Below, piece after piece: positions 1 through 64,000 of a DNA stretch of 64,000 nucleotides (position 1 is the first letter of the stretch; every line of letters begins with the position of its first letter). The notes beneath the pieces were generated by a model, which was given only the letters and a program-made list of their open reading frames with translations, had not been told where the DNA came from and did no database searches. The translations under genes were made by a program, and so were the position numbers. This stretch comes from Blautia coccoides (lineage in GTDB: Bacteria > Bacillota > Clostridia > Lachnospirales > Lachnospiraceae). Where the stretch lies: contig NZ_CP136422.1 in assembly GCF_034355335.1 (NCBI RefSeq), positions 3,258,501 through 3,322,500 of the forward strand, given 5' to 3'.

Positions 1-1898
1 CCAAACAACATACGGCGCTGTATCGGAAAGGCGATGCCGATACCGGCCATATAAAGAAACAGAAAAAACAGGGGAAGTACCATGGGCAGAAAGAAGTATA
101 CCGCGCTCTGTCTTGCGGTAAGCCTTCTGATCTCACTGTCTGTAGTTCCCATCCTTCTGAGCTGGTCATACTGGGAGTGGTATTTTTTACTGCTGCTCAA
201 AAGCTGCACTGCCAGGATCGCAGCACAGATGAAGATACAGATAAATGCAGCGTAGCAGCAGATAAAAGCTGTCATCATATAGATAGACTGCAGCTCCTGC
301 TTCTGTCCCTTATAGGTATACGCCAGAACAAAACTGGGACCGTCGGGACCTGCCGTCTTCTCTATGGTTTTCTGAAGCGCTTCCTGATAATCCGTATTCT
401 CCCGGTCTTTTACCATAGCTGCATAACATCCCCGTCCCTGTGTCAGCAAAGCACATGCGGCATCCGGCAGAACAAGGATGGTTTTCGTGCCGAATCCGCT
501 CTCGTTCATACTATCCTGCGCAAAAGGCCCTTCCAGCACTTTACTCAGGCGGTATGTTCTGCCCCCTGTGACAAGGGCACGCTTCCCTTTCTCCAGCTTC
601 TTTCTGTAATAGGCCTCCTGGGTCTGAACAGCGTACTCGTCATCCGATAGGGAAATCGGCGCTTTTCCCAGAAAACCTCTCAGTTTATTGTAATCTGATA
701 CTTTCATACAGAGGTCCATATTGCTCTCTGCTGCCCAGTCCTCAAATCCCTCCACTTCCTCCTGCTTGCGGTCAAGCATTTCCACCAGGATGGTGCTGTC
801 CTCAAGCTGATAAATATCATAGGCCAGATCTTCTTTGATCTTGCTGTGTTTCTCCACAAAACTCCGGCATGCCTCTGCGTCCAGTCTGCCGTAATGCTGT
901 GAGACTTCCACATCAAAGGGGACTTTTTTCTGCAGTGCATCCTCATAGGCATTTGCCATAAAAGACGCGCCTCCGAGTCCCATGAAGGTAAGCAGAAGCA
1001 GAATGGATATGACCCCCATCTGTCTGCCGTTGGTATTCAGACGGGCGGTGAGCTGGCGGTAAAAGAAGATGTTGAGATGATGCAGTCTCCTTCTGCTCTT
1101 TTTATAATGCTTCAGTATCCCTTGGGCAAGCTGCCTGTAAAAAAGCATAAGGCTTACTCCCTGTAGAATAACACCTGCTGCCATGAGAAGCATGTTGGCA
1201 AATCCTGCGAATGCGTCAATCCTCACCGTCAGCGCCACATACAGGCAGAGAAGTCCCAGTATGCCCAAAAGAACGGCTCCTGCCATTTTTAATGTGATAT
1301 TTTTCTGGCTTTTTGAAGCCCCGGTTTCATTTTGCCTGCTGTAATCCATCAGTTCCCTGATCTTCACTTTTTTAAGGATCCGGTTCTGCCTGAACAGGCT
1401 GAATGCAAACATAAAGAAAAAGCACAGAACCGTCAGAAAAATGGCTGGGACCTGAAAGGACAGATCCATATAATAGGCCTTGTCAAACATTTTAAAGATC
1501 ACCTGGCTGAGCGCCAGATAAAAGACGTTTCCCAGCAAAATCCCTGCTGCCAGTGCCGCACTTCCGATGATGAGCTGTTCAATAAGAAACAGACGGCTCA
1601 TGGCCGGCCGCTCCATTCCCATGGTCATATAGCAGGCAAATTCCCGACTCCTCTGTTCAAAGATAAAATGTGTGATATAAGAGATCAGCCATCCCAGGAT
1701 CAATACCACCATAACTGTCACACATATGAGGATGGACATCATAGGCCGCATCAGCTTGCTGAAGGAATTGATGGCATCGGAAAACAGCAGGGAGTTGTAG
1801 GCGAAGATCATGGTAATACTCAGGACAAGGGTCAGCACATAGACGGCGTAATCCCCCATACTCCGTTTTACATTTCGTAAAGCCAGCTTAGCGTACAT
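1..1898 (-). CDS. BceB-type FtsX-like ABC transporter permease (3' end outside window)
   Basis: Membrane subunit of an antimicrobial-peptide (bacitracin-type) sensing and detoxification ABC transporter. The frame is open from an ATG at 1896-1898 to the left window edge, so about 632 residues are visible and the C-terminus is missing. It starts MYAKLALRNVKRS, typical of BceB/VexP permeases. Several hydrophobic segments lie in the N-terminal third, followed by a charged region of about 200 residues that I take as the large extracellular sensor domain of BceB proteins, then more membrane segments. The start overlaps the 3' end of the ATPase gene by 11 bp, so the two are translationally coupled. 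Neighbours are the cognate ATPase, a BceS-like kinase (interrupted) and a BceR-like regulator. The transporter would normally control its own expression through that pair, which is probably broken here. The family call is firm; the substrate is not known. Confidence 0.85.
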   Translation of the reverse strand, partial: MYAKLALRNVKRSMGDYAVYVLTLVLSITMIFAYNSLLFSDAINSFSKLMRPMMSILICVTVMVVLILGWLISYITHFIFEQRSREFACYMTMGMERPAMSRLFLIEQLIIGSAALAAGILLGNVFYLALSQVIFKMFDKAYYMDLSFQVPAIFLTVLCFFFMFAFSLFRQNRILKKVKIRELMDYSRQNETGASKSQKNITLKMAGAVLLGILGLLCLYVALTVRIDAFAGFANMLLMAAGVILQGVSLMLFYRQLAQGILKHYKKSRRRLHHLNIFFYRQLTARLNTNGRQMGVISILLLLTFMGLGGASFMANAYEDALQKKVPFDVEVSQHYGRLDAEACRSFVEKHSKIKEDLAYDIYQLEDSTILVEMLDRKQEEVEGFEDWAAESNMDLCMKVSDYNKLRGFLGKAPISLSDDEYAVQTQEAYYRKKLEKGKRALVTGGRTYRLSKVLEGPFAQDSMNESGFGTKTILVLPDAACALLTQGRGCYAAMVKDRENTDYQEALQKTIEKTAGPDGPSFVLAYTYKGQKQELQSIYMMTAFICCYAAFICIFICAAILAVQLLSSSKKYHSQYDQLRRMGTTDSEIRRLTARQSAVYFFLPMVLPLFFLFLYMAGIGIAFPIQRRMLF

Positions 1899-2655
1899 GG
1901 GCAACATCACCGCCTAACATGGACATCACATCCAGAATCTCCTGGAAGAATGTTTTTCTTTCTTTTTTCCCTTTCCGCATCTCCGTAAAAATACGCCCGT
2001 CCCGAAGGAAAAGGATCCTGCTGCAGTGACTGGCTGTAAAGGCATCGTGGGTAACCATCAGGATGGTGATCCCCATTTCCCGGTTCAGGTCATCCATGGT
2101 TTCCAAAAGCCTGGCGCTGGACGCGGAATCCAAAGCTCCGGTGGGTTCATCCGCCAGCAGCAGGCGAGGTTCATTGACCAAAGCTCTGGCACAGGCACAG
2201 CGCTGCTTCTGTCCCCCGGAAACCTCTAACGGAAATTTATTCAATTGATCCAGGATTCCCAGTCTGCCTGCAACGGCCTTTACTTTCTTTCGGATCTCCT
2301 CCTTCGGTGCCCGGCGTATGGTCAGAGCCAGTTCTATATTCTCCCCCAAAGTCAGGGTATCCAAAAGATTATATTCCTGGAATACAAATCCCAGGTTTTC
2401 ACTTCTGAAATGCGCGATCTCCCGCTCTGACAGCTTTGTGATATCTTTTTTGTCCAACAGGATCCGTCCGCCGGTTGGCTCATCCAGTGTAGAGATACAC
2501 TGGAGCATTGTGGTTTTGCCGGAACCGCTGGCACCCATGATACCCACGAACTCGCCGGACTCCACAGTAAAACAGACATCGTCCAATGCCTTTGTCACAT
2601 TTGCGTTCTCTCCATAATATTTGGAGACATGTTCAATACTCAGTAATGGTTCCAT
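1888..2655 (-). CDS. BceA-type ABC transporter ATP-binding protein
   Basis: ATPase partner of the downstream FtsX-like permease. About 255 residues. Visible motifs are Walker A GASGSGKT (about residue 40), the Q-loop in FVFQEYNLL, signature VSGGQKQR, Walker B LLLADEPTGALD and the switch histidine in MVTHD. This is the MacB/BceA/LolD type of ABC ATPase. I start at the ATG (2653-2655) because GAGGTGAT lies a few bases upstream; an in-frame GTG at 2662-2664 overlaps that ribosome binding site and is less likely. The gene overlaps the permease start by 11 bp. It follows the kinase gene after about 70 bp. With the kinase split by an IS element, induction of this transporter probably depends on read-through or a local promoter. 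Function as a peptide-antibiotic transporter ATPase is inferred from family and context. Confidence 0.9.
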   Translation of the reverse strand: MEPLLSIEHVSKYYGENANVTKALDDVCFTVESGEFVGIMGASGSGKTTMLQCISTLDEPTGGRILLDKKDITKLSEREIAHFRSENLGFVFQEYNLLDTLTLGENIELALTIRRAPKEEIRKKVKAVAGRLGILDQLNKFPLEVSGGQKQRCACARALVNEPRLLLADEPTGALDSASSARLLETMDDLNREMGITILMVTHDAFTASHCSRILFLRDGRIFTEMRKGKKERKTFFQEILDVMSMLGGDVAHVR

Positions 2656-2723
2656 ACTTATCACCTCGGGTACAGGGTATCATATCTGCCCTTTTCAATG
2701 TATCTCACATTCTTGCAAAAATC

Positions 2724-3554
2724 TTACTTTTCCGTAAGAATCTGCAGGCAGATGGTGAACCGGGTATAAACGCCCTCCTCAGAGCAGACCCCCAGATCGG
2801 TCCCGAGCCTGTCACATATTTTCTTGCACAGGTACAGACCCATGCCGGTAGAACGGTGGTTTTCCCTGCCGTTTTTTCCTGTAAAACCCTTCTCGAAAAC
2901 CCTTGGCAGATCCTCCGAAGAGATGCCGCGACCATTATCCTGAATGTGAAGCAGCAGCTTATCTTCCCCCGGAGTCTGCCAGAAAAAGGTTATTTTGGGA
3001 GTCACTCCCACTCTTTTGTAGGTGACCGCATTGTAAATGATCTGGTTCAAAACGAACAAAAGTGCTTTCTCATCCGCATAAACTCCGGGTATAGTCTCCG
3101 GAATATCCAGGGCAACCTGATTTTGTATCAGGAGCTGCTTATTCATAGAAAGACATTCCCTGATAACATTCCCTGTATTTACCTTCTGTATCAGAAAGTC
3201 CGAGTGGGGGCTTTCGCTTCGTCCAAAATACAGGATCTGTTCTGAGAGATGGTTCATTTTTTCAAGTTCCAGAAGAACGGCTCTGTTATCCTGCGTCTTT
3301 TCTCTTCCCGCAATGAGAGAGATGACGGAAATAGGCTGCTTCATATCATGTACATAGCTTTCCAGAAGCTCCCGGTATTCCCGCTGCAGTCTTCCCGCTT
3401 CCTCGGTCTCCTCCAGCATGGATCTGGTGCACTCCTTCATCAGACAGTAATATCCTGCCTCTTCCCAGGTATCTGCGCCTTTCCACACCTGTGGAAAGAG
3501 ATACTTTTTATCCAGACTCTCCATAAGAACAGCCATTTTATGAAAATACTTCCT
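2724..3554 (-). pseudogene. BceS-like histidine kinase, 3' part (interrupted by IS110)
   Basis: C-terminal part of an intramembrane-sensing BceS-type kinase. It has the dimerisation/phosphoacceptor helix with SYVHDMKQPIS (H is the phosphorylated histidine), N-box around LNQIIYNAVTYK, G1 DNGRGI and G2 STGMGLYLCK. The native frame begins at the IS junction (about 3554). The missing N-terminus, with two membrane helices, lies at 5137-5316 beyond the IS110 element. Removing the element with a CT core joins the two parts in frame as ...FLKKR/KYFHKMA..., giving about 336 residues, the normal BceS length. The fragment is open into the element, and an ATG at 3570-3572 inside the IS could give a soluble product with seven IS-encoded residues. 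I see no strong ribosome binding site there. The sensor is probably lost. Confidence 0.9.
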
Positions 3555-3610
3555 ACTATTATATAAAGTCATAGTCTTTCTTTACCTTTTCTACAGGTTT
3601 GACTATGCTA

Positions 3611-3760
3611 TTTTAAGATACTGTGGATTGGTTATCACCTCCTACCACTTGATGGTTTAAAAAAGGCTCCAACCACAGTCTCTTTGTTTATTTGTTAATC
3701 AGTTAGTTACCGCATGACGGTTTATCAAGAAGTAGGTTACGATTGCAAGGAGCCCTGTGG
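3611..3760 (+). ncRNA. Candidate IS110 bridge RNA (target- and donor-binding loops)
   Basis: Two consecutive stem/internal-loop hairpins precede the transposase. Hairpin 1: CTGTGG+TTGG (3621-3631) pairs with CCAACCACAG (3669-3678); the internal loop strands are TTATCACCTCCT (3632-3643) and TTAAAAAAGGCT (3657-3668), capped by ACCA/TGGT. The left strand shares TCACCTCCT with the copy-2 target flank (38457-38465). AAAAAAGG in the right strand is complementary to CCTTTTTT at the copy-1 target. Hairpin 2: 3692-3700 pairs with 3741-3748, capped by ACCG/CGGT. Its left loop AGTTAGT (3701-3707) equals the element's right end before the CT core (5128-5134). Its right loop AGTAGG (3731-3736) is complementary to the left end CTACT. 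This is the arrangement established for IS621-type bridge RNAs. The RNA ends are guesses. Confidence 0.75.
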
Positions 3761-3801
3761 ATCTTAAGACAGTATCAATACTTTATATCAGGAGGTCCTA
3801 T

Positions 3802-4977
3802 ATGATTTACGTAGGAATTGATGTCGCAAAAGATAAGCATGATTGCTTTATCACAAACTCTGATGGCGAAGTCCTTTTCAAGGCTTTTACCATCAAAAAC
3901 AATCTCGATGGGTTCGACGAGCTTTATCAGAAAATAGAATCCGTTATGGAAGATGCTTCTAAAGTAAAAGTAGGCCTAGAAGCCACTGGACACTATAGTT
4001 ACAATCTTCTCGGATATCTGCTTGATAAAGGTCTGGCCACCTTTGTTATCAACCCGTTACATACTAATCTGTACAGAAAAAGTCTAAGCCTTAGACAGAC
4101 GAAAACGGATAAAGTTGATGCCCATACAATTGCTTCTATGCTAATGTCTGACGTGAACTTAAAGTCCTACTCAGACACATCGTATCACAACGAAGAGCTT
4201 AAGTCACTTACTCGCTATCGTTTTGATAAAGTTAAAGAACGCGCGAAGCTTAAAACATCTATATCCCGTCTTGTATGTATCCTTTTCCCTGAGTTAGAAA
4301 AGCTTGTTCCAACACTTCATCAGAATTCTGTTTATGAGTTACTCTACGAATTTCCTGGTGCAAAACAGGTAGCTAATGCACATCTCACAAGACTTTCAAA
4401 TCTTCTTGAAACCGCATCTAAAGGCCACTACACAAAAGAAACCTCTATCGCTTTTAGAGAGGCTGCAAGAACCTCTATCGGTTCAAATATGCCAGCTAAA
4501 TCGCTTGAATTAAAGCACACCATTAAGCTCATTAGAGAGCTAGATTCTGAAATCGAAGAGATTGAAAACGAGATTAAAGTCATCATGGATGAAATCAATT
4601 CTCCAATCCTTAGCATTCCTGGAATCAGCTATCGAATGGGTGCCATGATTATTGCTGAAATAGGTGACTTTAGCCAATTCGACTCTCCAGATAAGATCCT
4701 TGCTTATGCAGGAATGTCGCCTTCTACCTATCAATCCGGCCAGTTAGATAACTGTTATGCCAGAATGGAAAAACGTGGTTCTAGATACCTTAGATATGCT
4801 CTGTTTAATGCAACCGCATATGTTTGTCTATGGGATCCAACCTACAAGGCTTATCTTGCCAAGAAACGAGCTGAAGGCAAGCATTACTATGTTGCAATGT
4901 CTCACGCGACCAAGAAACTAGTTCGGCTAATTTATCATCTCGAACGCACTGGACAGCAATACCAAAAAGCAATCTAA
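3802..4977 (+). CDS. IS110-family transposase (DEDD recombinase), copy 1
   Basis: 391-residue RNA-guided-type recombinase of the IS110 family. The N-terminal RuvC-like DEDD domain shows GIDVAKDKHD (first Asp), GLEATGHY (Glu) and KTDKVDAHTIA (last two Asp). A central helical region follows. The C-terminal transposase_20 domain has SIPGISYRMGAMIIAEIGD and LAYAGMSPSTYQSG, which holds the candidate catalytic serine. The start is the ATG at 3802 because AGGAGG lies six bases upstream; the frame extends 15 codons further 5' but without a ribosome binding site. The length is typical of a full, uninterrupted enzyme. The protein is identical to the one at 38713-39888, so the element probably moved recently. 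The noncoding region upstream probably encodes its guide RNA. Confidence 0.95.
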   Translation: MIYVGIDVAKDKHDCFITNSDGEVLFKAFTIKNNLDGFDELYQKIESVMEDASKVKVGLEATGHYSYNLLGYLLDKGLATFVINPLHTNLYRKSLSLRQTKTDKVDAHTIASMLMSDVNLKSYSDTSYHNEELKSLTRYRFDKVKERAKLKTSISRLVCILFPELEKLVPTLHQNSVYELLYEFPGAKQVANAHLTRLSNLLETASKGHYTKETSIAFREAARTSIGSNMPAKSLELKHTIKLIRELDSEIEEIENEIKVIMDEINSPILSIPGISYRMGAMIIAEIGDFSQFDSPDKILAYAGMSPSTYQSGQLDNCYARMEKRGSRYLRYALFNATAYVCLWDPTYKAYLAKKRAEGKHYYVAMSHATKKLVRLIYHLERTGQQYQKAI

Positions 4978-5136
4978 TTCTTCCAACATCATATCTTCTT
5001 GTCAGAGCATCATACTCGATGCTCTATTTGTCATGCAATTTTCAAGGTACTGATTGCGATGAATAAGTCATCGCCACTATACTCAAAACATCTCTGTTTT
5101 TGAAACTATTTATTGACTTTCTTTAATAGTTAGTCT

Positions 5137-5316
5137 TTTTTTGAGAAAACAAATCAGATTCCACAGCACAAGAACGCCCATATAAACCATCCCAAGGGGC
5201 AGGATCTGAAACCATGTAAGACCCAAGGCCCGCAGATACAAAGAGGCAGCACACAGACAGAGCACCTGCAAAAGTATAGGTACCGCCTGCTGCCGCCAAT
5301 ACATTCTCCCACTCAT
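5137..5316 (-). pseudogene. BceS-like histidine kinase, 5' part (interrupted by IS110)
   Basis: N-terminal about 60 residues of the kinase whose remainder is at 2724-3554. It encodes two closely spaced hydrophobic helices separated by only a few residues (roughly 12-32 and 36-58), the intramembrane-sensing layout of BceS kinases. The ATG (5314-5316) overlaps the stop of the response-regulator gene as ATGA, showing the original bceR-bceS coupling. Reading continues nine residues into the IS end and stops at 5110. The product would be a membrane stub without catalytic domain. Confidence 0.88.
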
Positions 5317-5981
5317 ATGGAATACCCCTGCCCATACCGGGTCCGGATCAGATCCCCCGCATCCAGTTCCTTTAATTTGCCTCTGAGACGGGTTATATGG
5401 ACACTGAGGGTATTGTCATCAATATAGACCTGATCATCCCACAGCTCCTCAATAAGATCCACTCTTCGGATCACCTCTTTCGGGCGGGAGAAAAGGCAGG
5501 CTAAGAGAAGGGTCTCCTGCCTGGTCAAAAAAATCTCCCTGTCTCCCCTGCGCAGCTTTCCCTTGGCGGGCAGAAGGCAGAAATCCTGCCATATGATTTC
5601 CCTCTCTGCCTCCGCATCCGGGTAGCTGCGCCGGAGCAGAGCCTCAATCCTGGCAAGCAGTATGGGCATTTTATAAGGCTTACGCACAAAGTCATCCCCG
5701 CCCATAGTCATGCCATACAGCTCATCCATATCGGTGTCTCTGCTAGTCAAAAAGATAATGGGAATTTTTGAAAAGCGCCGGATACTCCTGCATATCTCAT
5801 ATCCGTCTCTTCCCGGAAGCGTGACATCCAGAAGCACAAGATGCACTTCCCCTCTTCCCACAATGTCCTCCGCATCCTCAAAGTTCTCAGGCACCACCAC
5901 CTCATATCCATGGTTTTCCAGATCCCTGGAAAGCTCTCTTTTCAGAACCTGGTCATCTTCTGCTGCCAGTAGCCTCATCAT
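5313..5981 (-). CDS. BceR-like OmpR-family response regulator
   Basis: About 222-residue two-component response regulator. The receiver domain comes first, with acidic pocket AAEDD near the N-terminus, phospho-acceptor Asp in LVLLDVTLPGRDG, a conserved Thr/Ser in FLTSRD and Lys in VRKPY. A winged-helix Trans_reg_C domain follows and ends RTRYGQGYSI. I start at the ATG pair 5976-5981 behind GGAGGAG; an upstream GTG/ATG in the same frame lies inside the 3' end of the FAD oxidoreductase gene. Start and stop both overlap neighbours, so it is cotranscribed with the kinase. In BceRS systems it activates bceAB when the transporter meets a peptide antibiotic. Its own kinase is disrupted here, so it may be orphaned or depend on cross-talk. 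Confidence 0.88.
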   Translation of the reverse strand: MMRLLAAEDDQVLKRELSRDLENHGYEVVVPENFEDAEDIVGRGEVHLVLLDVTLPGRDGYEICRSIRRFSKIPIIFLTSRDTDMDELYGMTMGGDDFVRKPYKMPILLARIEALLRRSYPDAEAEREIIWQDFCLLPAKGKLRRGDREIFLTRQETLLLACLFSRPKEVIRRVDLIEELWDDQVYIDDNTLSVHITRLRGKLKELDAGDLIRTRYGQGYSI

Positions 5982-7404
5982 CTGCGGTATCTCCTCCCTG
6001 CTGCTCCCCAAATGTCTTCAATATAGCGCGCGCTGTACACAGGCCGTTTGCCGAAGCCTGCATGAGTCCTCTGGTGATCGATGCGCCGTCTCCCATGGAG
6101 CGCAGCCCTTTTATATTTGTCTCGAATTCTGTATTGACCAATACCTTATTGGAATAGAATTTAACCTCCACCCCATAGAGCAGAGTCTCATCACTTGCGA
6201 TCCCCGGTGTAACCTTGTCAAGGGCTTCGATCATCTCCACCACAGCCACCATGATCCGGTGGGGAAATACCAGGGACAGATCCCCGGGAACCGCGTCCTT
6301 AAGCGTAGGTATGATATTATTCCTTGTAAGCCGTTCAGCAGTAGTTCTTCTGCCTCTCTTAAAATCCCCGTACCTCTGCAGCAGGATCTTTCCGTCACTT
6401 AGCATGTTGCCAAGCTGGGCAATATGCTTGCCATACTCAATGGGAGAACGGAAAGGCTCTGTAAAGTTTTTGGATACCAGCAGGGCAAAGTTTGTGTTGT
6501 TCGTTTTTTTGTCTTTGGATTTGTACGCATGGCCGTTCACCACGGCAAGGCCGTTCTCATAATATTCCGCGGAGACTTCACCGGAAGGATTTGTACAGAA
6601 AACCCTCACTTTATCATCAAAGGTAGGGGTATAGTACACCAGCTTCGCCTCATACAGCTTTTCATTTAATTCCTTCATGATCTCGTCACGGACTTCCACA
6701 CGGACACCCACGTCCACAGTACCGTTCTTTGTCTCTATGTGATGTCCGTTGCAAACTCCTGCAAACCACTCCGAGCCTTCCCGGCCCACACCGGCCGCGA
6801 TCTGCGGCGCGTAAAAAGTTTCCTGTTTGTCCGTCACCACACCTTTTACTTTTCCGTCCTCAATGAGGATATCCTCCACCATGGTCATAAACAGAATCTC
6901 CACACCTTCCGCCAGAAGATGCTCCTGCAGCCGTGTATAGATCTTATAGCCCTCCTCTGTACCCAGATGACGGATAGGACACTCAATGAGCTTTAAATTG
7001 GCGCGGATGGCCTTTGTACGGATATCCCATATGGCCGCCTGGTCGTCAATTCCGTATACCTTTTTGTCAGCCCCGAATTTCAGGTAGATCTCATCCGCTT
7101 CATGGATCAGCTTTTCCGCCTTTTCATAGCCAAGGATTTCGGGGAGCGTGCCTCCCACATCCGGTGACAGGGAAAGCTTTCCGTCTGAAAAAGCTCCCGC
7201 CCCCGCAAACCCTGTTGTGATGGAGCAAGGCTTACAGCCGGCGCAGACATTGGTTGTCCGCTTTGGACAACGGCGTTTCTCTATGCATCTTCCCTTTTCG
7301 ATCATCAGAACCTTTAACCGGGGATTTTGGCGTTTTAATTCATAGGCACAGAAAATTCCCGAAGGACCTGCACCGATAATGATCACATCGTATTTATTAT
7401 CCAT
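5953..7404 (-). CDS. FAD-dependent NAD(P)-type oxidoreductase (COG2509 type)
   Basis: 483 residues. The N-terminal Rossmann motif is YDVIIIGAGPSGIFCAYEL followed by an acidic residue in MIEKG, typical of FAD binding. Three closely spaced CxxC-like cysteines (RRCPKRTTNVCAGCKPCSIT, about residues 44-62) precede FAGAGAFSDGKL, the hallmark of the uncharacterised FAD dehydrogenase group related to HI0933/YhiN-like proteins. The C-terminal flavin motif GDGASITRGLMQASANG is present. GGGAGG lies upstream of the ATG. The 3' end overlaps the start of bceR by about 29 bp. The substrate is unknown; members of this group are common single-copy genes in Clostridia. The name should stay general. Confidence 0.85.
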   Translation of the reverse strand: MDNKYDVIIIGAGPSGIFCAYELKRQNPRLKVLMIEKGRCIEKRRCPKRTTNVCAGCKPCSITTGFAGAGAFSDGKLSLSPDVGGTLPEILGYEKAEKLIHEADEIYLKFGADKKVYGIDDQAAIWDIRTKAIRANLKLIECPIRHLGTEEGYKIYTRLQEHLLAEGVEILFMTMVEDILIEDGKVKGVVTDKQETFYAPQIAAGVGREGSEWFAGVCNGHHIETKNGTVDVGVRVEVRDEIMKELNEKLYEAKLVYYTPTFDDKVRVFCTNPSGEVSAEYYENGLAVVNGHAYKSKDKKTNNTNFALLVSKNFTEPFRSPIEYGKHIAQLGNMLSDGKILLQRYGDFKRGRRTTAERLTRNNIIPTLKDAVPGDLSLVFPHRIMVAVVEMIEALDKVTPGIASDETLLYGVEVKFYSNKVLVNTEFETNIKGLRSMGDGASITRGLMQASANGLCTARAILKTFGEQQGGDTADDEATGSRR

Positions 7405-7511
7405 TTTACTGCCTCCCTTATATCGTACAAGCTGTCATCTGGTCCGCTGCTGTCATTATAACATACTTGCGCCGCCATGTGCCTGAAAATTCTTCCAACA
7501 TACGGGCAGTA

Positions 7512-8075
7512 TCAGAAAAACGTATAGACCAAGCCTCCCACGATCCCCGTACCTATCATAACCGCCACTGGGTTTACCCTCCATCTGCGCAGCATAAAAA
7601 GCGAAGCCAAAAAGACCAGAACGGCTGTCCAGTCCGCTGTCTTTATCTCAGATACCACCGATGTCCCTGTAAAGGACAGCAAAAGGATCGTAAAAGCCGC
7701 AGAGATGATAAGCCCAAGGGAAGCCGCCTTCAGACCGTTCAGCAGCTCTATGATATACTCTGACTTCTGGTAATGCTGAAACAGCCTGTATAAAAAAGCC
7801 GAGATGCTGATACCGGAGATCACACACCCAAAGGTGGCCAGAACCGCTCCCGGTATTCCCGCTATCTGTATACCAATAAAGGTAGAGGTGTTTACCGCCA
7901 GAGGCCCCGGTGTCATCTGGGATATCGTAATAATATCCGTAAATGTCTTCTGTGATACCCACGCAAAGCGCTCCACCACCTGTTCCTGTATCAGTGGTAT
8001 AATGGCATACCCGCCTCCGATACTGAAAAGCCCGATCTGGAAAAATGTCACTGCAAGCCGAAGAAGCTTACCCAT
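7512..8075 (-). CDS. Chromate transporter family protein, second half-size subunit
   Basis: 187-residue membrane protein of the CHR (chromate ion transporter) family, short form. Motifs are FFQIGLFSIGGGYAIIPLIQ near the N-terminus and QMTPGPLAVNTSTFIG, the conserved PGP-type signature of the family; five to six hydrophobic segments follow. The ATG (8073-8075) has GAGGTGA just upstream and overlaps the end of the first subunit by 8 bp, so the pair is translationally coupled. Short-chain CHR proteins work as pairs encoded side by side with opposite membrane topology. Chromate resistance is only the family label; in a gut anaerobe the natural substrate may be another oxyanion. Confidence 0.88.
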   Translation of the reverse strand: MGKLLRLAVTFFQIGLFSIGGGYAIIPLIQEQVVERFAWVSQKTFTDIITISQMTPGPLAVNTSTFIGIQIAGIPGAVLATFGCVISGISISAFLYRLFQHYQKSEYIIELLNGLKAASLGLIISAAFTILLLSFTGTSVVSEIKTADWTAVLVFLASLFMLRRWRVNPVAVMIGTGIVGGLVYTFF

Positions 8076-8637
8076 ATATCTCACCTCTCTTCCTGAACCA
8101 TACCCGCCCTGCGCAGAGACCGCAGCACACCAGAAGTATTGCCGCGATGTTGGCATCTGTCAGAAAACTTATGGCGAACACCGAAACGGTCATGGTGGTC
8201 AGAAGAGGTGAGCGTTCTCTCAGAACAGCCCGTGTCATATCCACAACAAAATCCACGATCAGAGCGGCCGCCCCTGCCTGCATCCCTTTCAGCACAGCAG
8301 CTATGACGGTATTGGCAGCCACCGCTGCATACCATTTTGAGATAACTGCCAGAATGACCAGCGGCGGAATGACGGAACAGACGCCGCTGATGACAAGGCC
8401 TGCCATACCAGCCGCCTGCCAGCCCGCAAGAGACGCCATGTTTACGGCAATGGCTCCCGGTGTGGACTGGGCAATGGCCGCTATACGGATCAGCTCCTCC
8501 TCATCAAACAAATGCTTTTTCTCCACGAAATATTTCCGTATCATGGGCACGACCACATAGCCGCCCCCAAAGGTAAAGGCACTGATAAACAGATTGATAT
8601 ACGCCAGCCACAGGCATAATTTTATTTTTTCTTTCAT
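8068..8637 (-). CDS. Chromate transporter family protein, first half-size subunit
   Basis: 189-residue partner of the next gene. It has NLFISAFTFGGGYVVVPMIRKYFVE and AQSTPGAIAVNMASLAGW, the same GGGY and PGxxAVN signatures as its partner, so the two are diverged paralogues. The start MKEKIKLC is chosen because GGAGG lies about nine bases upstream; a longer frame reaches 8682 without a better site. It is divergent from a LysR-type regulator across about 110 bp, the usual arrangement for a LysR-controlled transporter operon. Membrane location is clear; the transported ion is inferred only from the family. Confidence 0.88.
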   Translation of the reverse strand: MKEKIKLCLWLAYINLFISAFTFGGGYVVVPMIRKYFVEKKHLFDEEELIRIAAIAQSTPGAIAVNMASLAGWQAAGMAGLVISGVCSVIPPLVILAVISKWYAAVAANTVIAAVLKGMQAGAAALIVDFVVDMTRAVLRERSPLLTTMTVSVFAISFLTDANIAAILLVCCGLCAGRVWFRKRGEIYG

Positions 8638-8749
8638 ACTGAAATCCTCCCTAAAGAGACAGTATATCCCTTGTGTATCCATCTGTAAAACGATATAATA
8701 TTGTGATAATCATAAATTTTATTCATGGTAAAATAGGGAGGAATACACT
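8638..8749. promoter_or_regulatory. Divergent chrA-like/lysR control region
   Basis: 112-bp AT-rich spacer between the transporter pair and the LysR gene. A near-palindrome ATAAATTTTAT (8712-8722) sits roughly midway and is a candidate LysR-type T-N11-A operator. GGAGG (8737-8741) is the lysR ribosome binding site. I could not assign a convincing -35/-10 pair. Confidence 0.4.
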
Positions 8750-9622
8750 ATGATGACACTGCGCCATCTCTATATCTTTAAAACGGTCACCGAGACGAAC
8801 AACTTTACAAAAGCGGCAGAGAAATTATACATCACCCAGTCAGCGGTCTCCCATGCTATCCGGGAATTGGAGGAATACGCCCAGACCGCGCTGTTTGACC
8901 GGCTTTCCAAGCGGGTGCAGCTCACCAGAAGCGGAGAACTTCTCCTGGAAGAGATCCTGCCTGTCCTGGCTGCCTGTGAAAGCCTGGACAAACGCATAAA
9001 GGGTCTGGAAAAACAGGCCCCTATCCATGTAGTATCCAGCATCACCATAGCGATCCACTGGCTCCCGAATATCCTTGTAGGTTTCCGGAAACAGTGGCCC
9101 GGTGTGACGGTTCAGGTGGAGGTTGTGAGCGCTGCCAATGCCCTGGAAACCCTAAAAAGCAAAAAAGCGGATCTGGCACTCCTGGAAGGCTCTGTTCCCC
9201 AGGGTCCTTTTTTCCACGCCTCCTTTGACAAATATCCTCTTCTGGCAGCCTGTTCTCCCCAATATCCATGTTCCCACACTTCTATGGACCTGGATACCTT
9301 CTGTTCCGAGAAGCTGCTTCTGCGGGAAAAAGGCAGCGCCATCCGCGACGTGCTGGACAGCACACTTCTCTTGTCAGGCCACTCGGTCTGCCCTCTGTGG
9401 GTAAGCGTCAATTCCCCCGCCCTTATGGAAGCGGCAAAGGCCGGGCTTGGTATTACGGTTCTTCCAGACCTTCTGCTGAAGGATGAACTTGAAAAGGGTG
9501 CTCTGATCCCCCTTGATATAAAAGGACTTTCCCTGGAAAATGAACTGTTTGCGGTATGGCACAGAGATAAATTCCTGTCCGCGCCGCTGCATGCGCTTCT
9601 ATCCTGTATTGCCCCGGTATAG
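8750..9622 (+). CDS. LysR-family transcriptional regulator
   Basis: 290 residues. The N-terminal winged helix-turn-helix MTLRHLYIFKTVTETNNFTKAAEKLYITQSAVSHAIRELE is the classic LysR fold (residues 2-60), followed by the linker helix and a periplasmic-binding-like effector domain with AGLGITVLPDLLL near the C-terminus. Two adjacent ATGs are possible starts; GGAGG precedes the first. It is transcribed away from the chromate-type transporter pair, so it probably controls that operon and itself. The effector is unknown. The group resembles CysL/CbbR-type regulators in general layout only. Confidence 0.88.
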   Translation: MMTLRHLYIFKTVTETNNFTKAAEKLYITQSAVSHAIRELEEYAQTALFDRLSKRVQLTRSGELLLEEILPVLAACESLDKRIKGLEKQAPIHVVSSITIAIHWLPNILVGFRKQWPGVTVQVEVVSAANALETLKSKKADLALLEGSVPQGPFFHASFDKYPLLAACSPQYPCSHTSMDLDTFCSEKLLLREKGSAIRDVLDSTLLLSGHSVCPLWVSVNSPALMEAAKAGLGITVLPDLLLKDELEKGALIPLDIKGLSLENELFAVWHRDKFLSAPLHALLSCIAPV

Positions 9623-9687
9623 AAAAAGCCTGCCTAAAGTGGAAGTCTGAATTGTTGCCTAAATAGCAGCCTGTGAACAATAACCAC

Positions 9688-9732
9688 TTGACAATATGTC
9701 ACCATATGCCTATAATGTACTTATACAATAAG
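9688..9732 (+). promoter_or_regulatory. Consensus sigma-A promoter with dyad operator for the ytrA-type operon
   Basis: TTGACA (9688-9693), exactly 17 bp, then TATAAT (9711-9716): a perfect housekeeping promoter. Immediately after the -10 lies CTTAT-ACA-ATAAG (9720-9732), an inverted repeat over the expected start point. YtrA-type GntR repressors typically bind such a dyad over their own promoter. The first gene starts 30 bp downstream. Confidence 0.8.
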
Positions 9733-9761
9733 CATACTATAAAACAGAAAGGACCTGATAC

Positions 9762-10139
9762 ATGGAGATCATTATCAGCAGCAATACAAGCAAGCCCATC
9801 TACGAACAGATCACATCCCAGATAAAGGCTCTGATCATGAGCGGGGAATTGGAGACCGGGGAGCCGATCCCCTCCATGCGGGCTTTGGCAAAATCTCTGC
9901 ATGTCAGCGTCATTACCGTTCAGAAAGCATACGAAGATCTGCAGAGAGACGGATTCATTGAGACAACCGTAGGCAGAGGAAGCTTTGTAGCAGCCCAAAA
10001 CAAAGATTTTTATCAGGAAGAACAGCAGCGCCAGGCAGAGGAACACTTACAGGCTGCCGCTGATATCGGACGCACAAGCGGCATATCCCTGGATAAGCTG
10101 ATCGAGCTTTTATCTATCTTTTATCAGGAGGAGGAATAA
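9762..10139 (+). CDS. YtrA-subfamily GntR transcriptional regulator
   Basis: 125 residues. The N-terminal GntR winged helix (IYEQITSQIKALIMSGELETGEPIPSMRALAKSLHVSVITVQKAYEDLQRDGFIETTVGRGSFVA, about 13-78) is followed by a short helical tail of about 45 residues instead of an effector domain, which defines the YtrA subfamily. It sits 2 bp upstream of an ABC ATPase gene and shares its promoter. YtrA regulators repress operons for ABC transporters that respond to cell-envelope antibiotics. The dyad over the start site at 9720-9732 supports autorepression. Confidence 0.9.
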   Translation: MEIIISSNTSKPIYEQITSQIKALIMSGELETGEPIPSMRALAKSLHVSVITVQKAYEDLQRDGFIETTVGRGSFVAAQNKDFYQEEQQRQAEEHLQAAADIGRTSGISLDKLIELLSIFYQEEE

Positions 10140-10141
10140 CT

Positions 10142-11005
10142 ATGGAGCCAATCTTACAAGTAAAGGATCTGACAAAGCAGTATCCTGATTTTATGCTGGA
10201 CCACGTATCATTCTCAGTTCCCAGGGGTACGATCGTTGGTCTCATCGGAGAAAACGGCGCAGGCAAGAGCACAACACTGAAAGCCATTCTGGATTTGATC
10301 CGCAAAGATGACGGAACGGTACGCTTCTTCGGGGAAGAGCTGACAGAAGACAGAAAAGACATGAAAGAGAATATCGGAGTGGTATTTGACGGAATACATT
10401 TCCATGAAACCCTCACACCGGCTAAGATTGAAAAAATCTCCGCAGCGGCCTATAGACAGTGGAATTCTCAGACATACCGCGGCTACCTGGAACAGTTTTC
10501 CCTCCCCGCAGATAAGGAGATCAAAACCTTTTCAAAGGGCATGAAAATGAAGCTCGGCATTGCCGCTGCTCTCTCCCATGATCCGAAGCTTCTCATTCTG
10601 GATGAGGCTACAAGCGGCCTTGACCCGGTTATGCGGGATGACCTTCTGGATGTATTCATGGATTTTGTCCAGGATGAGAACCATTCCATTCTCATGTCAT
10701 CCCATATCACTACGGATTTGGAAAAGGTTGCCGATTATATTGCGTTCATACACCAGGGAAAGTTGATCTTCCGAAAGGAAAAAGACGAACTGATCTATAA
10801 CTATGGTATTATCCGCTGCAGCTCTTCCCAGTTTGAAATGCTGGATAAGAAAGATATCCTGGCCTGCAGAAAGAAGGATTACCAGTGGGATGTATTGGTA
10901 TCTGACAGGGAAAAAATGGCCCGCAGATATAAGGATCTTGTCATCGACAATGCTGCAATAGACGATATACTTCTTTTATATGTTAAGGGGGATGTCCTAT
11001 CATGA
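10142..11005 (+). CDS. ABC transporter ATP-binding protein (YtrB-like)
   Basis: 287 residues. Walker A GENGAGKST (about 37-45), signature TFSKGMKMKLG, Walker B LLILDEATSGLD and switch H in SSHITTD. The C-terminal extension of about 70 residues after the ATPase core is typical of YtrB/BcrA-type ATPases of ABC-2 exporters. GGAGG in the end of the regulator gene serves as ribosome binding site. The stop overlaps the start of the permease by 4 bp (ATGA). Part of a three-gene regulator-ATPase-permease operon; envelope-stress or peptide export is inferred from family and from the YtrA regulator. Confidence 0.9.
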   Translation: MEPILQVKDLTKQYPDFMLDHVSFSVPRGTIVGLIGENGAGKSTTLKAILDLIRKDDGTVRFFGEELTEDRKDMKENIGVVFDGIHFHETLTPAKIEKISAAAYRQWNSQTYRGYLEQFSLPADKEIKTFSKGMKMKLGIAAALSHDPKLLILDEATSGLDPVMRDDLLDVFMDFVQDENHSILMSSHITTDLEKVADYIAFIHQGKLIFRKEKDELIYNYGIIRCSSSQFEMLDKKDILACRKKDYQWDVLVSDREKMARRYKDLVIDNAAIDDILLLYVKGDVLS

Positions 11006-11652
11006 AAAGTCTGATCTTAAAAGATATGTATAATATGATACACAATATGAAATCTCTGCTCCTGATGCTCTTTGTGTTTCTGTTTATCACGGTTCCCCAG
11101 GGCGGTGCAGAGGCTTATGTCATCACATGCTGTATCCTGTGTGCCATGATGGTTGTCACTACTTTTAATTTTGATGAAAATGCAAAATGGGAAAAATATG
11201 CCATGATCATGCCAATCTCCAGAAAGGATTTAGTATTGAGCAAATTTGCGGTCCTTCTTCTTTTCTGTCTCTTTGGCATGGTATTCGGCGGAGTCCTTGG
11301 TGTGGCAGGCGGCAGTGTTATGGGCAGGTTCCATATTCTTTCTCTGTCCGAATGGCAGGAGCTTCTGGCCGTCTGTTTGGCAGGAATGGCCATCTCCTTT
11401 TTTCTTGGCAGTATTGTCATTCCTCTGCTCTTTAAATTCGGAGCAGAAAAAGCCCGCGCGTTAATGCTGGCCGCTTTTTTGATCCCCGTATTGCTCTGTC
11501 TGGGTGTGTACTATCTGATGAAGAATCTCGGTGTCGCACTCACAGATACTGTTATCCTAACGCTTACCTGCATTTCTCCTGTTGTACTCCTTCTATGGAC
11601 TGCGGCAATGTACAGGATAAGCTTTGGTATCTTTAAAAAAGCTGAATTCTGA
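11002..11652 (+). CDS. ABC-2-type permease (ABC2_membrane_5-like)
   Basis: 216 residues with six apparent hydrophobic segments. It starts MKSLILKDMYNMIHN, the short cytoplasmic lead of this permease family, and the conserved ENAKWEKYAMIMPISRKDLVLSKF between helices 2 and 3 is characteristic. The start overlaps the ATPase stop (ATGA), so it is coupled. It ends 10 bp before a strong bidirectional terminator. Together with the ATPase it should form a half-transporter complex; the substrate cannot be told from sequence. Confidence 0.85.
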   Translation: MKSLILKDMYNMIHNMKSLLLMLFVFLFITVPQGGAEAYVITCCILCAMMVVTTFNFDENAKWEKYAMIMPISRKDLVLSKFAVLLLFCLFGMVFGGVLGVAGGSVMGRFHILSLSEWQELLAVCLAGMAISFFLGSIVIPLLFKFGAEKARALMLAAFLIPVLLCLGVYYLMKNLGVALTDTVILTLTCISPVVLLLWTAAMYRISFGIFKKAEF

Positions 11653-11662
11653 TATATTGTAT

Positions 11663-11706
11663 CCCCCAAAAGCCGGCTGTAGTTTCCGGCTTTTGGGGGA
11701 TTTTAT
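11663..11706. terminator. Bidirectional Rho-independent terminator
   Basis: A 14-bp perfect stem CCCCCAAAAGCCGG / CCGGCTTTTGGGGG (11663-11676 and 11686-11699) with a 9-base loop, followed by ATTTTATT. It separates the converging ytr-like operon (plus) and the UvrA-like gene (minus); the A-rich arm gives T-rich tails on both strands. Confidence 0.9.
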
Positions 11707-14153
11707 TACAGATATTTTGCTGTAATGCTGGCAGCGCAGGCTTTCATCTCTTCCGGTGTTCCCTCGAATATAACAGTTCCGCCCTCTTCCCCGCCCTCGG
11801 GGCCAAGGTCGATCACCCAGTCACTATCTCTGATGATCTGTTGGTTATGCTCCACAACAACCACCGTATTTTTCGCATCTGTCAGCCGCTCCAGAAGTGC
11901 AAGAAAATGTTGGATGTCTCTTGGATGAAGGCCCGTAGTCGGCTCATCCATTAAATACAGACATTGTTTTTTGCTCCGGTTCCCGATCAGCTCCTTTGCC
12001 AGCTTCAGCCGCTGTCCCTCACCGCCGGATAAGGTGGTCAGAGACTGCCCAAGCTGCAGGTAACCGAGTCCCACGTCCTGCAAAAGATTTAAAATCCTTA
12101 TGAGCTTTTTATGGTCTTTAAAGACTTCAGCCGCCTCATCCACAGACATATCCAGAATATCCCTGATCGAACAGCCTCTGTATGTTACAGCCAGCACTTC
12201 TCTGTCAAACCGGTTTCCCTTACACACAGGGCACACCACCTCTGTGTTGGCAAAAAACAGCATGTTATTGTCCACATATCCAAGTCCCTCACAATTTTCA
12301 CACCTGCCTCCCGGACTGTTAAAGGAAAAGTGTCCTGCCGAAAGACCTGCCTTTTTTGCGGCCTCCGTACGGGCAAAGACGGCCCTGATCTCCGTATAAG
12401 CTTCGGAAAATGTGGCCACATTGGATCTCTTCATTCTGGCCGCTGCAGACTGGTCAATCTCTACAATCTTGTGAAATCTCTCAAGCCCTGTGACACGGTT
12501 CTGTTCCGTGTCTTTCCTTCCCTTTGCAAGTACCTCGAAGATAAGTGTGGATTTTCCCGAACCGGAGGGACCGGTGACGGAGACAAGGCACCCTGTGGGA
12601 ATATCCAAGGACACATGCTTTAAGTTATAAATATCCGCATTTTCAATGTGCACCACACCATCGGGGACCCTAAAATTTCTCTTCCCTGTCTGCGGTTCCT
12701 GCAGGTATCTTCCGGTCACCGAGGCGCTCTGCTTCATGATCTCGTCCAGGGTGCCTGCTGCGATCACCTCTCCTCCGTACTTTCCGGAACCGGGTCCCAT
12801 ATCAACTACATAGTCAGCATCTGCCATAACATCCACATCGTGTTCAATGACAAGCACCGTATTTCCCAGATCGCGGAGCTTTCTGAGGATTGCCATCAGC
12901 CCTTTTGTGTCCTTGGGATGCAGCCCTGCCGTTGGCTCATCCAGAATGTATATAATACCGGAAAGCTCAGAATCCAGTGCGGCAGCCAGACAAAGGCGCT
13001 GCATCTCCCCTCCGGACAGAGTTATGATCTGCCTGTCCAGGGAGAGATATCCAAGCCCCACCTTCATAAATCGGTTAAGCTTTGTCTCTATATCCAATAG
13101 ATAGACTTCCGTAAATTCTCTTTCCCGATCTGTCAGATCCGCCCTCAGTTCCTGTATCCACCCATATAGCTTTTCAAGGGAAAAAAGGGAAAGCTCGGGA
13201 AGGCGGACGCCCCTTACCGTCACCCCTCGGCTGATCTCTCCAAGTCTCTCTCCGCCGCACTTTGGACACTCCACTACATCAAAATACTCCCCAAGCTGCT
13301 TTGTATCCCCATTTTTTTCCGCCAGGCGTCTCCACAGGATGGGATATATCCCTTCAAATCTGCCCCCGGAAACACTTTTGGGCGGTTCCCGATCCGGAAA
13401 CAACGCTTTTACGGCACTGCTGTCTGCCCCTTCATAGAGAATCGCCTTTTGCTCCCTGCTAAACTGTTGTAAAGGGATACTAAGATCCGGATCCAGGCTA
13501 AAATGAACAAAGGCTTTTTGCAGTATAGAGCACTGGTACTTTCCGTATTGCTTTTCAAAAAAGCGCACGGCTCCCTCCTCCAAAGACAGCGTCTCGTCTG
13601 TAACCCGCTCTTTTTTTATGGTATGTATCCTTCCAAGCCCCTCACATACCGGGCATGCGCCTTCTTTAGTATTGAAAGAAAAAAAGGTGCGTGTAATTTT
13701 ATCCATTCTCCTGCCGCACCTGCTGCAGTACATATAGACATAAAAATCATTTCCCTTTTTCTCTGTCTCCTCCCTGCACTCAGCAGAAGAGATTATCCCG
13801 CCGCAGTGAGGACAGGTCCTGACTCCCAGTTTTTCATATATCATCCTTAGATCTGTATAGACATCTGTCATAGTCCCCACAGTAGACCGGGGACTGCGGT
13901 TTGCGGCAGTCTGAAGGATTGCAATGGCAGGTGATGCCCCCTGTATGCGCTCCACCTTTGGCTTGCTGATCCCCTGTAAGGCCATGGCTTCCAGATATTG
14001 TCTTTGACACTCATTGAACAAGACATCGATCAGCAGTGTGGACTTTCCGGAACCTGATAATCCGGTAAATACAACAAGTTTATTTTTGGGTATTTCCAGA
14101 GAGATATTTTTCAGGCAGCCCTCATGAGCACCTGTAATTTTAATCGTAACCAT
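11706..14153 (-). CDS. UvrA-like ABC protein (UvrA2/DrrC type)
   Basis: 815 residues, with two ABC modules: Walker A GLSGSGKST and GPSGSGKST, signatures LSGGEMQR and LSGGEGQR, Walker B YILDEPTAGLHP and YLMDEPTTGLHP. CxxC pairs (CPHCGG, CSRCGR, CPVCEG, CENCEG, CPVCKG) mark the zinc modules. It is shorter than canonical UvrA (about 940), as in class II UvrA/DrrC proteins, which usually lack the UvrB-interacting part. The start at 14153 has AGGAGG five bases upstream; an in-frame GTG start 14 codons earlier is weaker. It faces an APH-fold phosphotransferase and an Lsa-like ABC-F gene. DrrC-type proteins protect against DNA-binding drugs; a repair or drug-tolerance role fits, but the main genomic uvrA should be elsewhere. 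Confidence 0.88.
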   Translation of the reverse strand: MVTIKITGAHEGCLKNISLEIPKNKLVVFTGLSGSGKSTLLIDVLFNECQRQYLEAMALQGISKPKVERIQGASPAIAILQTAANRSPRSTVGTMTDVYTDLRMIYEKLGVRTCPHCGGIISSAECREETEKKGNDFYVYMYCSRCGRRMDKITRTFFSFNTKEGACPVCEGLGRIHTIKKERVTDETLSLEEGAVRFFEKQYGKYQCSILQKAFVHFSLDPDLSIPLQQFSREQKAILYEGADSSAVKALFPDREPPKSVSGGRFEGIYPILWRRLAEKNGDTKQLGEYFDVVECPKCGGERLGEISRGVTVRGVRLPELSLFSLEKLYGWIQELRADLTDREREFTEVYLLDIETKLNRFMKVGLGYLSLDRQIITLSGGEMQRLCLAAALDSELSGIIYILDEPTAGLHPKDTKGLMAILRKLRDLGNTVLVIEHDVDVMADADYVVDMGPGSGKYGGEVIAAGTLDEIMKQSASVTGRYLQEPQTGKRNFRVPDGVVHIENADIYNLKHVSLDIPTGCLVSVTGPSGSGKSTLIFEVLAKGRKDTEQNRVTGLERFHKIVEIDQSAAARMKRSNVATFSEAYTEIRAVFARTEAAKKAGLSAGHFSFNSPGGRCENCEGLGYVDNNMLFFANTEVVCPVCKGNRFDREVLAVTYRGCSIRDILDMSVDEAAEVFKDHKKLIRILNLLQDVGLGYLQLGQSLTTLSGGEGQRLKLAKELIGNRSKKQCLYLMDEPTTGLHPRDIQHFLALLERLTDAKNTVVVVEHNQQIIRDSDWVIDLGPEGGEEGGTVIFEGTPEEMKACAASITAKYL

Positions 14154-14231
14154 AAATTCCTCCTGTTTTGTAACGGCGCTGTCCCCCACAGTCACCTTAT
14201 TTTGTAATTGTTCCGTGCCCTTACAGTTATG

Positions 14232-14275
14232 AGCAAAAATCCAAGCAAATTGCCTTTGGCAATGGGATTTTTGCT
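14232..14275. promoter_or_regulatory. Stable hairpin in the UvrA-like/phosphotransferase divergent region
   Basis: AGCAAAAATCC (14232-14242) pairs with GGATTTTTGCT (14265-14275); inside is a second perfect stem ATTGCC-TTT-GGCAAT. The T-rich right arm makes it terminator-like on either strand. It lies about 80 bp upstream of the UvrA-like start and about 130 bp upstream of the phosphotransferase, so it could be an attenuator. Two TCCGGA palindromes lie at 14359-14372, nearer the phosphotransferase gene. Confidence 0.45.
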
Positions 14276-14403
14276 TTAAACTATAGTAATTTCAAATGTT
14301 TTTCTGTATACTGATTCCATACGCAGCTCTTTTTGAAATGCATTTAAAATAATAGTGATCCGGACGATCCGGATATACAGAAAAAGCGATGTGAGGTATC
14401 CAT

Positions 14404-15384
14404 ATGATAAGCATGACAAAAAACACACAGTCCACAGAAACCCTGAAACAAATGGCACAAAAAGCCTTTCCCCGTGAAGCCTGCACGGAGATCCTGGAAC
14501 TGACCGAGGGATATTTCAATGTGGCCTATCTTCTGCGTTTTGACAGCGGACGGGAAAGTGTCTTGAAAATCGCCCCGCCCAAAGACGCGCGGATCATGTC
14601 CTACGAAAAAAATATCATGTACAGTGAAATAACCGCCATGAGATTAGCCGCTCAGAAGACAGATGTGCCTGTGGCGGAAATCCTCTTCTTTGATGACAGC
14701 ATCACGCTGTGCAGCTCCCCCTACTTTTTCATGGAAAAGCTGGAAGGAGAAAGCCTCTCCTCCCTGGCGGATTCCCTGCCGGAATCTGACATAAAAGAGA
14801 TCCGAAAGGATACCGGGATACTGAACCGGAAGATCAACAGCATTACCGGAGAACAGTTCGGCTATATGGGCCTGCCTCAAATGCAGAACAAAAACTGGTA
14901 CATGGTTTTTTGCTGTATGATAGACATGGCCTTGACAGACGCAGAAGTCATGTCCGTGGATTTAAAAATTTCTGTTCCAAAGCTCAAAGGATATCTTGAG
15001 AAAAGCAAAGCTCTGTTTGAGCAGGTTACCATCCCCCGCCTGGTACACTGGGACTTATGGGATGGCAACATATTCATCAAAAACGGCAGGATCACCGGAC
15101 TCATTGACTGGGAGCGCAGTATGTGGGCTGATCCTCTTATGGAGGTGGGTTTCCGTACCTACAGACAGGAGCCTGATTTCCTCCTTGGTTACGGCATAGA
15201 AGCATTATCTTTTGAGGAGCAGCTTCGTGCCCTCTGGTATGATATCTATGTGACAATGCTGGCAGCCCAGGAATGCGCTTACAGACAGTATGATACCACC
15301 CAGATGTATGACTGGGCCACAGGAATGCTCACGGAAAAATTCTCCCAATTAAGCCGCCATTACGATCCGGACTCTAAACTGTGA
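14404..15384 (+). CDS. APH-fold (aminoglycoside phosphotransferase family) kinase
   Basis: 326 residues of the APH/choline-kinase fold. The catalytic loop HWDLWDGN (Brenner-type HxDxxxxN) and metal-binding IDWE are present, with FNVAYLLRF and SVLKIAP containing the nucleotide-binding lysine region near residues 40-60. The ATG at 14404 follows GTGAGGT; a second ATG is three codons in. Sequence does not show which small molecule is phosphorylated; family members include antibiotic kinases (aminoglycoside, macrolide) and metabolic kinases. Its 3' end overlaps the converging ABC-F gene by 11 bp. Being flanked by two drug-related ABC proteins makes an antibiotic-inactivating role worth testing, but it is not shown. 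Confidence 0.8.
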   Translation: MISMTKNTQSTETLKQMAQKAFPREACTEILELTEGYFNVAYLLRFDSGRESVLKIAPPKDARIMSYEKNIMYSEITAMRLAAQKTDVPVAEILFFDDSITLCSSPYFFMEKLEGESLSSLADSLPESDIKEIRKDTGILNRKINSITGEQFGYMGLPQMQNKNWYMVFCCMIDMALTDAEVMSVDLKISVPKLKGYLEKSKALFEQVTIPRLVHWDLWDGNIFIKNGRITGLIDWERSMWADPLMEVGFRTYRQEPDFLLGYGIEALSFEEQLRALWYDIYVTMLAAQECAYRQYDTTQMYDWATGMLTEKFSQLSRHYDPDSKL

Positions 15385-16903
15385 TCACCTGAGTGGCACA
15401 GCGGTCTGCGAAATCCTTATCGTGCTCTACCAAAAGCATGGTGGGTTCATACTCCAGGATCAGATTCTCAATCTGCATCCTGGAAAAAATGTCAATATAG
15501 TTCATTGGCTCATCCCAAATGTAGAGATGCGCAGGTTTCAGGAGGCTGGATGCTATGAGAACCTTCTTTTTCTGGCCTTCTGAATATTCCTCCATACGCT
15601 TTTCAAATTGGATTCTCTCAAAATCCAGCTTGCGCAGTACAGCCCGAAAAAGGCTGCTGTCTATGGATTCCCGCTCAATATACGCATCCAGACTCCCCTG
15701 TAAAAAGGAAGTATCCTGATTGATATATGAGATTTTAAGCCCTGCTGCCAGCTCGTGCAGCCCAGAAACCTCCAGACCCTCTGAACCGGAAAGGGCCATG
15801 CCCATGCCGGCGTCCTGCAGGATCATTTTCAGTATGCTGGACTTTCCGCAGCCGTTTTTTCCCTGCAGTAAAATGCGGTCTCCCTGTTTTAGTTCCATAC
15901 TGAAATTATCGATCACCTGATAACCGTCATAAGAGACAGCGGCATCCTTTACTCTGATGTAAGTCTCCTTATGATGGGTGAGAGGTGTAAGCCGAAGTTG
16001 AGCCGGCTGTTCCAGATTTTTCAACAGATGTTCTTTTTCCCTGACTGCTGTCTGCTGCCTGCGTTCCAGGTTTTTTCTTCTCTGCTGCATCCGCCTGGCC
16101 TTTTCCCCAATATATGCCCTTGTGCCCATAGACCGATCGTGCTCTTTTACAGGATCGAAGCCGATTTTCGTCTGCTCCGCTTTATCTGCCCAGGCCGAGG
16201 CTTTTCTAGCAGATTCCTCCATTTTCTTTATCTCCTGCTTCAGCTTTTCATTCTCAGATATTTCAAACTGGTCTCTCCTTTTTTTATTTTCCCACCATGA
16301 ACTGAAGTTTCCCTTCTCCACCTCAATCTGGTTCCGCTCCAGAGCCAGTACGTGGTCAATGCAGGAGTCCAGCAGCCATTTGTCGTGAGACACCAGGATA
16401 AATCCCTTTTTACTCTTCAGATAATCACACAGCAGTTTTCTTGTCTCCATATCAAGGTGATTGGTTGGCTCATCAATGAGCAAAAAATAATTCTCCCTAG
16501 AGAAGAGTACAGCCAGCATGACCTTTGTGCGTTCCCCGTGGCTCAGAGTCTGATAGGGACGATAGAGAATGTCCGCCTCCATTTGCAGCAGATCCAATTC
16601 CCGGCAGATTCTCCACAGCCCATATTCAGGCTGTACACCTTCAATCACCTCAATGGTATCACGTTCCATCTCCTCCTCCCTGATCCGGAAAGGAAAATAG
16701 TCAAATAAAACAGAGCTGCTGATACTTCCCCTGTAGGAATACTGCCCCAAAAGCAGCTTGAGTAGTGTAGTCTTTCCCTTGCCGTTCCTTCCGATAAGTC
16801 CCAATTTCCAATTTGTGTCGATCATAAAAGAGGCATCACAAAATACATCATCATAACTTCCGTCATAACAAAAAGTCAATCCTGAAACGCTTATTTTTGC
16901 CAT
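15374..16903 (-). CDS. Lsa-like ABC-F ribosomal protection protein
   Basis: 509 residues, two ABC domains and no membrane segment. Domain 1: Walker A GRNGKGKTT, signature LSHGERTKV, Walker B LLIDEPTNHLD. Domain 2: GKNGCGKSS, YSEGQKKKV and IWDEPMNYID. The linker of about 80 residues (roughly 205-300) is highly charged and contains REKARR-like repeats, as in ARE ABC-F proteins that enter the peptidyl-transferase centre to displace lincosamides, streptogramin A and pleuromutilins. The MAKISVSGLTFCYDGSYDDVF start resembles the Lsa/CplR branch. It is preceded by a leader peptide and attenuator (16961-17198), the usual drug-sensing control of such genes. Resistance spectrum is inferred. Confidence 0.88.
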   Translation of the reverse strand: MAKISVSGLTFCYDGSYDDVFCDASFMIDTNWKLGLIGRNGKGKTTLLKLLLGQYSYRGSISSSVLFDYFPFRIREEEMERDTIEVIEGVQPEYGLWRICRELDLLQMEADILYRPYQTLSHGERTKVMLAVLFSRENYFLLIDEPTNHLDMETRKLLCDYLKSKKGFILVSHDKWLLDSCIDHVLALERNQIEVEKGNFSSWWENKKRRDQFEISENEKLKQEIKKMEESARKASAWADKAEQTKIGFDPVKEHDRSMGTRAYIGEKARRMQQRRKNLERRQQTAVREKEHLLKNLEQPAQLRLTPLTHHKETYIRVKDAAVSYDGYQVIDNFSMELKQGDRILLQGKNGCGKSSILKMILQDAGMGMALSGSEGLEVSGLHELAAGLKISYINQDTSFLQGSLDAYIERESIDSSLFRAVLRKLDFERIQFEKRMEEYSEGQKKKVLIASSLLKPAHLYIWDEPMNYIDIFSRMQIENLILEYEPTMLLVEHDKDFADRCATQVITV

Positions 16904-16960
16904 AGTAAATCACTCTCCCAACAGGCGCAAAAACGTAACGGTTACCTTTCTGGCGCCATG

Positions 16961-16990
16961 AAAAAAATCGCCTGTTACCAGACGATTTTT
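16961..16990 (-). terminator. Attenuator hairpin in the ABC-F leader
   Basis: On the minus strand AAAAATCGTCTG, loop GTAA, CAGGCGATTTTTTT: a 12-bp stem with one G-T wobble and a seven-T tail, lying 57 bp before the ABC-F start. The leader-peptide stop codon (16989-16991) overlaps its 5' arm, so a ribosome stalled or terminating there would open the hairpin. The downstream GTAACCGTTAC palindrome may take part in an alternative fold. Confidence 0.85.
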
Positions 16991-17075
16991 ATATCCACGC
17001 AAAAATAAAGCCACTTGACACAAAAAAAGAGGCCTCCCATGAATATAACCTATCTTCTGATAACATGACAAACAT
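16989..17075 (-). CDS. Leader peptide controlling the ABC-F gene
   Basis: 28-codon reading frame starting ATG TTT GTC ATG (17073-17075) with AGGAGG six bases upstream, ending ...TTT ATT TTT GCG TGG ATA TAA. The encoded peptide begins MFVMLSEDRLYSWEAS and ends GFIFAWI. Its stop lies at the base of the attenuator stem. This is the layout known for antibiotic-induced ribosome-mediated attenuation of ABC-F genes: a ribosome slowed on the leader by the drug prevents terminator formation. A second mini-frame, ATG AGA AAA TAA, lies further upstream at about 17126-17137 behind GAGAGGTG. Translation is inferred, not shown. Confidence 0.7.
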   Translation of the reverse strand: MFVMLSEDRLYSWEASFFVSSGFIFAWI

Positions 17076-17169
17076 CCGATACCTCCTGGTATCGTTCTTA
17101 CAGTTCCGCATGTTTTCAAAAAATAGATTATTTTCTCATCGTAGCACCTCTCTCAAATATTCTGAAGAC

Positions 17170-17198
17170 AGCATACCACAACCGGAAATGCATTTCAA
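17170..17198 (-). promoter_or_regulatory. Promoter of the ABC-F leader transcript
   Basis: On the minus strand TTGAAA (17193-17198), 17 bp, TATGCT (17170-17175). The start point would fall near 17163, leaving about 90 nt before the leader peptide and about 260 nt before the ABC-F start codon. Confidence 0.65.
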
Positions 17199-17230
17199 GT
17201 ATTTTTTCTCCCACTTCCCGTATCTGGTTA

Positions 17231-18187
17231 CTATCCCGGAAGCTGTTTTCCCAACTGCGTATATACCTTCACTGCATCCTCCACATGATACTGCCTTGTC
17301 TCATGGTCTCCCCTGGCATGGGCGGTAATGAGGATGTACTCTTTTTGGCCGATCACCGCCAGACTGGCAAGACAGAGTCCTGCCTCTTTCGTATACCCTG
17401 TTTTTCCTCCCAGGATCTCCCCGTCTGTCACAGCCGCGCTGTTCATCTCCTGGAACATGGTGCTGGCAAATGTGAATCCCTCAGGATGACATGCAGATGG
17501 ATTTGTGCTGTAGCTGCTGCTGGTAAACACCTGGCGGAAGGTGTCGCCGGCCAATGCATACCGAAGAAGTACGGAGATATCCCTGACTGTGGAGTAATGA
17601 TCCTCATCCTGAAGACCTGTAGAATTCGTAAAATGGGTATGTTCCATTCCAAGCTCCTTTGCTTTTTCATTCATCATGTCCACAAAAACCTCTTCTGAGC
17701 CGGCGATCCTATCAGCAAAGGTCAGACAACACTCCGCACCGGATGGAAGCAGCACCCCATAGAGCAGATCCAGCCCCACAGCCTCTTCACCGGGGCAAAA
17801 CCCAGCCATGGATGCCCCCTCCTCATAAAGCTTTGGGAAAATTTCTTCTGGAACGATAATTCTTTCCTGTAGATCCCCGATATTCTCAACAGCGAGAACT
17901 GCTGTCATGATTTTTGTAAGGGAAGCCGGATATATTTTTTCATCTGCTTTTTTCTCCCCCAGGACTTTCCCTGTTTCCAGCTCTACCAGAATGGCATTCG
18001 GACTGTTCAGTCCGCTCAAGCTTTCCCTCCCCCCTTTATCCTGTCCTAAAACAAAATACGCGGTAAAACTCAGCAGGACCACAGACAGCATAACTGCCGC
18101 CAACACGCGTCTCCTCCTTCGCTGTCTTCTTCGCTGCCTTATTGTCATCCTCCTGCCTGTTTTTCCTGTTCTTTCTCTTTTTTCCAT
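17231..18187 (-). CDS. Serine-type D-Ala-D-Ala carboxypeptidase (peptidase S11, DacF-like)
   Basis: 318 residues. A very basic N-terminus (RRQRRRRR) precedes one membrane anchor (about 28-48), so the protein is exported or membrane-tethered. Penicillin-binding motifs are SLTK (about residue 89, catalytic Ser), SGA at LLPSGAECC in place of SxN, and KTG in LGGKTGYT. It trims the terminal D-Ala of peptidoglycan pentapeptides. It lacks the long C-terminal domain of DacA, which suits short DacF/VanY-like S11 enzymes. It is directly downstream of a VanRS-like pair on the same strand, so it is probably the target of that system, lowering the D-Ala-D-Ala that glycopeptides bind. An upstream inverted repeat surrounds a TATAAT box. 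Confidence 0.88.
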   Translation of the reverse strand: MEKRERTGKTGRRMTIRQRRRQRRRRRVLAAVMLSVVLLSFTAYFVLGQDKGGRESLSGLNSPNAILVELETGKVLGEKKADEKIYPASLTKIMTAVLAVENIGDLQERIIVPEEIFPKLYEEGASMAGFCPGEEAVGLDLLYGVLLPSGAECCLTFADRIAGSEEVFVDMMNEKAKELGMEHTHFTNSTGLQDEDHYSTVRDISVLLRYALAGDTFRQVFTSSSYSTNPSACHPEGFTFASTMFQEMNSAAVTDGEILGGKTGYTKEAGLCLASLAVIGQKEYILITAHARGDHETRQYHVEDAVKVYTQLGKQLPG

Positions 18188-18215
18188 TCTGCCTGCACAT
18201 CCTCTCTGTATATAT

Positions 18216-18265
18216 AAAGAACTCCCCTGTTCTCAAAGACATTATATCTTTTCGGGGAGTTCTTT
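18216..18265 (-). promoter_or_regulatory. Inverted repeat around a -10 box upstream of the carboxypeptidase
   Basis: AAAGAACTCCCC (18216-18227) and GGGGAGTTCTTT (18254-18265) form a perfect 12-bp inverted repeat with a 26-bp spacer. On the minus strand the spacer contains TATAAT (18241-18246). It may be an operator for the neighbouring VanR-like regulator, or fold as a hairpin in the 5' UTR or as a terminator for the upstream kinase gene. Confidence 0.5.
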
Positions 18266-18325
18266 CCTTTAATATTCAGTTGATATTTTCCTAAGAAAAT
18301 CCTAAGATGTGGTTATTTCTCAGAA

Positions 18326-19480
18326 TCAGTGCAGTGGAAGTGACACGCAGAATACAGTCAGTTCCTCCTTACTCTCAGCCCGGAGACATCCCCCGTGCTG
18401 CTCTATGATCTCTTTTGCGATCGCCAGCCCCAGTCCTGCGCCGCCTGTATTGCTGCCGCGTGCTTCATCCAACCGGAAAAACTTTTCAAATATGGATTCC
18501 AGCTTCTGTTTAGGTATGGTTTTTCCCTTATTTGCAAAAGAAATCTCTACCGCCTCGTCTGTCTCCCTGGCAGTGATCTCAATAGCAGTGTCCGGATAAC
18601 TGTATGCCACTGCGTTTTTCAAAATATTATTGAACACCCTTGCCAGCTTTTCCGGGTCTCCATACAGCCTTAAGTTTTCATCCGCATGCAGAATTGCTGT
18701 GTTTCCATGGGCTGAGAGGATCGGATAAAACTCATCCATCATCTGAACCAGCATATAATACAGGTCAATGGTCTCTTTTTCCAGGGGGATCTCCTGAAGA
18801 TTATAGCGGGTGATCTCAAAAAACTCATTCAGCAGACTTTCCAGACGGCATGCCTTATCAAAAGCGATCCCTACATATCTTTCCTTCTGTTCCTCCGGCA
18901 TATCCGGTGCCTCCCTTAAGAGACTCAGGTATCCCATCACAGAGGTAAGGGGTGTCTTCAGGTCATGAGCCAGATATGTCAGCAGATCACTCTTGCGCCT
19001 GGATTCCTCCTTTAATATCTGTTCATGGCGCTGCATGGTGTTTTTTACACGCTCCATCTCTGTTCCAATCTCTTCATACCGGCTGGTAAATAACGCCTCC
19101 GCATCGGCATTTTCCGTATCCATATATATACGGATCAGCTTTCCCGCTTCTTTCCTGGCGTCCGCCACCTTGTGCTTTGTATAGAAATGGATCACAAGGC
19201 TGATGACTGCTGCCATAAACAGAACTATGGCGCAAAAACATTTGAGCAGAAAATCTTTGAGCACTGACCAGGATATCTCCTGGCTGTAAAACAAATCCCC
19301 CGTCTCTGTATTGCCATGAGACGTAATGATTACAAATTTGTTGGCAAACCAGTCCAAAAACAGACCGTTTCCAAATGTATCCACCAAATAAAAAATACCG
19401 TAACAGACAATAAGGATTCCATAAATACCCATAATAATTTTTAACAGAAACAGTATTCTACCCTTCAATTTTGTATCCAT
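18326..19480 (-). CDS. VanS-like sensor histidine kinase
   Basis: About 384 residues from the ATG at 19480. TM1 is at about 8-33 and TM2 at about 85-110, with an extracytoplasmic loop of about 50 residues. The HisKA box is LLTYLAHDLKTPLTSVMGYLSLL (phospho-His in AHDLKTP), with N-box NILKNAVAYS, G1 EISFANKGKTI and G2 GAGLGLAIAKEIIEQHGG. The start ATG overlaps the end of the regulator gene by 23 bp. The H-box and arrangement with an S11 carboxypeptidase resemble VanS-type glycopeptide-response kinases, but no VanH/A/X ligase genes are present. The signal is therefore only presumed to be a cell-wall one. Confidence 0.87.
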   Translation of the reverse strand: MDTKLKGRILFLLKIIMGIYGILIVCYGIFYLVDTFGNGLFLDWFANKFVIITSHGNTETGDLFYSQEISWSVLKDFLLKCFCAIVLFMAAVISLVIHFYTKHKVADARKEAGKLIRIYMDTENADAEALFTSRYEEIGTEMERVKNTMQRHEQILKEESRRKSDLLTYLAHDLKTPLTSVMGYLSLLREAPDMPEEQKERYVGIAFDKACRLESLLNEFFEITRYNLQEIPLEKETIDLYYMLVQMMDEFYPILSAHGNTAILHADENLRLYGDPEKLARVFNNILKNAVAYSYPDTAIEITARETDEAVEISFANKGKTIPKQKLESIFEKFFRLDEARGSNTGGAGLGLAIAKEIIEQHGGCLRAESKEELTVFCVSLPLH

Positions 19481-20153
19481 ACCCCCAGACCGTCTTAATA
19501 TATCTTGGATTTTCAAAAGAATCATTCATTTTTTCCCTCAGATGGCGGATGTGCACCGTTATGGTATTATTGCTCTTGCTGAAGTACTCGTCTCCCCAAA
19601 TCTCATGGAAGAGTTCCTCCGCGCTCACCACCTTTCCCTTCTCCCGGCAGAGGATCTGGAGAATGGAAAACTCTGTAGGGGTCAGGGAGAGTATTTTCTC
19701 ATCCAGTGTACACTCATGGGTCCTGATATTCAGCACAAGTCCTGAATGTTCCAGAATGTCCTTATCCGCTTCATAACCGGAATTATATCTCTTATATCTG
19801 CGAAGCTGGGCTTTTACTCTCGCCACCAGCTCCAGAGGTCGAAACGGTTTTGTGATATAATCATCTGCCCCAAGACTCAGCCCCGTTATCTTATCCAGCT
19901 CTTCCCCTTTTGCTGTCAGCATGATCACAGGAAATGTATATTTTTCCCTTATCTTCCTGCATATCTCCAGGCCGCTCATACCGGGAAGCATAATATCCAG
20001 TAAAGCCAGATCGATCTTTTCCCTTTGGATGCAGGCAAGGGCTTCCTCTGCCTTATAATATTTATAAACCTGATAATTCTCATTTTCCAGGTACAGGGCT
20101 ACCAGATCCGCGATCTCCTTCTCATCATCTACTACCAGTATCTCTTCTGCCAT
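19458..20153 (-). CDS. VanR-like OmpR-family response regulator
   Basis: 231 residues. The receiver has DDEKE near residues 9-13, phospho-Asp in LALLDIMLPGMSG, Thr in MLTAKG and Lys in TKPFRP. The C-terminal winged helix ends YIKTVWGYGYKIEG. The ATG at 20153 is preceded by AAGGAGG; an upstream in-frame ATG has no site. It is first in a regulator-kinase-carboxypeptidase unit and presumably activates the carboxypeptidase gene on phosphorylation. Confidence 0.88.
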   Translation of the reverse strand: MAEEILVVDDEKEIADLVALYLENENYQVYKYYKAEEALACIQREKIDLALLDIMLPGMSGLEICRKIREKYTFPVIMLTAKGEELDKITGLSLGADDYITKPFRPLELVARVKAQLRRYKRYNSGYEADKDILEHSGLVLNIRTHECTLDEKILSLTPTEFSILQILCREKGKVVSAEELFHEIWGDEYFSKSNNTITVHIRHLREKMNDSFENPRYIKTVWGYGYKIEG

Positions 20154-20233
20154 TGTTTCGCTTCCTCCTTCACGCATCTATCATACCAGGAAATCACTAA
20201 GAATTTATTAATTTTATCATAAGTTTTTGTATT

Positions 20234-20728
20234 TCAGTGCATAAGAATATTTCTATCCCTGAAATACGCAGCGATCGAAGTGATAAACTGTCCATTGCTT
20301 GGACGTTTCTGGACATAATGGTTAGTGATCTCCTGATACAGCTCCCGGTTGCCGCGCTCCCACATCACCTCGATCGCATGACGGATATTCCGCTCCACAC
20401 TGGAAGGAGACGCATCACAGAGAGATGCCACCTGGGGATACAGGCACTTCATCATTCCATTCATACTGCTGTTCCCGTCCACCTCCAGTTCAATGGCTTT
20501 TCTCAGATACATATGCCCCTTTAAATTCGGCGTGATCCCCAGCCTGTTCAGCAGGATCCCTGTACGCGCCCCCGTGTCCATATCCACCAATAGCTCCTGT
20601 AAATAACCGGTCATATTTTCTGTGTTCCCGTCCTTTTTTTTGGTTATCCCTGCCTGCAGCACATATTGAAGAGCTATTTCCAATATCCTTCCATCCGACA
20701 GCATTTCTTGAAAATTTTCATTATTCAT
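20234..20728 (-). CDS. Spo0A C-terminal-domain protein without receiver
   Basis: 164 residues. The C-terminal two-thirds (about 58-162) match the Spo0A effector domain: LNRLGITPNLKGHMYLRKAIELEV, LYPQVASLCDASPSSVERNIRHAIEVMWERGN and a KRPSNGQFITSIAAYFR tail. The SSVERNIRHAIEVMWERGN segment is the conserved recognition-helix region. The N-terminal about 55 residues are not a phospho-receiver: no acidic pocket and no phospho-Asp. It may thus bind 0A-box-like DNA constitutively or heterodimerise with Spo0A. It is divergent from an XRE regulator gene across an operator-like palindrome. Annotation as the master regulator spo0A itself would be wrong. Confidence 0.85.
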   Translation of the reverse strand: MNNENFQEMLSDGRILEIALQYVLQAGITKKKDGNTENMTGYLQELLVDMDTGARTGILLNRLGITPNLKGHMYLRKAIELEVDGNSSMNGMMKCLYPQVASLCDASPSSVERNIRHAIEVMWERGNRELYQEITNHYVQKRPSNGQFITSIAAYFRDRNILMH

Positions 20729-20766
20729 GGTATATTTCCTCCCAAACAGACTATTTCTCAGTAATT

Positions 20767-20795
20767 TTGTAAGACACGAATGTGTCTATTATAAA
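20767..20795 (+). promoter_or_regulatory. Promoter with palindromic operator for the XRE regulator
   Basis: TTGTAA (20767-20772), 17 bp, TATAAA (20790-20795). The spacer holds the perfect palindrome AGACAC-GAAT-GTGTCT (20772-20787), so a repressor bound there would block RNA polymerase. It is shared with the divergent Spo0A-like gene, so it may control both. Confidence 0.65.
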
Positions 20796-20860
20796 AAACC
20801 CCTATATACTTGTCAACGCAGCACGCTGCCATATTATTCCATATTTGGAAGGAACATACA

Positions 20861-21607
20861 ATGAACCATAAAAAAATCAAAGAAATCATGAAGGCACAGG
20901 GCTATACCATAGAGATGCTGTCCCTGATCAGCAATATTCCCGTGGGAACACTTTCCAAGATCATAAGCGGGATCACTGCCAACCCCAGATACGAAACTAT
21001 GTCAGCCATAGCAAAAGCACTCAACTGCTCTCTGGATGAATTTTCAGGGCGTTCTGTCGCTATTCCTTATGACTATGAAGAATATCTCCGCCGTTTCAAA
21101 CTGCTGCCCTCCTGCCAGAAGGAATACATCAAATATGTGATCGATCTGGAATACGACCGCATGGTACATATGAAGACCGATGAAACCATGTCCCTGAGAT
21201 GTTATGAGTTTACCAGCATTGTTGACGGCTGGGTCGAATTTGACAGTGTAAAAACCCACAATGTAACCATAGATAAAAATCCTCTGACGGAAAGCTGTAC
21301 CTTTCTGGTATGGGTACGCACCGATTTACTGGAGCCAAAATTTTTCAAAAATTCTGTTCTGGGTTTTCACCGCAATGACGGCCTGCGTCCCAAAAACGGC
21401 GAAATATGGATGGTACTTCATTACGGACTGCTGTTTATCGGAAGATTTTATAAAAACCATGAGAGGATCGTCCTGAAATCACTGAACGGAACCATTGATG
21501 ACATTCCCATTACAGATTATCACCAATACCGGCGGGTGGGTCGCTATGTGGGATGCATGGATGTCCCTGAGCTGACTAAGGAGAGGACCGCTCTCCGGCA
21601 GGATTAA
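20861..21607 (+). CDS. XRE-family regulator with S24/LexA-like C-terminal region
   Basis: 248 residues from the ATG at 20861 (GGAAGGA upstream). The N-terminal XRE helix-turn-helix is IKEIMKAQGYTIEMLSLISNIPVGTLSKIISGITANPRYETMSAIAKALNCSLDEF (about 4-60). The C-terminal half (about 120-245) has the beta-rich pattern of LexA/S24 domains, for example NDGLRPKNGEIWMVLHYGLLFIGRFYKN. I do not find the Ala-Gly cleavage site or the Ser/Lys dyad with certainty, so self-cleavage is doubtful. It probably represses its own promoter through the AGACAC/GTGTCT palindrome. No phage genes are next to it. Confidence 0.75.
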   Translation: MNHKKIKEIMKAQGYTIEMLSLISNIPVGTLSKIISGITANPRYETMSAIAKALNCSLDEFSGRSVAIPYDYEEYLRRFKLLPSCQKEYIKYVIDLEYDRMVHMKTDETMSLRCYEFTSIVDGWVEFDSVKTHNVTIDKNPLTESCTFLVWVRTDLLEPKFFKNSVLGFHRNDGLRPKNGEIWMVLHYGLLFIGRFYKNHERIVLKSLNGTIDDIPITDYHQYRRVGRYVGCMDVPELTKERTALRQD

Positions 21608-21630
21608 CCTGCCAAAAGCGGCCCTCTTCC

Positions 21631-22251
21631 CTATTTCTTTCTGTTTCTTATCACAATCCCCGCTGCAGTCAGCAAAATGCCTGCTGCCCCCAGCCATATT
21701 TTATTTTCCGTTTTTCCCTGCATGAGGGAGAACAGAAAAAATTTTCCAAGATACTTCTCTCCTGCCCCATAGCAGCAGATATAATAAAACACCGGTATCA
21801 TATAGGCGATGGCCAGATTATCTGTGATCCCATAAGCAAAAATCCCAAGCCCCCCAAGAAAAATACAGCTTGCCATCGCACATAAAAAATAGGTTCCAAA
21901 GGGGAATGTACACTCCCCCAGTTTCATCCGAAATAAAATAAACAAATTCATCAATGCCAAACCCAAACCCGCCTGCAGCAGCCGCAATAGCTGGACATTT
22001 CTCACCGGATACTCCTTGCTTGCCAGCAGATCCCGAATATCCTTATTCTGCTCCGGCATAAAAAGCGGTGTCAGAAGCACAATTCCCAGCAGTGAAAAAT
22101 ACATGTCTAAAACCTGTCCTGCCTGATACCGGTTCAGCGCTTCCATCCCCACGATCACCGGAGCGAGAAGACAAAACAGCAGAGCAGCAGCCAAATGTCC
22201 GACATAATGGTTTTTAAAGTGTTCCTTTTCTATGGATAAAATTCTTTCCAC
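21631..22251 (-). CDS. ABC transporter membrane protein, second permease
   Basis: About 206 residues with five or six hydrophobic segments and a basic C-terminus (RNRKK). It begins with a GTG (22249-22251) inside the end of the preceding permease gene, overlapping by 38 bp; GGGAGG is close upstream, so the exact start is uncertain. No soluble domain. It is the last gene of a response regulator-kinase-ATPase-permease-permease unit and probably completes the membrane channel of that exporter. The family is not recognised beyond ABC-2-like membrane protein. Confidence 0.7.
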   Translation of the reverse strand: MERILSIEKEHFKNHYVGHLAAALLFCLLAPVIVGMEALNRYQAGQVLDMYFSLLGIVLLTPLFMPEQNKDIRDLLASKEYPVRNVQLLRLLQAGLGLALMNLFILFRMKLGECTFPFGTYFLCAMASCIFLGGLGIFAYGITDNLAIAYMIPVFYYICCYGAGEKYLGKFFLFSLMQGKTENKIWLGAAGILLTAAGIVIRNRKK

Positions 22252-23467
22252 GGCCTCCCAGCACCCCTTTCCGTTTCATGTGATATATGAGCACAGTACC
22301 TGCCATGAGGAGCACGGCCAGCCCGGTGTACAGAAGTCTGTTCTTAACCATCTGCCCGAACACGGACAGCCATACCTCTGTGGCCTGGTCATTGTTAAAC
22401 CTGGGGATCAGGTTCCATCCCACCGTACCTGTCAGCTTTGTTCCCCCTGCGCTGATACTTACGATCCAGACCACTACCTGCACCAAAATGGCGGCCGGCC
22501 CCCCAAATAGTTCCGCCAGGAAGAACCCTAATGCCAGTACAAAGGCTGTTTCCGGAAGGATCCATCCCAGTATATATTTTCCGTAGGCCAGCACATCCAC
22601 TGACACGCCCATCTGATGCCCATAATAAACACACTGCAGCGTAGGCATGACAGACAACAAAAACAGCGGCACTAAGATCAAAAATACCATGGAAAAATAA
22701 CGGGCCGCAATGATGGTAACAGAGGACGCTCTTCTGGCATAGATCACTTCCTGTGCCATGGAACGTCTGTCCCTAAGTGTTCTGGTAACTGCCAGGAATA
22801 CCGGAAGAAGTCCCAGAATGATCCCCATATAATCACAGAACAGTCTGGCTTTTCCTCTGGAAATCCGGTCCGTATACAGACTGGCATCATAGGTTTTTTT
22901 AGCGTCCTCGTATGTGGCATAGGTCATCGCATTGTTTTTTACATTCTCCACATCATAGCTGGTGCCTCCGCCAATGATTTCATCTGCCTTTTTCATATGT
23001 CTCAAAAACTTGTCATACGGCAGGCTCTCTGCCGGTGAAAGAACCGGCGGATTGACTCCTGTTATCTGTATGACTGCACTGTCATCTGTCTGATTTTTAA
23101 AATCCGGCACATAAATGGCCTCTGTGTATCCCTCCTCCATTCCGGTACAGTCAATCAGGATCTGATGGATCTTCTCCTGCTTTTCCTTGTTCAGGACCAC
23201 ATTTTTATAAAAGCCCATAGGGTAAGCGGTATAACTGTTTTCCTCATATTCTCCTGCAAGTATGGCAAGGGTTGCCCCCATGATCTGCTGCTTATCAGAG
23301 CTTGCTTTGACTCCGTAGCTCTCTTCCTGTCCTTTTAAGGGTTCTGAATACGGGGTAAAGCTTCCCACCTGGCTTACGTAGAAAAAAATCAGTGCAGCCA
23401 GAAACAGGTAATAGATCAGACTTTTGAGCATCTGCCCGCATTCTTTGGCAAACAGTTTAAAAAACAT
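22214..23467 (-). CDS. ABC-2-type permease with large extracytoplasmic insert
   Basis: 417 residues. TM1 is at about 15-32, then about 170 residues of soluble, probably external sequence (33-205), then five hydrophobic segments. The ATG overlaps the ATPase stop by one base (TAATG), giving tight coupling. The long insert after TM1 resembles ABC-2 permeases of bacitracin/lantibiotic exporters. Works with the ATPase immediately upstream and the smaller permease downstream; the substrate is not visible in the sequence, but the adjacent two-component system suggests an antimicrobial or envelope signal. Confidence 0.8.
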   Translation of the reverse strand: MFFKLFAKECGQMLKSLIYYLFLAALIFFYVSQVGSFTPYSEPLKGQEESYGVKASSDKQQIMGATLAILAGEYEENSYTAYPMGFYKNVVLNKEKQEKIHQILIDCTGMEEGYTEAIYVPDFKNQTDDSAVIQITGVNPPVLSPAESLPYDKFLRHMKKADEIIGGGTSYDVENVKNNAMTYATYEDAKKTYDASLYTDRISRGKARLFCDYMGIILGLLPVFLAVTRTLRDRRSMAQEVIYARRASSVTIIAARYFSMVFLILVPLFLLSVMPTLQCVYYGHQMGVSVDVLAYGKYILGWILPETAFVLALGFFLAELFGGPAAILVQVVVWIVSISAGGTKLTGTVGWNLIPRFNNDQATEVWLSVFGQMVKNRLLYTGLAVLLMAGTVLIYHMKRKGVLGGRGKNFIHRKGTL

Positions 23468-24345
23468 TATTTCCCCCTCCTCTCCTCCTGCATCAGATAC
23501 ATATAGGCATCCTCCACATTGGCCTCACATATCTGCGCATCGCTGAAAGGTTTTTCATCCGAGATCAGACGGACAGAGGCATGATTCCCCTGCATCATCA
23601 TACTGGTAACCGTGTAATGATCCCTGATACTCTCCAGTTCCATCCTGGACACCTGGGCACTGTATATCCTGCCGGCAGCTTCCTCCAGAAGTTCTGTGAC
23701 AGTCCCCTGAAAGAGCACACAGCCACGGTTCAGAACCGCTATATCCTCACAGGTAGCCTCCACATCCCCCACAATATGTGTGGAGAGTATGACGATCCTG
23801 TCCTTTGCCGTCTCACTGAGCAGGTTGCGAAAACGTACCCTCTCTTCCGGATCAAGCCCTGCAGTGGGTTCATCCACAATCAGCACTTTAGGGTCATGGA
23901 GCAGAGCCTGAGCAATTCCCAACCTCCTGCGCATTCCTCCTGACATGGCGCGCACTTTTGTTTTTACATCATCCGTCAGGTTTACCTGCTCCAGCAGTGA
24001 CGGGATCCGTTCCTTTCTTGCCGGCTTGGACAGCCCAGACAATACTCCGAGATAATCCATGGCCTCATATACAGACATATTCCCATACATGGAAAAATCC
24101 TGGGGCAGATAACCGATGATCTTCCGAATCTCCCTGTCATTATCAATATTGATCCCACACACATGAATGTCCCCTTCTGTTTTCTGCAGCAGAGTGGCAA
24201 TGATCTTCATAAGTGTTGTCTTGCCGGCGCCATTTGGTCCCAAAAGGCCGAACATACCCTTGTGGATGGTCAGATCCACATGTTTCAGAGCCTGCTTTTT
24301 TCCATAAGTTTTACTCAGATTTTTAATCACTATCTTCGTATCCAT
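23467..24345 (-). CDS. ABC transporter ATP-binding protein
   Basis: 292 residues. Walker A GPNGAGKTT (about 34-42), Q-loop GYLPQDFSMYGNMSV, signature MSGGMRRRLG, Walker B VLIVDEPTAGLDP and switch H in LSTHIV. The C-terminal about 70 residues form the extension usual in ATPases of ABC-2 exporters. It is preceded by a 67-bp gap after the kinase gene and coupled to the permease downstream by TAATG. Together with 21631-23467 it forms one exporter. Confidence 0.9.
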   Translation of the reverse strand: MDTKIVIKNLSKTYGKKQALKHVDLTIHKGMFGLLGPNGAGKTTLMKIIATLLQKTEGDIHVCGINIDNDREIRKIIGYLPQDFSMYGNMSVYEAMDYLGVLSGLSKPARKERIPSLLEQVNLTDDVKTKVRAMSGGMRRRLGIAQALLHDPKVLIVDEPTAGLDPEERVRFRNLLSETAKDRIVILSTHIVGDVEATCEDIAVLNRGCVLFQGTVTELLEEAAGRIYSAQVSRMELESIRDHYTVTSMMMQGNHASVRLISDEKPFSDAQICEANVEDAYMYLMQEERRGK

Positions 24346-24412
24346 ATTATATCCCCTATTTCCTTTCTTCTTGTCTGAGTCCTATCATAAAAGAAAAATC
24401 TCTATACTTTCC

Positions 24413-25630
24413 CTACGTACAGGAAAAAACTGCACAGACAATGGCACCTCCGCAAATGCTGTTGGCAAGCTCCAGCTCTCCCCCATGCTTTTTGCAGAGC
24501 AGGGCACTGATGGACAACCCGATTCCGAAATGACTGCTGTCCCCTTCCTTATCCCTGTAATAAGGGGATACCGCTTTTGTCAGCTCTTCTTTTGAAAATC
24601 CTCTTCCATCATCTTTTACATACAGGCGCAAGGGGCCTTCCTCACGCTGGGCTTCCAGGAGCACTTCCACCTTCTTCTGCGCATAGCGAAGCGCATTTGA
24701 AAGAAGATTCTCCGCCACTTCCATCACAAAAGAATCATCTGCCAGCAGCTTTGTCTCCGGATTTCCCATTAGCTTCACTTGGATCTCCATACCCTCTGTC
24801 TCCTGTAAAGGTACTGCTGTCTCCCGGATCTTATCGCAAAGGAGTGCCAGAGTAATACTTTTCTTTTTGGGTATTCGTTCTTCCATACTGTGGATTTCTT
24901 TCATAGTACCGCCAAAGTTCTCCAGCCGGCCCAGTTGTTCCTGCATGGTATGAAGAATTTCCATAACCTTCTCCTCCTGCAGACGGCCATCCGGGTAAAA
25001 ACGCAGCAACAGATCCACATACCCCTGCATAACCGTAAGCGGAGTGCGCAGATCGTGGGCAAATGCCGCATTCAGAGTCCTCTGGTCCTCTGTCTGCTTC
25101 CAGAGGTTCTCCTGATAGGCGATGAGCTTCAGCCGCATATCATCCAGGCACCTGCAGAGTTGTCCCATTTCGTCCGCACTCTCGTACCTGCAGGAATATC
25201 CCATATCGTTTCCGGAAATGTGCCGGGCTGCGTCTGTCATAATATTAATGGGAATCTTCAACTTATTTCTGTAATACAGTATGGATACAAACGCGATCGC
25301 CAGAACAGAGTACAGCAGAACACAACCATACTGCAGAATATTGATGACTTCCAGAAGAATGATGTCTGTCTTTGTCAGCTCTTTTTCCGGCACATAATAT
25401 TCAAGAGTGAAAACACTATTCTTATCCTTATCCAATACATTCTTAGACTCCTTATGCATGTATGGCGTCTCAATGATTCGTTTCCAGCCATTGCAGGTCT
25501 GTATGGTCATGGCAGAGGCCAGACAGATTGCCAATACCGCCACAAAAATGTAAAGGCGCAGAGATTTTTTCAGGTTCAGATTCCTGATCTTCTTTCCCAG
25601 ATTCTCCAGATATCCCTCTATCCAATCCAT
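24413..25630 (-). CDS. Sensor histidine kinase of the second ABC locus
   Basis: 405 residues from the ATG at 25630 (GGGAG upstream). TM1 is at about 25-45 and TM2 at about 105-127, with an external loop of about 60 residues, followed by a HAMP domain (to about 185). The H-box FAHDLRTPLTVMQGYVDLL carries the phospho-His; N-box NLLSNALRYAQKK, G1 DDGRGFSKEEL and G2 FGIGLSISALLCKKHGG are intact. Its start lies within the 3' end of the response-regulator gene, overlapping by about 13 bp. It presumably senses the substrate handled by the neighbouring exporter. Reminiscent of CprK-type lantibiotic-response kinases by context only. Confidence 0.87.
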   Translation of the reverse strand: MDWIEGYLENLGKKIRNLNLKKSLRLYIFVAVLAICLASAMTIQTCNGWKRIIETPYMHKESKNVLDKDKNSVFTLEYYVPEKELTKTDIILLEVINILQYGCVLLYSVLAIAFVSILYYRNKLKIPINIMTDAARHISGNDMGYSCRYESADEMGQLCRCLDDMRLKLIAYQENLWKQTEDQRTLNAAFAHDLRTPLTVMQGYVDLLLRFYPDGRLQEEKVMEILHTMQEQLGRLENFGGTMKEIHSMEERIPKKKSITLALLCDKIRETAVPLQETEGMEIQVKLMGNPETKLLADDSFVMEVAENLLSNALRYAQKKVEVLLEAQREEGPLRLYVKDDGRGFSKEELTKAVSPYYRDKEGDSSHFGIGLSISALLCKKHGGELELANSICGGAIVCAVFSCT

Positions 25631-26292
25631 TGATATCCCACTCCCCAAACAGTTTCTATATAGTCATGCTTTGTATATTTTTTCAGTTTCTGCCTGATCC
25701 TTCTGATATGCTCCATGATAATACTGCTGTCCCCATCCCCGTCATAGCCGCGGACCGCTTCATATATGCGTTCTTTGCTGAAGACCTGCTTCTTGTGCAT
25801 GGACAGAAATTCTATGAGATCAAATTCCATCCTGGTAAAAGGAATCTGTACACTGTCATAAAATACTTTTCTCTGTGAATAATTGATAACCAGTTTTCCC
25901 TGAAATTGCAGTTGTTCTCTGGATGCCAGCCGTTTCTCACGCCTCAGATGAGCCAGTATCCTGGCATCCAGTTCATCCATGCTGAATGGCTTCATAATGT
26001 AATCATCTCCGCCGATCATCAGTCCATTGATTCTGTCCTGTTCCTCCACCCTTGCGGTGAGAAACAAAATGGGACAGCTCACATGATCCCTGATCCTTCT
26101 GCACACCTCATAGCCGTCCATATCCGGCATATTGATATCAAGAAGGATCATATCCGGCTGTATCTTCATTTTTTCCAGGGCTTCTTCCCCACCTGCCGCT
26201 GTATAGATTTCATATCCCTGCAGCTCAAAATAGTCTCTCAGCATATTACGGATATCCTTTTCATCATCTACGATCAATATTTTTTCAGCCAT
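25618..26292 (-). CDS. OmpR-family response regulator of the second ABC locus
   Basis: 224 residues. Acidic pocket DDEKD, phospho-Asp in MILLDINMPDMDG, Thr in FLTARV, Lys in MKPFSM. The winged-helix effector domain ends YIETVWGVGYQWIG. The ATG at 26292 follows CAGGAGG by five bases; a longer upstream frame lacks such a site. First gene of the regulator-kinase-ATPase-permease-permease unit, which it presumably activates. The 140-bp upstream spacer has a TATAAT without a good -35, as expected for an activated promoter. Confidence 0.9.
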   Translation of the reverse strand: MAEKILIVDDEKDIRNMLRDYFELQGYEIYTAAGGEEALEKMKIQPDMILLDINMPDMDGYEVCRRIRDHVSCPILFLTARVEEQDRINGLMIGGDDYIMKPFSMDELDARILAHLRREKRLASREQLQFQGKLVINYSQRKVFYDSVQIPFTRMEFDLIEFLSMHKKQVFSKERIYEAVRGYDGDGDSSIIMEHIRRIRQKLKKYTKHDYIETVWGVGYQWIG

Positions 26293-26436
26293 TTTTCCTC
26301 CTGTTCTGCTCTGCGGATACACTTTTGAGGATACACGGATCGTTATCCGGGAGCAGTATCATCCATATTATAAACCAGGATAGCAAAAACTTCTCTATAA
26401 AATCCCTACAAATCAAAAAAAGAATTTGTGTCATCC

Positions 26437-26469
26437 AAAAAAGCCGCCGGACATTTCTGCCCGGCAGCT
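26437..26469 (-). terminator. Rho-independent terminator after the epimerase gene
   Basis: On the minus strand AGCTGCCGG (26461-26469) pairs with CCGGCGGCT (26442-26450) through nine pairs with one wobble, followed by TTTTTT. It ends the transcript coming from 27415/28827 before the response-regulator gene. Confidence 0.85.
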
Positions 26470-26521
26470 CTTTCTGCAGTATACTTAAATTAAATTTTAT
26501 AGGTTTCAGCCAGATTTCCAC

Positions 26522-27415
26522 CTATTTGTAAAAAGTCAGGCGGTAGCTTTTTTCAAAAGTTTTCCCTTTTTCCAGAGCAATGATATCCTCTTTTTCAGTA
26601 ATATCCCCCTCAAACCCGTAGTCATCACAGCGCCCCATCCATGGCTCCAGACAGATATAAGGTCCTCCGGGCATTGTCCAAATTCCAAAATTTGTAAAGC
26701 CTTCACACTCCATAGCCACATAGGGTGTTCCGTTAGGATACCCGATCCCCACCCATTCAATCTGGGTATCATCAAAGATCAAGGCGTCTCTGTCGAACAT
26801 GTGCTCCGTGATGCGGCATCTGTAATATCCATCCGCCTCTTCCAGGTCCAGGGCATACTCTTTCTTTGCCTCTGCTGTACCACTGTCCCCGTACACTAAT
26901 TTATAACTAAGTGCCGGTCCCTTTTTAAACAAAAGATAATAATCCGTCTGTTTGCTGTCCTGCAGTATAGGGACATTGAAGCCCGGATGGCCTCCAATGG
27001 TAAAATACATGGTCTCTCCGCTTTTATTCACCACGTTCCATTCCACTGTAAGCTGTCTTGCTTCCAGACGGTGGGTAATATACAGTTCAAAGTCAAAAGG
27101 AAAATAACTTTTCGTATCCTTATCTGAAACCAGCCTGTGAATAAGCACCGATTCCGTTTTGCTGATACAGTCAAATACTCTGTCCCTGGCAAATCCATGC
27201 TGGCTGGTATGGTATTCTTTTCCGTCAAGGCGGTATGTATCGTTATGATGCTTTCCTACATTCGGAAAGAGAACAGGCGCATGACGGTTCCAATAGGGGG
27301 GCTTTGCCTGCCACAGCTCTTCTCTCTCATTTTCCTTATCATATACACTGACTAGTTCAGCTCCATGATCCTCCACGGATACTTTTAAATATTCATTCTC
27401 CAAAACCTGTCTCAT
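26522..27415 (-). CDS. Aldose 1-epimerase family protein (LacX/YeaD-like)
   Basis: 297 residues, all-beta galactose-mutarotase fold. Active-site motifs are SQHGFARDR (His, about 84), GGHPGFNVP (His, about 160) and the catalytic Glu in YICLEPWMGRCDD near the C-terminus, the same set as in LacX-type epimerases. The start MRQVLENEYLK is preceded by AAAGGAG. It lies 68 bp downstream of the AraM-type dehydrogenase and ends before a terminator, so the two are likely cotranscribed. It interconverts sugar anomers; the specific sugar is unknown. Confidence 0.87.
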   Translation of the reverse strand: MRQVLENEYLKVSVEDHGAELVSVYDKENEREELWQAKPPYWNRHAPVLFPNVGKHHNDTYRLDGKEYHTSQHGFARDRVFDCISKTESVLIHRLVSDKDTKSYFPFDFELYITHRLEARQLTVEWNVVNKSGETMYFTIGGHPGFNVPILQDSKQTDYYLLFKKGPALSYKLVYGDSGTAEAKKEYALDLEEADGYYRCRITEHMFDRDALIFDDTQIEWVGIGYPNGTPYVAMECEGFTNFGIWTMPGGPYICLEPWMGRCDDYGFEGDITEKEDIIALEKGKTFEKSYRLTFYK

Positions 27416-27483
27416 GACTCTAAGCTCCTTTTTTGTTCGTTGCTTACAGTTTATCACAGACAAGCCGGCCGACGCAATGTCAA

Positions 27484-28827
27484 TTATGCTTTATATATTT
27501 CCTCGATCAGCTCACTGCTGAATTCTTCCTGAAGATCCAGGTCAAACAAAAGCTGCAGAAGTCCAAAACGGTTTCTCAGATCCTTTGCATAGTAAATGCT
27601 CCGTTTGAAAACATCCTCTGTCACCTGAATCTGATCCGGAGCATACGGTGCCTCCATGGATTTCAGGATATCAATAATAGTCTCTGCCTTCGGCAGTTCA
27701 TCAATGAGCGCTTGGATCTTATCCAGGTTCTGCAGATAAGCCTCTCTTCTTCTTGTTACTTCCTTATCCTTATTTTTGCCGATAGACTGCTCCAGCTTCA
27801 GCACACCCGGCGCCGCCGGTCCATAGGCTGCCTCAATTTCACCGCTCCAGGCACTATAGTCAAAATGCGGCAGACTGCCGGGCACTGCCTCTTTCCCAAG
27901 AGTTCTCAATTTTTCGTACATCTTAATGGCTGCCACGGTTCCAATCCCTACTTTTGTGCCGTGAAGAGGATCCGGCTGCTGATCAAGTAAAAACATCATC
28001 TCCCAATAGTGGGACATGTGATGCTCACTTCCTGAGGCCGGTCTGGAATTACCGATATAGCTCATGACAATACCGCTCAGTACAAGGCCTTCCATAATAG
28101 CTGCCACTGCCTCTTTATCCCTTTGTGCAGCTCTTTTAGCATTGTCCACTACCTTCTGGATGGATTCTCTCACCATATCCGCCATTTCCGGGCAGTAATA
28201 TTCCCCATTAATAATATGGGCAAGCTGCCAGTCTGTCAGGCAGACATATTTTCCCAGAATATCACCTGCACCTGCTGCGATCATAGACAAAGGCGCCTGA
28301 GCCAGAATATCCAAATCTCCGATTATGACTTTGGCCGTATGCGCTTCATATGTGGTTTTCAGGTGTTTTATAATAAGGGGGGATACATTGGAGGCATAGC
28401 CATCCATAGACGGTGCTGTTCCCACAATATAATAATCCAGATTCATCTTAAAACTGATGAAACGGCACAGATCATTGATCGTACCGGAACCCACTCCAAT
28501 AATCAGATCACAGTCTCTGTCAATCTCTGTAAGGAAATAGGTAACGGCATCCTCATCCGGTACCAGTTCCTTGTCCTGGAATATGATCGTCTGGTATGTA
28601 TACTCCGCTTTTTCAAGCACTGCGCATACCTTTTCACCTGCGACTTTCTGCGTATTGATATCACTGACAACACAGAGCTTTTTATAGTCGTGTTTTTTAA
28701 GAATTTCAGGCAGACGCTCAATTGCGTTCTCCTCAATGATAATATCCTCAATGCTGCATACATGGGTTCTTCCACAGGAACAGTGATAGGGTTTTTCCAG
28801 GTATTCTTTCCAGTTTGTCTTTTCCAT
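27484..28827 (-). CDS. araM: sn-glycerol-1-phosphate dehydrogenase (AraM/EgsA type)
   Basis: 447 residues of the iron/alcohol-dehydrogenase-like fold. NAD-binding GVGSGTINDLCRFIS (about 105-119), substrate loop GTAPSMDGYASNVSPLI, and metal-binding residues in AGAGDILGKY (Asp) and ASGSEHHMSHYWE and DPLHGTKVGIG (His). A cysteine-rich lead YHCSCGRTHVC at 14-24 is common in the bacterial AraM group. Reduces dihydroxyacetone phosphate to glycerol-1-phosphate, as shown for the Bacillus enzyme; an arabinose or lipid role is not settled. Repeats lie upstream (28972-29005). The downstream epimerase may act with it in sugar-derived phosphate metabolism. Confidence 0.85.
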   Translation of the reverse strand: MEKTNWKEYLEKPYHCSCGRTHVCSIEDIIIEENAIERLPEILKKHDYKKLCVVSDINTQKVAGEKVCAVLEKAEYTYQTIIFQDKELVPDEDAVTYFLTEIDRDCDLIIGVGSGTINDLCRFISFKMNLDYYIVGTAPSMDGYASNVSPLIIKHLKTTYEAHTAKVIIGDLDILAQAPLSMIAAGAGDILGKYVCLTDWQLAHIINGEYYCPEMADMVRESIQKVVDNAKRAAQRDKEAVAAIMEGLVLSGIVMSYIGNSRPASGSEHHMSHYWEMMFLLDQQPDPLHGTKVGIGTVAAIKMYEKLRTLGKEAVPGSLPHFDYSAWSGEIEAAYGPAAPGVLKLEQSIGKNKDKEVTRRREAYLQNLDKIQALIDELPKAETIIDILKSMEAPYAPDQIQVTEDVFKRSIYYAKDLRNRFGLLQLLFDLDLQEEFSSELIEEIYKA

Positions 28828-28971
28828 AATTTTGTTCTAATCCTTTCCGTCAGTATCTGTTCTTTGCAGCCTGCTGTGTGCGGCCGGAATCTTGATCGCA
28901 ATTTCTTATAAGCACACTCTGGTACAAACAAAAAATCAGCCACAGGCCATGAGGCTTTATCTCTTGATTTT

Positions 28972-29005
28972 AAGACATAAGCCGAGACAAGCCAAGACAT
29001 AAGCC
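28972..29005. repeat. Short direct repeats AAGACATAAGCC
   Basis: AAGACATAAGCC at 28972-28983 and 28994-29005 flank GAGACAAGCC, giving three AAGCC ends at 10-12 bp spacing, about one helical turn. Nearby CTCTTGAT copies flank the array. The position 150-180 bp upstream of araM suggests an activator or repressor binding array. Confidence 0.6.
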
Positions 29006-29202
29006 TCTTGATATCTGTTCTTAACTATAGCAGATTCTTTTTGAATGTCAAATTTGTATTCAAAATATTAATTTATAGTATTATTAATATTTTAAATTAT
29101 TAACAAGTTTGAATGCTTTTTTGCCGGTGTTCTTCGCAGAATCAATTGTCCAATCAATATACACGGATCAATTGGCAGTTTAATCATTAGATCTATTGTC
29201 AG

Positions 29203-29296
29203 ATCATTCACAGGACTTTTGCTAAATCATTCATTAGGACATTTGCTAAATTATTCACAGGGCTTTTGCTAAATCATCCATCAGGGCTTTTGCCAA
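29203..29296. repeat. Tandem 23/24-bp repeat, four units
   Basis: Four head-to-tail degenerate units beginning ATCATTCA and ending TTTGCTAA or TTTGCCAA, alternately 23 and 24 bp long (29203, 29226, 29250, 29273). There are no spacers of unique sequence between units, so this is not a CRISPR. The partial motif continues upstream (ATCATTAG near 29183). It lies between the kinase-like gene and araM. Confidence 0.75.
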
Positions 29297-29320
29297 ATTA
29301 ATCATTTAGTCAATCACCGT

Positions 29321-29926
29321 CTAAATATTCGAGAGAATTCCCTGCAATTCCTCTGTTATACGCTGTAAATCCACTTTTGAAAAATCCGTGGTATCAATCT
29401 CCAAAACCGGTCCCGGAATCTGAAAATCTGCCATCCCCCTCTCCGTAATCCCTCGGATAAAATCTTCCTGCCCAAGAACCGGCTGTGCATTCATCTCTGC
29501 TTTCTCTTTTATTTCCGGATAATGATCATTGACAACATGGCCTCTATGTCTGTCAGAAGAACTGTTTCTCTCTGTCATTCTTTGAAAAAGCACATGGGGA
29601 TCACCGGTAAGCCGCACTGTCACTGCCTGATAACCATATATTCCAAGCAGTGACCGGATACCTGGTTTTGAAACATTCTCGAAATTATTTTCCAATATAA
29701 AAGGCTGTCCCATCTTCATCATCTGTTCGGCAAAATAATACATAATTTCCATAGCACCTGTTCCAAGACTGACTTTTTCTGTCCTCGAATGAAATCCAAC
29801 TGTATCAAATAAAATTTCTTTAATTTTGTCTTTTGATATGACCGGAATATGCAGCGCCTCAGACAGATACTCTGCCATAGTGCTTTTGCCGGATGCCGGA
29901 ATGCCTGTCACTAAGATACCGTACAT
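29321..29926 (-). CDS. Small P-loop kinase / AAA_33-type ATPase
   Basis: 201 residues. P-loop GIPASGKST at 8-16, then DKIKEILFDTVGF, a lid-like arginine-rich segment MTERNSSSDRHRGH (about 115-128) and ENNFE (about 79), matching the nucleotide/sugar-kinase-like AAA_33 group that includes gluconate-kinase-like and zeta-toxin-like folds. GGGGGAG precedes the ATG. It starts 12 bp downstream of a DeoR-family repressor gene in the same direction, so an unidentified small metabolite, perhaps a sugar, is a plausible substrate. I do not recognise a specific function. Confidence 0.75.
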   Translation of the reverse strand: MYGILVTGIPASGKSTMAEYLSEALHIPVISKDKIKEILFDTVGFHSRTEKVSLGTGAMEIMYYFAEQMMKMGQPFILENNFENVSKPGIRSLLGIYGYQAVTVRLTGDPHVLFQRMTERNSSSDRHRGHVVNDHYPEIKEKAEMNAQPVLGQEDFIRGITERGMADFQIPGPVLEIDTTDFSKVDLQRITEELQGILSNI

Positions 29927-29938
29927 AGCTCTCCCCCT

Positions 29939-30712
29939 CTACACAACCGCAATATCCACCTTCACCTTTCGCTTTTCCGCCTGGAGAACAAAATCTTCAG
30001 AAACCTGGTCATCGGTGATCAGAAGGTCATAGGCGGTGATCGGACAGACCGAATGGATCGACTTTCTTCCCAGTTTCTCAGAGGGATATACACCTATATT
30101 CATAGAACTGTTTTTCATGATCAGCCTTCCCAGCTCCACTCCTGCACTGCTGTGGAGGGATGCACCATTTTCAACGGACAGAGCTGTGTGTGACAGAAAT
30201 GCTTTGTCCAGACTTATATTTTTCATCATCTGTATCGTATAGAAATCGTGGCAGTGGCCCCGGTGTGACATCTCTCCCCCAAGTAATATAGCCGAGACAT
30301 TCAGGTGTTTTCTCAGCTCGTCAGCCACTGTCACGGAATTGGTCACTACTGTAAAAGGAAAATCAGCAGGCAGGTGTTTCGCCATATAATAACCGGCCGC
30401 GGAAGTAGTCAAATATATCACATCATTTTCCGAAATATATTCCACTGCCTTTTTTGCCGCCGCAAGGCATCGCTGGTCAATATTTGTATTTTCTTTGGGA
30501 TTATACAGCTTCTCCGGCACCTTACCTATGGGGCCTGTACTGATCGCACCCCCGTGTGTCCTCTTTAAAAGCCCTCTGCTCTCCAGAGAACGCAGATCTC
30601 TTCTGACACAATCAGAAGAAACTTTAAAATGCTCTTGTATTTCATTCACTGTTATATGACCCGATGCATTTACCATATCCACGATCATCTTTTGCCGTTC
30701 TTCCATAAACAT
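29939..30712 (-). CDS. DeoR-family transcriptional regulator
   Basis: 257 residues. The N-terminal DeoR winged helix (MEERQKMIVDMVNASGHITVNEIQEHFKVSSDCVRRDLRSLESRGLLKRTHGGA, about 3-56) is followed by the DeoRC sugar-phosphate sensor domain with VIYLTTSAAGYYMAKHL and AILLGGEMSHRGHCHD. AGGAGA precedes the ATG. It probably represses the small kinase gene that follows and perhaps araM; the usual ligands are phosphorylated sugars or polyols. Confidence 0.88.
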   Translation of the reverse strand: MFMEERQKMIVDMVNASGHITVNEIQEHFKVSSDCVRRDLRSLESRGLLKRTHGGAISTGPIGKVPEKLYNPKENTNIDQRCLAAAKKAVEYISENDVIYLTTSAAGYYMAKHLPADFPFTVVTNSVTVADELRKHLNVSAILLGGEMSHRGHCHDFYTIQMMKNISLDKAFLSHTALSVENGASLHSSAGVELGRLIMKNSSMNIGVYPSEKLGRKSIHSVCPITAYDLLITDDQVSEDFVLQAEKRKVKVDIAVV

Positions 30713-31790
30713 GACTTCCTTCTCCCTTCCGTATCACTATAATAAAATTTTCATATTTTTTATAAGCAGGTACCTGAAATTTTTTATAGAATATTAGTTT
30801 ATTAGCTGTGAATAACTCTTTTTATTTTAATGGGTCTTTGGCTTTTTAAGTTTTATGATTTTTTAATTCTTTAAACTTTTGTTCTTTAAATTCTTTATAT
30901 ACTTTGACATAAAGCGAATAGTACCTTACATTACTCTACACCTTAAAAATTTGATCAATTCTCATTTTACTTGTTTTCTAATTTTTGTCCTCATTCTTAT
31001 TCTTATTTATGTTTATTCTTATTTGTTTATACTTATTTTGCGTATTTTTTGTGCATGTATTCACCTGTTTTGTTCTTATTTATTCTCATTCGTCTTTATT
31101 CTCATCATTCAATGCGTACTATCACTTATAGATAATTATATATTACGCTTTCCATTATTTTTTTTCAAGTTCAAACAAGAATTTATTTACTTTTATGCAT
31201 TCTTATAATCTGTCTCAAGCTATCTCCTACTTATGTTCTTTTCTTGTATCAATCATTAAATGAACTTCTCTCACCGTAAACCCGTCGGTTCTCATCACCC
31301 TTGCACAATTCCAAACGTTACTATTCAGCCTTTCGGCTTCATAGCAACAAAAGCATGCACACAGACTGCAAAAACGCAATCTGGCGCGTGGCTGCCTCGA
31401 GATTGTCTTGCTAATGCAAGGCAACACCTCGCGGGACAGTGGAAGGCTGAACTGTTACTTCCATACGGAACAATCGTCATTAAAACGCATTGTCTAAACA
31501 CAAAAACAAATAAAAAGCATCTTCCAAATCGGACATATCACACTCACACAGTACAGTGTAAAATAACCGGTTTGAAAAATGCTCTTATATACAAGTTAAT
31601 TTTATTAATTTAAGACTTGTAACTGTAAGGATATTGAACAGCTACAGACTAAATCCGCGCAAAATCACCGTCAGTTATAAGGATGTCTGCCCGGTTGATA
31701 AATAACTTCTTGCGCTCAGCACAGTAAATGTACAGATCTGTAAAATAGTTACCACAAAATATATTAAAGAATAACTTCTTGTCTTATCAT
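30713..31790. other. Long AT-rich spacer without a credible gene
   Basis: 1,078 bp. The first half (30713-31260) is extremely T-rich on the plus strand with repeated TTCTTATT and TTTATTC words. A 109-codon frame (30879-31208) exists there, but it is only Phe/Leu/Ile/Tyr low-complexity, without a ribosome binding site, and I do not call it. The second half contains a structured repeat (31316-31465) and plain AT-rich sequence to the LacI gene end. Confidence 0.65.
31316..31465. repeat. Structured MITE/BIME-like repeat
   Basis: Outer imperfect inverted repeat: GTTACTATTCAGCCTT (31317-31332) against AAGGCTGAACTGTTAC (31443-31458). Inside are AGACTGC/GCAATCT and a perfect CTTGC-TAAT-GCAAG stem (31408-31421), then AACACCTCGCGG (31423-31434). 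GC content is clearly higher than around it. A related core word, AACACCTCGCGG, recurs at 33270-33281. It could be an interspersed repeat or a structured RNA. Confidence 0.55.
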
Positions 31791-32873
31791 CTATTTTATT
31801 TTTGGATAGGAACTGCTGCCTCTGACCACAAGACGTGGTTCGTATTCAATGTGATGGATCATATTTTCCCCGCTGCTGCTGTTTTTTGTTTTCTGCTCCC
31901 CCATTTCCTGAATAAGAATCTCGCAGGCATCTTCCCCTTTCTTTGAAACATAATGCTCCACTGTAGTCAAATCAATGCCTCTAAGGCCGGAAAAAAGAAG
32001 ATTGTCACACCCAATAACTGAAATATCTTCCGGGATCCTGTATTTTTCTCTCAGCAGCGCATCCCTGATTCCCAGCGCAACCATGTCGTTGGTCCCCGCA
32101 ATGGCTGTAATCTGAGGAACTTGCTGGATCAACTCTAAGGTCAGTTCATATCCTGTTCTGTATTCCATGTCAATTTCCTGAAACATAATATCCATCTCTT
32201 TTGGAAGACTTCTGACATATACTCCGTCCGAACAGCCCGCAGCTGCAAATGTATCACAGAACCCCTTAATCCTTGCCCTCCTGGCAGACTGCCGCTCTGT
32301 CAGAGGTGTAGAGATAAATCCGACCTTTCGGTGGCCCAACTCCAACAAATACTCAGCAAGCATACATCCCATTTTTTCGCTGTTCAGCTCTACTGTATCT
32401 ATCCCTGAAACCACATCCTTTTCACCGATCAGAACAACCGGTATCTTCTTTGCCACATTTTGCAAAGATTCCGGGAAGGTGGGGGCAAAGGTGTATATAA
32501 CCCCTGATGGATTTAGTTTTTCTATCTTCTTTAAATATTTTTCTTCAGTCTGATAGTCCCTTCTAGTATTACATAGAAAAACATCAAATTTATTCTTCTG
32601 TGCCGTCTTTTCTATTCCCTGTATCAGGGAAAAATAGTATGGATTCGTGAAATTCGGACAGACCACAAATATCGTACCACGCATACGTATTCTGGACACA
32701 CGTGGTTTTTTCTCGTTAGTATATCCCAGTTCTTTTGCTGCTTGTTCAACTTTTTTTATCGTATCTCTGGAAAAAGAAACATTATATTTTTGATTTAGTA
32801 CCATTGATACTGTGGCCTGGGAAACCCCTGCTCTCTTTGCCACATCTGTTGATGTCACTTTCTTTCGATTCAT
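31791..32873 (-). CDS. LacI-family transcriptional regulator
   Basis: 360 residues. The N-terminal LacI helix-turn-helix VTSTDVAKRAGVSQATVSMVLNQKYNVSFSRDTIKKVEQAAKELGY (5-51) is followed by a periplasmic-binding-type sensor domain with FVVCPNFTNPYYFSLIQGIE, the nested GVIYTFAPT and VSVIGCDNLLFSG-type C-terminal motif. GAGGAAAG precedes the ATG. No carbohydrate genes are adjacent: it is flanked by 1,078 bp and 739 bp of non-coding repeat-rich DNA, so its target operon is not visible in this window. Confidence 0.9.
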   Translation of the reverse strand: MNRKKVTSTDVAKRAGVSQATVSMVLNQKYNVSFSRDTIKKVEQAAKELGYTNEKKPRVSRIRMRGTIFVVCPNFTNPYYFSLIQGIEKTAQKNKFDVFLCNTRRDYQTEEKYLKKIEKLNPSGVIYTFAPTFPESLQNVAKKIPVVLIGEKDVVSGIDTVELNSEKMGCMLAEYLLELGHRKVGFISTPLTERQSARRARIKGFCDTFAAAGCSDGVYVRSLPKEMDIMFQEIDMEYRTGYELTLELIQQVPQITAIAGTNDMVALGIRDALLREKYRIPEDISVIGCDNLLFSGLRGIDLTTVEHYVSKKGEDACEILIQEMGEQKTKNSSSGENMIHHIEYEPRLVVRGSSSYPKIK

Positions 32874-33168
32874 AAACTTTCCTCTGTACTCATCAGCTCT
32901 GTTTGTATTGTGATCGTTCTGTATCGCTGTTTTTCATTGTGCTTTTTCTGCGTTCTATAATTTCTACATTCTATATTTTCCGCATTCTGTATCTTCTGTA
33001 TTCTGCATTGTTTCTGCTAACAATTGCAGAAGAACTGCCGGTAAATTTTGCAGCAGTTGTTTCTTTATACTTTGATTTTTATCTTATCACAAAAAAGCAT
33101 ACGTGACCAGAAGCATATGAAAACCGGCTGTTATTTATTCAGAAACAATTACTATTCACAACCCTAAA

Positions 33169-33289
33169 AAACAGTTCTGCGAATGGTAATATACTTCACA
33201 ATCACGCATACAGAGCATTCCGCTTTATATTTGATCGGATATACCGTGAGTTACATGCACAAACGCAAAGAAACACCTCGCGGAACTGT
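33169..33289. repeat. Imperfect inverted repeat sharing a core with 31316-31465
   Basis: ACAGTTCTGCGA near 33172-33183 is matched by TCGCGGAACTGT near 33276-33287 (one mismatch in 12). It contains AACACCTCGCGG (33270-33281), as does the element at 31316-31465. Interpreted as a degenerate second copy of the same kind of element. Confidence 0.45.
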
Positions 33290-33442
33290 AGCTGTAAACT
33301 GTAAACAATAAGGATCAGCTATACGCATTATAAAGACCCCATCTCTTTTCATAATCTACCATACAATACATAAAATTCATAAAATACAGATCATCTCATA
33401 CCCTTGTCCGATCATCTGCTTGATATGAGTATTCTAAAACAA

Positions 33443-33610
33443 TCTAATGCTCCATCCGACCAGAAACCATAGTATCAGCACTGCCTATTTTGACATCTGC
33501 CGCGTTGTCGTCAATCAGTGGAGGAACCACTCCGCTTCCCTCCTCCGCCTTGCAGGCTGACAAAATATTCAGCACTGTTACTATGGTTTCTGACTGGATG
33601 GAGCACTAGA
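33443..33610. repeat. 168-bp imperfect palindrome (MITE-like or structured RNA)
   Basis: The left end TCTAATGCTCCATCC pairs with the right end GGATGGAGCACTAGA; the arms continue through CAGAAACCATAGTA/TACTATGGTTTCTG and AGCACTG repeats, with further pairing inward (TATTTTGACA/TGACAAAATA) to a central AGTGG-AGGAA-CCACT hairpin. The whole element can fold into one long rod. It abuts the stop codon of the DUF3795-like gene. A few mismatches sit at opposite arm positions. No open frame inside. Confidence 0.75.
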
Positions 33611-33612
33611 AC

Positions 33613-33993
33613 CTATCTTTTTCCTGTCTTTATAAATTTTATTAATTCTTCTGCATCATCAAAATCATCATAGTCACCATATATACCTTCGCGATGATAG
33701 ACAATACCATTTATTTCATTCTGTTCAAGGCAGTCCAGTAAATACTTTTCTCCATATCTTTTCAGAAACAGAGTGAATGCATACGGCTTCGTCTTTGCCA
33801 GTAAGCCTTTTCTACATTCCTCGTTGCAGTTAAAGCAGTAACTGATATTTTTATCAATGGAACATTTTCTATTTTCACACCAATCTTTATCTTTACATCC
33901 GCTCTCTTCCGAATGACAGCCTGCACAATTTACATTTTCCGAACATAGACAACATGCCAGTCCACATCTTGCAATGCCTAGCGCTCTTTTCAT
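33613..33993 (-). CDS. Cysteine-rich DUF3795-like protein
   Basis: 126 residues. Ten or more cysteines in the first 65 residues: CGLACCLC, CAGC, GCKDKDWC, CSIDKNISYCFNCNEEC, the pattern of DUF3795 proteins, which probably bind metal. The C-terminal half is acidic and mostly helical with no membrane segment. A GGGGAG motif is about 13 bases before the ATG. A paralogue lies at 50091-50429. The function is unknown. Confidence 0.75.
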   Translation of the reverse strand: MKRALGIARCGLACCLCSENVNCAGCHSEESGCKDKDWCENRKCSIDKNISYCFNCNEECRKGLLAKTKPYAFTLFLKRYGEKYLLDCLEQNEINGIVYHREGIYGDYDDFDDAEELIKFIKTGKR

Positions 33994-34033
33994 AAGATCA
34001 TTTCACTCCCCTCTTCCCCAAGTGTATTCTTCG

Positions 34034-34372
34034 CTATTGTTCGGAGGAATAATACGGAACACAGAGATAAGCTCCTTCGTATATTACGTCGTTATTCAGA
34101 TGGTTCATCCGCATAACTTCTTCTATGTATTCCTGCTCGGAGGCATACTCCTCTGTCATATAGTCTTCGGCGATTTTCCATAAACTGGCGCCTTTCTCAA
34201 TCTGAATACTTGTATAATATTTAGTCCTGCTGCTGTCAGAAGTCCCTGCATTGGCTGTGGCTGCTGCCCGTACCGAAAAAATCAATGTTATCACCAAAGC
34301 TAAAAAACCAATCCCTAAAAGCTTTACTCTGTTTGCTCTCTGTCTTCTTGCCCTTCTCCTGATTTCCCTCAT
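34034..34372 (-). CDS. yneA: YneA-like LysM cell-division suppressor
   Basis: 112 residues from the ATG at 34372 (GGAGGAG upstream). Basic N-terminus RRRARRQRANR, one membrane anchor (about 17-38), then a LysM-type domain: IQIEKGASLWKIAEDYMTE...EVMRMNHLNNDVIYEGAYLCVPYY. This matches YneA of Bacillus, the SOS-induced division inhibitor encoded divergently from lexA. Four to five LexA-box sequences lie between the two genes, which strongly supports SOS control. The C-terminus is short, as in YneA. Function by homology and context. Confidence 0.85.
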   Translation of the reverse strand: MREIRRRARRQRANRVKLLGIGFLALVITLIFSVRAAATANAGTSDSSRTKYYTSIQIEKGASLWKIAEDYMTEEYASEQEYIEEVMRMNHLNNDVIYEGAYLCVPYYSSEQ

Positions 34373-34392
34373 AGTTTTCTCCTCCGTACATG

Positions 34393-34496
34393 CAAATATA
34401 TGTTCGCGAACATGCGTTCTTTTTATATAACTCATCATAATACAAGAACACATGTTTGTCAATAGAAATCGAACAAATATTCCGAATATCTGTTTG
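34393..34496. promoter_or_regulatory. Cluster of LexA (SOS) boxes between yneA and lexA
   Basis: Matches to the Gram-positive consensus CGAACATATGTTCG: CAAATATATGTTCG (34393-34406, 12/14), CGAACATGCGTTC (34407-34419), AGAACACATGTTTG (34445-34458, 11/14), CGAACAAATATTCC (34470-34483, 11/14) and CGAATATCTGTTTG (34483-34496, 11/14). The first two abut near the yneA start; the last three lie toward lexA. Confidence 0.85.
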
Positions 34497-34602
34497 CATT
34501 TCATGTCAAAATATGTTATTATATTTTTAAATAACTGTGAGAGTAACAAGCAATAACACTCCAAAATGAACCCCACTCAGAACAGAACCGGAGGTATTAC
34601 TT

Positions 34603-35229
34603 ATGTCATATGGAAAAATCAGCAAAAAACAATCTGAAATTTTAGAATATATGAAAAACGAAATCCTGAATCGCGGCTTTCCGCCATCTGTACGTGAAAT
34701 CTGTGAGGCAGTCAGCTTGAAATCCACCTCATCTGTCCATTCGCATCTTGAGACACTGGAAAAAAACGGATACATAAGAAGAGACCCAACCAAACCGCGC
34801 GCGATCGAAATTGTGGATGACAATTTTAATCTTGTCAGAAGAGAGACTGTAAATGTACCGATTATCGGAAAAGTTGCCGCCGGAGAGCCCCTCCTTGCAG
34901 TGCAGAATGTGGAAGGATATTTTCCCATTCCTTCCGAATACATGCCCAACAAGCAGACTTTTATGTTGGTGGTACAGGGCGACAGTATGGTCAATGCCGG
35001 TATCTTCAGCGGTGATTATGTAGTGGTTGAAAAGCAGGAGAATGCCGAAAACGGAGACAAAATCGTCGCTCTGGTAGAAGATTCCGCAACGATCAAAACT
35101 TTCTACAAAGAAAAAGATCATATCCGCCTGCAGCCGGAGAATGATTATATGGATCCCATTGTGATACATCCGGAACAGCAGTTCCAAGTACTCGGCAAAG
35201 TAATTGGAGTTTTCCGCTTTATGAAATAG
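34603..35229 (+). CDS. lexA: LexA repressor
   Basis: 208 residues. The N-terminal winged helix (QSEILEYMKNEILNRGFPPSVREICEAVSLKSTSSVHSHLETLEKNGYIRRD, 11-62) binds SOS boxes. The C-terminal S24 domain has the Ala-Gly cleavage site in VAAGEP (about 92-93), catalytic Ser in QGDSMVNAG and Lys in DSATIKTF. GGAGG lies upstream. LexA cleaves itself when RecA filaments form, derepressing SOS genes. The multi-box region in front makes it autoregulated together with divergent yneA. Confidence 0.97.
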   Translation: MSYGKISKKQSEILEYMKNEILNRGFPPSVREICEAVSLKSTSSVHSHLETLEKNGYIRRDPTKPRAIEIVDDNFNLVRRETVNVPIIGKVAAGEPLLAVQNVEGYFPIPSEYMPNKQTFMLVVQGDSMVNAGIFSGDYVVVEKQENAENGDKIVALVEDSATIKTFYKEKDHIRLQPENDYMDPIVIHPEQQFQVLGKVIGVFRFMK

Positions 35230-35335
35230 CAGAACAAATCAATACTATCCGTCTGAATGGGATCAGCCCGGAGTTTGATCAAATATTATTTTCACAAGCT
35301 GTTCATCACACCTTGTCGGAAAATTCCTGCATCAG

Positions 35336-35372
35336 AAAAAAAACGCCGTACAGAAAATATTTTCTGTACGGC
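35336..35372 (-). terminator. Terminator of the rplU-rsfS operon, displaced by IS66
   Basis: A perfect 28-base palindrome GCCGTACAGAAAAT/ATTTTCTGTACGGC (35345-35372), followed on the minus strand by a run of T's (35336-35343). On the minus strand the gene it should serve is rsfS, now 2.7 kb away because IS66 inserted between them. It may also stop lexA transcription, though the plus-strand side lacks a T-run. Confidence 0.85.
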
Positions 35373-35460
35373 AGCTTTGTAAATCGTAACCGCCAAATAA
35401 TAATGCGGTCAGATATAAAATTACCCCAGCCCTTTGCGAGTTGGAGTAATTCACTATAAT

Positions 35461-37077
35461 TCACATGCGATTTTTGATAGATTGGAGTTTTTCACTCCAG
35501 GGTGCAAGCTCTGCGAGCTGAGCATCAGTCATCTCCTTCGTTGGACGATGATCCAGTAGAAATTTCAGATATTCGTAAATGTTCAGGGCGTGTGCCTTTG
35601 CCATTTCAACCATTGTATAGACTACAGCACTGGCATTGGCTCCTTCTACAGAATCACTGAACAGCCAGTTTTTACGGCCAACTGCAAACGGACGGATCGC
35701 GTTCTCGCTGAGATTGTTTGTGAAACTACAGCGACCATCCTCCAGATAGGTCTCCGCTGTTTCCCGCCGGTTAAGGACATAATTCACCGCTTTATCCATG
35801 CGGGTATTTCGGACTGGCTTTTGCTGCTCAATCCACGACCAGAAAGCCTCCAGAACAGGTTTTTCCTTCTCGAGACGCAGCTGCTTACGTTTTTCATAAT
35901 CACCGGGATATTTTTTGTTAATGGAATCTTCTATGGCAAACAGGCGGTTACAGTACTGGACTCCCTGTACTGCTGGCTGGCTGTAATCATACTGTTTCCC
36001 TTTGGGAACGGCGTCGATAAAGTACCGGCGGATGTGTGCCCAACAGGAACATCGTTTGATATCCGGCAGGCTGTTGTAGCCCTGGTAACCATCCGTTTCC
36101 AGATATCCGTGATAGCCTTCCAGAAACTCCTTTGCATAGCTGCCACTCCTGGTTGGAGAATAGCCATATAAGATAATGGCGGAAAGACCATCTTCGCCGC
36201 TGCGGAACAGCCACATGAAGGATTGCGTCTGTGCCCGGCGATCTTCTTCCTTCAATACCTGGACTCTAGTCTCATCTGCCATTGCAAAACTGCGCTTCAG
36301 CAGTTCCCTGTGGAAGTAATCATACATTGGCTGAAAGTAATTCCTGGAGCAATAGATAATCCAGTTGGCCAGTGTCGTCCTGCTGAACTGGGCACCATAC
36401 TGTCTCCAGTCTTTCTCCTGACGGTAAAGGGGAAGTCCATTGGCGTATTTCTGATACATCGTCCATGCAACGGTGGATGCGGTCGCTGGGCCTTTTCCTA
36501 CCAGGGCCTGCGGAACCTGAGACTTTACGATCACAGGTTTTTCTGTGTCTCCCAATCCTTCCTTACAGCACGGACATCCATAACTCTGGCTGTAGTATTC
36601 GATCACTTTACATGTTGCCGGAATGAATTCCAGCTCACGGCGGACATACTCTTCACCGATCAGAACCATCTGCGTACCACAGACCGGGCAGACCTGATCT
36701 TCTTCCGGAAGAGGAATGACTACTTTTTCAACCTTCAGGCCTTTAAAAAGATCCTCATGGGTTGATTTCTTCTTGCGGGTATGCTCCCGGATCACAGTCT
36801 CTTCTTCCAACAGGGAAAGATCTTGTTCCACTTCCGCTTCATCAAAAAGGTGCTGTTGTCCCGGAATGTCATCGGTCCTTCTTTCGCTGGAAGAACCGAA
36901 AAGCTTTTTGGTAAGATAGTCCACCTGTTCCTGAAGGGCTTTTTCATGGCTGGTTTTTTCATCAATAACAAGACGGAGAGATCTGATCAATTCCGTCTGC
37001 TCAGAGATCATTGTTTTCAGTTGTGTTATGGTATCCTTCAGCTCTCGCAGCTGGATGTCTTTTGCACTGGAAGCCAT
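35461..37077 (-). CDS. tnpC: IS66 transposase TnpC
   Basis: 538 residues. An N-terminal coiled coil (LRELKDTITQLKTMISEQTELIRSLRLVIDEK, about 10-45) leads into a KKLFGSSSER motif and a zinc-finger-like CPVCG...CPCC region. The DDE catalytic core follows: FAMADETRVQVL (Asp), YLETDGYQGYN (Asp) and NNLSENAIRPFAVGRKNWLF (Glu). Full length for the family. AGGAG precedes the ATG. It is the last of three genes in the element, about 140 bp after tnpB. Confidence 0.95.
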   Translation of the reverse strand: MASSAKDIQLRELKDTITQLKTMISEQTELIRSLRLVIDEKTSHEKALQEQVDYLTKKLFGSSSERRTDDIPGQQHLFDEAEVEQDLSLLEEETVIREHTRKKKSTHEDLFKGLKVEKVVIPLPEEDQVCPVCGTQMVLIGEEYVRRELEFIPATCKVIEYYSQSYGCPCCKEGLGDTEKPVIVKSQVPQALVGKGPATASTVAWTMYQKYANGLPLYRQEKDWRQYGAQFSRTTLANWIIYCSRNYFQPMYDYFHRELLKRSFAMADETRVQVLKEEDRRAQTQSFMWLFRSGEDGLSAIILYGYSPTRSGSYAKEFLEGYHGYLETDGYQGYNSLPDIKRCSCWAHIRRYFIDAVPKGKQYDYSQPAVQGVQYCNRLFAIEDSINKKYPGDYEKRKQLRLEKEKPVLEAFWSWIEQQKPVRNTRMDKAVNYVLNRRETAETYLEDGRCSFTNNLSENAIRPFAVGRKNWLFSDSVEGANASAVVYTMVEMAKAHALNIYEYLKFLLDHRPTKEMTDAQLAELAPWSEKLQSIKNRM

Positions 37078-37219
37078 CGTTTTCTCCTTGAATTTAACAC
37101 CTTTATTATACCAGAAACACAGCCATTCCTAAAGGAAAACAAGTACTGAAAAACGCTGAATTTATAAGGAAACCTGACATTTTTCTGTGCAGGATTTTTA
37201 CCAGGATCCAGATGCTTTT

Positions 37220-37561
37220 TTACTCTGCTTTGAGTGCTTTTGGCTGGTCGATATCAATTCCTGACATTAGCCAGTCGAACTCCCTCCAGGAAAGATTCCG
37301 GACTTCCGACTGCTTCCTTGGCCATTGATACCCGCCCCGGATAGACAACCGTTTATAGACCAGGACAAAACCATCCGGTTCATGGAACAGAGCTTTGATC
37401 CTGTCCCGTCTTCTTCCACAGAACAGGAAGAGCGCACTGGATGTCGGATCCATCTTAAGCTGGTCTTCGATAATGGCACAGAGACCATCGATCGATTTGC
37501 GCATATCGGTATAGCCGCAGACAATGTAGATTTTTTCGAGGCCGGAGATATCACCTAACAT
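37220..37561 (-). CDS. tnpB: IS66 accessory protein TnpB
   Basis: 113 residues of the IS66 Orf2 family (unrelated to IS200/IS605 TnpB). It has the typical KIYIVCGYTDMRKSIDGLCAIIE, FLFCGRRRDRIKALFHEPDGFVLVYKRL and W-rich C-terminus. Required with TnpA and TnpC for transposition in studied IS66 elements. The start overlaps the tnpA stop by 7 bp, indicating translational coupling. Confidence 0.95.
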   Translation of the reverse strand: MLGDISGLEKIYIVCGYTDMRKSIDGLCAIIEDQLKMDPTSSALFLFCGRRRDRIKALFHEPDGFVLVYKRLSIRGGYQWPRKQSEVRNLSWREFDWLMSGIDIDQPKALKAE

Positions 37562-37965
37562 GAGGTCTCCCGGATCAGGCGGAGTGTCCTGGTGAGCAGG
37601 GCAGGATCGGCATCATTGCTGATGCGGATTGTTACATTATTCATGGACACTTCAATCGTATGTGAATTGTCAAGGTTCGTTTGGTGCATCTGCGATGCTA
37701 TATGCTGTTCTGGAAGGTGATCCGAAACAATGTCAATGGGAACCACATCCTGTTTTGAATGCGCGATCCCACAATGACCATAATTCGGTGCCGGGATCTG
37801 ATCCGCTGCTGCTTTTCTGCAGCGGCTGACCCAGTTATAAAAAGTGCTTACTGCGATATCGTTTTCACGACACCAGTCAGCATCTGTCATGCCGCTTTGG
37901 CGGCATTCATTGATAAGCCGGATCTGTTCCGCCATCGGAACACGGGCTTTGCGAGTAGTTGTCAT
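37555..37965 (-). CDS. tnpA: IS66 accessory protein TnpA
   Basis: 136 residues. N-terminal helix-turn-helix of the transposase_8 type: PMAEQIRLINECRQSGMTDADWCRENDIAVSTFYNWVSRCRK (about 10-51). The C-terminal part is variable. First gene of the element; presumed DNA-binding subunit acting at the inverted repeats. Complete. Confidence 0.92.
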   Translation of the reverse strand: MTTTRKARVPMAEQIRLINECRQSGMTDADWCRENDIAVSTFYNWVSRCRKAAADQIPAPNYGHCGIAHSKQDVVPIDIVSDHLPEQHIASQMHQTNLDNSHTIEVSMNNVTIRISNDADPALLTRTLRLIRETSC

Positions 37966-38098
37966 AACCTATCCTCCGTAATTGTAGTGAAATAGTCTAA
38001 ATATCTTTCATCTACAATTATAGAGGAAACCAGGAAAATAGAAAATCCGCAGGAATATTTGGCGCTTACTGTAAATCTAAAATATTGTCAAATAAACT

Positions 38099-38452
38099 CT
38101 ATTTATCCAGCTCTTCTTTTTCAATCAGGGAGCCATCTCTCCAGATTCTCTCCAAATCATAGAAAAGGCGGTTCTCCTCATCAAAAATATGAATTACCAC
38201 GTCCCTGTAATCCATCAGGATCCAATTTGCATTCTGGTAGCCTTCGATCTGCTTTGGCTCTATCTGTGCTTTCCCAAGGATTTCTTCTACGTTATCTGCC
38301 ATGGCCTGTACCTGATTCCGGTTGCTGCCGCTGGCAATAATGAAATAGTCTGCCAAAGTGGATACCTTTTCAATATTGATGATTTTTACTTCCAGCGCCT
38401 TTTTGTCTTCCAATGCTTCACACGCCATCCGTGCGATTTCCTTACTGTTCAT
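38099..38452 (-). CDS. rsfS: Ribosomal silencing factor RsfS
   Basis: 117 residues, full length for RsfS/Iojap. Core motifs include KALEVKIINIEKVSTLADYFIIASGSNRNQVQAMADNVEE and NWILMDYRDVVIHIFDEENRLFYDLERIW. It binds L14 on the large subunit and blocks subunit joining in stationary phase. Its ATG originally overlapped the yqeK stop (ATGA). The second IS110 copy now lies directly upstream; the insertion retained AGGAGGTGA in front of the ATG, so translation signals are intact, but transcription now has to cross or start in the IS. IS66 is inserted 30 bp after its stop. Confidence 0.95.
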   Translation of the reverse strand: MNSKEIARMACEALEDKKALEVKIINIEKVSTLADYFIIASGSNRNQVQAMADNVEEILGKAQIEPKQIEGYQNANWILMDYRDVVIHIFDEENRLFYDLERIWRDGSLIEKEELDK

Positions 38453-38521
38453 ATATTCACCTCCTACTATTATATAAAGTCATAGTCTTTCTTTACCTTT
38501 TCTACAGGTTTGACTATGCTA

Positions 38522-38671
38522 TTTTAAGATACTGTGGATTGGTTATCACCTCCTACCACTTGATGGTTTAAAAAAGGCTCCAACCACAGTCTCTTTGTTT
38601 ATTTGTTAATCAGTTAGTTACCGCATGACGGTTTATCAAGAAGTAGGTTACGATTGCAAGGAGCCCTGTGG
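38522..38671 (+). ncRNA. Candidate IS110 bridge RNA, copy 2
   Basis: Identical to 3611-3760. Target-loop left strand ATCACCTCCT at 38545-38554, right strand AAAAAAGG at 38570-38577; donor-loop strands AGTTAGT (38612-38618) and AGTAGG (38642-38647). The target-loop left strand agrees over nine consecutive bases with this copy's own left flank plus core (38457-38465). Confidence 0.75.
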
Positions 38672-38712
38672 ATCTTAAGACAGTATCAATACTTTATATC
38701 AGGAGGTCCTAT

Positions 38713-39888
38713 ATGATTTACGTAGGAATTGATGTCGCAAAAGATAAGCATGATTGCTTTATCACAAACTCTGATGGCGAAGTCCTTTTCAAGGCTTTTA
38801 CCATCAAAAACAATCTCGATGGGTTCGACGAGCTTTATCAGAAAATAGAATCCGTTATGGAAGATGCTTCTAAAGTAAAAGTAGGCCTAGAAGCCACTGG
38901 ACACTATAGTTACAATCTTCTCGGATATCTGCTTGATAAAGGTCTGGCCACCTTTGTTATCAACCCGTTACATACTAATCTGTACAGAAAAAGTCTAAGC
39001 CTTAGACAGACGAAAACGGATAAAGTTGATGCCCATACAATTGCTTCTATGCTAATGTCTGACGTGAACTTAAAGTCCTACTCAGACACATCGTATCACA
39101 ACGAAGAGCTTAAGTCACTTACTCGCTATCGTTTTGATAAAGTTAAAGAACGCGCGAAGCTTAAAACATCTATATCCCGTCTTGTATGTATCCTTTTCCC
39201 TGAGTTAGAAAAGCTTGTTCCAACACTTCATCAGAATTCTGTTTATGAGTTACTCTACGAATTTCCTGGTGCAAAACAGGTAGCTAATGCACATCTCACA
39301 AGACTTTCAAATCTTCTTGAAACCGCATCTAAAGGCCACTACACAAAAGAAACCTCTATCGCTTTTAGAGAGGCTGCAAGAACCTCTATCGGTTCAAATA
39401 TGCCAGCTAAATCGCTTGAATTAAAGCACACCATTAAGCTCATTAGAGAGCTAGATTCTGAAATCGAAGAGATTGAAAACGAGATTAAAGTCATCATGGA
39501 TGAAATCAATTCTCCAATCCTTAGCATTCCTGGAATCAGCTATCGAATGGGTGCCATGATTATTGCTGAAATAGGTGACTTTAGCCAATTCGACTCTCCA
39601 GATAAGATCCTTGCTTATGCAGGAATGTCGCCTTCTACCTATCAATCCGGCCAGTTAGATAACTGTTATGCCAGAATGGAAAAACGTGGTTCTAGATACC
39701 TTAGATATGCTCTGTTTAATGCAACCGCATATGTTTGTCTATGGGATCCAACCTACAAGGCTTATCTTGCCAAGAAACGAGCTGAAGGCAAGCATTACTA
39801 TGTTGCAATGTCTCACGCGACCAAGAAACTAGTTCGGCTAATTTATCATCTCGAACGCACTGGACAGCAATACCAAAAAGCAATCTAA
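38713..39888 (+). CDS. IS110-family transposase, copy 2
   Basis: 391 residues, same protein as at 3802-4977, with intact DEDD residues (GIDVAKDKHD, GLEATGHY, KTDKVDAHTIA) and the C-terminal serine-containing domain. AGGAGG precedes the ATG. Transcribed against the rplU-rsfS operon, so operon read-through would give antisense RNA to it. Two intact identical copies mean a single active transposase could mobilise either. Confidence 0.95.
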   Translation: MIYVGIDVAKDKHDCFITNSDGEVLFKAFTIKNNLDGFDELYQKIESVMEDASKVKVGLEATGHYSYNLLGYLLDKGLATFVINPLHTNLYRKSLSLRQTKTDKVDAHTIASMLMSDVNLKSYSDTSYHNEELKSLTRYRFDKVKERAKLKTSISRLVCILFPELEKLVPTLHQNSVYELLYEFPGAKQVANAHLTRLSNLLETASKGHYTKETSIAFREAARTSIGSNMPAKSLELKHTIKLIRELDSEIEEIENEIKVIMDEINSPILSIPGISYRMGAMIIAEIGDFSQFDSPDKILAYAGMSPSTYQSGQLDNCYARMEKRGSRYLRYALFNATAYVCLWDPTYKAYLAKKRAEGKHYYVAMSHATKKLVRLIYHLERTGQQYQKAI

Positions 39889-40033
39889 TTCTTCCAACAT
39901 CATATCTTCTTGTCAGAGCATCATACTCGATGCTCTATTTGTCATGCAATTTTCAAGGTACTGATTGCGATGAATAAGTCATCGCCACTATACTCAAAAC
40001 ATCTCTGTTTTTGAAACTATTTATTGACTTTCT

Positions 40034-40630
40034 TTAATAGTTAGTCTTCTTTATTTTATTGTTATGAATCTCTTCGTAATAAACAAATGCTTCTTTTGTA
40101 GCAGGATCCAGAGTTTTCGGATTGCTTCCGAGATAATCAAGAGTATCCCTCAGCACCTCATACATGCATTCATCTAGGTCCTCAAAGGCCAGTCTGCGCA
40201 CTCTCGCTAGATTGGGCGCCTTGTCCCTGCCTGGTTCAATATAGTCTGCCAGGTAGATGATCTTTTCAAGCTGAGTCATCTCCGGTTTGCCTGTGGTATG
40301 CCAACGGACAGCAGACAGAATCTCCTTATCCTCAACATCATACTTTTTTCTGGCTATATAAACCCCTAATTTTGAGTGAAGAAGAAACGGTGCTTTTTCT
40401 TCTATCTCAGAAACTGGAATATTCTTTTTTTCACACAGCTTCAGTTTCTTATCATTTGGTATACATTTCGCACAGTCATGAAGCATTCCTGCTGTCTGTG
40501 CCTTTTCCAAATCACCGCCATGGGCCATAGCCAAAGCTGCCGCTGTATACATCACTCCAAGAGTGTGTACATAACGCTCTTCATCGAGATGTTTTTTCAA
40601 TTTTTTTGAAAAGGCTCTCAAATCATAATT
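40034..40630 (-). CDS. yqeK: YqeK-type HD-domain hydrolase (C-terminus replaced by IS110)
   Basis: 198 residues. HD-domain metal ligands: H in RYVHTLGV, HD in GMLHDCAK, H in FLLHSKLG and D in YLADYIEPGR. Bacterial YqeK proteins hydrolyse diadenosine tetraphosphate symmetrically. The start at 40630 follows GAGGAA and overlaps the end of nadD by 8 bp. The last residues and stop codon are now IS110 sequence: the tail KKTNY replaces an original KKEVNI whose TGA overlapped the rsfS ATG. The change is outside the catalytic domain, so the enzyme is probably functional. Confidence 0.92.
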   Translation of the reverse strand, partial: NYDLRAFSKKLKKHLDEERYVHTLGVMYTAAALAMAHGGDLEKAQTAGMLHDCAKCIPNDKKLKLCEKKNIPVSEIEEKAPFLLHSKLGVYIARKKYDVEDKEILSAVRWHTTGKPEMTQLEKIIYLADYIEPGRDKAPNLARVRRLAFEDLDECMYEVLRDTLDYLGSNPKTLDPATKEAFVYYEEIHNNKIKKTNY

Positions 40631-41261
40631 CATCTGTATCACATTCCTCATAAATATGGTTCTCCCTGATATAAGCAATGACATTATCAGGCACATAATA
40701 TTTTATGGTCCTCTGCCCTGCTATCCAGGAGCGGAGCATTGCAGATGAAATATCAATATTCAGGGAATTCAGTTTGCGGAAAGTTCCGCTGTATTTTTCC
40801 TCCAGGAAACGGATTGCTTCATCCAGACGTTCCTGACTGGTATGGTTCCGCGTAGCTGCCACCACCGTACATGCTCTGCATATTCTGCCCGGCTCCCTCC
40901 ACTTATCAAAGTCAAAGAGAGAATCAGCCCCCAGAATAAAGAAATAGTCTGTATCCGGGTGCTCTGCCTTTAGACGCTCCAGAGTTCTGTAGGTGTAGGT
41001 AAATCCGTCCTCGTTCATCTCCTCCAAAGAAAGAGAGAAATGTGGATTTGAGGCGATGGCTCTTTTCACCATTTCACTGCGCTGTTCATCTGTTGCTCTG
41101 TGAAGGCGCCTTCTCTTATGGGGAGGATTTCCTGCAGGCATAAAAAGTACCTGGTCTAAGTCAAACTGCTCATAGGCTGTCTCGCCCAAAATCAGATGTC
41201 CAATATGGATGGGGTCAAACGTCCCGCCCATGATGCCCACTCGTTTTCTTTTCTCGCACAT
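40623..41261 (-). CDS. nadD: Nicotinate-nucleotide adenylyltransferase
   Basis: 212 residues. Nucleotidyltransferase motifs are GGTFDPIHIGHLILGE (10-25), FMPAGNPPHK (substrate-binding), GADSLFDFDKWREP and the C-terminal ISSAMLR variant of ISSTxxR. It transfers AMP from ATP to nicotinate mononucleotide in NAD synthesis. GAGGT precedes the ATG. It overlaps yqeK by 8 bp, and lies 27 bp after yhbY in the operon. Confidence 0.96.
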   Translation of the reverse strand: MCEKRKRVGIMGGTFDPIHIGHLILGETAYEQFDLDQVLFMPAGNPPHKRRRLHRATDEQRSEMVKRAIASNPHFSLSLEEMNEDGFTYTYRTLERLKAEHPDTDYFFILGADSLFDFDKWREPGRICRACTVVAATRNHTSQERLDEAIRFLEEKYSGTFRKLNSLNIDISSAMLRSWIAGQRTIKYYVPDNVIAYIRENHIYEECDTDEL

Positions 41262-41288
41262 GACTGTACCTCTTATCAGGATATCCTA

Positions 41289-41579
41289 TTATGGAAGAAA
41301 TATTTTCTTCTTTTCCTTTTTGCCTTCTTTATATAAAACTATTTTCTTGCCAATCACCTGCACCACCTGGGATTTTGTCCTCTCGGCAAGCACCTCCGCG
41401 ATCTGCTTGGGATCATCCATACAATTCTGAAGTACATTTATCTTGATCAGCTCTCTGGCTTCCAATGCTTCAGCTACCGACGCTGTATTCTCCGGTGTCA
41501 GACTGGATTTTCCAATCTGCAGGACAGGATCCATAGTCATAGCAAGACTTTTCAAATAAGCCCTCTGTTTACTTGTCAT
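41289..41579 (-). CDS. yhbY: YhbY-type CRM-domain RNA-binding protein
   Basis: 96 residues, single CRS1-YhbY (CRM) domain: MTSKQRAYLKSLAMTMDPVLQIGKSSLTPENTASVAEALEARELIKINVLQNC, with the GxxG-like loop IGKSSLTP and C-terminal TKSQVVQVIGKKIVLYK. Associates with pre-50S ribosomes in other bacteria. It starts 8 bp after obgE and is followed by nadD, the standard Firmicutes order. Confidence 0.94.
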   Translation of the reverse strand: MTSKQRAYLKSLAMTMDPVLQIGKSSLTPENTASVAEALEARELIKINVLQNCMDDPKQIAEVLAERTKSQVVQVIGKKIVLYKEGKKEKKKIFLP

Positions 41580-41587
41580 GTTATCTC

Positions 41588-42880
41588 CTATTTGTAATAA
41601 TCAAAATCAAAGCCGTACATCCGTACTGTGTCGCCCTCTTCAATACCGGCTTCTTCCAAATCTGCCAGAATACCACTTTCTTTCAGGAATCTCTGGAAGA
41701 AAGAAAATCCTTTCTCTGAATCCAGATTGGTATAACCCAGCATCTTTTCAATTTTCGGTCCCTCAATATAGAACAGGTGCTCATCCTCTTCATCCTGTTT
41801 TACGGTATAAGGCAGATTTTCTGTGATCAGTACATCTTCCGGGAAAAATTCCTGTTCAAAAATAACTGGCTCCTTATCAATCTTATCCAGAAGACTCTTT
41901 ACATAATAAAGCAGCTCTTTCAGGCCTTTTCCTGTAGCCGCAGAAATTGAGAACACTTTGATTCCCTGAGGCTCAAACTCCTGCCGGATACACTCAACAG
42001 GATCTTCGTCCTCACTGTAAATCATATCTGTCTTATTGGCCGCGATGACCTGGGGACGCTCCATGAGCTTCGGATCATAAGCTTCCAGTTCTTTGTTGAT
42101 TTTATAGATATCATCTATGGGATCTCTTCCCTCTGTAGACGCAGCGTCCACCAGATGAATCAGTACACGGGTTCTCTCTATATGGCGCAGGAATTGGTGG
42201 CCAAGGCCGATACCTTCCGATGCCCCTTCGATCAGACCCGGAATATCCGCAATGACAAATCCATCACAGCCTTCCAGATCCACAACTCCAAGATGAGGAT
42301 TGATGGTTGTAAAGTGATAATTGGCGATCTGCGGTCTGGCATTGCTCACTCTTGTAAGCAAAGTTGACTTTCCTACATTTGGGAATCCGATCAGACCTAC
42401 ATCTGCTATCACCTTCAGCTCCAGCATAACCTCAAGCTCCTGTGCCGGCTGTCCCGGCTGCGCGTATTTTGGCACCTGCATGGTAGCTGTGGCATAGTTC
42501 ATGTTTCCTTTGCCGCCTTTTCCACCCCTTAACACGATTTGTCTTTTGTTTTCTCCGGACATATCAGCAATGACCTTTCCGGAAGCGGCTTCCTTGATCA
42601 CAGTCCCCTCCGGAACTTTGAGGATAATATCATTGCCGTCGGCGCCATGACATCTTTTCTTGCCGCCGTCCTGTCCGTTCTCTGCCGCATATTTTCGTTT
42701 ATGCCGATAATCGGTTAAGGCATTCAGACCTTTATCCACTTCAAAGATAACATCTCCGCCTCTGCCGCCATTGCCGCCGTCAGGACCGCCGTTGGGAACG
42801 TATAATTCTCTTCGGAAGCTCACATGGCCGTCACCGCCTTTTCCGGAACGGATCGCGATTTTTGCTCTGTCTGCAAACAT
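41588..42880 (-). CDS. obgE: GTPase ObgE/CgtA
   Basis: 430 residues. The glycine-rich Obg domain (1-158) has repeats such as GGPDGGNGGRGGDVIF and RGGKGGKGNMNYAT; the G domain has G1 GFPNVGKST, G3 DIPGLIEGA, G4 NKTD and G5 SAATGKG; the Gram-positive OCT domain forms the C-terminus (about 350-430) ending VRMYGFDFDYYK. An essential ribosome-assembly and stress GTPase. A terminator hairpin lies between rpmA and this gene, so its expression is partly separated from the ribosomal-protein genes. Confidence 0.97.
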   Translation of the reverse strand: MFADRAKIAIRSGKGGDGHVSFRRELYVPNGGPDGGNGGRGGDVIFEVDKGLNALTDYRHKRKYAAENGQDGGKKRCHGADGNDIILKVPEGTVIKEAASGKVIADMSGENKRQIVLRGGKGGKGNMNYATATMQVPKYAQPGQPAQELEVMLELKVIADVGLIGFPNVGKSTLLTRVSNARPQIANYHFTTINPHLGVVDLEGCDGFVIADIPGLIEGASEGIGLGHQFLRHIERTRVLIHLVDAASTEGRDPIDDIYKINKELEAYDPKLMERPQVIAANKTDMIYSEDEDPVECIRQEFEPQGIKVFSISAATGKGLKELLYYVKSLLDKIDKEPVIFEQEFFPEDVLITENLPYTVKQDEEDEHLFYIEGPKIEKMLGYTNLDSEKGFSFFQRFLKESGILADLEEAGIEEGDTVRMYGFDFDYYK

Positions 42881-42923
42881 AAAAACCTCTGACTTTCTAA
42901 ATCTGCCTTGGCAGATATATTGC

Positions 42924-42961
42924 TAAAAAAAGCGGCTTCAAACCAGAACGATTTGAAGCCC
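42924..42961 (-). terminator. Intra-operon terminator between rpmA and obgE
   Basis: On the minus strand GGCTTCAAA pairs with TTTGAAGCC (42952-42960 and 42934-42942) and runs into GC and TTTTTTT. It would uncouple abundant L21/L27 expression from obgE onward by partial termination. Confidence 0.88.
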
Positions 42962-43008
42962 CCCTTAATTCATGACAATAGAAAATCCGCCAAGCGCAGA
43001 TTCTATTG

Positions 43009-43296
43009 TTACTCTGCTGTTACCGGTACTACAGAAACCTGTTTTTTGTCTCTGCCTTTTCTCTCAAAACGAACAACACCATCTACTAATGCAAATAAAG
43101 TATCGTCGCCGCCGCGTCCTACATTCACACCCGGATGAATTTTTGTTCCGCGCTGTCTGTAAAGGATGTTTCCGGCTTTTACAAACTGTCCGTCTGCTCT
43201 CTTTGCGCCCAGTCTTTTAGATTCGGAATCTCTACCGTTCTTGGTAGAACCCACACCTTTTTTATGAGCGAAAAACTGAAGGTCCATTCTTAACAT
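43009..43296 (-). CDS. rpmA: 50S ribosomal protein L27 with Prp-cleaved N-terminal extension
   Basis: 95 residues. The start MLRMDLQFF is chosen for GAGGAGGTG just upstream; a longer frame has no site. [30 protein letters not shown] is the Firmicutes form in which Prp protease removes the first nine residues before ribosome assembly; the exposed AHKKG tail reaches the peptidyl-transferase centre. The prp gene lies immediately upstream in the operon. Remainder matches L27 ([34 protein letters not shown]). Confidence 0.97.
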
Positions 43297-43300
43297 GTCC

Positions 43301-43633
43301 TTACACCTCCTCGAATATGACATCAATATATTGTCTGTTTTCTTCTTCGTCTTCCATTCTCTGCAATCCGAGAATGAGGGAATTCAGCAACAATGCAGCC
43401 TCTTTGGAAGGTTTTGCCTCCAGCCTGAATACGATACCGCCATTTTCCCTGTCCACATCCACTTTAAAAGCATCATCTGTGAACTGTTCAATAGAATTTA
43501 CCGCATTGATGACAAGAGCGGAAATAGCCGCACAGACGATATCCTCGCCCTGTCTGGCATACCCGGCATGTCCACTGGTATCAAAGCCTGTCACAACGCC
43601 GTCACTGTTCTGATAAAACGTAATGTACGTCAT
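43301..43633 (-). CDS. prp: Ribosomal-processing cysteine protease Prp
   Basis: 110 residues. The catalytic pair is visible in [22 protein letters not shown]: His about 22 and Cys about 34. Cleaves the N-terminal extension of L27. Located between rplU and rpmA with gaps of 2 and 4 bp, the conserved arrangement in Firmicutes. Formerly named YsxB. Confidence 0.95.
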
Positions 43634-43635
43634 AA

Positions 43636-43941
43636 TTAAGCGTTGATTTTTTCAATCTTAACTTTGGTGTACTGCTGTCTGTGACCGTTTTTCTTGTGGT
43701 ATCCGGTTTTCGGTTTATATTTGTAAACGATAACCTTTTTTGCTTTACCGTTTCCAACTACAGACGCGGTTACAGTAGCGCTTGCTACGTCGTCACCAAC
43801 TTTTAACCCATCATTGTTTACGGCAAGGACCTGGTCAAATGTAACAGTTTCTCCAGCTTCTGCTCCAAGTTTTTCTACTCTGATAACATCGCCTTCGGCT
43901 ACTTTGTACTGTTTACCACCTGTTGCAATAATTGCGTACAT
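43636..43941 (-). CDS. rplU: 50S ribosomal protein L21
   Basis: 101 residues starting [25 protein letters not shown] and ending [22 protein letters not shown], complete L21. AGGAGGTG precedes the ATG at 43941; the frame is open further upstream in the leader but without translation signals. First gene of the rplU-prp-rpmA unit, with a consensus-like promoter at 44030-44058 and a leader of about 85 nt that may be autoregulatory. Confidence 0.97.
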
Positions 43942-44058
43942 ATGGCACCTCCTATTATCATTACTCGCCAAAATATGGTGGCTGACTATTTCACAGCGCT
44001 TCAAACCTCTTTGTGCGGCATACTCGCTTATAATAGCACAGGAATGTTTGTTCGTCAA
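43942..44058 (-). promoter_or_regulatory. rplU promoter and L21 leader
   Basis: On the minus strand TTGACG (44053-44058), 17 bp, TATTAT (44030-44035). The transcript would start near 44023 and carry about 80 nt before rplU. In this position Firmicutes carry the L21 leader RNA, thought to bind L21. I see short complementary segments but did not derive a firm fold. Confidence 0.7.
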
Positions 44059-44124
44059 TATAATCTTGAAAATTTTACAAAAAATTTGTTTAATCTGTTT
44101 ACCTTCAGTAAATCTGCTTCTTAA

Positions 44125-45129
44125 CTACAGCAGCCGTAAGAAAACGGTAAAATTCTCCACCGGACTTTGTCTTATCATTTGCCACAGGGAATCGTCGAAG
44201 AAAATTCCGTATAAAAACAATACTCCGCCTATCATAGCCGGTATGACTGAAGAGACTGTGAGAAATACGATCCAAAATGTCTGATGCTCTTTCGGAAAAT
44301 AAGGTACCTTTCTGCCCTTTTCTCTCCGCAGGAGATAACCTGCGGTATAGATGGCAAATGGTGCCACGCAGCCAATTGCCACATAGATACCAAGAGCCGC
44401 TACAGGAATACCAAACTCCATCAGATATTCTGCACTGGCCGCTGTATCACTCTCAGTCTGGCCAAAGGAGAGAAGCGTGGGCAGAAAATTGTTGGCAAAA
44501 TGGAACAGGGCCGGATAAACCATATTCTCAGTTCTGAGCATCAGCCAGGACAACGCCCCGCCCAAAAGCGCAGTGGGCATAAAACGCCATACGCTCCCAT
44601 GAAACAAACCAAACAAAAGTCCCATGATCAGCACGATCAGCCATTCTCGTTTCAGGCTTTTCAGGCCGTGAAGAATGACGCCTCTGTGCATGGCCTCTTC
44701 ACAGACAGCAGGCATTACGGCAGTGATAAAAATGGAGATCAGCAGCGGCACACTCGCAATTATATCGTTCAGTGCGCTGCTTGTCCCAAACATCTGCTCA
44801 GGAAACAGCCATGCGATCACCATAGTCACCGGCAGCACCAATGCGTATACTCCTGCCCAGAGCAGCAGTGTGCCGAAAATTTTACTCCATGACGGTTTTC
44901 TCACTGGAAAAACCTCTGCGAAATCTGCGCCGCAAAGTGCTGTGATCCCCACTGACAGTAAAAGGAGATACAGCTCTGTCATAGCCAGCCCGTACATTCC
45001 AAATTTCATCTGCATCCATGCAATAATTGTATAATAAGACACCATAACCAGCACAAAAAGAAGAATTCCATGCACCGGTCTCAGCCGCTTCTTTTGATGG
45101 TTCATAAAATCATCGTATTTTCTCTCCAT
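44125..45129 (-). CDS. CPBP-family intramembrane metalloprotease
   Basis: 334 residues with about eight hydrophobic segments. CPBP (Abi/CAAX protease) motifs are CEEAMHRGVILHGL (EExxxR), LLFGLFHGSVWRFMPTALLGG (FxxxH) and ALFHFANN (HxxxN). Membrane glutamic-type protease family; Abi members have been linked to bacteriocin self-immunity, others have no known role. Its ATG lies within the 3' end of the NUDIX gene (20-bp overlap), so it is coupled to that gene, and it ends about 70 bp before the rplU promoter. Confidence 0.88.
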   Translation of the reverse strand: MERKYDDFMNHQKKRLRPVHGILLFVLVMVSYYTIIAWMQMKFGMYGLAMTELYLLLLSVGITALCGADFAEVFPVRKPSWSKIFGTLLLWAGVYALVLPVTMVIAWLFPEQMFGTSSALNDIIASVPLLISIFITAVMPAVCEEAMHRGVILHGLKSLKREWLIVLIMGLLFGLFHGSVWRFMPTALLGGALSWLMLRTENMVYPALFHFANNFLPTLLSFGQTESDTAASAEYLMEFGIPVAALGIYVAIGCVAPFAIYTAGYLLRREKGRKVPYFPKEHQTFWIVFLTVSSVIPAMIGGVLFLYGIFFDDSLWQMIRQSPVENFTVFLRLL

Positions 45130-45601
45130 CTAGCACCGCCTCCCGCAAGGTATCACCCTGATACATTAACTTCAGGGAGAAGAACGGATGGTCCTCCTCC
45201 AAAAGCTTGAAGAATATCTTATCCCCCTCCCAAAGGTTCAGATTCAGCACTTCTTTTTTCTGCACCCATTCCAGAATGCCCTCATTGCAGGCACATAAAG
45301 TACCTTCATATCCATCTGCTGTGTACAGACACATATATTCCGTGTCCGGCTCCCCTGCCAGGGGTTTGAAAATAAATGTGACAATGCCTCTAAATTTATA
45401 AGAGGTCAGGGTCAGTCCGGTCTCCTCTTTCACTTCCCGTAAAAGACAATCTTCCGGACTTTCATCTTCCTCAAAATGTCCGCCGACACCGATCCATTTG
45501 TCCTTATTTACATCAGACTCCTTTTTGATCCGGTGCAGCATCAGATAGCTGTCGCCTTTCTCAATATAACACAGCGTTGTAAGCATGGATTTTACTTTCA
45601 T
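45110..45601 (-). CDS. NUDIX hydrolase (MutT/8-oxo-dGTP diphosphatase-like)
   Basis: 163 residues. Complete Nudix box GGHFEEDESPEDCLLREVKEETGL (about 41-64), with the REVKEETGL core holding the metal-binding glutamates. Starts with a beta strand ATLCYIEKGDSYLMLHR-like pattern found in the 8-oxo-dGTP diphosphatase subgroup. Follows rng by 8 bp and overlaps the CPBP gene. Substrate not proven. Confidence 0.9.
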   Translation of the reverse strand: MKVKSMLTTLCYIEKGDSYLMLHRIKKESDVNKDKWIGVGGHFEEDESPEDCLLREVKEETGLTLTSYKFRGIVTFIFKPLAGEPDTEYMCLYTADGYEGTLCACNEGILEWVQKKEVLNLNLWEGDKIFFKLLEEDHPFFSLKLMYQGDTLREAVLDGEKIR

Positions 45602-45609
45602 AACTATGA

Positions 45610-46818
45610 TTACCTTACACTTTCCTGATATTCTTCCCGAAGCTCTTCTGCCAGGGATTTTCTTATTTTTTTGCGGGTCACTTCCACAATATTCAGTTTT
45701 GTAATGTCCACCACATTCCCCTTTACAGGATCCTGGTTCAGGTATCTCTGCAGAGTCTGCAGCAGCTCATCTTTGTCTTTCTGCTCTTTCAGATTGATAA
45801 AATCTATTAAAATCATACCGGACAGATTGCGGAGACGCAGTTGTCTGGCAATCTCCTTTGCCGCCTCCAGATTGATTTTTCGGAAAGTCTCCTGCATATC
45901 TTTTTTACCGGTATATTTTCCGGTATTCACGTCTATGGAGACAAATGCCTCCGTCTGCTGGATGACCAGAAAAGCCCCTGATTTCAGCCATACTTTCTCA
46001 GACAGAGCTTCCTTCAGAACCGTTTCCAGTGAATATAATCGTGGCAGGGGCAAAAGCTTGTCCTCATACAGACGCAGCTTCTCTGCCGGCATTCCGTAAT
46101 ACTCCAGATAACGGGCAACCTGCTCGTAAAGTTCCCTGTTGTCTGTGACGATCTCTTCCAGGTCCTGCTCATATACATTCTGCAAAACCTGCAAATATTC
46201 CGGCTGGTTTTCATAGATCAGGGAAAAACAGGTTCTGGTCAAAGCTTTTTCTTTCACTTGGCGCAAACATTCCAAAAGCCGATCAAGCTCAGAGAGAAGC
46301 TCTTCCTCTGCCGCATTTCTGCTGTTGGTACGAACGATCACTCCGGCATCCTTCGGAAGAACAGGCTGCAATGTTTCTTTCAGTCTTTTTTTCTCCTCCG
46401 CGTTTAATTTTCCTGAAAAACCAGGCATTGCCCAGACAGCGGTAACTACCAGATATCTTCCCGGAAAATTCAGATCGCAGGTTACACAGGGGAGTTTTCC
46501 CCTGATAGGTTCCCTGCACACCTGCACCAAAAGCTCATCGCCCGGCTTCAGCTTTCCGCTTTTTTTCCTGTTTGTATAAAGAGGAACTGACTTTTCATCC
46601 ATTGAATAATAACACATGATACCGTCAGCAATCTCTATAAAGGCCGCACGAATATTTTCAGCGATATTTTTTACTTTTCCCACATAAATGTTGCCCAGAA
46701 TACTCTTATGCTCAAACTGGCATATGTCAAGCTGACAGACCTTCCTGTCCTGTATCAGAGCCGCTGTCAGCCGTTTCCTGCCGGAAATATCCATAGGTGT
46801 CAGGATCAGCTTACTCAA
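45610..46818 (-). CDS. rng: Ribonuclease E/G family endoribonuclease (RNase G-like)
   Basis: 402 residues from a TTG start (46816-46818) overlapping the preceding gene's stop by 8 bp, with GAGGAAA just before it; LSKLILTPMD is the usual N-terminus, and a longer frame to 46917 lacks homology. S1 domain about residues 35-115 (GNIYVGKVKNIAENIRAAFIEIADG), RNase H-like region, and DNase I-like catalytic part with AFVSIDVNTGKYTG and GMILIDFINL, the two metal-binding Asp. The protein stops soon after EVTRKKIRKSL, so the zinc-link CPxCxG motif of enterobacterial RNase E/G is absent. Confidence 0.92.
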   Translation of the reverse strand: MSKLILTPMDISGRKRLTAALIQDRKVCQLDICQFEHKSILGNIYVGKVKNIAENIRAAFIEIADGIMCYYSMDEKSVPLYTNRKKSGKLKPGDELLVQVCREPIRGKLPCVTCDLNFPGRYLVVTAVWAMPGFSGKLNAEEKKRLKETLQPVLPKDAGVIVRTNSRNAAEEELLSELDRLLECLRQVKEKALTRTCFSLIYENQPEYLQVLQNVYEQDLEEIVTDNRELYEQVARYLEYYGMPAEKLRLYEDKLLPLPRLYSLETVLKEALSEKVWLKSGAFLVIQQTEAFVSIDVNTGKYTGKKDMQETFRKINLEAAKEIARQLRLRNLSGMILIDFINLKEQKDKDELLQTLQRYLNQDPVKGNVVDITKLNIVEVTRKKIRKSLAEELREEYQESVR

Positions 46819-47527
46819 TTTCCTCACCCAAAGCTTCCAGCGGCACGAGATGCCGCTCCTCCTCCGTGCCGGTATCGGCATAAAGTTCACTTCTATGCAC
46901 CATAAAAGCCCATTCATCGTAAGGCACGCCTAAAAACTGGCAAAAAGCTTCCATGACAAGCTCCGGCTTTGTATTATTAGAGCTTCCGGCAGCCAAAGTC
47001 AGATAAATATGCCCTTCTTTTTCTTCCATATGATAAATAAACGGACGGATATCCACTTCTTTTTCACTTTTCTTTGTTTTTTTCATGATCAGAATAGACG
47101 GCTGTTCTGTGAACTCCAAAATCTTATTTTTCCAATCCTCTGATGGTTCTTTTCCCTCACGAAATGTCAGCACATAATCAGCGGCAGCCACAAGAGACAT
47201 GGCCTTTCCCGCTTTTCCGTCTTCCACCTGGTGGATACTTAATATACGCATTCCATCCACCATGGCATCATTCAGCTTTTTGACCATTTCTTTAGAGGAA
47301 AATACGCTTTTCAGCTCCAGATCAAAGTATTCGCCTGTGCTGGTTATTCCAACTCCTAAAGGAGACGCGAAAGACATGATCATATGAGGGCTGTATCCCT
47401 CAGAAAATGAAGCGTTCAGCCCTGCGCGCTTTACAGCTTTCTGGAAGTACCGCATAATATCAAGATGGCCGATAAATTTCATTGCTCCCTCTTTCGCAAA
47501 TTTCACTCTAACCTTCAATGCAGACAC
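46811..47527 (-). CDS. TIGR03936-family radical-SAM-linked protein (DUF2344)
   Basis: 238 residues starting VRVKFAKEGAMKFIGHLDIMRYFQKAVKRAGL and containing FSEGYSPHMIMSFASPLGVGITSTGEYFD, hallmarks of DUF2344/TIGR03936. It always accompanies the TIGR03960 radical SAM protein and often RNase G, as here. The start lies within the end of the radical SAM gene (20-bp overlap) and the end overlaps rng. Biochemical role unknown; a modification of tRNA or ribosome is suspected from context only. Confidence 0.93.
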   Translation of the reverse strand: MSALKVRVKFAKEGAMKFIGHLDIMRYFQKAVKRAGLNASFSEGYSPHMIMSFASPLGVGITSTGEYFDLELKSVFSSKEMVKKLNDAMVDGMRILSIHQVEDGKAGKAMSLVAAADYVLTFREGKEPSEDWKNKILEFTEQPSILIMKKTKKSEKEVDIRPFIYHMEEKEGHIYLTLAAGSSNNTKPELVMEAFCQFLGVPYDEWAFMVHRSELYADTGTEEERHLVPLEALGEEIE

Positions 47528-49367
47528 CTCCTTTGTAAGAAGCTGCGCCGCAACCGGAACATTTTTCCCGACAGTTCGGCGTCACAACTCCCTCTTTCGC
47601 TCTCTCCCATTCCTTCAAAAGGAATTTTTTCGTCACTCCTGCATGGATGAAATCCCAAGGGAACAATTCATCAGCCGGACGCTCACGGAGCGTATAGAAT
47701 TCCGGATCAATGCCCAGTTCTTCAAAAGCCTTCATCCAGATATCATATCGGAAATATTCAGACCACGCGTCAAAAATAGCTCCGTTTTTGTAGGCCAGCT
47801 CCAAAACATCACAGATCCGTCTGTCACCCCGCGCCAAAATCCCCTCCAGCACCGTGACGTCTGCCTCGTGATAGTTGTATTTAATACTCTTTTGATTTAA
47901 CTGCGCACGGATTTCATCTTTTACCACTTTCGCCTTTGCCAGATACTCCTCTTTGCGGCACATGGAAGCCCACTGGAAAGGAGTAAAAGGTTTCGGCACG
48001 AAAAAGGAGGTACTTGCTACGATCTGACATCTGCCCCGGCGCTGTTCTTTCGGAATTTCATAGTATTTCTTTGCAACCTCTTCGGCGAGATGGGCGATAC
48101 CTTTCATATCCTCCTCCGTCTCTGTGGGAAGTCCCAGCATAAAATACAGCTTTACTCTGGTCCAGCCTCCGGCAAAAGCTTCGGCCGCGCCGTTAAGGAT
48201 CACTTCCTCTGTCAGTCCTTTATTAATGACATCACGCATACGCTGCGTTCCCGCTTCGGGAGCAAAGGTCAGACTGCTCTTCTTGATATCCTGGACTTTA
48301 CTCATGACATCCAGAGAAAAGGCATCAATACGCAGGGAGGGCAGAGAGATATTTACATTTCTTGCAGAGCACTCGCTGATCAGATGATCGATCAGCTCCG
48401 GCAGTTTGGAATAATCGCTGGAGCTTAAGGAACTCAGTGAAATCTCCTCATGTCCGGTACTTTCAAGCATAGCCTGAGCCGTTTTTTTCAGGAACTCCAC
48501 ATCCCGTTCCCTGGTAGGCCTGTAAATCATACCAGCCTGGCAGAAACGGCAGCCACGGATACATCCCCGCTGGATTTCCAGGGTAACGCGGTCCTGTGTT
48601 GCCTTGATAAATGGTACAACAGGTTTTTCCGGATAACAGACATCTGAGAGATCCATAACCACCTGTTTTTCTATTTTCTCTTTTGAATGGGGATTATTCG
48701 GAGTAAAGGATGCCAGTGTTCCATCCTCGTTGTACGCTGCGTCATAAAATGCAGGAACATAGATGCCCGGTATCTCTGCCGCGCGCTCTAAAAATTCTTT
48801 TTTGCTTTTTCCCGCATTTTTGAATTCCTTATATATATTAAGGAATTCATCGAAAACCGTTTCCCCTTCACCAATATAAAAAACATCAAAGAATTCTGCC
48901 AGCGGCTCGGGATTATAGGTACATGGGCCTCCGCCCATAACGATCGGATATTCTTCTCCTCTGTCTTTGGAACGTAGGGGTATCCGGCTTAAATCCAGGA
49001 TTTGCAGGATATTCGTATAACACATCTCGTATTGGATGGTTATACCAAGAAAATCAAAATCTTTTATGGGATCCTGGGATTCCAGAGCAAAGAGAGGGAT
49101 TTCCTTTTCCCGCATGACAGCGTCCAAATCCGGCCAAGGGGAATAGACACGTTCACACCATACATCCTCCCTTTTATTAAACATATCATATAATATCTGA
49201 ATTCCCAGATGTGACATTCCGATTTCGTAGACGTCCGGGAAGCACATGGCAAACCGCACGTCCACCTTACTTGCGTCCTTATTTACCGAATTTACCTCAT
49301 TGCCAATGTAGCGTGCTGGCTTCTCGATTTTCAGTAATATTTCATCACTTAAAGCTAGTTTTCTCAT
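47508..49367 (-). CDS. TIGR03960-family B12-binding radical SAM protein
   Basis: 619 residues. N-terminal B12-binding-like domain (about 35-180, DVYEIGMSHLGIQILYDMFN, GGGPCTYNPEPLAEFFDVFYIGEGE). Radical SAM core with the cluster motif RGCIRGCRFCQAG (CxxxCxxC, about 266-274) and TFAPEAGTQRMRDVINKG downstream. The C-terminus has a second Cys set, CREKCSGCGA. First gene of the unit that continues to TIGR03936, rng, NUDIX and CPBP. The reaction is not known; the fold resembles methylthiotransferases and B12 radical methylases. Confidence 0.93.
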   Translation of the reverse strand: MRKLALSDEILLKIEKPARYIGNEVNSVNKDASKVDVRFAMCFPDVYEIGMSHLGIQILYDMFNKREDVWCERVYSPWPDLDAVMREKEIPLFALESQDPIKDFDFLGITIQYEMCYTNILQILDLSRIPLRSKDRGEEYPIVMGGGPCTYNPEPLAEFFDVFYIGEGETVFDEFLNIYKEFKNAGKSKKEFLERAAEIPGIYVPAFYDAAYNEDGTLASFTPNNPHSKEKIEKQVVMDLSDVCYPEKPVVPFIKATQDRVTLEIQRGCIRGCRFCQAGMIYRPTRERDVEFLKKTAQAMLESTGHEEISLSSLSSSDYSKLPELIDHLISECSARNVNISLPSLRIDAFSLDVMSKVQDIKKSSLTFAPEAGTQRMRDVINKGLTEEVILNGAAEAFAGGWTRVKLYFMLGLPTETEEDMKGIAHLAEEVAKKYYEIPKEQRRGRCQIVASTSFFVPKPFTPFQWASMCRKEEYLAKAKVVKDEIRAQLNQKSIKYNYHEADVTVLEGILARGDRRICDVLELAYKNGAIFDAWSEYFRYDIWMKAFEELGIDPEFYTLRERPADELFPWDFIHAGVTKKFLLKEWERAKEGVVTPNCREKCSGCGAASYKGGVCIEG

Positions 49368-49689
49368 ATTTTTCCTCTCATTTTTTGTTACTAAATCACA
49401 AATTTGAAGTTGCCTTGTGAAGATGAAATTCCTCTCTTTTTATATGCATTTTAAGTCCTTATCTGCACTGTATTTTTATACACTTCAATGCATAATGGGT
49501 TAAAAATAGAGGTCAGGTCACAAATAGCACTTTTTTCAAATCTGCGCTACTATGCATAATCATACAGCATTATGCAACATAGTCTGATACAGAAAGATGA
49601 TTTTCTGTAAATCCTTTATTAATGCAATCTTAGATATTATATACATTTTGAGGAATAACTTCAAGTAGATATGTACGATCAATGTCAAT

Positions 49690-50068
49690 ATCCAGTCCGT
49701 TTTCCGCCCCGGCAGGACATACATTGCAAAATCTGTAATCTCTACAGCAACATCATACACGATTTTTGTTGTATCTACATAAGTGTCATTCGCAAATACC
49801 GGAGAATAATGCCCCAGACATCTATGGCTTTTATACTAATCTCGTATTCTGCTAAGACTGTTGCATATGTGTTCCTTAAGAAACGCCACTGCATATCTTC
49901 AAATCCGCATGACTTAAGAAGCCGTTTAAAAGCAGGTCCTGCGAAGCTCCTATGGTACGACCCCGTTTTCCCGGCAGAATAGATATCCCAAATCAAGAAA
50001 ATCCGAGAAATTACTGCGCAGTTCTTCATCAAAAAAAATATTAGTACAATAGTATCCTGTTATCATTT
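49690..50068 (-). pseudogene. Tyrosine recombinase (integrase) C-terminal remnant
   Basis: Pieces of a phage/ICE integrase catalytic domain in different frames on the minus strand: YHRSFAGPAFKRLLKSCGFEDMQWRFLRNTYATVLAEYEISIKAIDVW (in one frame, with the box equivalent to HDLRHTYAT decayed to RFLRNTYAT), then GHYSPVFANDTYVDTTKIVYDVAVEITDF in another frame. At least two frameshifts and loss of the N-terminus. It marks the edge of an accessory insertion next to the conserved radical-SAM operon. Confidence 0.75.
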
Positions 50069-50090
50069 TCTCACCTCATCAAACTGGATT

Positions 50091-50429
50091 TTATTTCTTT
50101 TCCAGTTCGTCTAACATTTTGCGATTATCACTTCCAGTTGGCACATAACTGTTTATGTACTGGCATGGGTACTCATTACATTCTGCACAATGAGAAATGC
50201 TTTTGTGCATACCGCACTTTCTCATAAGACATTCTTTACACATCTTCTCATTTACTCCAACTACTGAGTGACACCCCGTACAATTCATATCTTCTTTTAC
50301 AAACTCAAATGTGTCTGTAGAATATTCGATTGCTAATTTCTCTTTTAGTTCTTCATTATTCGTCTTGGTTGCAATGTATACAGGACATTGCGAACACACC
50401 AAACCACAAAATGCAATACTCTTTTCCAT
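50091..50429 (-). CDS. DUF3795-like cysteine-rich protein
   Basis: 112 residues from the ATG at 50429 (AAAGGAG upstream). Cysteine clusters: FCGLVCSQCPVY, CTGCHS, CKECLMRKCGMHKSISHCAECNEYPC; paralogous to 33613-33993. Likely metal-binding, cytoplasmic, function unknown. Isolated single gene; AAACTGGATT follows its stop (50081-50090), part of a motif recurring behind several genes here. Confidence 0.78.
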   Translation of the reverse strand: MEKSIAFCGLVCSQCPVYIATKTNNEELKEKLAIEYSTDTFEFVKEDMNCTGCHSVVGVNEKMCKECLMRKCGMHKSISHCAECNEYPCQYINSYVPTGSDNRKMLDELEKK

Positions 50430-50450
50430 ACTTTCTCCTTTCAAAACTGC

Positions 50451-50482
50451 GATTTTTTCAGTTTGGCAAACTGGAATTTGAC
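50451..50482. repeat. Intergenic repeat with CAGTTT/AAACTG hairpin
   Basis: GATTTTTTCAGTTT, GGC, AAACTGGAATTTGAC. Almost the same 32-bp sequence is at 60391-60422. Stem TTCAGTTT/AAACTGGAA with one unpaired G. Shorter versions follow other gene ends: AAACTGGAATTTGAAG at 50953-50968 and AAACTGGATT at 50081-50090. Confidence 0.7.
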
Positions 50483-50510
50483 GCACTGTAGATTATCCTC
50501 ATTTTACATA

Positions 50511-50885
50511 CTACATCTGAAATGCCGTTATCCAAAAACATATTCCGGCTATAAGTGAAAGCGGAGTCATCACATATTTTTCTTTCCTACTTTTTGAAAT
50601 AATGTTCATAATAGTATTCAAAGATAGGTAAGCGGCAAAGAAGAAACAAATATATTTAGTAACCTTAAAAGACAACCATAAGGAAATAAACCCTCCGGCT
50701 TGCAAAACAATTATCATTGCAAAAATTTGGACAGCAAACGAAATGACTGCCATAACTCTAAATTTCTTAGGTAAGATTTTATGTTGTCCACCCATTGTAA
50801 ATTCGCCCAAAGGCAAACCGCAAGCAACAAGAACTGTCATAGTTGCTATAACTCCAAATAATACTGCACCTAATATTGAAATCAT
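50511..50885 (-). CDS. Small four-helix membrane protein, unknown
   Basis: 124 residues, four hydrophobic segments (about 4-24, 43-63, 70-92, 104-122). Short charged loops such as HKILPKKFR and SKSRKEKY fit positive-inside topology with both ends outside or inside the same face. GGGAGA lies upstream. No family recognised. Single gene in the AT-rich accessory cluster. Confidence 0.65.
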   Translation of the reverse strand: MISILGAVLFGVIATMTVLVACGLPLGEFTMGGQHKILPKKFRVMAVISFAVQIFAMIIVLQAGGFISLWLSFKVTKYICFFFAAYLSLNTIMNIISKSRKEKYVMTPLSLIAGICFWITAFQM

Positions 50886-50977
50886 AAATCAATATTCTCC
50901 CTTCGCAAAATACAAAAAATTTCAATTACAAATTCAAATTTCTCTCTCGGATAAACTGGAATTTGAAGATATTGTTA

Positions 50978-51700
50978 TCACTTCAAAGGATATAACTTAA
51001 GCTTACTAATTTTAGTTTTGAACTTATACAAATCATTATTTTTAAATCGTTGTCCATGTGCTGGGTAAATATAATCTACATTTTCATCCAACAATACTTT
51101 CCATGAATTTTCAAATTCTTTTTTATTCTCTACCCATATCGTTATCCTATGTAAACTCGGCAAACCATTCATTGCGGCATCTCCACAAAATATCTGATTT
51201 TTCACTTTTAAAGAAATAGAATCTGCTGTATGTCCTGGTGTGAATAATATTTTACCAGATAATAACGTTTCAATTCCAGAAACATTATCTTTTGTTATCT
51301 CTATAAATCTTTTTTTATAGGTTTCATCTATTGCAGGAAAAAGATGTTTTCCATTGCCCAATAACTTCATAATGCAACAAAAGAATAATGCAAGCCTACT
51401 ACTGCAACCACCCTCAAATGAATTTTGTCCTCTTGCCAAAACTGAAAATGCCTTTTCACTAATGATACAAGTAATATTTGGATGTTTATCCAATGCCTCT
51501 TTTAGAAAACCGGCATGGTCATCATGGGCGTGTGTTAGAAAAATATATTTAATATTAGCCCAAGAAATTCCTTTTCGTTTCATAGATGAAGTACATTTTG
51601 AATAATTATTTTCATAGCCTGTATCAATCATTACAAACCCATCTTTAGTCTGGTAAAGATATGTATTCATGACTCTGTTTCCTGCATTATATATTTTCAT
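50978..51700 (-). CDS. MBL-fold metallo-hydrolase
   Basis: 240 residues. Metallo-beta-lactamase fold motifs: THAHDDHAG (HxHxDH, about 55-63), FTPGHTADS (His), FCGDAA (Asp) and PAHGQRF (His). All zinc ligands present. Similar proteins are glyoxalase II-like or broad hydrolases; the substrate is unknown. Upstream AGGAGATG gives a good start. Single gene, AT-rich, followed after the stop by AAACTGGAATTTGAAG on the plus strand. Confidence 0.88.
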   Translation of the reverse strand: MKIYNAGNRVMNTYLYQTKDGFVMIDTGYENNYSKCTSSMKRKGISWANIKYIFLTHAHDDHAGFLKEALDKHPNITCIISEKAFSVLARGQNSFEGGCSSRLALFFCCIMKLLGNGKHLFPAIDETYKKRFIEITKDNVSGIETLLSGKILFTPGHTADSISLKVKNQIFCGDAAMNGLPSLHRITIWVENKKEFENSWKVLLDENVDYIYPAHGQRFKNNDLYKFKTKISKLKLYPLK

Positions 51701-51793
51701 ACATCTCCTCCAACAAATTATTTGTAGATATATCGGACTTCCCGCAATTCTTTCCCTCCTATATTATCATCCAAAAAATCATCTGTCGGTGTA

Positions 51794-52255
51794 CTACTCA
51801 AATTCACCTATTACATTTCCGCTTTGAATAATATGACCTTTTGCCCTTCTTAAAAAAGTTCCTTTCATAGAATTGGCACTTAAATTTAATTCACAATCCA
51901 AAGCATAGATAGTAAAGAGGTAGATATGCTTTTTCCCTTTCGGAGGTTTAGGTCCAGCATATTGATGGAAACCATATCCAACCCCTTGAACTGCATTTCC
52001 CAACACTTTCTTACCCACTGGAATTCCTTTCTCGATTTTATCAGTTGCGGGAATATTCCAAATAATCCAATGGGTGAATTTTTTTATTGGGTGTGTCAAG
52101 TCCTCCAACGTAATAGCTAACGTTTTAGCATTGGGCAACAAATTTTTAATAATAAACTCTGGCGATATGTTTTGTCCACGCCCAGTATATTCAATCGGGA
52201 TTTTTTTACCCGTTTTCATTCCGGTACACACAAAATCTAATTCCGTCTTTTCCAT
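51794..52255 (-). CDS. YbhB/YbcL (PEBP/Raf-kinase-inhibitor-like) protein
   Basis: 153 residues. PEBP-fold core: IPIEYTGRGQNISPEFIIKNLLPNAKTLAITLEDLTHPIKKFTHWIIWNIPATDKIEKGIP and GYHQYAGPKPPKGKKHIYLFTIYALD (Gly-x-Gly to YxGPxPPxG motif). Cytoplasmic; bacterial members have no agreed function. Stands alone between AT-rich spacers. Confidence 0.88.
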   Translation of the reverse strand: MEKTELDFVCTGMKTGKKIPIEYTGRGQNISPEFIIKNLLPNAKTLAITLEDLTHPIKKFTHWIIWNIPATDKIEKGIPVGKKVLGNAVQGVGYGFHQYAGPKPPKGKKHIYLFTIYALDCELNLSANSMKGTFLRRAKGHIIQSGNVIGEFE

Positions 52256-52304
52256 AACAAAAATTACCTTTCAATTTATTCAGCCCTAAAACTTCAAATT
52301 TTCA

Positions 52305-52514
52305 TTACTCTTCGATTTTATTAAAAATGACTGTTTCCTCTTTCATAGATATTTTACCAACTTGATAACCATACTCTATTAATTCTTTTTTATATTTTAA
52401 AAATGAATGGTCTATGGCTATCCCTGCAATGTTAGAAATTTCATCAAAAGTCAATTTAATAGATTGGTTTCCATTTTTCTGTACATATTCCCACAAAGAA
52501 TTGTATTTACTCAT
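52305..52514 (-). CDS. Small conserved hypothetical protein
   Basis: 69 residues, MSKYNSLWEYVQKNGNQSIKLTFDEISNIAGIAIDHSFLKYKKEL..., a compact soluble protein with a winged-helix-like pattern known to me from unnamed small proteins of Clostridia. GGAGAAC precedes the ATG. Its position between PEBP and HTH genes gives no functional clue. Confidence 0.6.
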   Translation of the reverse strand: MSKYNSLWEYVQKNGNQSIKLTFDEISNIAGIAIDHSFLKYKKELIEYGYQVGKISMKEETVIFNKIEE

Positions 52515-52542
52515 TGTTTTGTTCTCCTTTTCAAATTCAAAT

Positions 52543-53013
52543 TTAACAGTCTTCCAATTTCATGATTGCTCTTCTGATTTTGATCCTTAGTATTAAACCA
52601 AACCCCCATACAAAACATCCACATATCATTGTTATAATCATTTGGATTGTAGTAACTGCTAATATTTTTGTTAGTGATATTGTAATAATGATTCCAATAA
52701 AAATTAGAATTTCAGTTAAAACTCCAAATGTTTCAAGTTGAGATTTAGTTTTTAAAATATTCAATGCAGATTTTTCACCTTTAATGGTTTTTTCATAATC
52801 TTTCATCTTCTTTGCATATAGTAACTCTGATATCTGAATATCAAGAGCCTTACATAAAGGTTCATATAACGATAGATCTGGCATTGTTTTGCCATTCTCC
52901 CATCTGGAAATAGATTTATCACTAACTCCTAATATTTCTGCAAGTTGTGACTGAGTGAGCCCCTTCTCCTTTCTACAAGTAAATATAAATTCTCCTATTT
53001 TCTGTTGATTCAT
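52543..53013 (-). CDS. XRE-family regulator with membrane tail
   Basis: 156 residues. Clear N-terminal HTH: IGEFIFTCRKEKGLTQSQLAEILGVSDKSISRWENGKTMPDLSLYEPLCKALDIQISELL (4-63). Two hydrophobic helices follow (about 95-113 and 119-140), so it is probably membrane-anchored. Such XRE proteins with two-helix tails occur widely in Clostridia and may respond to envelope signals. Targets unknown; the downstream 69-residue gene is 28 bp away and may be cotranscribed. Confidence 0.82.
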   Translation of the reverse strand: MNQQKIGEFIFTCRKEKGLTQSQLAEILGVSDKSISRWENGKTMPDLSLYEPLCKALDIQISELLYAKKMKDYEKTIKGEKSALNILKTKSQLETFGVLTEILIFIGIIITISLTKILAVTTIQMIITMICGCFVWGFGLILRIKIRRAIMKLEDC

Positions 53014-53342
53014 ATTCTACATGCCCCTTTCTTTTATGTCTAATCCTATCCATTTTCATCATAAAAGAACAGGACAGAAAGTGAGAGTCGGTGATAAACA
53101 CTAATTTTCCAGTTTTTCATATATTTTAATTTCATTGAAAAGGAGCTTGCCGCTTCTTCGTGGGTGCGCGGATAAGCATAGTTACATTATAACATGTAAC
53201 GGAGAGAATGATGGTTGTCGTTAGCCATCTTTTTTTCTTTTTTGGAAAAATATGGGCCAGGTGTAACTCTTACGAGTCGTACCTGGCCCTGTCTGAGACT
53301 ATCTATTTCCCGACTGTCCCGTTACATTTAAAATCCCACAAT
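53014..53342. other. Spacer with palindrome, mini-ORF and hairpin
   Basis: 329 bp. GTTACAT-TATAAC-ATGTAAC (53181-53200) is a perfect 7-bp dyad. It is followed by GGAGAGA and ATGATG (53208-53213), a possible 49-codon plus-strand frame running to 53357 and starting MMVVVSHLFFFF. A hairpin GGGCCAGGT/ACCTGGCCC with inner ACTC/GAGT lies at 53254-53289. Whether the mini-ORF is translated is open; it would overlap the end of the converging M50-type gene. Confidence 0.5.
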
Positions 53343-53879
53343 TTATTTCCCTTGTAAAATCTTCCACCAATTCTGAATAACTTTTTTCTTCCACATCCAC
53401 ATTATATACAAAATTTCCACAGCCAATGCACACACAGTTACAAGAAGCGGCTGGATCTTTGAAATCTCTAGTAATTGACTGATATCATCCGAGGGTGACG
53501 CATTTCCCAAAATGTAAAGAATCGGGACGAAAATCCATGCCAGCAGACTTCCCGCTGAGATAATGGTAATATAAAATACAAATATATGATAAAGTTTCCT
53601 GCCGCTGTCTTTTTTGTAAAAGAACAGAAAACAAATGGAAACTAACAGTGGCAGCAACACACCTGCCAAATACAAAAGGGAATGGGTCAATATCGTATAG
53701 TTTCCGCCCACCGACGTGGAAAAAGCCCCTACAATGCTAAACCCAGTTACCTTAGCCCCGCAAAAAATGCTGACCAAAGCATGGCCTGCTTCATGCAAAA
53801 AAATGTAAATGGGAACTACCACAATCGCAACGGCAATGGAAATTGCTACATTTGCTACTTTCTGATCCTTCTCGTTCAT
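53343..53879 (-). CDS. M50-type membrane metallopeptidase-like protein
   Basis: 178 residues from the ATG at 53879 (GGAAGGG upstream). HEAGHALVS at about 29-37 is the zinc-binding HExxH of site-2-protease-like M50 enzymes, placed in the first membrane helix (about 12-42). Four to five hydrophobic segments. A downstream third-ligand Asp motif (LDG/NxxPxxPLDG) is not obvious, so activity is uncertain. Unknown substrate; single gene. Confidence 0.7.
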   Translation of the reverse strand: MNEKDQKVANVAISIAVAIVVVPIYIFLHEAGHALVSIFCGAKVTGFSIVGAFSTSVGGNYTILTHSLLYLAGVLLPLLVSICFLFFYKKDSGRKLYHIFVFYITIISAGSLLAWIFVPILYILGNASPSDDISQLLEISKIQPLLVTVCALAVEILYIMWMWKKKVIQNWWKILQGK

Positions 53880-53963
53880 AAAAGCCCTTCCATAATCTCT
53901 TTTCTTCAAGTATACTAAATGTAATTCACTTTGTAAATCAACGAAAAATCATGAGTGATAACT

Positions 53964-54309
53964 ATGTATACAGCATCATCGACCCGTTACCAATCTATGC
54001 GCTACTTCCGCTGCGACGACAGCGGCCTTCGGCTGCCGGCAGTCTCTTTAGGATTTTGGCATAATTTTGGAGATACGGCTCCTTACGAAAAAATGAAACA
54101 GCTCTGTCTCACAGCCTTCGACCGCGAAATCACCCACTTTGATTTAGCAAATAATTACGGACCCACTCCGGGTAGTGCAGAAAAGAACTTGGGTCTCATT
54201 CATAAAGAGCATCTCACGCTTACCGGGATGAGCTGGTTATCAGCACCAAAGCTGGCTACGATATGTGGGATGGCCCTTTTCGTCTAAGAAGGCGAAACTG
54301 CAAACTACG
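53964..54309 (+). pseudogene. Aldo/keto reductase, truncated and frameshifted
   Basis: About 85 N-terminal residues match YghZ-type aldo-keto reductases: MRYFRCDDSGLRLPAVSLGFWHNFGD, FDLANNYGPTPGSAEKNLG. The match then shifts frame near 54200, where YRDELVISTKAGYDMWDGPFRLRRR continues in another frame. It stops at the 3' end of the converging VOC gene, so only about one third of the enzyme remains. Confidence 0.8.
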
Positions 54310-54724
54310 TTTCGTTCGTACTTCCAATTTCAAGTAGATTGCCTTCCGGGTCGGCAACATAAAAGTTACGGATGCCAAAAGGATAGGTGATGGGTTCTCC
54401 AGTGGGAAAGCGCAGTCCTAACTTTGATAGCCGCTCATATTCCTCATCCACATCAGCAAAACTCGGTAGCCACAAGGCAATTTCAAATGATTGGTTAATT
54501 CCCTTTGGCGGAACATAACTCTCTCCAATAGCCTTTACGAATTGCTCTCTGCTGTACATGAATAAAGACAGCGAACCGCTTGCTGTTTCAAACTCCGCGA
54601 AATCCCCGCCATCCCATTGTGTAGAAAAACCCAATATATCTCTGTAAAATCGAACCATACTATCCATATCTCCGACTAATAGACTCGCACCTATCCTTAC
54701 ATTACGTCCGTTCAATATCATCAT
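54305..54724 (-). CDS. VOC (glyoxalase/bleomycin-resistance fold) protein
   Basis: 139 residues, two beta-alpha-beta-beta-beta modules: VRIGASLLVGDMDSMVRFYRDILGF and ...FADVDEEYERLSKLGLRFPTGEPITYPFGIRNFYVADPEGNLLEIGS. The final DPEGNLLEI motif with Glu metal ligand is typical. AAAGGAG precedes tandem ATGs. Role unknown; members range from lyases to drug-binding proteins. Confidence 0.85.
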   Translation of the reverse strand: MMILNGRNVRIGASLLVGDMDSMVRFYRDILGFSTQWDGGDFAEFETASGSLSLFMYSREQFVKAIGESYVPPKGINQSFEIALWLPSFADVDEEYERLSKLGLRFPTGEPITYPFGIRNFYVADPEGNLLEIGSTNET

Positions 54725-54953
54725 CTCCTTTGTTTTTGGTCGCCTTTTCCACCTAAGGTGTATTTGTTTCCATTCTAAAGCTACGTCTCATAAAAGTCAA
54801 ATTTAGAGCGGCATAGTTAAAAATTGTCACTTGTTTCTACAAACCTTTATAACGCTTTAGTAAATATGTTGGCATTTTGGCGGTAAAATATAAAAGCTTG
54901 AAAATCAGTGTTGGACTACCTGTTCGCGTATCAGAAGGATTCATAAGATCGGA

Positions 54954-56647
54954 TTACTTTATGCGAGGAGCACTCTTAACATGTCTGCCTACTGTCAGCC
55001 GCACGGTGCAGCCTGCACCAGGAGCAGAATCAACGGTCACGCCACAGCCCGGCCCATATATGAGCTTTAAGCGGCTGTCCACGTTTTGCAGACCCACGCC
55101 GCTTTTCTTGGGCGACTCTTTCGCAGGCAGCGCCGCGGGGTCGAAGCCCACACCGTTATCCGCCACAGTAAAGAGCAGCTGTTCCCCATCCTCTTCCACT
55201 GTCACGGTGATCCGTCCAGGGACGTTCATCGGCTTGATGCCGTGGTAAATGCTGTTCTCCACAAGGGGCTGGAGGATGATCTTGGGCACCGTGTAATCCA
55301 GCAGCTCCTCCGGGGCAGAAATTTTATAACTGAGTTTCCCCTCATACCGTTCTTTTTGAATATACAAGTACTGCCGCACATGCTCCAGCTCATCAGCCAC
55401 GGTGACCAGTTCCCGCCCCCCGCCAAGGGACAACCGAAAGAAAGCGGCCAGGGATTTGGTGAGAGCGATCACTTTTTTGCTGTCGCCAAATTCAGCCATC
55501 CAAACGATAGTGTCCAGGGTGTTGTAGAGAAAATGAGGATTGATCTGGCTCACCAGTACACTAAGCTCCGCCTGGCGCAGCGTCTTTTCCTTGTCAGAGA
55601 CCTCTTCCATCAGCTCCAGCACGCGGCGGATCATCCGGTTGTAATTTCCGGCCAGCAGCTCCACTTCGGTAAAGCCATACTTTTGCACACTGATCTCCGC
55701 CAGTCTTTCAATCTCGTTCATACCCTGTTCCAGATCGGCCATAGGTGCTGCCAGCCGACGGGTGAAGAGAAAGCCAAACAGCAGTACCATCCCGAAGAGT
55801 ATGCCACCGGTCAGCAGCACCGCTTCAAAAAGCTGCTGCTTCAGCATGTACAGGGTATCCAAAGACACTACGCCCACCATTGTCCAGCCAGCGTTCTCGA
55901 TTTTTGTCTGATAAGTGAGCAGGTTCTGCTTTTTGTCGTAGCCATCCCCTTCTGCCAAAATTGTCCGCAGTAACTTCTGCTTGTTTGGTTCGGAAAAATA
56001 ACTGGTGTCCTTGTGGTAAACCGGCTCGCCTTTGTCGTTCAAGAGGAATACATAGCCTCCCGTTCCCAGATCCAGGCTGCTTAGATGGTCCTCGACAACG
56101 CTGTATGGCATATCCATCAGCAGGACGCCCAGATTTTCACCGGCAGCATCGATGATCTCTGTACTGATGGAAATTACCCAGTTATCCTTATCAGAGGAAA
56201 AACTCTGCATCCGGGCACCAGTAAGAACGGGCATGGTATTGTGGATGGATTCCATATACCAGTCCTCCTTCATCATATCCTCTGAAACTGACATATCGAG
56301 GCCTCTTCATTTGAAAGGATTCGTCCGTCTTTGGAAACCACGACGACGGATTTTATGGCACTGTCGTTTTCAAGCAGCACATTAATACGGGACAGAAGCC
56401 CATCCCGCAGGCTCTCATCATTCCCGGAAAGGTATTGCCTGAGGGTGGGGTCACTTGCGAAAACATTGGACTCCCCTTTCACATGGGCGATGTATGTGGA
56501 GAGGTTGGTTCCGCTCAGTTCCATCAACTCGTGCGTTTTGGACACGGTCTCATCCATCAGCAGATTGGCTGCAAAAAAATAGATCGCTCCACTGAGAACT
56601 AGGATTACCGCCAGCCCCGTACCCAGGAAGAACAGAGGAAGCTGCAC
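54954..56647 (-). pseudogene. YesM/LytS-type sensor histidine kinase with frameshift
   Basis: Two overlapping frames form one kinase. The 5' part (56273-56647) has TM1 (about 4-26) and the start of an external Cache-like domain, ending GRILSNEEA. The 3' part (54954-56294) continues MSVSEDMMKEDWYMESIHN, TM2, HAMP, His_kinase box LVSQINPHFLYNTLDTIVW and HATPase DNGVGFDP, GVGLQNVDSRL. The frames change near 56285. No response regulator is adjacent, and the 5' end is also abrupt: no good start or ribosome binding site (GTG 56647). Most likely an inactive remnant, unless the shift is a sequencing error. Confidence 0.8.
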
Positions 56648-56683
56648 GCCGAACCGTCGGAACCATCTCCGTAAGCTATACTT

Positions 56684-57028
56684 TTATGTCGCCCTTACTG
56701 AAGAAGAGGCTGCCGCCATGATAGCCGGGTTATAAACCATCCTTCCAAAGCTCCGGATCATAAGAACGCGACCAGCCTCTAGCTGCAATTTCTCATATGG
56801 CATGGGGAACGCATAGTCCTCACTGTCGATGGTAATGGCCACATTCATTTTTTCGGCCCTGCCGTCTGGCTCCTCCGATCTGCTCATCACCGGGGTATCA
56901 CTCTGCCCGTCGGTACCCTGCCCACCAGCGCCGGGAGTATCTGCACAGCCCACGCAGGTGAATACAGCCACCGCTAAAAACGTCAATACGATCAACTTGT
57001 CTTTTTTTATCTTTACTACATCAATCAT
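56684..57028 (-). CDS. Small lipoprotein with partial cyclophilin-like domain
   Basis: 114 residues. Signal peptide KLIVLTFLAVAVFTCVGC with lipobox VGCA (Cys about 28), then a Gly/Ser/Asp-rich linker and the start of a cyclophilin-like module (MNVAITIDSEDYAFPMPYEKLQLEAGRVLMI). The end ...AAASSSVRAT stops early compared with the usual length of that domain, and the next gene fragment begins abruptly, so a deletion may have joined the two. Overlaps nothing; starts 2 bp after the chemoreceptor gene's stop. Possibly non-functional. Confidence 0.55.
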   Translation of the reverse strand: MIDVVKIKKDKLIVLTFLAVAVFTCVGCADTPGAGGQGTDGQSDTPVMSRSEEPDGRAEKMNVAITIDSEDYAFPMPYEKLQLEAGRVLMIRSFGRMVYNPAIMAAASSSVRAT

Positions 57029-57029
57029 C

Positions 57030-59066
57030 CTACATTTTGAATTTTGCGATTAACTCCTCCAGAAGGACCGCCTGGGCGGAAAGTTCTTCGCTGGCAGCTG
57101 CACTTTCCTCTGCGGTCGCGGAATTCCCCTGTGTAACATTAGAAATCTGAGAAATTGCCCGTGTGATATGTGCAACAGAATCTGCCTGCTCACTGGAAGC
57201 TTTGGTAATTTCCGCAAGTGCATCTGCGACTTCCCCAGCCCCTTCTTTGACATTCTGAAGAGACATGGCTGTTTCGTCCGCTATCTGTACACCGTTTTCC
57301 ACGATATCCAGAGAACTGTCAATCAGCGCGCCTGTAGTTTTTGCCGCCTCAGAACTTTTGGCAGCCAGATTTCTGACCTCTCCGGCCACTACGGAGAATC
57401 CTTTTCCTGCATCGCCCGCCCTGGCAGCTTCAACAGCGGCATTTAGGGAAAGAATATTCGTCTGGAAAGCGATATCTTCAATGACTTTCAGGATGCTTCC
57501 TATCTTGTGTGAACTCTCCTGTATCTCCTTCATTGCTTTGAGCATCTCATGCATCCGGCGGTCACTCTCCACAGCTTCCATTCCAACAGCGGCGGCCTTT
57601 TCGTTGGCGGTATCCGAATGATCGGCATTTGAGTTGACCTTACGGGATATCTCATGTATACTTGCTGCGAGTTCTTCCACCGTCCCAGCCTGTTCAGAAG
57701 CACCCTGGGCAAGTGACTGAGCACCCTCGGATACCTGTTCGGAACCAACCGAAACCTGTTCGGCCGCTCCCTTGATCTGTTTCAGAGTCGTATTCAAAGA
57801 TTCAATAATCTGCTCGAGGGCATTTCTGATATCCTGAAAATCTCCGACATAATTCCCCTTCACAGCAACCTCCAGATTTCCGCGTGAAATCTCCCCGAGT
57901 ATGTATGAAATATCCTGAATCATCTCTTTTAATGAACGGATTGCAGACCTTGTACTGTCCGCCAGGAGTCCGATCTCATCATTTCGCATGGTCTTAAGCT
58001 CTACATTCAGATTGCCCCTGGCAAACTCCTGCATTCCTCCACTGATCTCTGATAAAGGTTTTGTAACCCTCCGGATAATGGTAATGATGATAAACACCAG
58101 CAGTGCAAGCACTACAATGGCCAGAACAGCAAGAATAGATATGAGGTGGTTGCGTGTGGCATTCATCTCGGAAACCGGCAGCGTGGCAATAGCCAGCCAG
58201 TCAGTTGTCTCACTGTCTCTGAATACAGAGGTGTACTGGTTACCCTGGTAAGTGAAATGATAGTTACCATTATAGTTATCTTTTACCTTTTGTTTATATT
58301 CATCCGTGATATCAAGCTCGTCTACATTTTTATTTACAGCTAATGGGTCATTGCTGTATACATATACATTATTATTGGAAATCAGTTCCATATATCCATG
58401 TTCCCCCACATGGATACCGGATATCAATTCGCTCAGGCTGTCAAGTGTTACATCCAGACCCATGAAGCCAGCTATTTCAGAATCGTAATATACAGGTGTT
58501 ACGATCGTAACAACGTTTTTCCCTGTTATTCCGTCAACATAAGGGTTGGAGATTGCCGTTTTCCTTTCCGCCAGGGCCAGATGATACCATTCCAGGTCAT
58601 CTAAACCGGCCTTTCCGTATTCGCCGGAAGGGATAACGTAACAGTCTGTTCTTTCATCGGCAATCCATGCCTGGAGCACCTGCTCGTCCTCAGTTGCCGC
58701 CATAATATTGTTCAATTCCTGTGTGACATCACTTAGATATTCATAGTTTCCGATATCATCGGGGGTTGCAACGGCATGAAAATATTTGCCAAAGATACTG
58801 TCATTTTCATAAAGGCTGACTATGGCAATCTTTCCGCTGAAAAAATCATCGACAACAGAAACGGCATAATCAGTCTGTGCATCTATCAGCTGAGTATTTA
58901 AGCCCGATATGGAGCCTGAAGCCATAAAGCCGGCAATGGTGATCATACCAATCAGTGCCGGCACAAGAACAGCAAGCAGACTCCAGCTAATCTTCCGGCT
59001 GATGCTGCTATGTTTCCCGGCTGTTTTCTTCGCAGGTATTTTTGTTGGCTCTTTGTAACTGGACAT
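57030..59066 (-). CDS. Methyl-accepting chemotaxis protein with Cache sensor
   Basis: 678 residues. TM1 (about 20-45), a dCache-type external domain (about 50-305, with DLEWYHLALAERKTAISNPYVDGITGKNVVTIVTPVY, the classic Cache signature), TM2 (about 308-330), HAMP (330-385), then a long coiled-coil signalling domain with tip EAARAGDAGKGFSVVAGEVRNLAAKSSEAAK. C-terminal TAEESAAASEELSAQAVLLEELIAKFKM lacks a CheR pentapeptide. The start at 59066 is preceded by GAGGTT. Ligand unknown. No flagellar or che genes are near. A tail fragment of a similar receptor is at 63039-63200. Confidence 0.93.
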   Translation of the reverse strand: MSSYKEPTKIPAKKTAGKHSSISRKISWSLLAVLVPALIGMITIAGFMASGSISGLNTQLIDAQTDYAVSVVDDFFSGKIAIVSLYENDSIFGKYFHAVATPDDIGNYEYLSDVTQELNNIMAATEDEQVLQAWIADERTDCYVIPSGEYGKAGLDDLEWYHLALAERKTAISNPYVDGITGKNVVTIVTPVYYDSEIAGFMGLDVTLDSLSELISGIHVGEHGYMELISNNNVYVYSNDPLAVNKNVDELDITDEYKQKVKDNYNGNYHFTYQGNQYTSVFRDSETTDWLAIATLPVSEMNATRNHLISILAVLAIVVLALLVFIIITIIRRVTKPLSEISGGMQEFARGNLNVELKTMRNDEIGLLADSTRSAIRSLKEMIQDISYILGEISRGNLEVAVKGNYVGDFQDIRNALEQIIESLNTTLKQIKGAAEQVSVGSEQVSEGAQSLAQGASEQAGTVEELAASIHEISRKVNSNADHSDTANEKAAAVGMEAVESDRRMHEMLKAMKEIQESSHKIGSILKVIEDIAFQTNILSLNAAVEAARAGDAGKGFSVVAGEVRNLAAKSSEAAKTTGALIDSSLDIVENGVQIADETAMSLQNVKEGAGEVADALAEITKASSEQADSVAHITRAISQISNVTQGNSATAEESAAASEELSAQAVLLEELIAKFKM

Positions 59067-59107
59067 ATTTATGAACCTCTTCTTCTTTTTTTGTATAGTG
59101 TGCGTAC

Positions 59108-59344
59108 TTATTTTACCAGGGAACCATATTCCACGGTTCCGTTCTCCCATATGTCAGTGATACAGTATACATGTCCGGCACGGGCCTCTTTCATCACGAA
59201 TCCTTCACTGTTTTTTGTAATAGTTACTCTTCCACTTCCGGGAACCTCGTCGCCGTCCTGATAGGTATCCATAAGTCCGGACGGCCATCTTTCGGTCGTG
59301 ATACTCACCAGCTCTGCTGAAAAACATAAGGTCAATCGATTCAT
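59108..59344 (-). CDS. Hypothetical protein, possible remnant
   Basis: 78 residues. The part GSGRVTITKNSEGFVMKEARAGHVYCITDIWENGTVEYGSLVK looks like a genuine beta-rich protein end, but the first 30 residues are not convincing and no ribosome binding site is visible. It may be the 3' remnant of a larger gene. Between the chemoreceptor and a 280-bp spacer. Confidence 0.3.
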   Translation of the reverse strand: MNRLTLCFSAELVSITTERWPSGLMDTYQDGDEVPGSGRVTITKNSEGFVMKEARAGHVYCITDIWENGTVEYGSLVK

Positions 59345-59623
59345 TATAACATTTTATATCCAACAGGCAAAGACCTTACAGCAGTTTTCTTTTGCATTTT
59401 AAACCTGCACTTTTGTAATATGAGTATTATACTTTACTGGCTGGAAATTTATATAAGAAAAGTCGGACAGGATTTATTAAATACGCTCTAATACTCACAA
59501 AGAAAGCCGTCAAATCACATAACATTTCTAGCAGCAGTCCCCATCTCAATTTGAGAATTTTCAAAAATATATTTCCGTCTTTCTCTGCACAGTTGACGAT
59601 TATTTTTTATGTACGTGCAAAAT

Positions 59624-60343
59624 TCATTTTGATCCAGAAAATCCAAGTTCTCCAGTGTCCAGCGCTATCTTAGCTGCCTTTTTGGCATGGATAAGGGTGG
59701 TGTCGTAAACAGGAAGTGAAGAATCCGATTGATGAATAAGAAGCCCAATCTCAGTACAGCCAAGAATCACACCATTTGCGCCTTTTTTCTTTAGGCATTC
59801 AATTACTTTCTCAAATTTTATACGCGACTCTTCCTTTATTTTCCCTAAACAGAGTTCTTGGAAGATAATATCATTAATAACATCAATATCAGTATCATCT
59901 GGGATAACAACATCTATCCCCCTATCAATCAGCCTCTTCTTATAAAAATCCTGCGTCATCGTGTACTTTGTACCAAGTAATCCAACCTTCTCAATTTGAT
60001 TTTTTTGAAGTTCATCCGCTGTGGCATCTGCGATATGAATAATAGGGACATGGATCATTGAGGCAATTTGTGGCACTACCTTATGCATCGTATTGGTACA
60101 AATCAGAATGAAGTCCACTCCAGCAATTTCTAAACTCTGTGCGGCCCTTCCAAGAATATCACCGCTTTTTTCCCAGTCCCCGCTTGACTGACATTTTTCT
60201 ATTTCATCGAATTCTACGCTGTAAAGAATAATCTTGGCCGAATGAAGACCGCCAAGTCTCTTTTTAACTTCTTCGTTGATAATCCGGTAATATGGAACAG
60301 TGCTTTCCCAACTCATTCCGCCAATCAATCCAATCGTTTTCAT
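59624..60343 (-). CDS. Aspartate/glutamate racemase-family protein
   Basis: 239 residues. The two catalytic cysteines are in ILICTNTMHK (about 81) and ILGCTEIGLLI (about 194), with GLIGGMSWESTVPYYRIINEEVKK at the N-terminus, as in YgeA-type aspartate racemases. Complete length. PLP-independent racemisation of an amino acid is expected; some relatives prefer other amino acids. Single gene followed (on the minus strand) by about 280 bp of spacer. Confidence 0.88.
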   Translation of the reverse strand: MKTIGLIGGMSWESTVPYYRIINEEVKKRLGGLHSAKIILYSVEFDEIEKCQSSGDWEKSGDILGRAAQSLEIAGVDFILICTNTMHKVVPQIASMIHVPIIHIADATADELQKNQIEKVGLLGTKYTMTQDFYKKRLIDRGIDVVIPDDTDIDVINDIIFQELCLGKIKEESRIKFEKVIECLKKKGANGVILGCTEIGLLIHQSDSSLPVYDTTLIHAKKAAKIALDTGELGFSGSK

Positions 60344-60390
60344 ATTTTAATTTCTCCCAATTTTTATTTTGAAATCTAATTAGAACTTCA

Positions 60391-60422
60391 GATTTTTCAG
60401 TTTGAAAAAACTGGAATTTAAC
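60391..60422. repeat. Intergenic repeat, second full copy
   Basis: GATTTTTCAGTTT, GAAA, AAACTGGAATTTAAC: same motif as 50451-50482, here overlapping the stop codon (60418-60420) of the QueG-like gene. Hairpin CAGTTT/AAACTG. Confidence 0.7.
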
Positions 60423-61119
60423 CTTCATTATTTTGCTTTAAAAATGAATTTTGATATCCCAAATTATATGGGCAAATATCTCTACATTTATGACACGAAA
60501 TTTCCCAAACTTTTTCTTCTTCATTATCTCCAAAAGCAAACTCCCAACAGGATTGTTGCTTTATTTCCCATTTTTCCAAAGCGTTTACAGGGCAAATTTC
60601 CACACACAAATTACAATTATTGCAAAGAGGTTCTTTCATTTCATCAGGCTCAAACCCCTGCTCACATAAAACGGTCCCTAACCAAACCATGCTGCCAAAT
60701 TCCGGTGTTATCAATAGAGAATGTCTTCCTATCGTCCCTAATCCTGCCGCCTGAGCGGCATGTTTTTGAGAAACAATAGAACGGTATCTGCCAGTATTTT
60801 TGTCCCATTGATCTTCATTTGTCGGTATAGGAACACATACAATCTGATTCTTTTCCATTTCAATACAGAAATCAAGCGCTATCGCATCCATTTTGGGCGT
60901 AATAGAATTTCGCACCCTTGTATATGGAATAGCAGATTTACAAATTAGTGTTCCAATTGGAAATCTGCACCCAAAAGATATTACCGATTCGCATGTGGGT
61001 AAAACATCTAACGGATGATAACCCTTCGGCGCATCACCAAATCTGTCTATACTTGCTATGCCACATAAATCTGCACCTAGTGAAAACATTATTTCCTTTA
61101 CTTTTTCACGTGTAATCAT
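60418..61119 (-). CDS. QueG-like 4Fe-4S protein (short epoxyqueuosine-reductase homologue)
   Basis: 233 residues. Two ferredoxin-type clusters: CNNCNLCVEICPVNALE (about 165-181) and CHKCRDICPYNLGYQ near the C-terminus; upstream cobalamin-binding-type region with QKHAAQAAGLGTIGRHSLLITPEFGSMVWLG. It is shorter than QueG (about 380) and lacks its C-terminal HEAT-like part, so a different reductase role is likely. The end overlaps the repeat motif; single gene. Confidence 0.82.
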   Translation of the reverse strand: MITREKVKEIMFSLGADLCGIASIDRFGDAPKGYHPLDVLPTCESVISFGCRFPIGTLICKSAIPYTRVRNSITPKMDAIALDFCIEMEKNQIVCVPIPTNEDQWDKNTGRYRSIVSQKHAAQAAGLGTIGRHSLLITPEFGSMVWLGTVLCEQGFEPDEMKEPLCNNCNLCVEICPVNALEKWEIKQQSCWEFAFGDNEEEKVWEISCHKCRDICPYNLGYQNSFLKQNNEG

Positions 61120-61148
61120 ATACTATTACCTCTTTCACAACTTCAAAG

Positions 61149-61395
61149 TTAACTTCGTTCATATACTAAATCCATAATTCCATTATAACATTTTGTTTGA
61201 ATCAATTTTAACTTTATTTCTTTTTCCAACATATCAAAAAGATGGATGCCTGTTCCTAAAATATCAAGATCAATCCCTATCATACGCAGCCCCTCTCTGC
61301 GGATGTTGATTGACGCATTCATGTCGCTGTCCATCCGATTCCCACAGCTCCAGTTGTAGATCCGTTCTCCCAGCTCCAGACTGGAATAGAGACAG
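61149..61395 (-). pseudogene. IS200/IS605-type TnpB remnant
   Basis: Minus-strand sequence encodes LELGERIYNWSCGNRMDSDMNASINIRREGLRM, the zinc-finger/last-Asp end of TnpB (usually CPxCG...DRDxNAAxNI). Only the tail survives, its first cysteine pair is damaged, and no TnpA or ends are visible. Confidence 0.7.
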
Positions 61396-61708
61396 GCAAT
61401 TATCTCTATTTTGTTCTGAAGTGTAACGCGGTTTAAGATGCCGGCGGATACTGCTCCTACTAACCGCTCCTGCTAAAATTCTTTATTAAAATTATAACGT
61501 ATCCTATGACTTAATACAATCTAAATCCCACTTTGTGACAGGGCCGTTTCGCAATGCCTACTCTTCACAAGAATTCCATATTTTTGTCTGAGCATATCAT
61601 TTTTATTAATAATAGAACGCCTGATGGCCGGGGTTCTTTTTGTTGATTATCCTTGTGTTCCTTGGTACAATAAGAACAAATATGACAGCAGCGTGAGGAT
61701 ATAGATAT

Positions 61709-63049
61709 ATGCATGAGAGAATAAAAGGAAGTTTCCGTTATTTTGTGATAACAGCCGTTTGCTTATTTCTTATCCTGGGGTGCCTGGTTTTATATGCGGG
61801 TGTTCAGGAAGCAAACCTTAAAAAAGCGGAGGCAGTACGTGAGACAAAAATATATGCAGAGAGGATAGAAGCACTCTTAAATTCCTTGTTCCACAAAACA
61901 GACATCCTGGAATCTATTATTATCACCAGCAATGGAGAGGTTCCGGAAGAAACGTTCCGTGACCTGGCAAAGTCCATGATAGACAGTCCCGGCATAAGGG
62001 CTGTCCAATACCTGCCGGGAGGGGTTGTGCGCTACTGCTATCCCTTGGAGGGCAATGAGGAAGTGATTGGGGATAACATCTTTCAGAATCCCAGCCGTAA
62101 AAGGGACGCACGCCTGGCCGTTGACACCAAGGAGATCGCTTTGTCAGGGCCATATGATCTAGACCAGGGCGGCTTTGGACTGGTGGCCAGAAATCCCATT
62201 TTCCTGACTAACAAAGAGGGGGAGGAATCTTTTTGGGGATTCTCTGTCATTATCCTGGACTTGCCGGATGCCATCGGAGATATCCATCTGGAGGAATTAA
62301 GACAGTCCGGCTATGAATACAGCCTTCATTGTATGGTGGATGATCAGCCGGTAGTAGTTACCCAATCCACGGATTTCACAGGACAGTGGACCATCGATAA
62401 TAGTATCCGTGTCCCCAACCATATATGGACACTGACCCTGCAGTCCAAAACGGGATGGCTCCCATGGAGAGAAATGACGGTGAAAGCCGTAATCATCCTG
62501 CTGCTAAGCCTCCTGTGCGGAGAATTGGTTTATATGAACAAGAAGAAACAGGACCAGATCCACCGCATGGCAGTCACAGACGAACTGACGGGCACCTACA
62601 ACAGAAGATGGCTGAAGCAGTATCTGGAAAAATCATGCATGAAGAGGACCCAGCCTTTCATGCTCTTATATATGGATTTAAACGGCTTTAAAAAGATAAA
62701 TGATGTTCTGGGGCATGGATACGGCGACCAGCTTCTAGTGGAAGTGGCACGGCGTTTAGAAGAATTTCTGGGTCCCTCCGATATCTTGTCCAGGATAGGA
62801 GGAGATGAATTCGTCATGATCCTCAAACTGGATGCTGACAACAAGGCAAGACAGGAGGTTGATAAAAAGATACACAAGGTTATCAGCGAGCCTTATAACC
62901 TGAGTGGAGATGCCACAGAGGAATCCGTAGGCATTAGCGTAGGAATCGCATTCTTCCCTGAAGACGGAACTGATCATGAGCATTTGATGAAGATTGCAGA
63001 TGAACGAATGTATATGGATAAACAGAAAAGTGCGGCATCTAATGATTAG
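61709..63049 (+). CDS. CHASE-domain diguanylate cyclase
   Basis: 446 residues. TM1 (about 12-32), external CHASE domain (about 60-235: IRAVQYLPGGVVRYCYPLEGNEEVIGDN, ARNPIFLTNKEG), TM2 (about 254-276) and GGDEF domain (about 285-442) with VTDELTGTYNRRWL, MDLNGFKKINDVLGHGYGDQLL and RIGGDEFVMIL. The active-site GGDEF is intact, so c-di-GMP synthesis is expected. The position usually holding the RxxD inhibitory site reads GPSD, so product feedback is probably absent. GAGGAT precedes the ATG. No EAL gene nearby. Confidence 0.92.
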   Translation: MHERIKGSFRYFVITAVCLFLILGCLVLYAGVQEANLKKAEAVRETKIYAERIEALLNSLFHKTDILESIIITSNGEVPEETFRDLAKSMIDSPGIRAVQYLPGGVVRYCYPLEGNEEVIGDNIFQNPSRKRDARLAVDTKEIALSGPYDLDQGGFGLVARNPIFLTNKEGEESFWGFSVIILDLPDAIGDIHLEELRQSGYEYSLHCMVDDQPVVVTQSTDFTGQWTIDNSIRVPNHIWTLTLQSKTGWLPWREMTVKAVIILLLSLLCGELVYMNKKKQDQIHRMAVTDELTGTYNRRWLKQYLEKSCMKRTQPFMLLYMDLNGFKKINDVLGHGYGDQLLVEVARRLEEFLGPSDILSRIGGDEFVMILKLDADNKARQEVDKKIHKVISEPYNLSGDATEESVGISVGIAFFPEDGTDHEHLMKIADERMYMDKQKSAASND

Positions 63050-63200
63050 CATACAGCTTAAAACGACTCACTCTGTTTTTTAGAAGCTGAGACTGCCCGT
63101 AGAGTTCCTCAGATACAGCGGCTGACTCCTCCGCAGTGGCGGAGTTTGTCTGTACTACATCGGATATCTGGTATATGCATGAGGATACCATCTCTGTCAC
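63039..63200 (-). pseudogene. Chemoreceptor C-terminal remnant
   Basis: Minus-strand frame ending YQISDVVQTNSATAEESAAVSEELYGQSQLLKNRVSRFKLYANH matches only the extreme C-terminus of a methyl-accepting chemotaxis protein. Upstream sequence does not continue the receptor. It overlaps the 3' end of the diguanylate cyclase gene by 11 bp. Confidence 0.8.
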
Positions 63201-63329
63201 GGCAGCCTGTTTTTTTGATGCATGTCTGTGTAAGGCCTTTTTGTAATTTATGGAAATTTTTAATGATTGCATCACTATTCTTTCCAAATAATTTTTCCAG
63301 TAGAAATAGTGGATGATTCCCATCATTCA

Positions 63330-64000
63330 TCATAGATAATACTCAATCCGTTCCTCCTCTTTCATTCCAAAAGCATCAAACACCTTATCTCGCACCGCAA
63401 GGAAATCATCAGAGGTCCTGTCTCTATGTTTTCCAAGGGGAACAGGTATGATCGTTTTGATCTTCCCGGGATTTGGTGTCATGACAACAATCCGGTCTGC
63501 CAGTGCCACGGCCTCCTCGATATCATGTGTCACGAAGATAACTGTGATCTTCTCTTTTTCCGCAATTCTATGAATGTCATCCTGCATCTGCAGCCTGGTG
63601 ATGGCATCCAATGCAGCAAATGGTTCATCCATGAACAGGATCCGCGGTTTTACTGCCAGCGCCCTGGCAATGGATACCCTCTGCTGCATCCCGCCGGAGA
63701 GCTGCCATGGCTTAAATTTCTTAAACCGTTCCAAACCGACCAGTTTCAGATAGCTATCCGTCCGCTCTTTTGCTTCCTGCTTTTTATATTTTTTTGCAAG
63801 CAGCCCCATCATGACATTTTTCTCCACACTCTTCCAGGGCAAAAGTCCATAATGCTGAAAAACAGTCACATGATCCGGGGAGGGGTTTTCTACTTTCTTT
63901 CCATCAATGAGGATACTTCCAGAATCTATCCGTTCAAATCCTGCAGCGGCGTTTAAAAGCGTGGTCTTTCCACAGCCGCTTGGTCCCAAAAGACAGATAA
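63330..64000 (-). CDS. Nitrate/sulfonate/taurine-type ABC transporter ATPase (5' end outside window)
   Basis: Frame open to the right window edge; about 223 residues visible from just before the P-loop. Walker A GPSGCGKTT, Q-loop VFQHYGLLPWKSVEKNV, signature LSGGMQQRVSIARAL, Walker B ILFMDEPFAALD and switch VTHDIEEAV, with the LLPW-type Q-loop and ARALAVKPRI typical of SsuB/TauB/NrtD. The substrate-binding protein and permease should lie beyond 64000. Uptake of an organosulfur or related anion is inferred from family. Confidence 0.9.
   Translation of the reverse strand, partial: ICLLGPSGCGKTTLLNAAAGFERIDSGSILIDGKKVENPSPDHVTVFQHYGLLPWKSVEKNVMMGLLAKKYKKQEAKERTDSYLKLVGLERFKKFKPWQLSGGMQQRVSIARALAVKPRILFMDEPFAALDAITRLQMQDDIHRIAEKEKITVIFVTHDIEEAVALADRIVVMTPNPGKIKTIIPVPLGKHRDRTSDDFLAVRDKVFDAFGMKEEERIEYYL

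Follow-up and report, generated by a model that had tools for sequence, protein, structure and literature searches.

A bridge RNA that appears to be programmed for ribosome-binding sites in an IS110-group element of Blautia coccoides

An insertion sequence (IS) of the IS110 group in Blautia coccoides very probably moves by bridge-RNA-guided recombination in which the target read by one RNA loop is the ribosome-binding site (RBS) of host genes. The window analyzed here is a stretch of 64,000 nucleotides from the forward strand of the host genome (assembly GCF_034355335.1, contig NZ_CP136422.1, positions 3,258,501 to 3,322,500). Judged from its DNA sequence, the segment at window positions 3553-5136 belongs to the IS110 group of insertion sequences, and its left end contains a bridge RNA. 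In the mechanism proposed, the RNA of the element would pair one loop with target DNA and the other with donor DNA, and recombination would occur at a CT core, as in IS621. The left guide of the target loop (LTG) would read the Shine-Dalgarno (SD) sequence and the right guide (RTG) the purine-rich stretch that precedes it, such that the element would usually insert into the SD in the orientation opposite to the gene, leaving both the SD and the start codon intact at its left end. The matching of guides to flanks, the RNA structure, the covariation of the donor loop, the location at gene starts and the orientation of the element are all read from the sequences themselves. Expression of the RNA, the chemistry of recombination and a benefit to the element are what we infer beyond these; such a benefit would presumably consist of targets present in every host and of less damage to coding sequence.

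Copy 1 of the element (3553-5136, plus strand; 1582 bp and an additional CT core) sits within a minus-strand histidine-kinase-like gene. Its left CT core (3553-3554) is followed, all on the plus strand, by a long non-coding left end (LE) of 247 bp that contains the bridge RNA (3555-3801), by the gene for a recombinase of 391 amino acids (3802-4977) and by a right end (RE; 4978-5136) that includes the right CT core (5135-5136). Copy 2 (38464-40047, plus strand, inclusive of its CT cores at 38464-38465 and 40046-40047) lies in an RBS. An initial annotation of this DNA had described a two-copy element with a CT core at both ends. The cores are present in both copies, and both copies of the window lie on the plus strand, but the count does not hold beyond the window: the host genome, a single contig of 6.10 Mb, carries 18 full and two partial copies at 99-100% identity. 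Recent activity, also proposed in that annotation, is supported by the 18 nearly identical full copies. The LE was matched in none of 19 other genomes of the same genus, and the element has presumably spread recently in this lineage.

The recombinase matched the Pfam families DEDD_Tnp_IS110 (PF01548, E = 3.4e-43) and Transposase_20 (PF02371, E = 1.2e-21). It is homologous to the recombinase of IS621 from Escherichia coli (PDB 8wt6, E = 1.3e-20) and to the IS110 transposase of ISCro4 (PDB 9t56, E = 2e-19), although with 391 residues it is longer than the IS621 chain of 328 residues in the PDB entry. Its DEDD residues (D7, E60, D103 and D106) and Ser312 align with D11, E60, D102, D105 and S241 of IS621, the catalytic residues named in PMC11208158.

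Within the LE, a 5' stem-loop (3567-3610, plus strand), predicted for the bridge RNA by a single-sequence fold only, precedes hairpin 1, the target-binding loop (3621-3678, plus strand), and hairpin 2, the donor-binding loop (3679-3753, plus strand). The consensus structure rests on an alignment of 65 rows, reduced to 62 by removal of L022, L084 and L098 and to 61 by removal of L026. The final set of 49 RNAs additionally omits L082 and L095, for which the pick landed on a self-insertion scar, L094 and L100, which have odd ends, and L037, L039, L047, L054, L056, L070, L078 and L080, which were dropped to make the set smaller. The consensus of these 49 RNAs comprises hairpins 1 and 2 with 99.0% of cells paired, compared with 33.6-49.5% in slid control structures. 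Cells with changes on both sides of a pair numbered 23, against 3.7 in shuffled alignments, and none of 500 shuffles reached the observed value. The changes fall in six pairs, all among the 15 pairs of hairpin 1; hairpin 2 contained no pair changed on both sides in the 49-RNA alignment. Single-sequence folds were no better than those of shuffled sequences (z = 0.09 and -1.22), and an Rfam scan of the window returned no match at the gathering score. In the minimum-energy fold of a longer piece, GATACTGT pairs with ACAGTATC, CCACAG pairs with a second CTGTGG (3755-3760) and hairpin 1 is absent. This second CTGTGG, which lies 3' of hairpin 2, was found in 35 of the 49 aligned RNAs; it could draw CCACAG away from hairpin 1 and so possibly act as a switch. 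The SD of the recombinase gene itself (AGGAGG, 3790-3795) is complementary to the LTG, which makes binding of the bridge RNA to the recombinase mRNA conceivable.

The LTG (3633-3643, plus strand) reads UAUCACCUCCU and equals the left target plus the CT core, while the RTG (3658-3666, plus strand) reads UAAAAAAGG and is complementary to CCTTTTTTA, the core plus the right target. The letters of UAUCACCUCCU are also those of the anti-SD end of 16S rRNA. Both matches of hairpin 1 to insertion sites reported in the initial annotation were reproduced: TCACCTCCT is present at 3635-3643 and in the flank of copy 2 at 38457-38465, and AAAAAAGG, the strand described as complementary to an empty site, was confirmed at 3659-3666. 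The 20 genomic copies yield 19 left and 19 right junctions, with both flanks available for 18 copies. In agreement with the guide, TCCT is found at the end of every left flank (19/19), and the right flanks are rich in T. The CT core matches the guide in 19/19 cases; leftward of it, the next four guide letters match in 19, 19, 17 and 12 of the 19 flanks, and the first five rightward in 19, 17, 19, 18 and 16. Counting from the 3' end of the LTG with the core included, its letters 7 and 8 match in only 7/19 and 5/19 flanks; the distal LTG is thus hardly used, and the working guide, core excluded, comprises some four letters to the left and five to the right. At least 10 of 15 non-core matches were observed for 13 of the 18 two-flank copies, compared with 0.155% of 20,000 random flank positions. 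Insertions with flanks unrelated to the loop strands had been named at the outset as the evidence that would count against guidance; the 19 left and 19 right flanks did not refute it. The host genome contains 13 exact TCACCTCCTTT sites, and the element occupies none of these.

On the opposite strand to that of the element, most empty sites read as an A-rich stretch followed by AGGAG(G) and a start codon. In 14 of 19 own copies, the opposite strand has, 5-15 nt past the core, an ATG that opens a reading frame of at least 50 codons; when GTG, TTG and a wider window were allowed, the count rose to 16/19, one of them (L009) an internal ATG. The strict ATG test was passed by 1613 of 26,400 random flank positions (6.1%) and by 78 of 391 CTCCT motifs elsewhere in the flanks. 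On the other side of the element, the control count was 2/19. Of the 105 CTCCTTTTTT sites in the genome, the first 30 listed were sampled, and 11 of them were at gene starts. Four own copies are without a clean RBS: L009, inside a histidine-kinase-like gene; L010 and L004, with open frames of 430 and 102 codons and of 185 and 86 codons, respectively, on their two sides, counted irrespective of phase; and L001, with an open frame of 454 codons on one side only.

At the RBS insertions, the SD, made up of the core AG and the left target, stays together with the start codon beside the LE. In copy 2, this SD is AGGAGGTGA (38457-38465, minus strand), kept beside an rsfS-like gene of 117 codons, stop excluded (38102-38452, minus strand), whose RBS holds the element. 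The reading-frame restoration claimed previously does not apply to copy 2, where no frame is interrupted. Open reading frames follow 16 of the own-genome insertions; 10 were searched and 10/10 matched a Pfam family, with the domain beginning within the first 25 residues in seven cases and at residues 37 (L015), 74 (L013) and 297 (L018) in the remainder. The bottom strand of the LE carries TATAAT close to the SD, a candidate outward promoter.

To follow the guides across related elements, the best 80 of 326 relatives (74-92% recombinase identity), mostly from Lachnospiraceae and other Clostridia, were compared. The layout is largely common to them, and guides could be parsed in 77. Guides and flanks were scored for the 63 relatives with both guides and both flanks, together with copy 1 (64 rows), which collapse to 54 distinct guide pairs once identical ones are merged. 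Left guides matched their own flank at 5.31 of 7 positions and the flanks of others at 3.39; for right guides the values were 4.26 of 6 and 2.63. Neither own-flank score was reached in any of 10,000 permutations, a procedure that ignores relatedness among rows. Targets predicted from the guides alone pair with the anti-SD at a mean of -11.4 kcal/mol, compared with -5.7 kcal/mol for shuffled guides, and an SD 5-mer (GGAGG, AGGAG, GAGGT or AGGTG) is present in 46 of 54 guide pairs, as opposed to 18% of shuffles. On a recombinase tree of 78 rows (the 77 relatives and the window element), which was built quickly and leaves 29 of 69 inner branches open, the 41 LTG 9-mers require at least 54 changes and the 40 RTGs at least 53. 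Natural turnover of this kind suggests that the bridge RNA is programmable.

Among the 69 relatives with a left flank of 170 or more bases, 41 passed the strict ATG test and 28 failed; a liberal version of the test was passed by 47/69, against 14.6% of random positions, and the other-side control gave 2/72. Elements were also recovered from viral contigs, where 17 loci reduce to 13 distinct sites, six of which pass the gene-start test; one of these (L164) passes solely with an open reading frame cut by the contig end, and the site of L154 had already occurred in the first set. The seven parsed viral-contig elements matched their own flanks at 5.9 of 7 left and 5.3 of 6 right positions, compared with 3.4 and 3.5 for the flanks of others. 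Faecalibacterium phage Roos, whose genome is complete, carries a member with a right flank, CTCCCGAA, that was read by eye as identical to the complement of the RTG of this member, which fails the strict gene-start test.

The guides can also be read in another way, in which the true target would be the 3' end of 16S rRNA genes and the SD insertions would be off-targets, since SDs mirror that sequence. The window LTG TCACCTCCT is letter-identical to the 16S tail, and the majority RTG reads CCTTTCT, the continuation of that tail after CACCTCCT. This explanation is nevertheless unlikely. The expected GGATCACC was at the junction in none of the left flanks of the own copies and parsed relatives, none of which is masked there, and many guides depart from 16S (CTAACTTA, CTTACTTA, CTCGTATG) but match their own flanks. 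A search for 16S junctions matched one of 397 genomes, without the IS, in assemblies in which rRNA appears masked, as the lack of a conserved 16S string in the complete 6.1-Mb host genome suggests. That single match (L150) proved to be an ordinary RBS with no IS.

Alternatively, the location at gene starts could reflect survivorship, in which a loose T-rich motif is hit anywhere and insertions in coding sequence are subsequently lost. The excess of the 14/19 insertions at gene starts over the 11/30 sampled CTCCTTTTTT sites (Fisher p = 0.019) is what such loss would predict. It implies that something besides the guide adds to the bias, and loss of harmful insertions probably does so. As an explanation of the whole pattern, survivorship is distinctly improbable: the SD 5-mer is found in 46/54 guide pairs that were read without reference to flanks, guide and flank covary (0/10,000 permutations), and some insertions that lack a clean RBS persist (4/19). 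It is scarcely credible that the recombinase protein itself recognizes RBS DNA, with the resemblance of the loop incidental, since, although all 80 relatives are close at the protein level (74-92%), the protein tree requires at least 53-54 changes of guide, which the flanks follow (0/10,000 permutations), and the seven parsed viral-contig elements agree, one of which (L154) repeats a first-set site.

Guided targeting of the SD also encompasses relatives with a shifted register. Guides of L074 and L078 put the SD across the core, and those of L071, L076, L081 and L096 place it 1-2 bases off; the start codons at these sites are ATG (L074, L078, L076 and L096), TTG (L071) and GTG (L081). In L084, the SD is likewise a base or two off the core, the site is not at a start codon and the guide matches at one of seven left positions. 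In the self-insertion scars of L082 and L095, a partial left end runs up to the CT of the LTG and meets a full element at precisely that point, as expected if the DNA of the LTG can itself serve as a left target. The right flanks of L065, L069, L075 and L077 read CTCGTAT and resemble the left end of sister elements. The RTG of L069, L075 and L077 is CATACGAGG, and the targets of this subgroup of four may be sites where an SD abuts a previous sister insertion.

The donor loop agrees with the ends of the element, as the initial annotation had noted for hairpin 2. The LDG (3701-3707, plus strand), AGTTAGT, equals the right end at 5128-5134, and the RDG (3731-3736, plus strand), AGTAGG, is complementary to CCTACT at the left end. 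The RDG is complementary to the left-end tetramer in all 67 elements with both parsed, with the states GTAG/CTAC in 11, CGAG/CTCG in 49, CAAG/CTTG in six and GCAG/CTGC in one; the left-end pattern permitted these four tetramers only and identified a left end in 76 of 81 elements. The last letters of the LDG are in full agreement with the right end in 13 + 5 elements, and in three the LDG GTTAA changes together with the right end; a mismatch at the core-adjacent base was observed in 55/76.

Joining of RE to LE would create a candidate promoter, with TTGACT (5113-5118, plus strand) as a possible -35 element 17 bp from TACTAT in the LE and the promoter present only in the joined form. Across joined RE-LE sequences, TTGACW-17 bp-TATTAT, TACTAT, TATAAT or TGCTAT was, as a raw count, the top pick of the scan in 68/75. 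For the window element, the top pick was TTGAAA-16-TTTAAT inside the RE, with TTGACT-17-TACTAT also there. A 1563-bp circular record, 'plasmid 10' of Monoglobus pectinilyticus (L173), has as its sole annotated gene a recombinase of this clade (79% identity). Its RE-LE junction contains three extra bases (CAC), which are the last non-core bases of the LTG. The record is perhaps a circular intermediate of a clade element, or it could be an assembly artefact.

Compensatory changes in hairpin 1, the matching of guides to their own flanks, the complementarity of RDG and left end and the aligned active site together support the IS621-type bridge-RNA logic first suggested for this element. The comparison is made with the IS621 recombination model (PMC11208160 and PMC11208158). 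The two systems share a bridge RNA in the LE with a 5' stem-loop, a target loop followed by a donor loop and a CT core, an LTG that reads the left target and an RTG that reads the core and right target; IS621 also has a promoter across its RE-LE junction, of which the joined ends here contain a candidate counterpart. By contrast, IS621 targets REP elements (PMC11208160), whereas the present element targets ribosome-binding sites. The IS1111-group/seekRNA system described in PMC11187229 shares RNA-guided target choice by a DEDD transposase, but IS1111 RNAs are located mostly in the right end (PMC11208160) and the RNA of the present element is in the left end. More than 300 elements were surveyed for target logos in PMC11187229, where the one mention of a ribosome binding site concerns a cargo gene. 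No bridge RNA aimed at RBSs was found in the literature searched. IS110 bridge RNAs are already known, and what is new relative to that literature is a natural program that reads SD sequences.

IS900 of Mycobacterium avium subsp. paratuberculosis, also of the IS110 family, inserts between the RBS and the start codon in one orientation, and the work on its RBS insertion predates bridge RNAs. Its host is actinobacterial, unlike that of the present element; the preference is not stated in the passages of PMC7823733 consulted. The chances seem about even that a whole IS110 branch in Bacillota has its bridge RNA locked on the RBS, with selection keeping guides complementary to the SD as they mutate and shift register; the same principle could also account for the preference of IS900. 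If so, the element would carry a second copy of the code with which the ribosome reads mRNA and use it to read DNA, and RBS insertion by distant IS110 relatives would have a possible explanation. Bridge RNAs have been shown to be programmable, yet their natural programs, and the reasons for these, have been little explored; here a clade-wide program can be read, and it corresponds to a near-universal short motif upstream of genes. A testable reason for that choice would be sites in every host and a gene start left intact, and the natural reprogramming events provide material for deriving guide rules. Insertion at an RBS replaces everything upstream of the SD with IS sequence, which then separates the SD from the promoter; expression may change as a result, and each event may rewire transcription of the gene.

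Location alone was read for eight distant plasmid elements (32-45% recombinase identity), taken from the top of the identity list among 1423 records and from different organisms. In six of the eight (L168, L169, L170, L172, L175 and L176, with the left-end borders of L169 and L175 set by eye), the annotated start codon of a gene on the opposite strand lies directly beyond the left end; it is absent at L171 and L177. The gene at whose start L172 sits, on an Enterococcus faecium plasmid (34% identity), encodes a streptothricin acetyltransferase; an aminoglycoside gene lies on the other side of the element.
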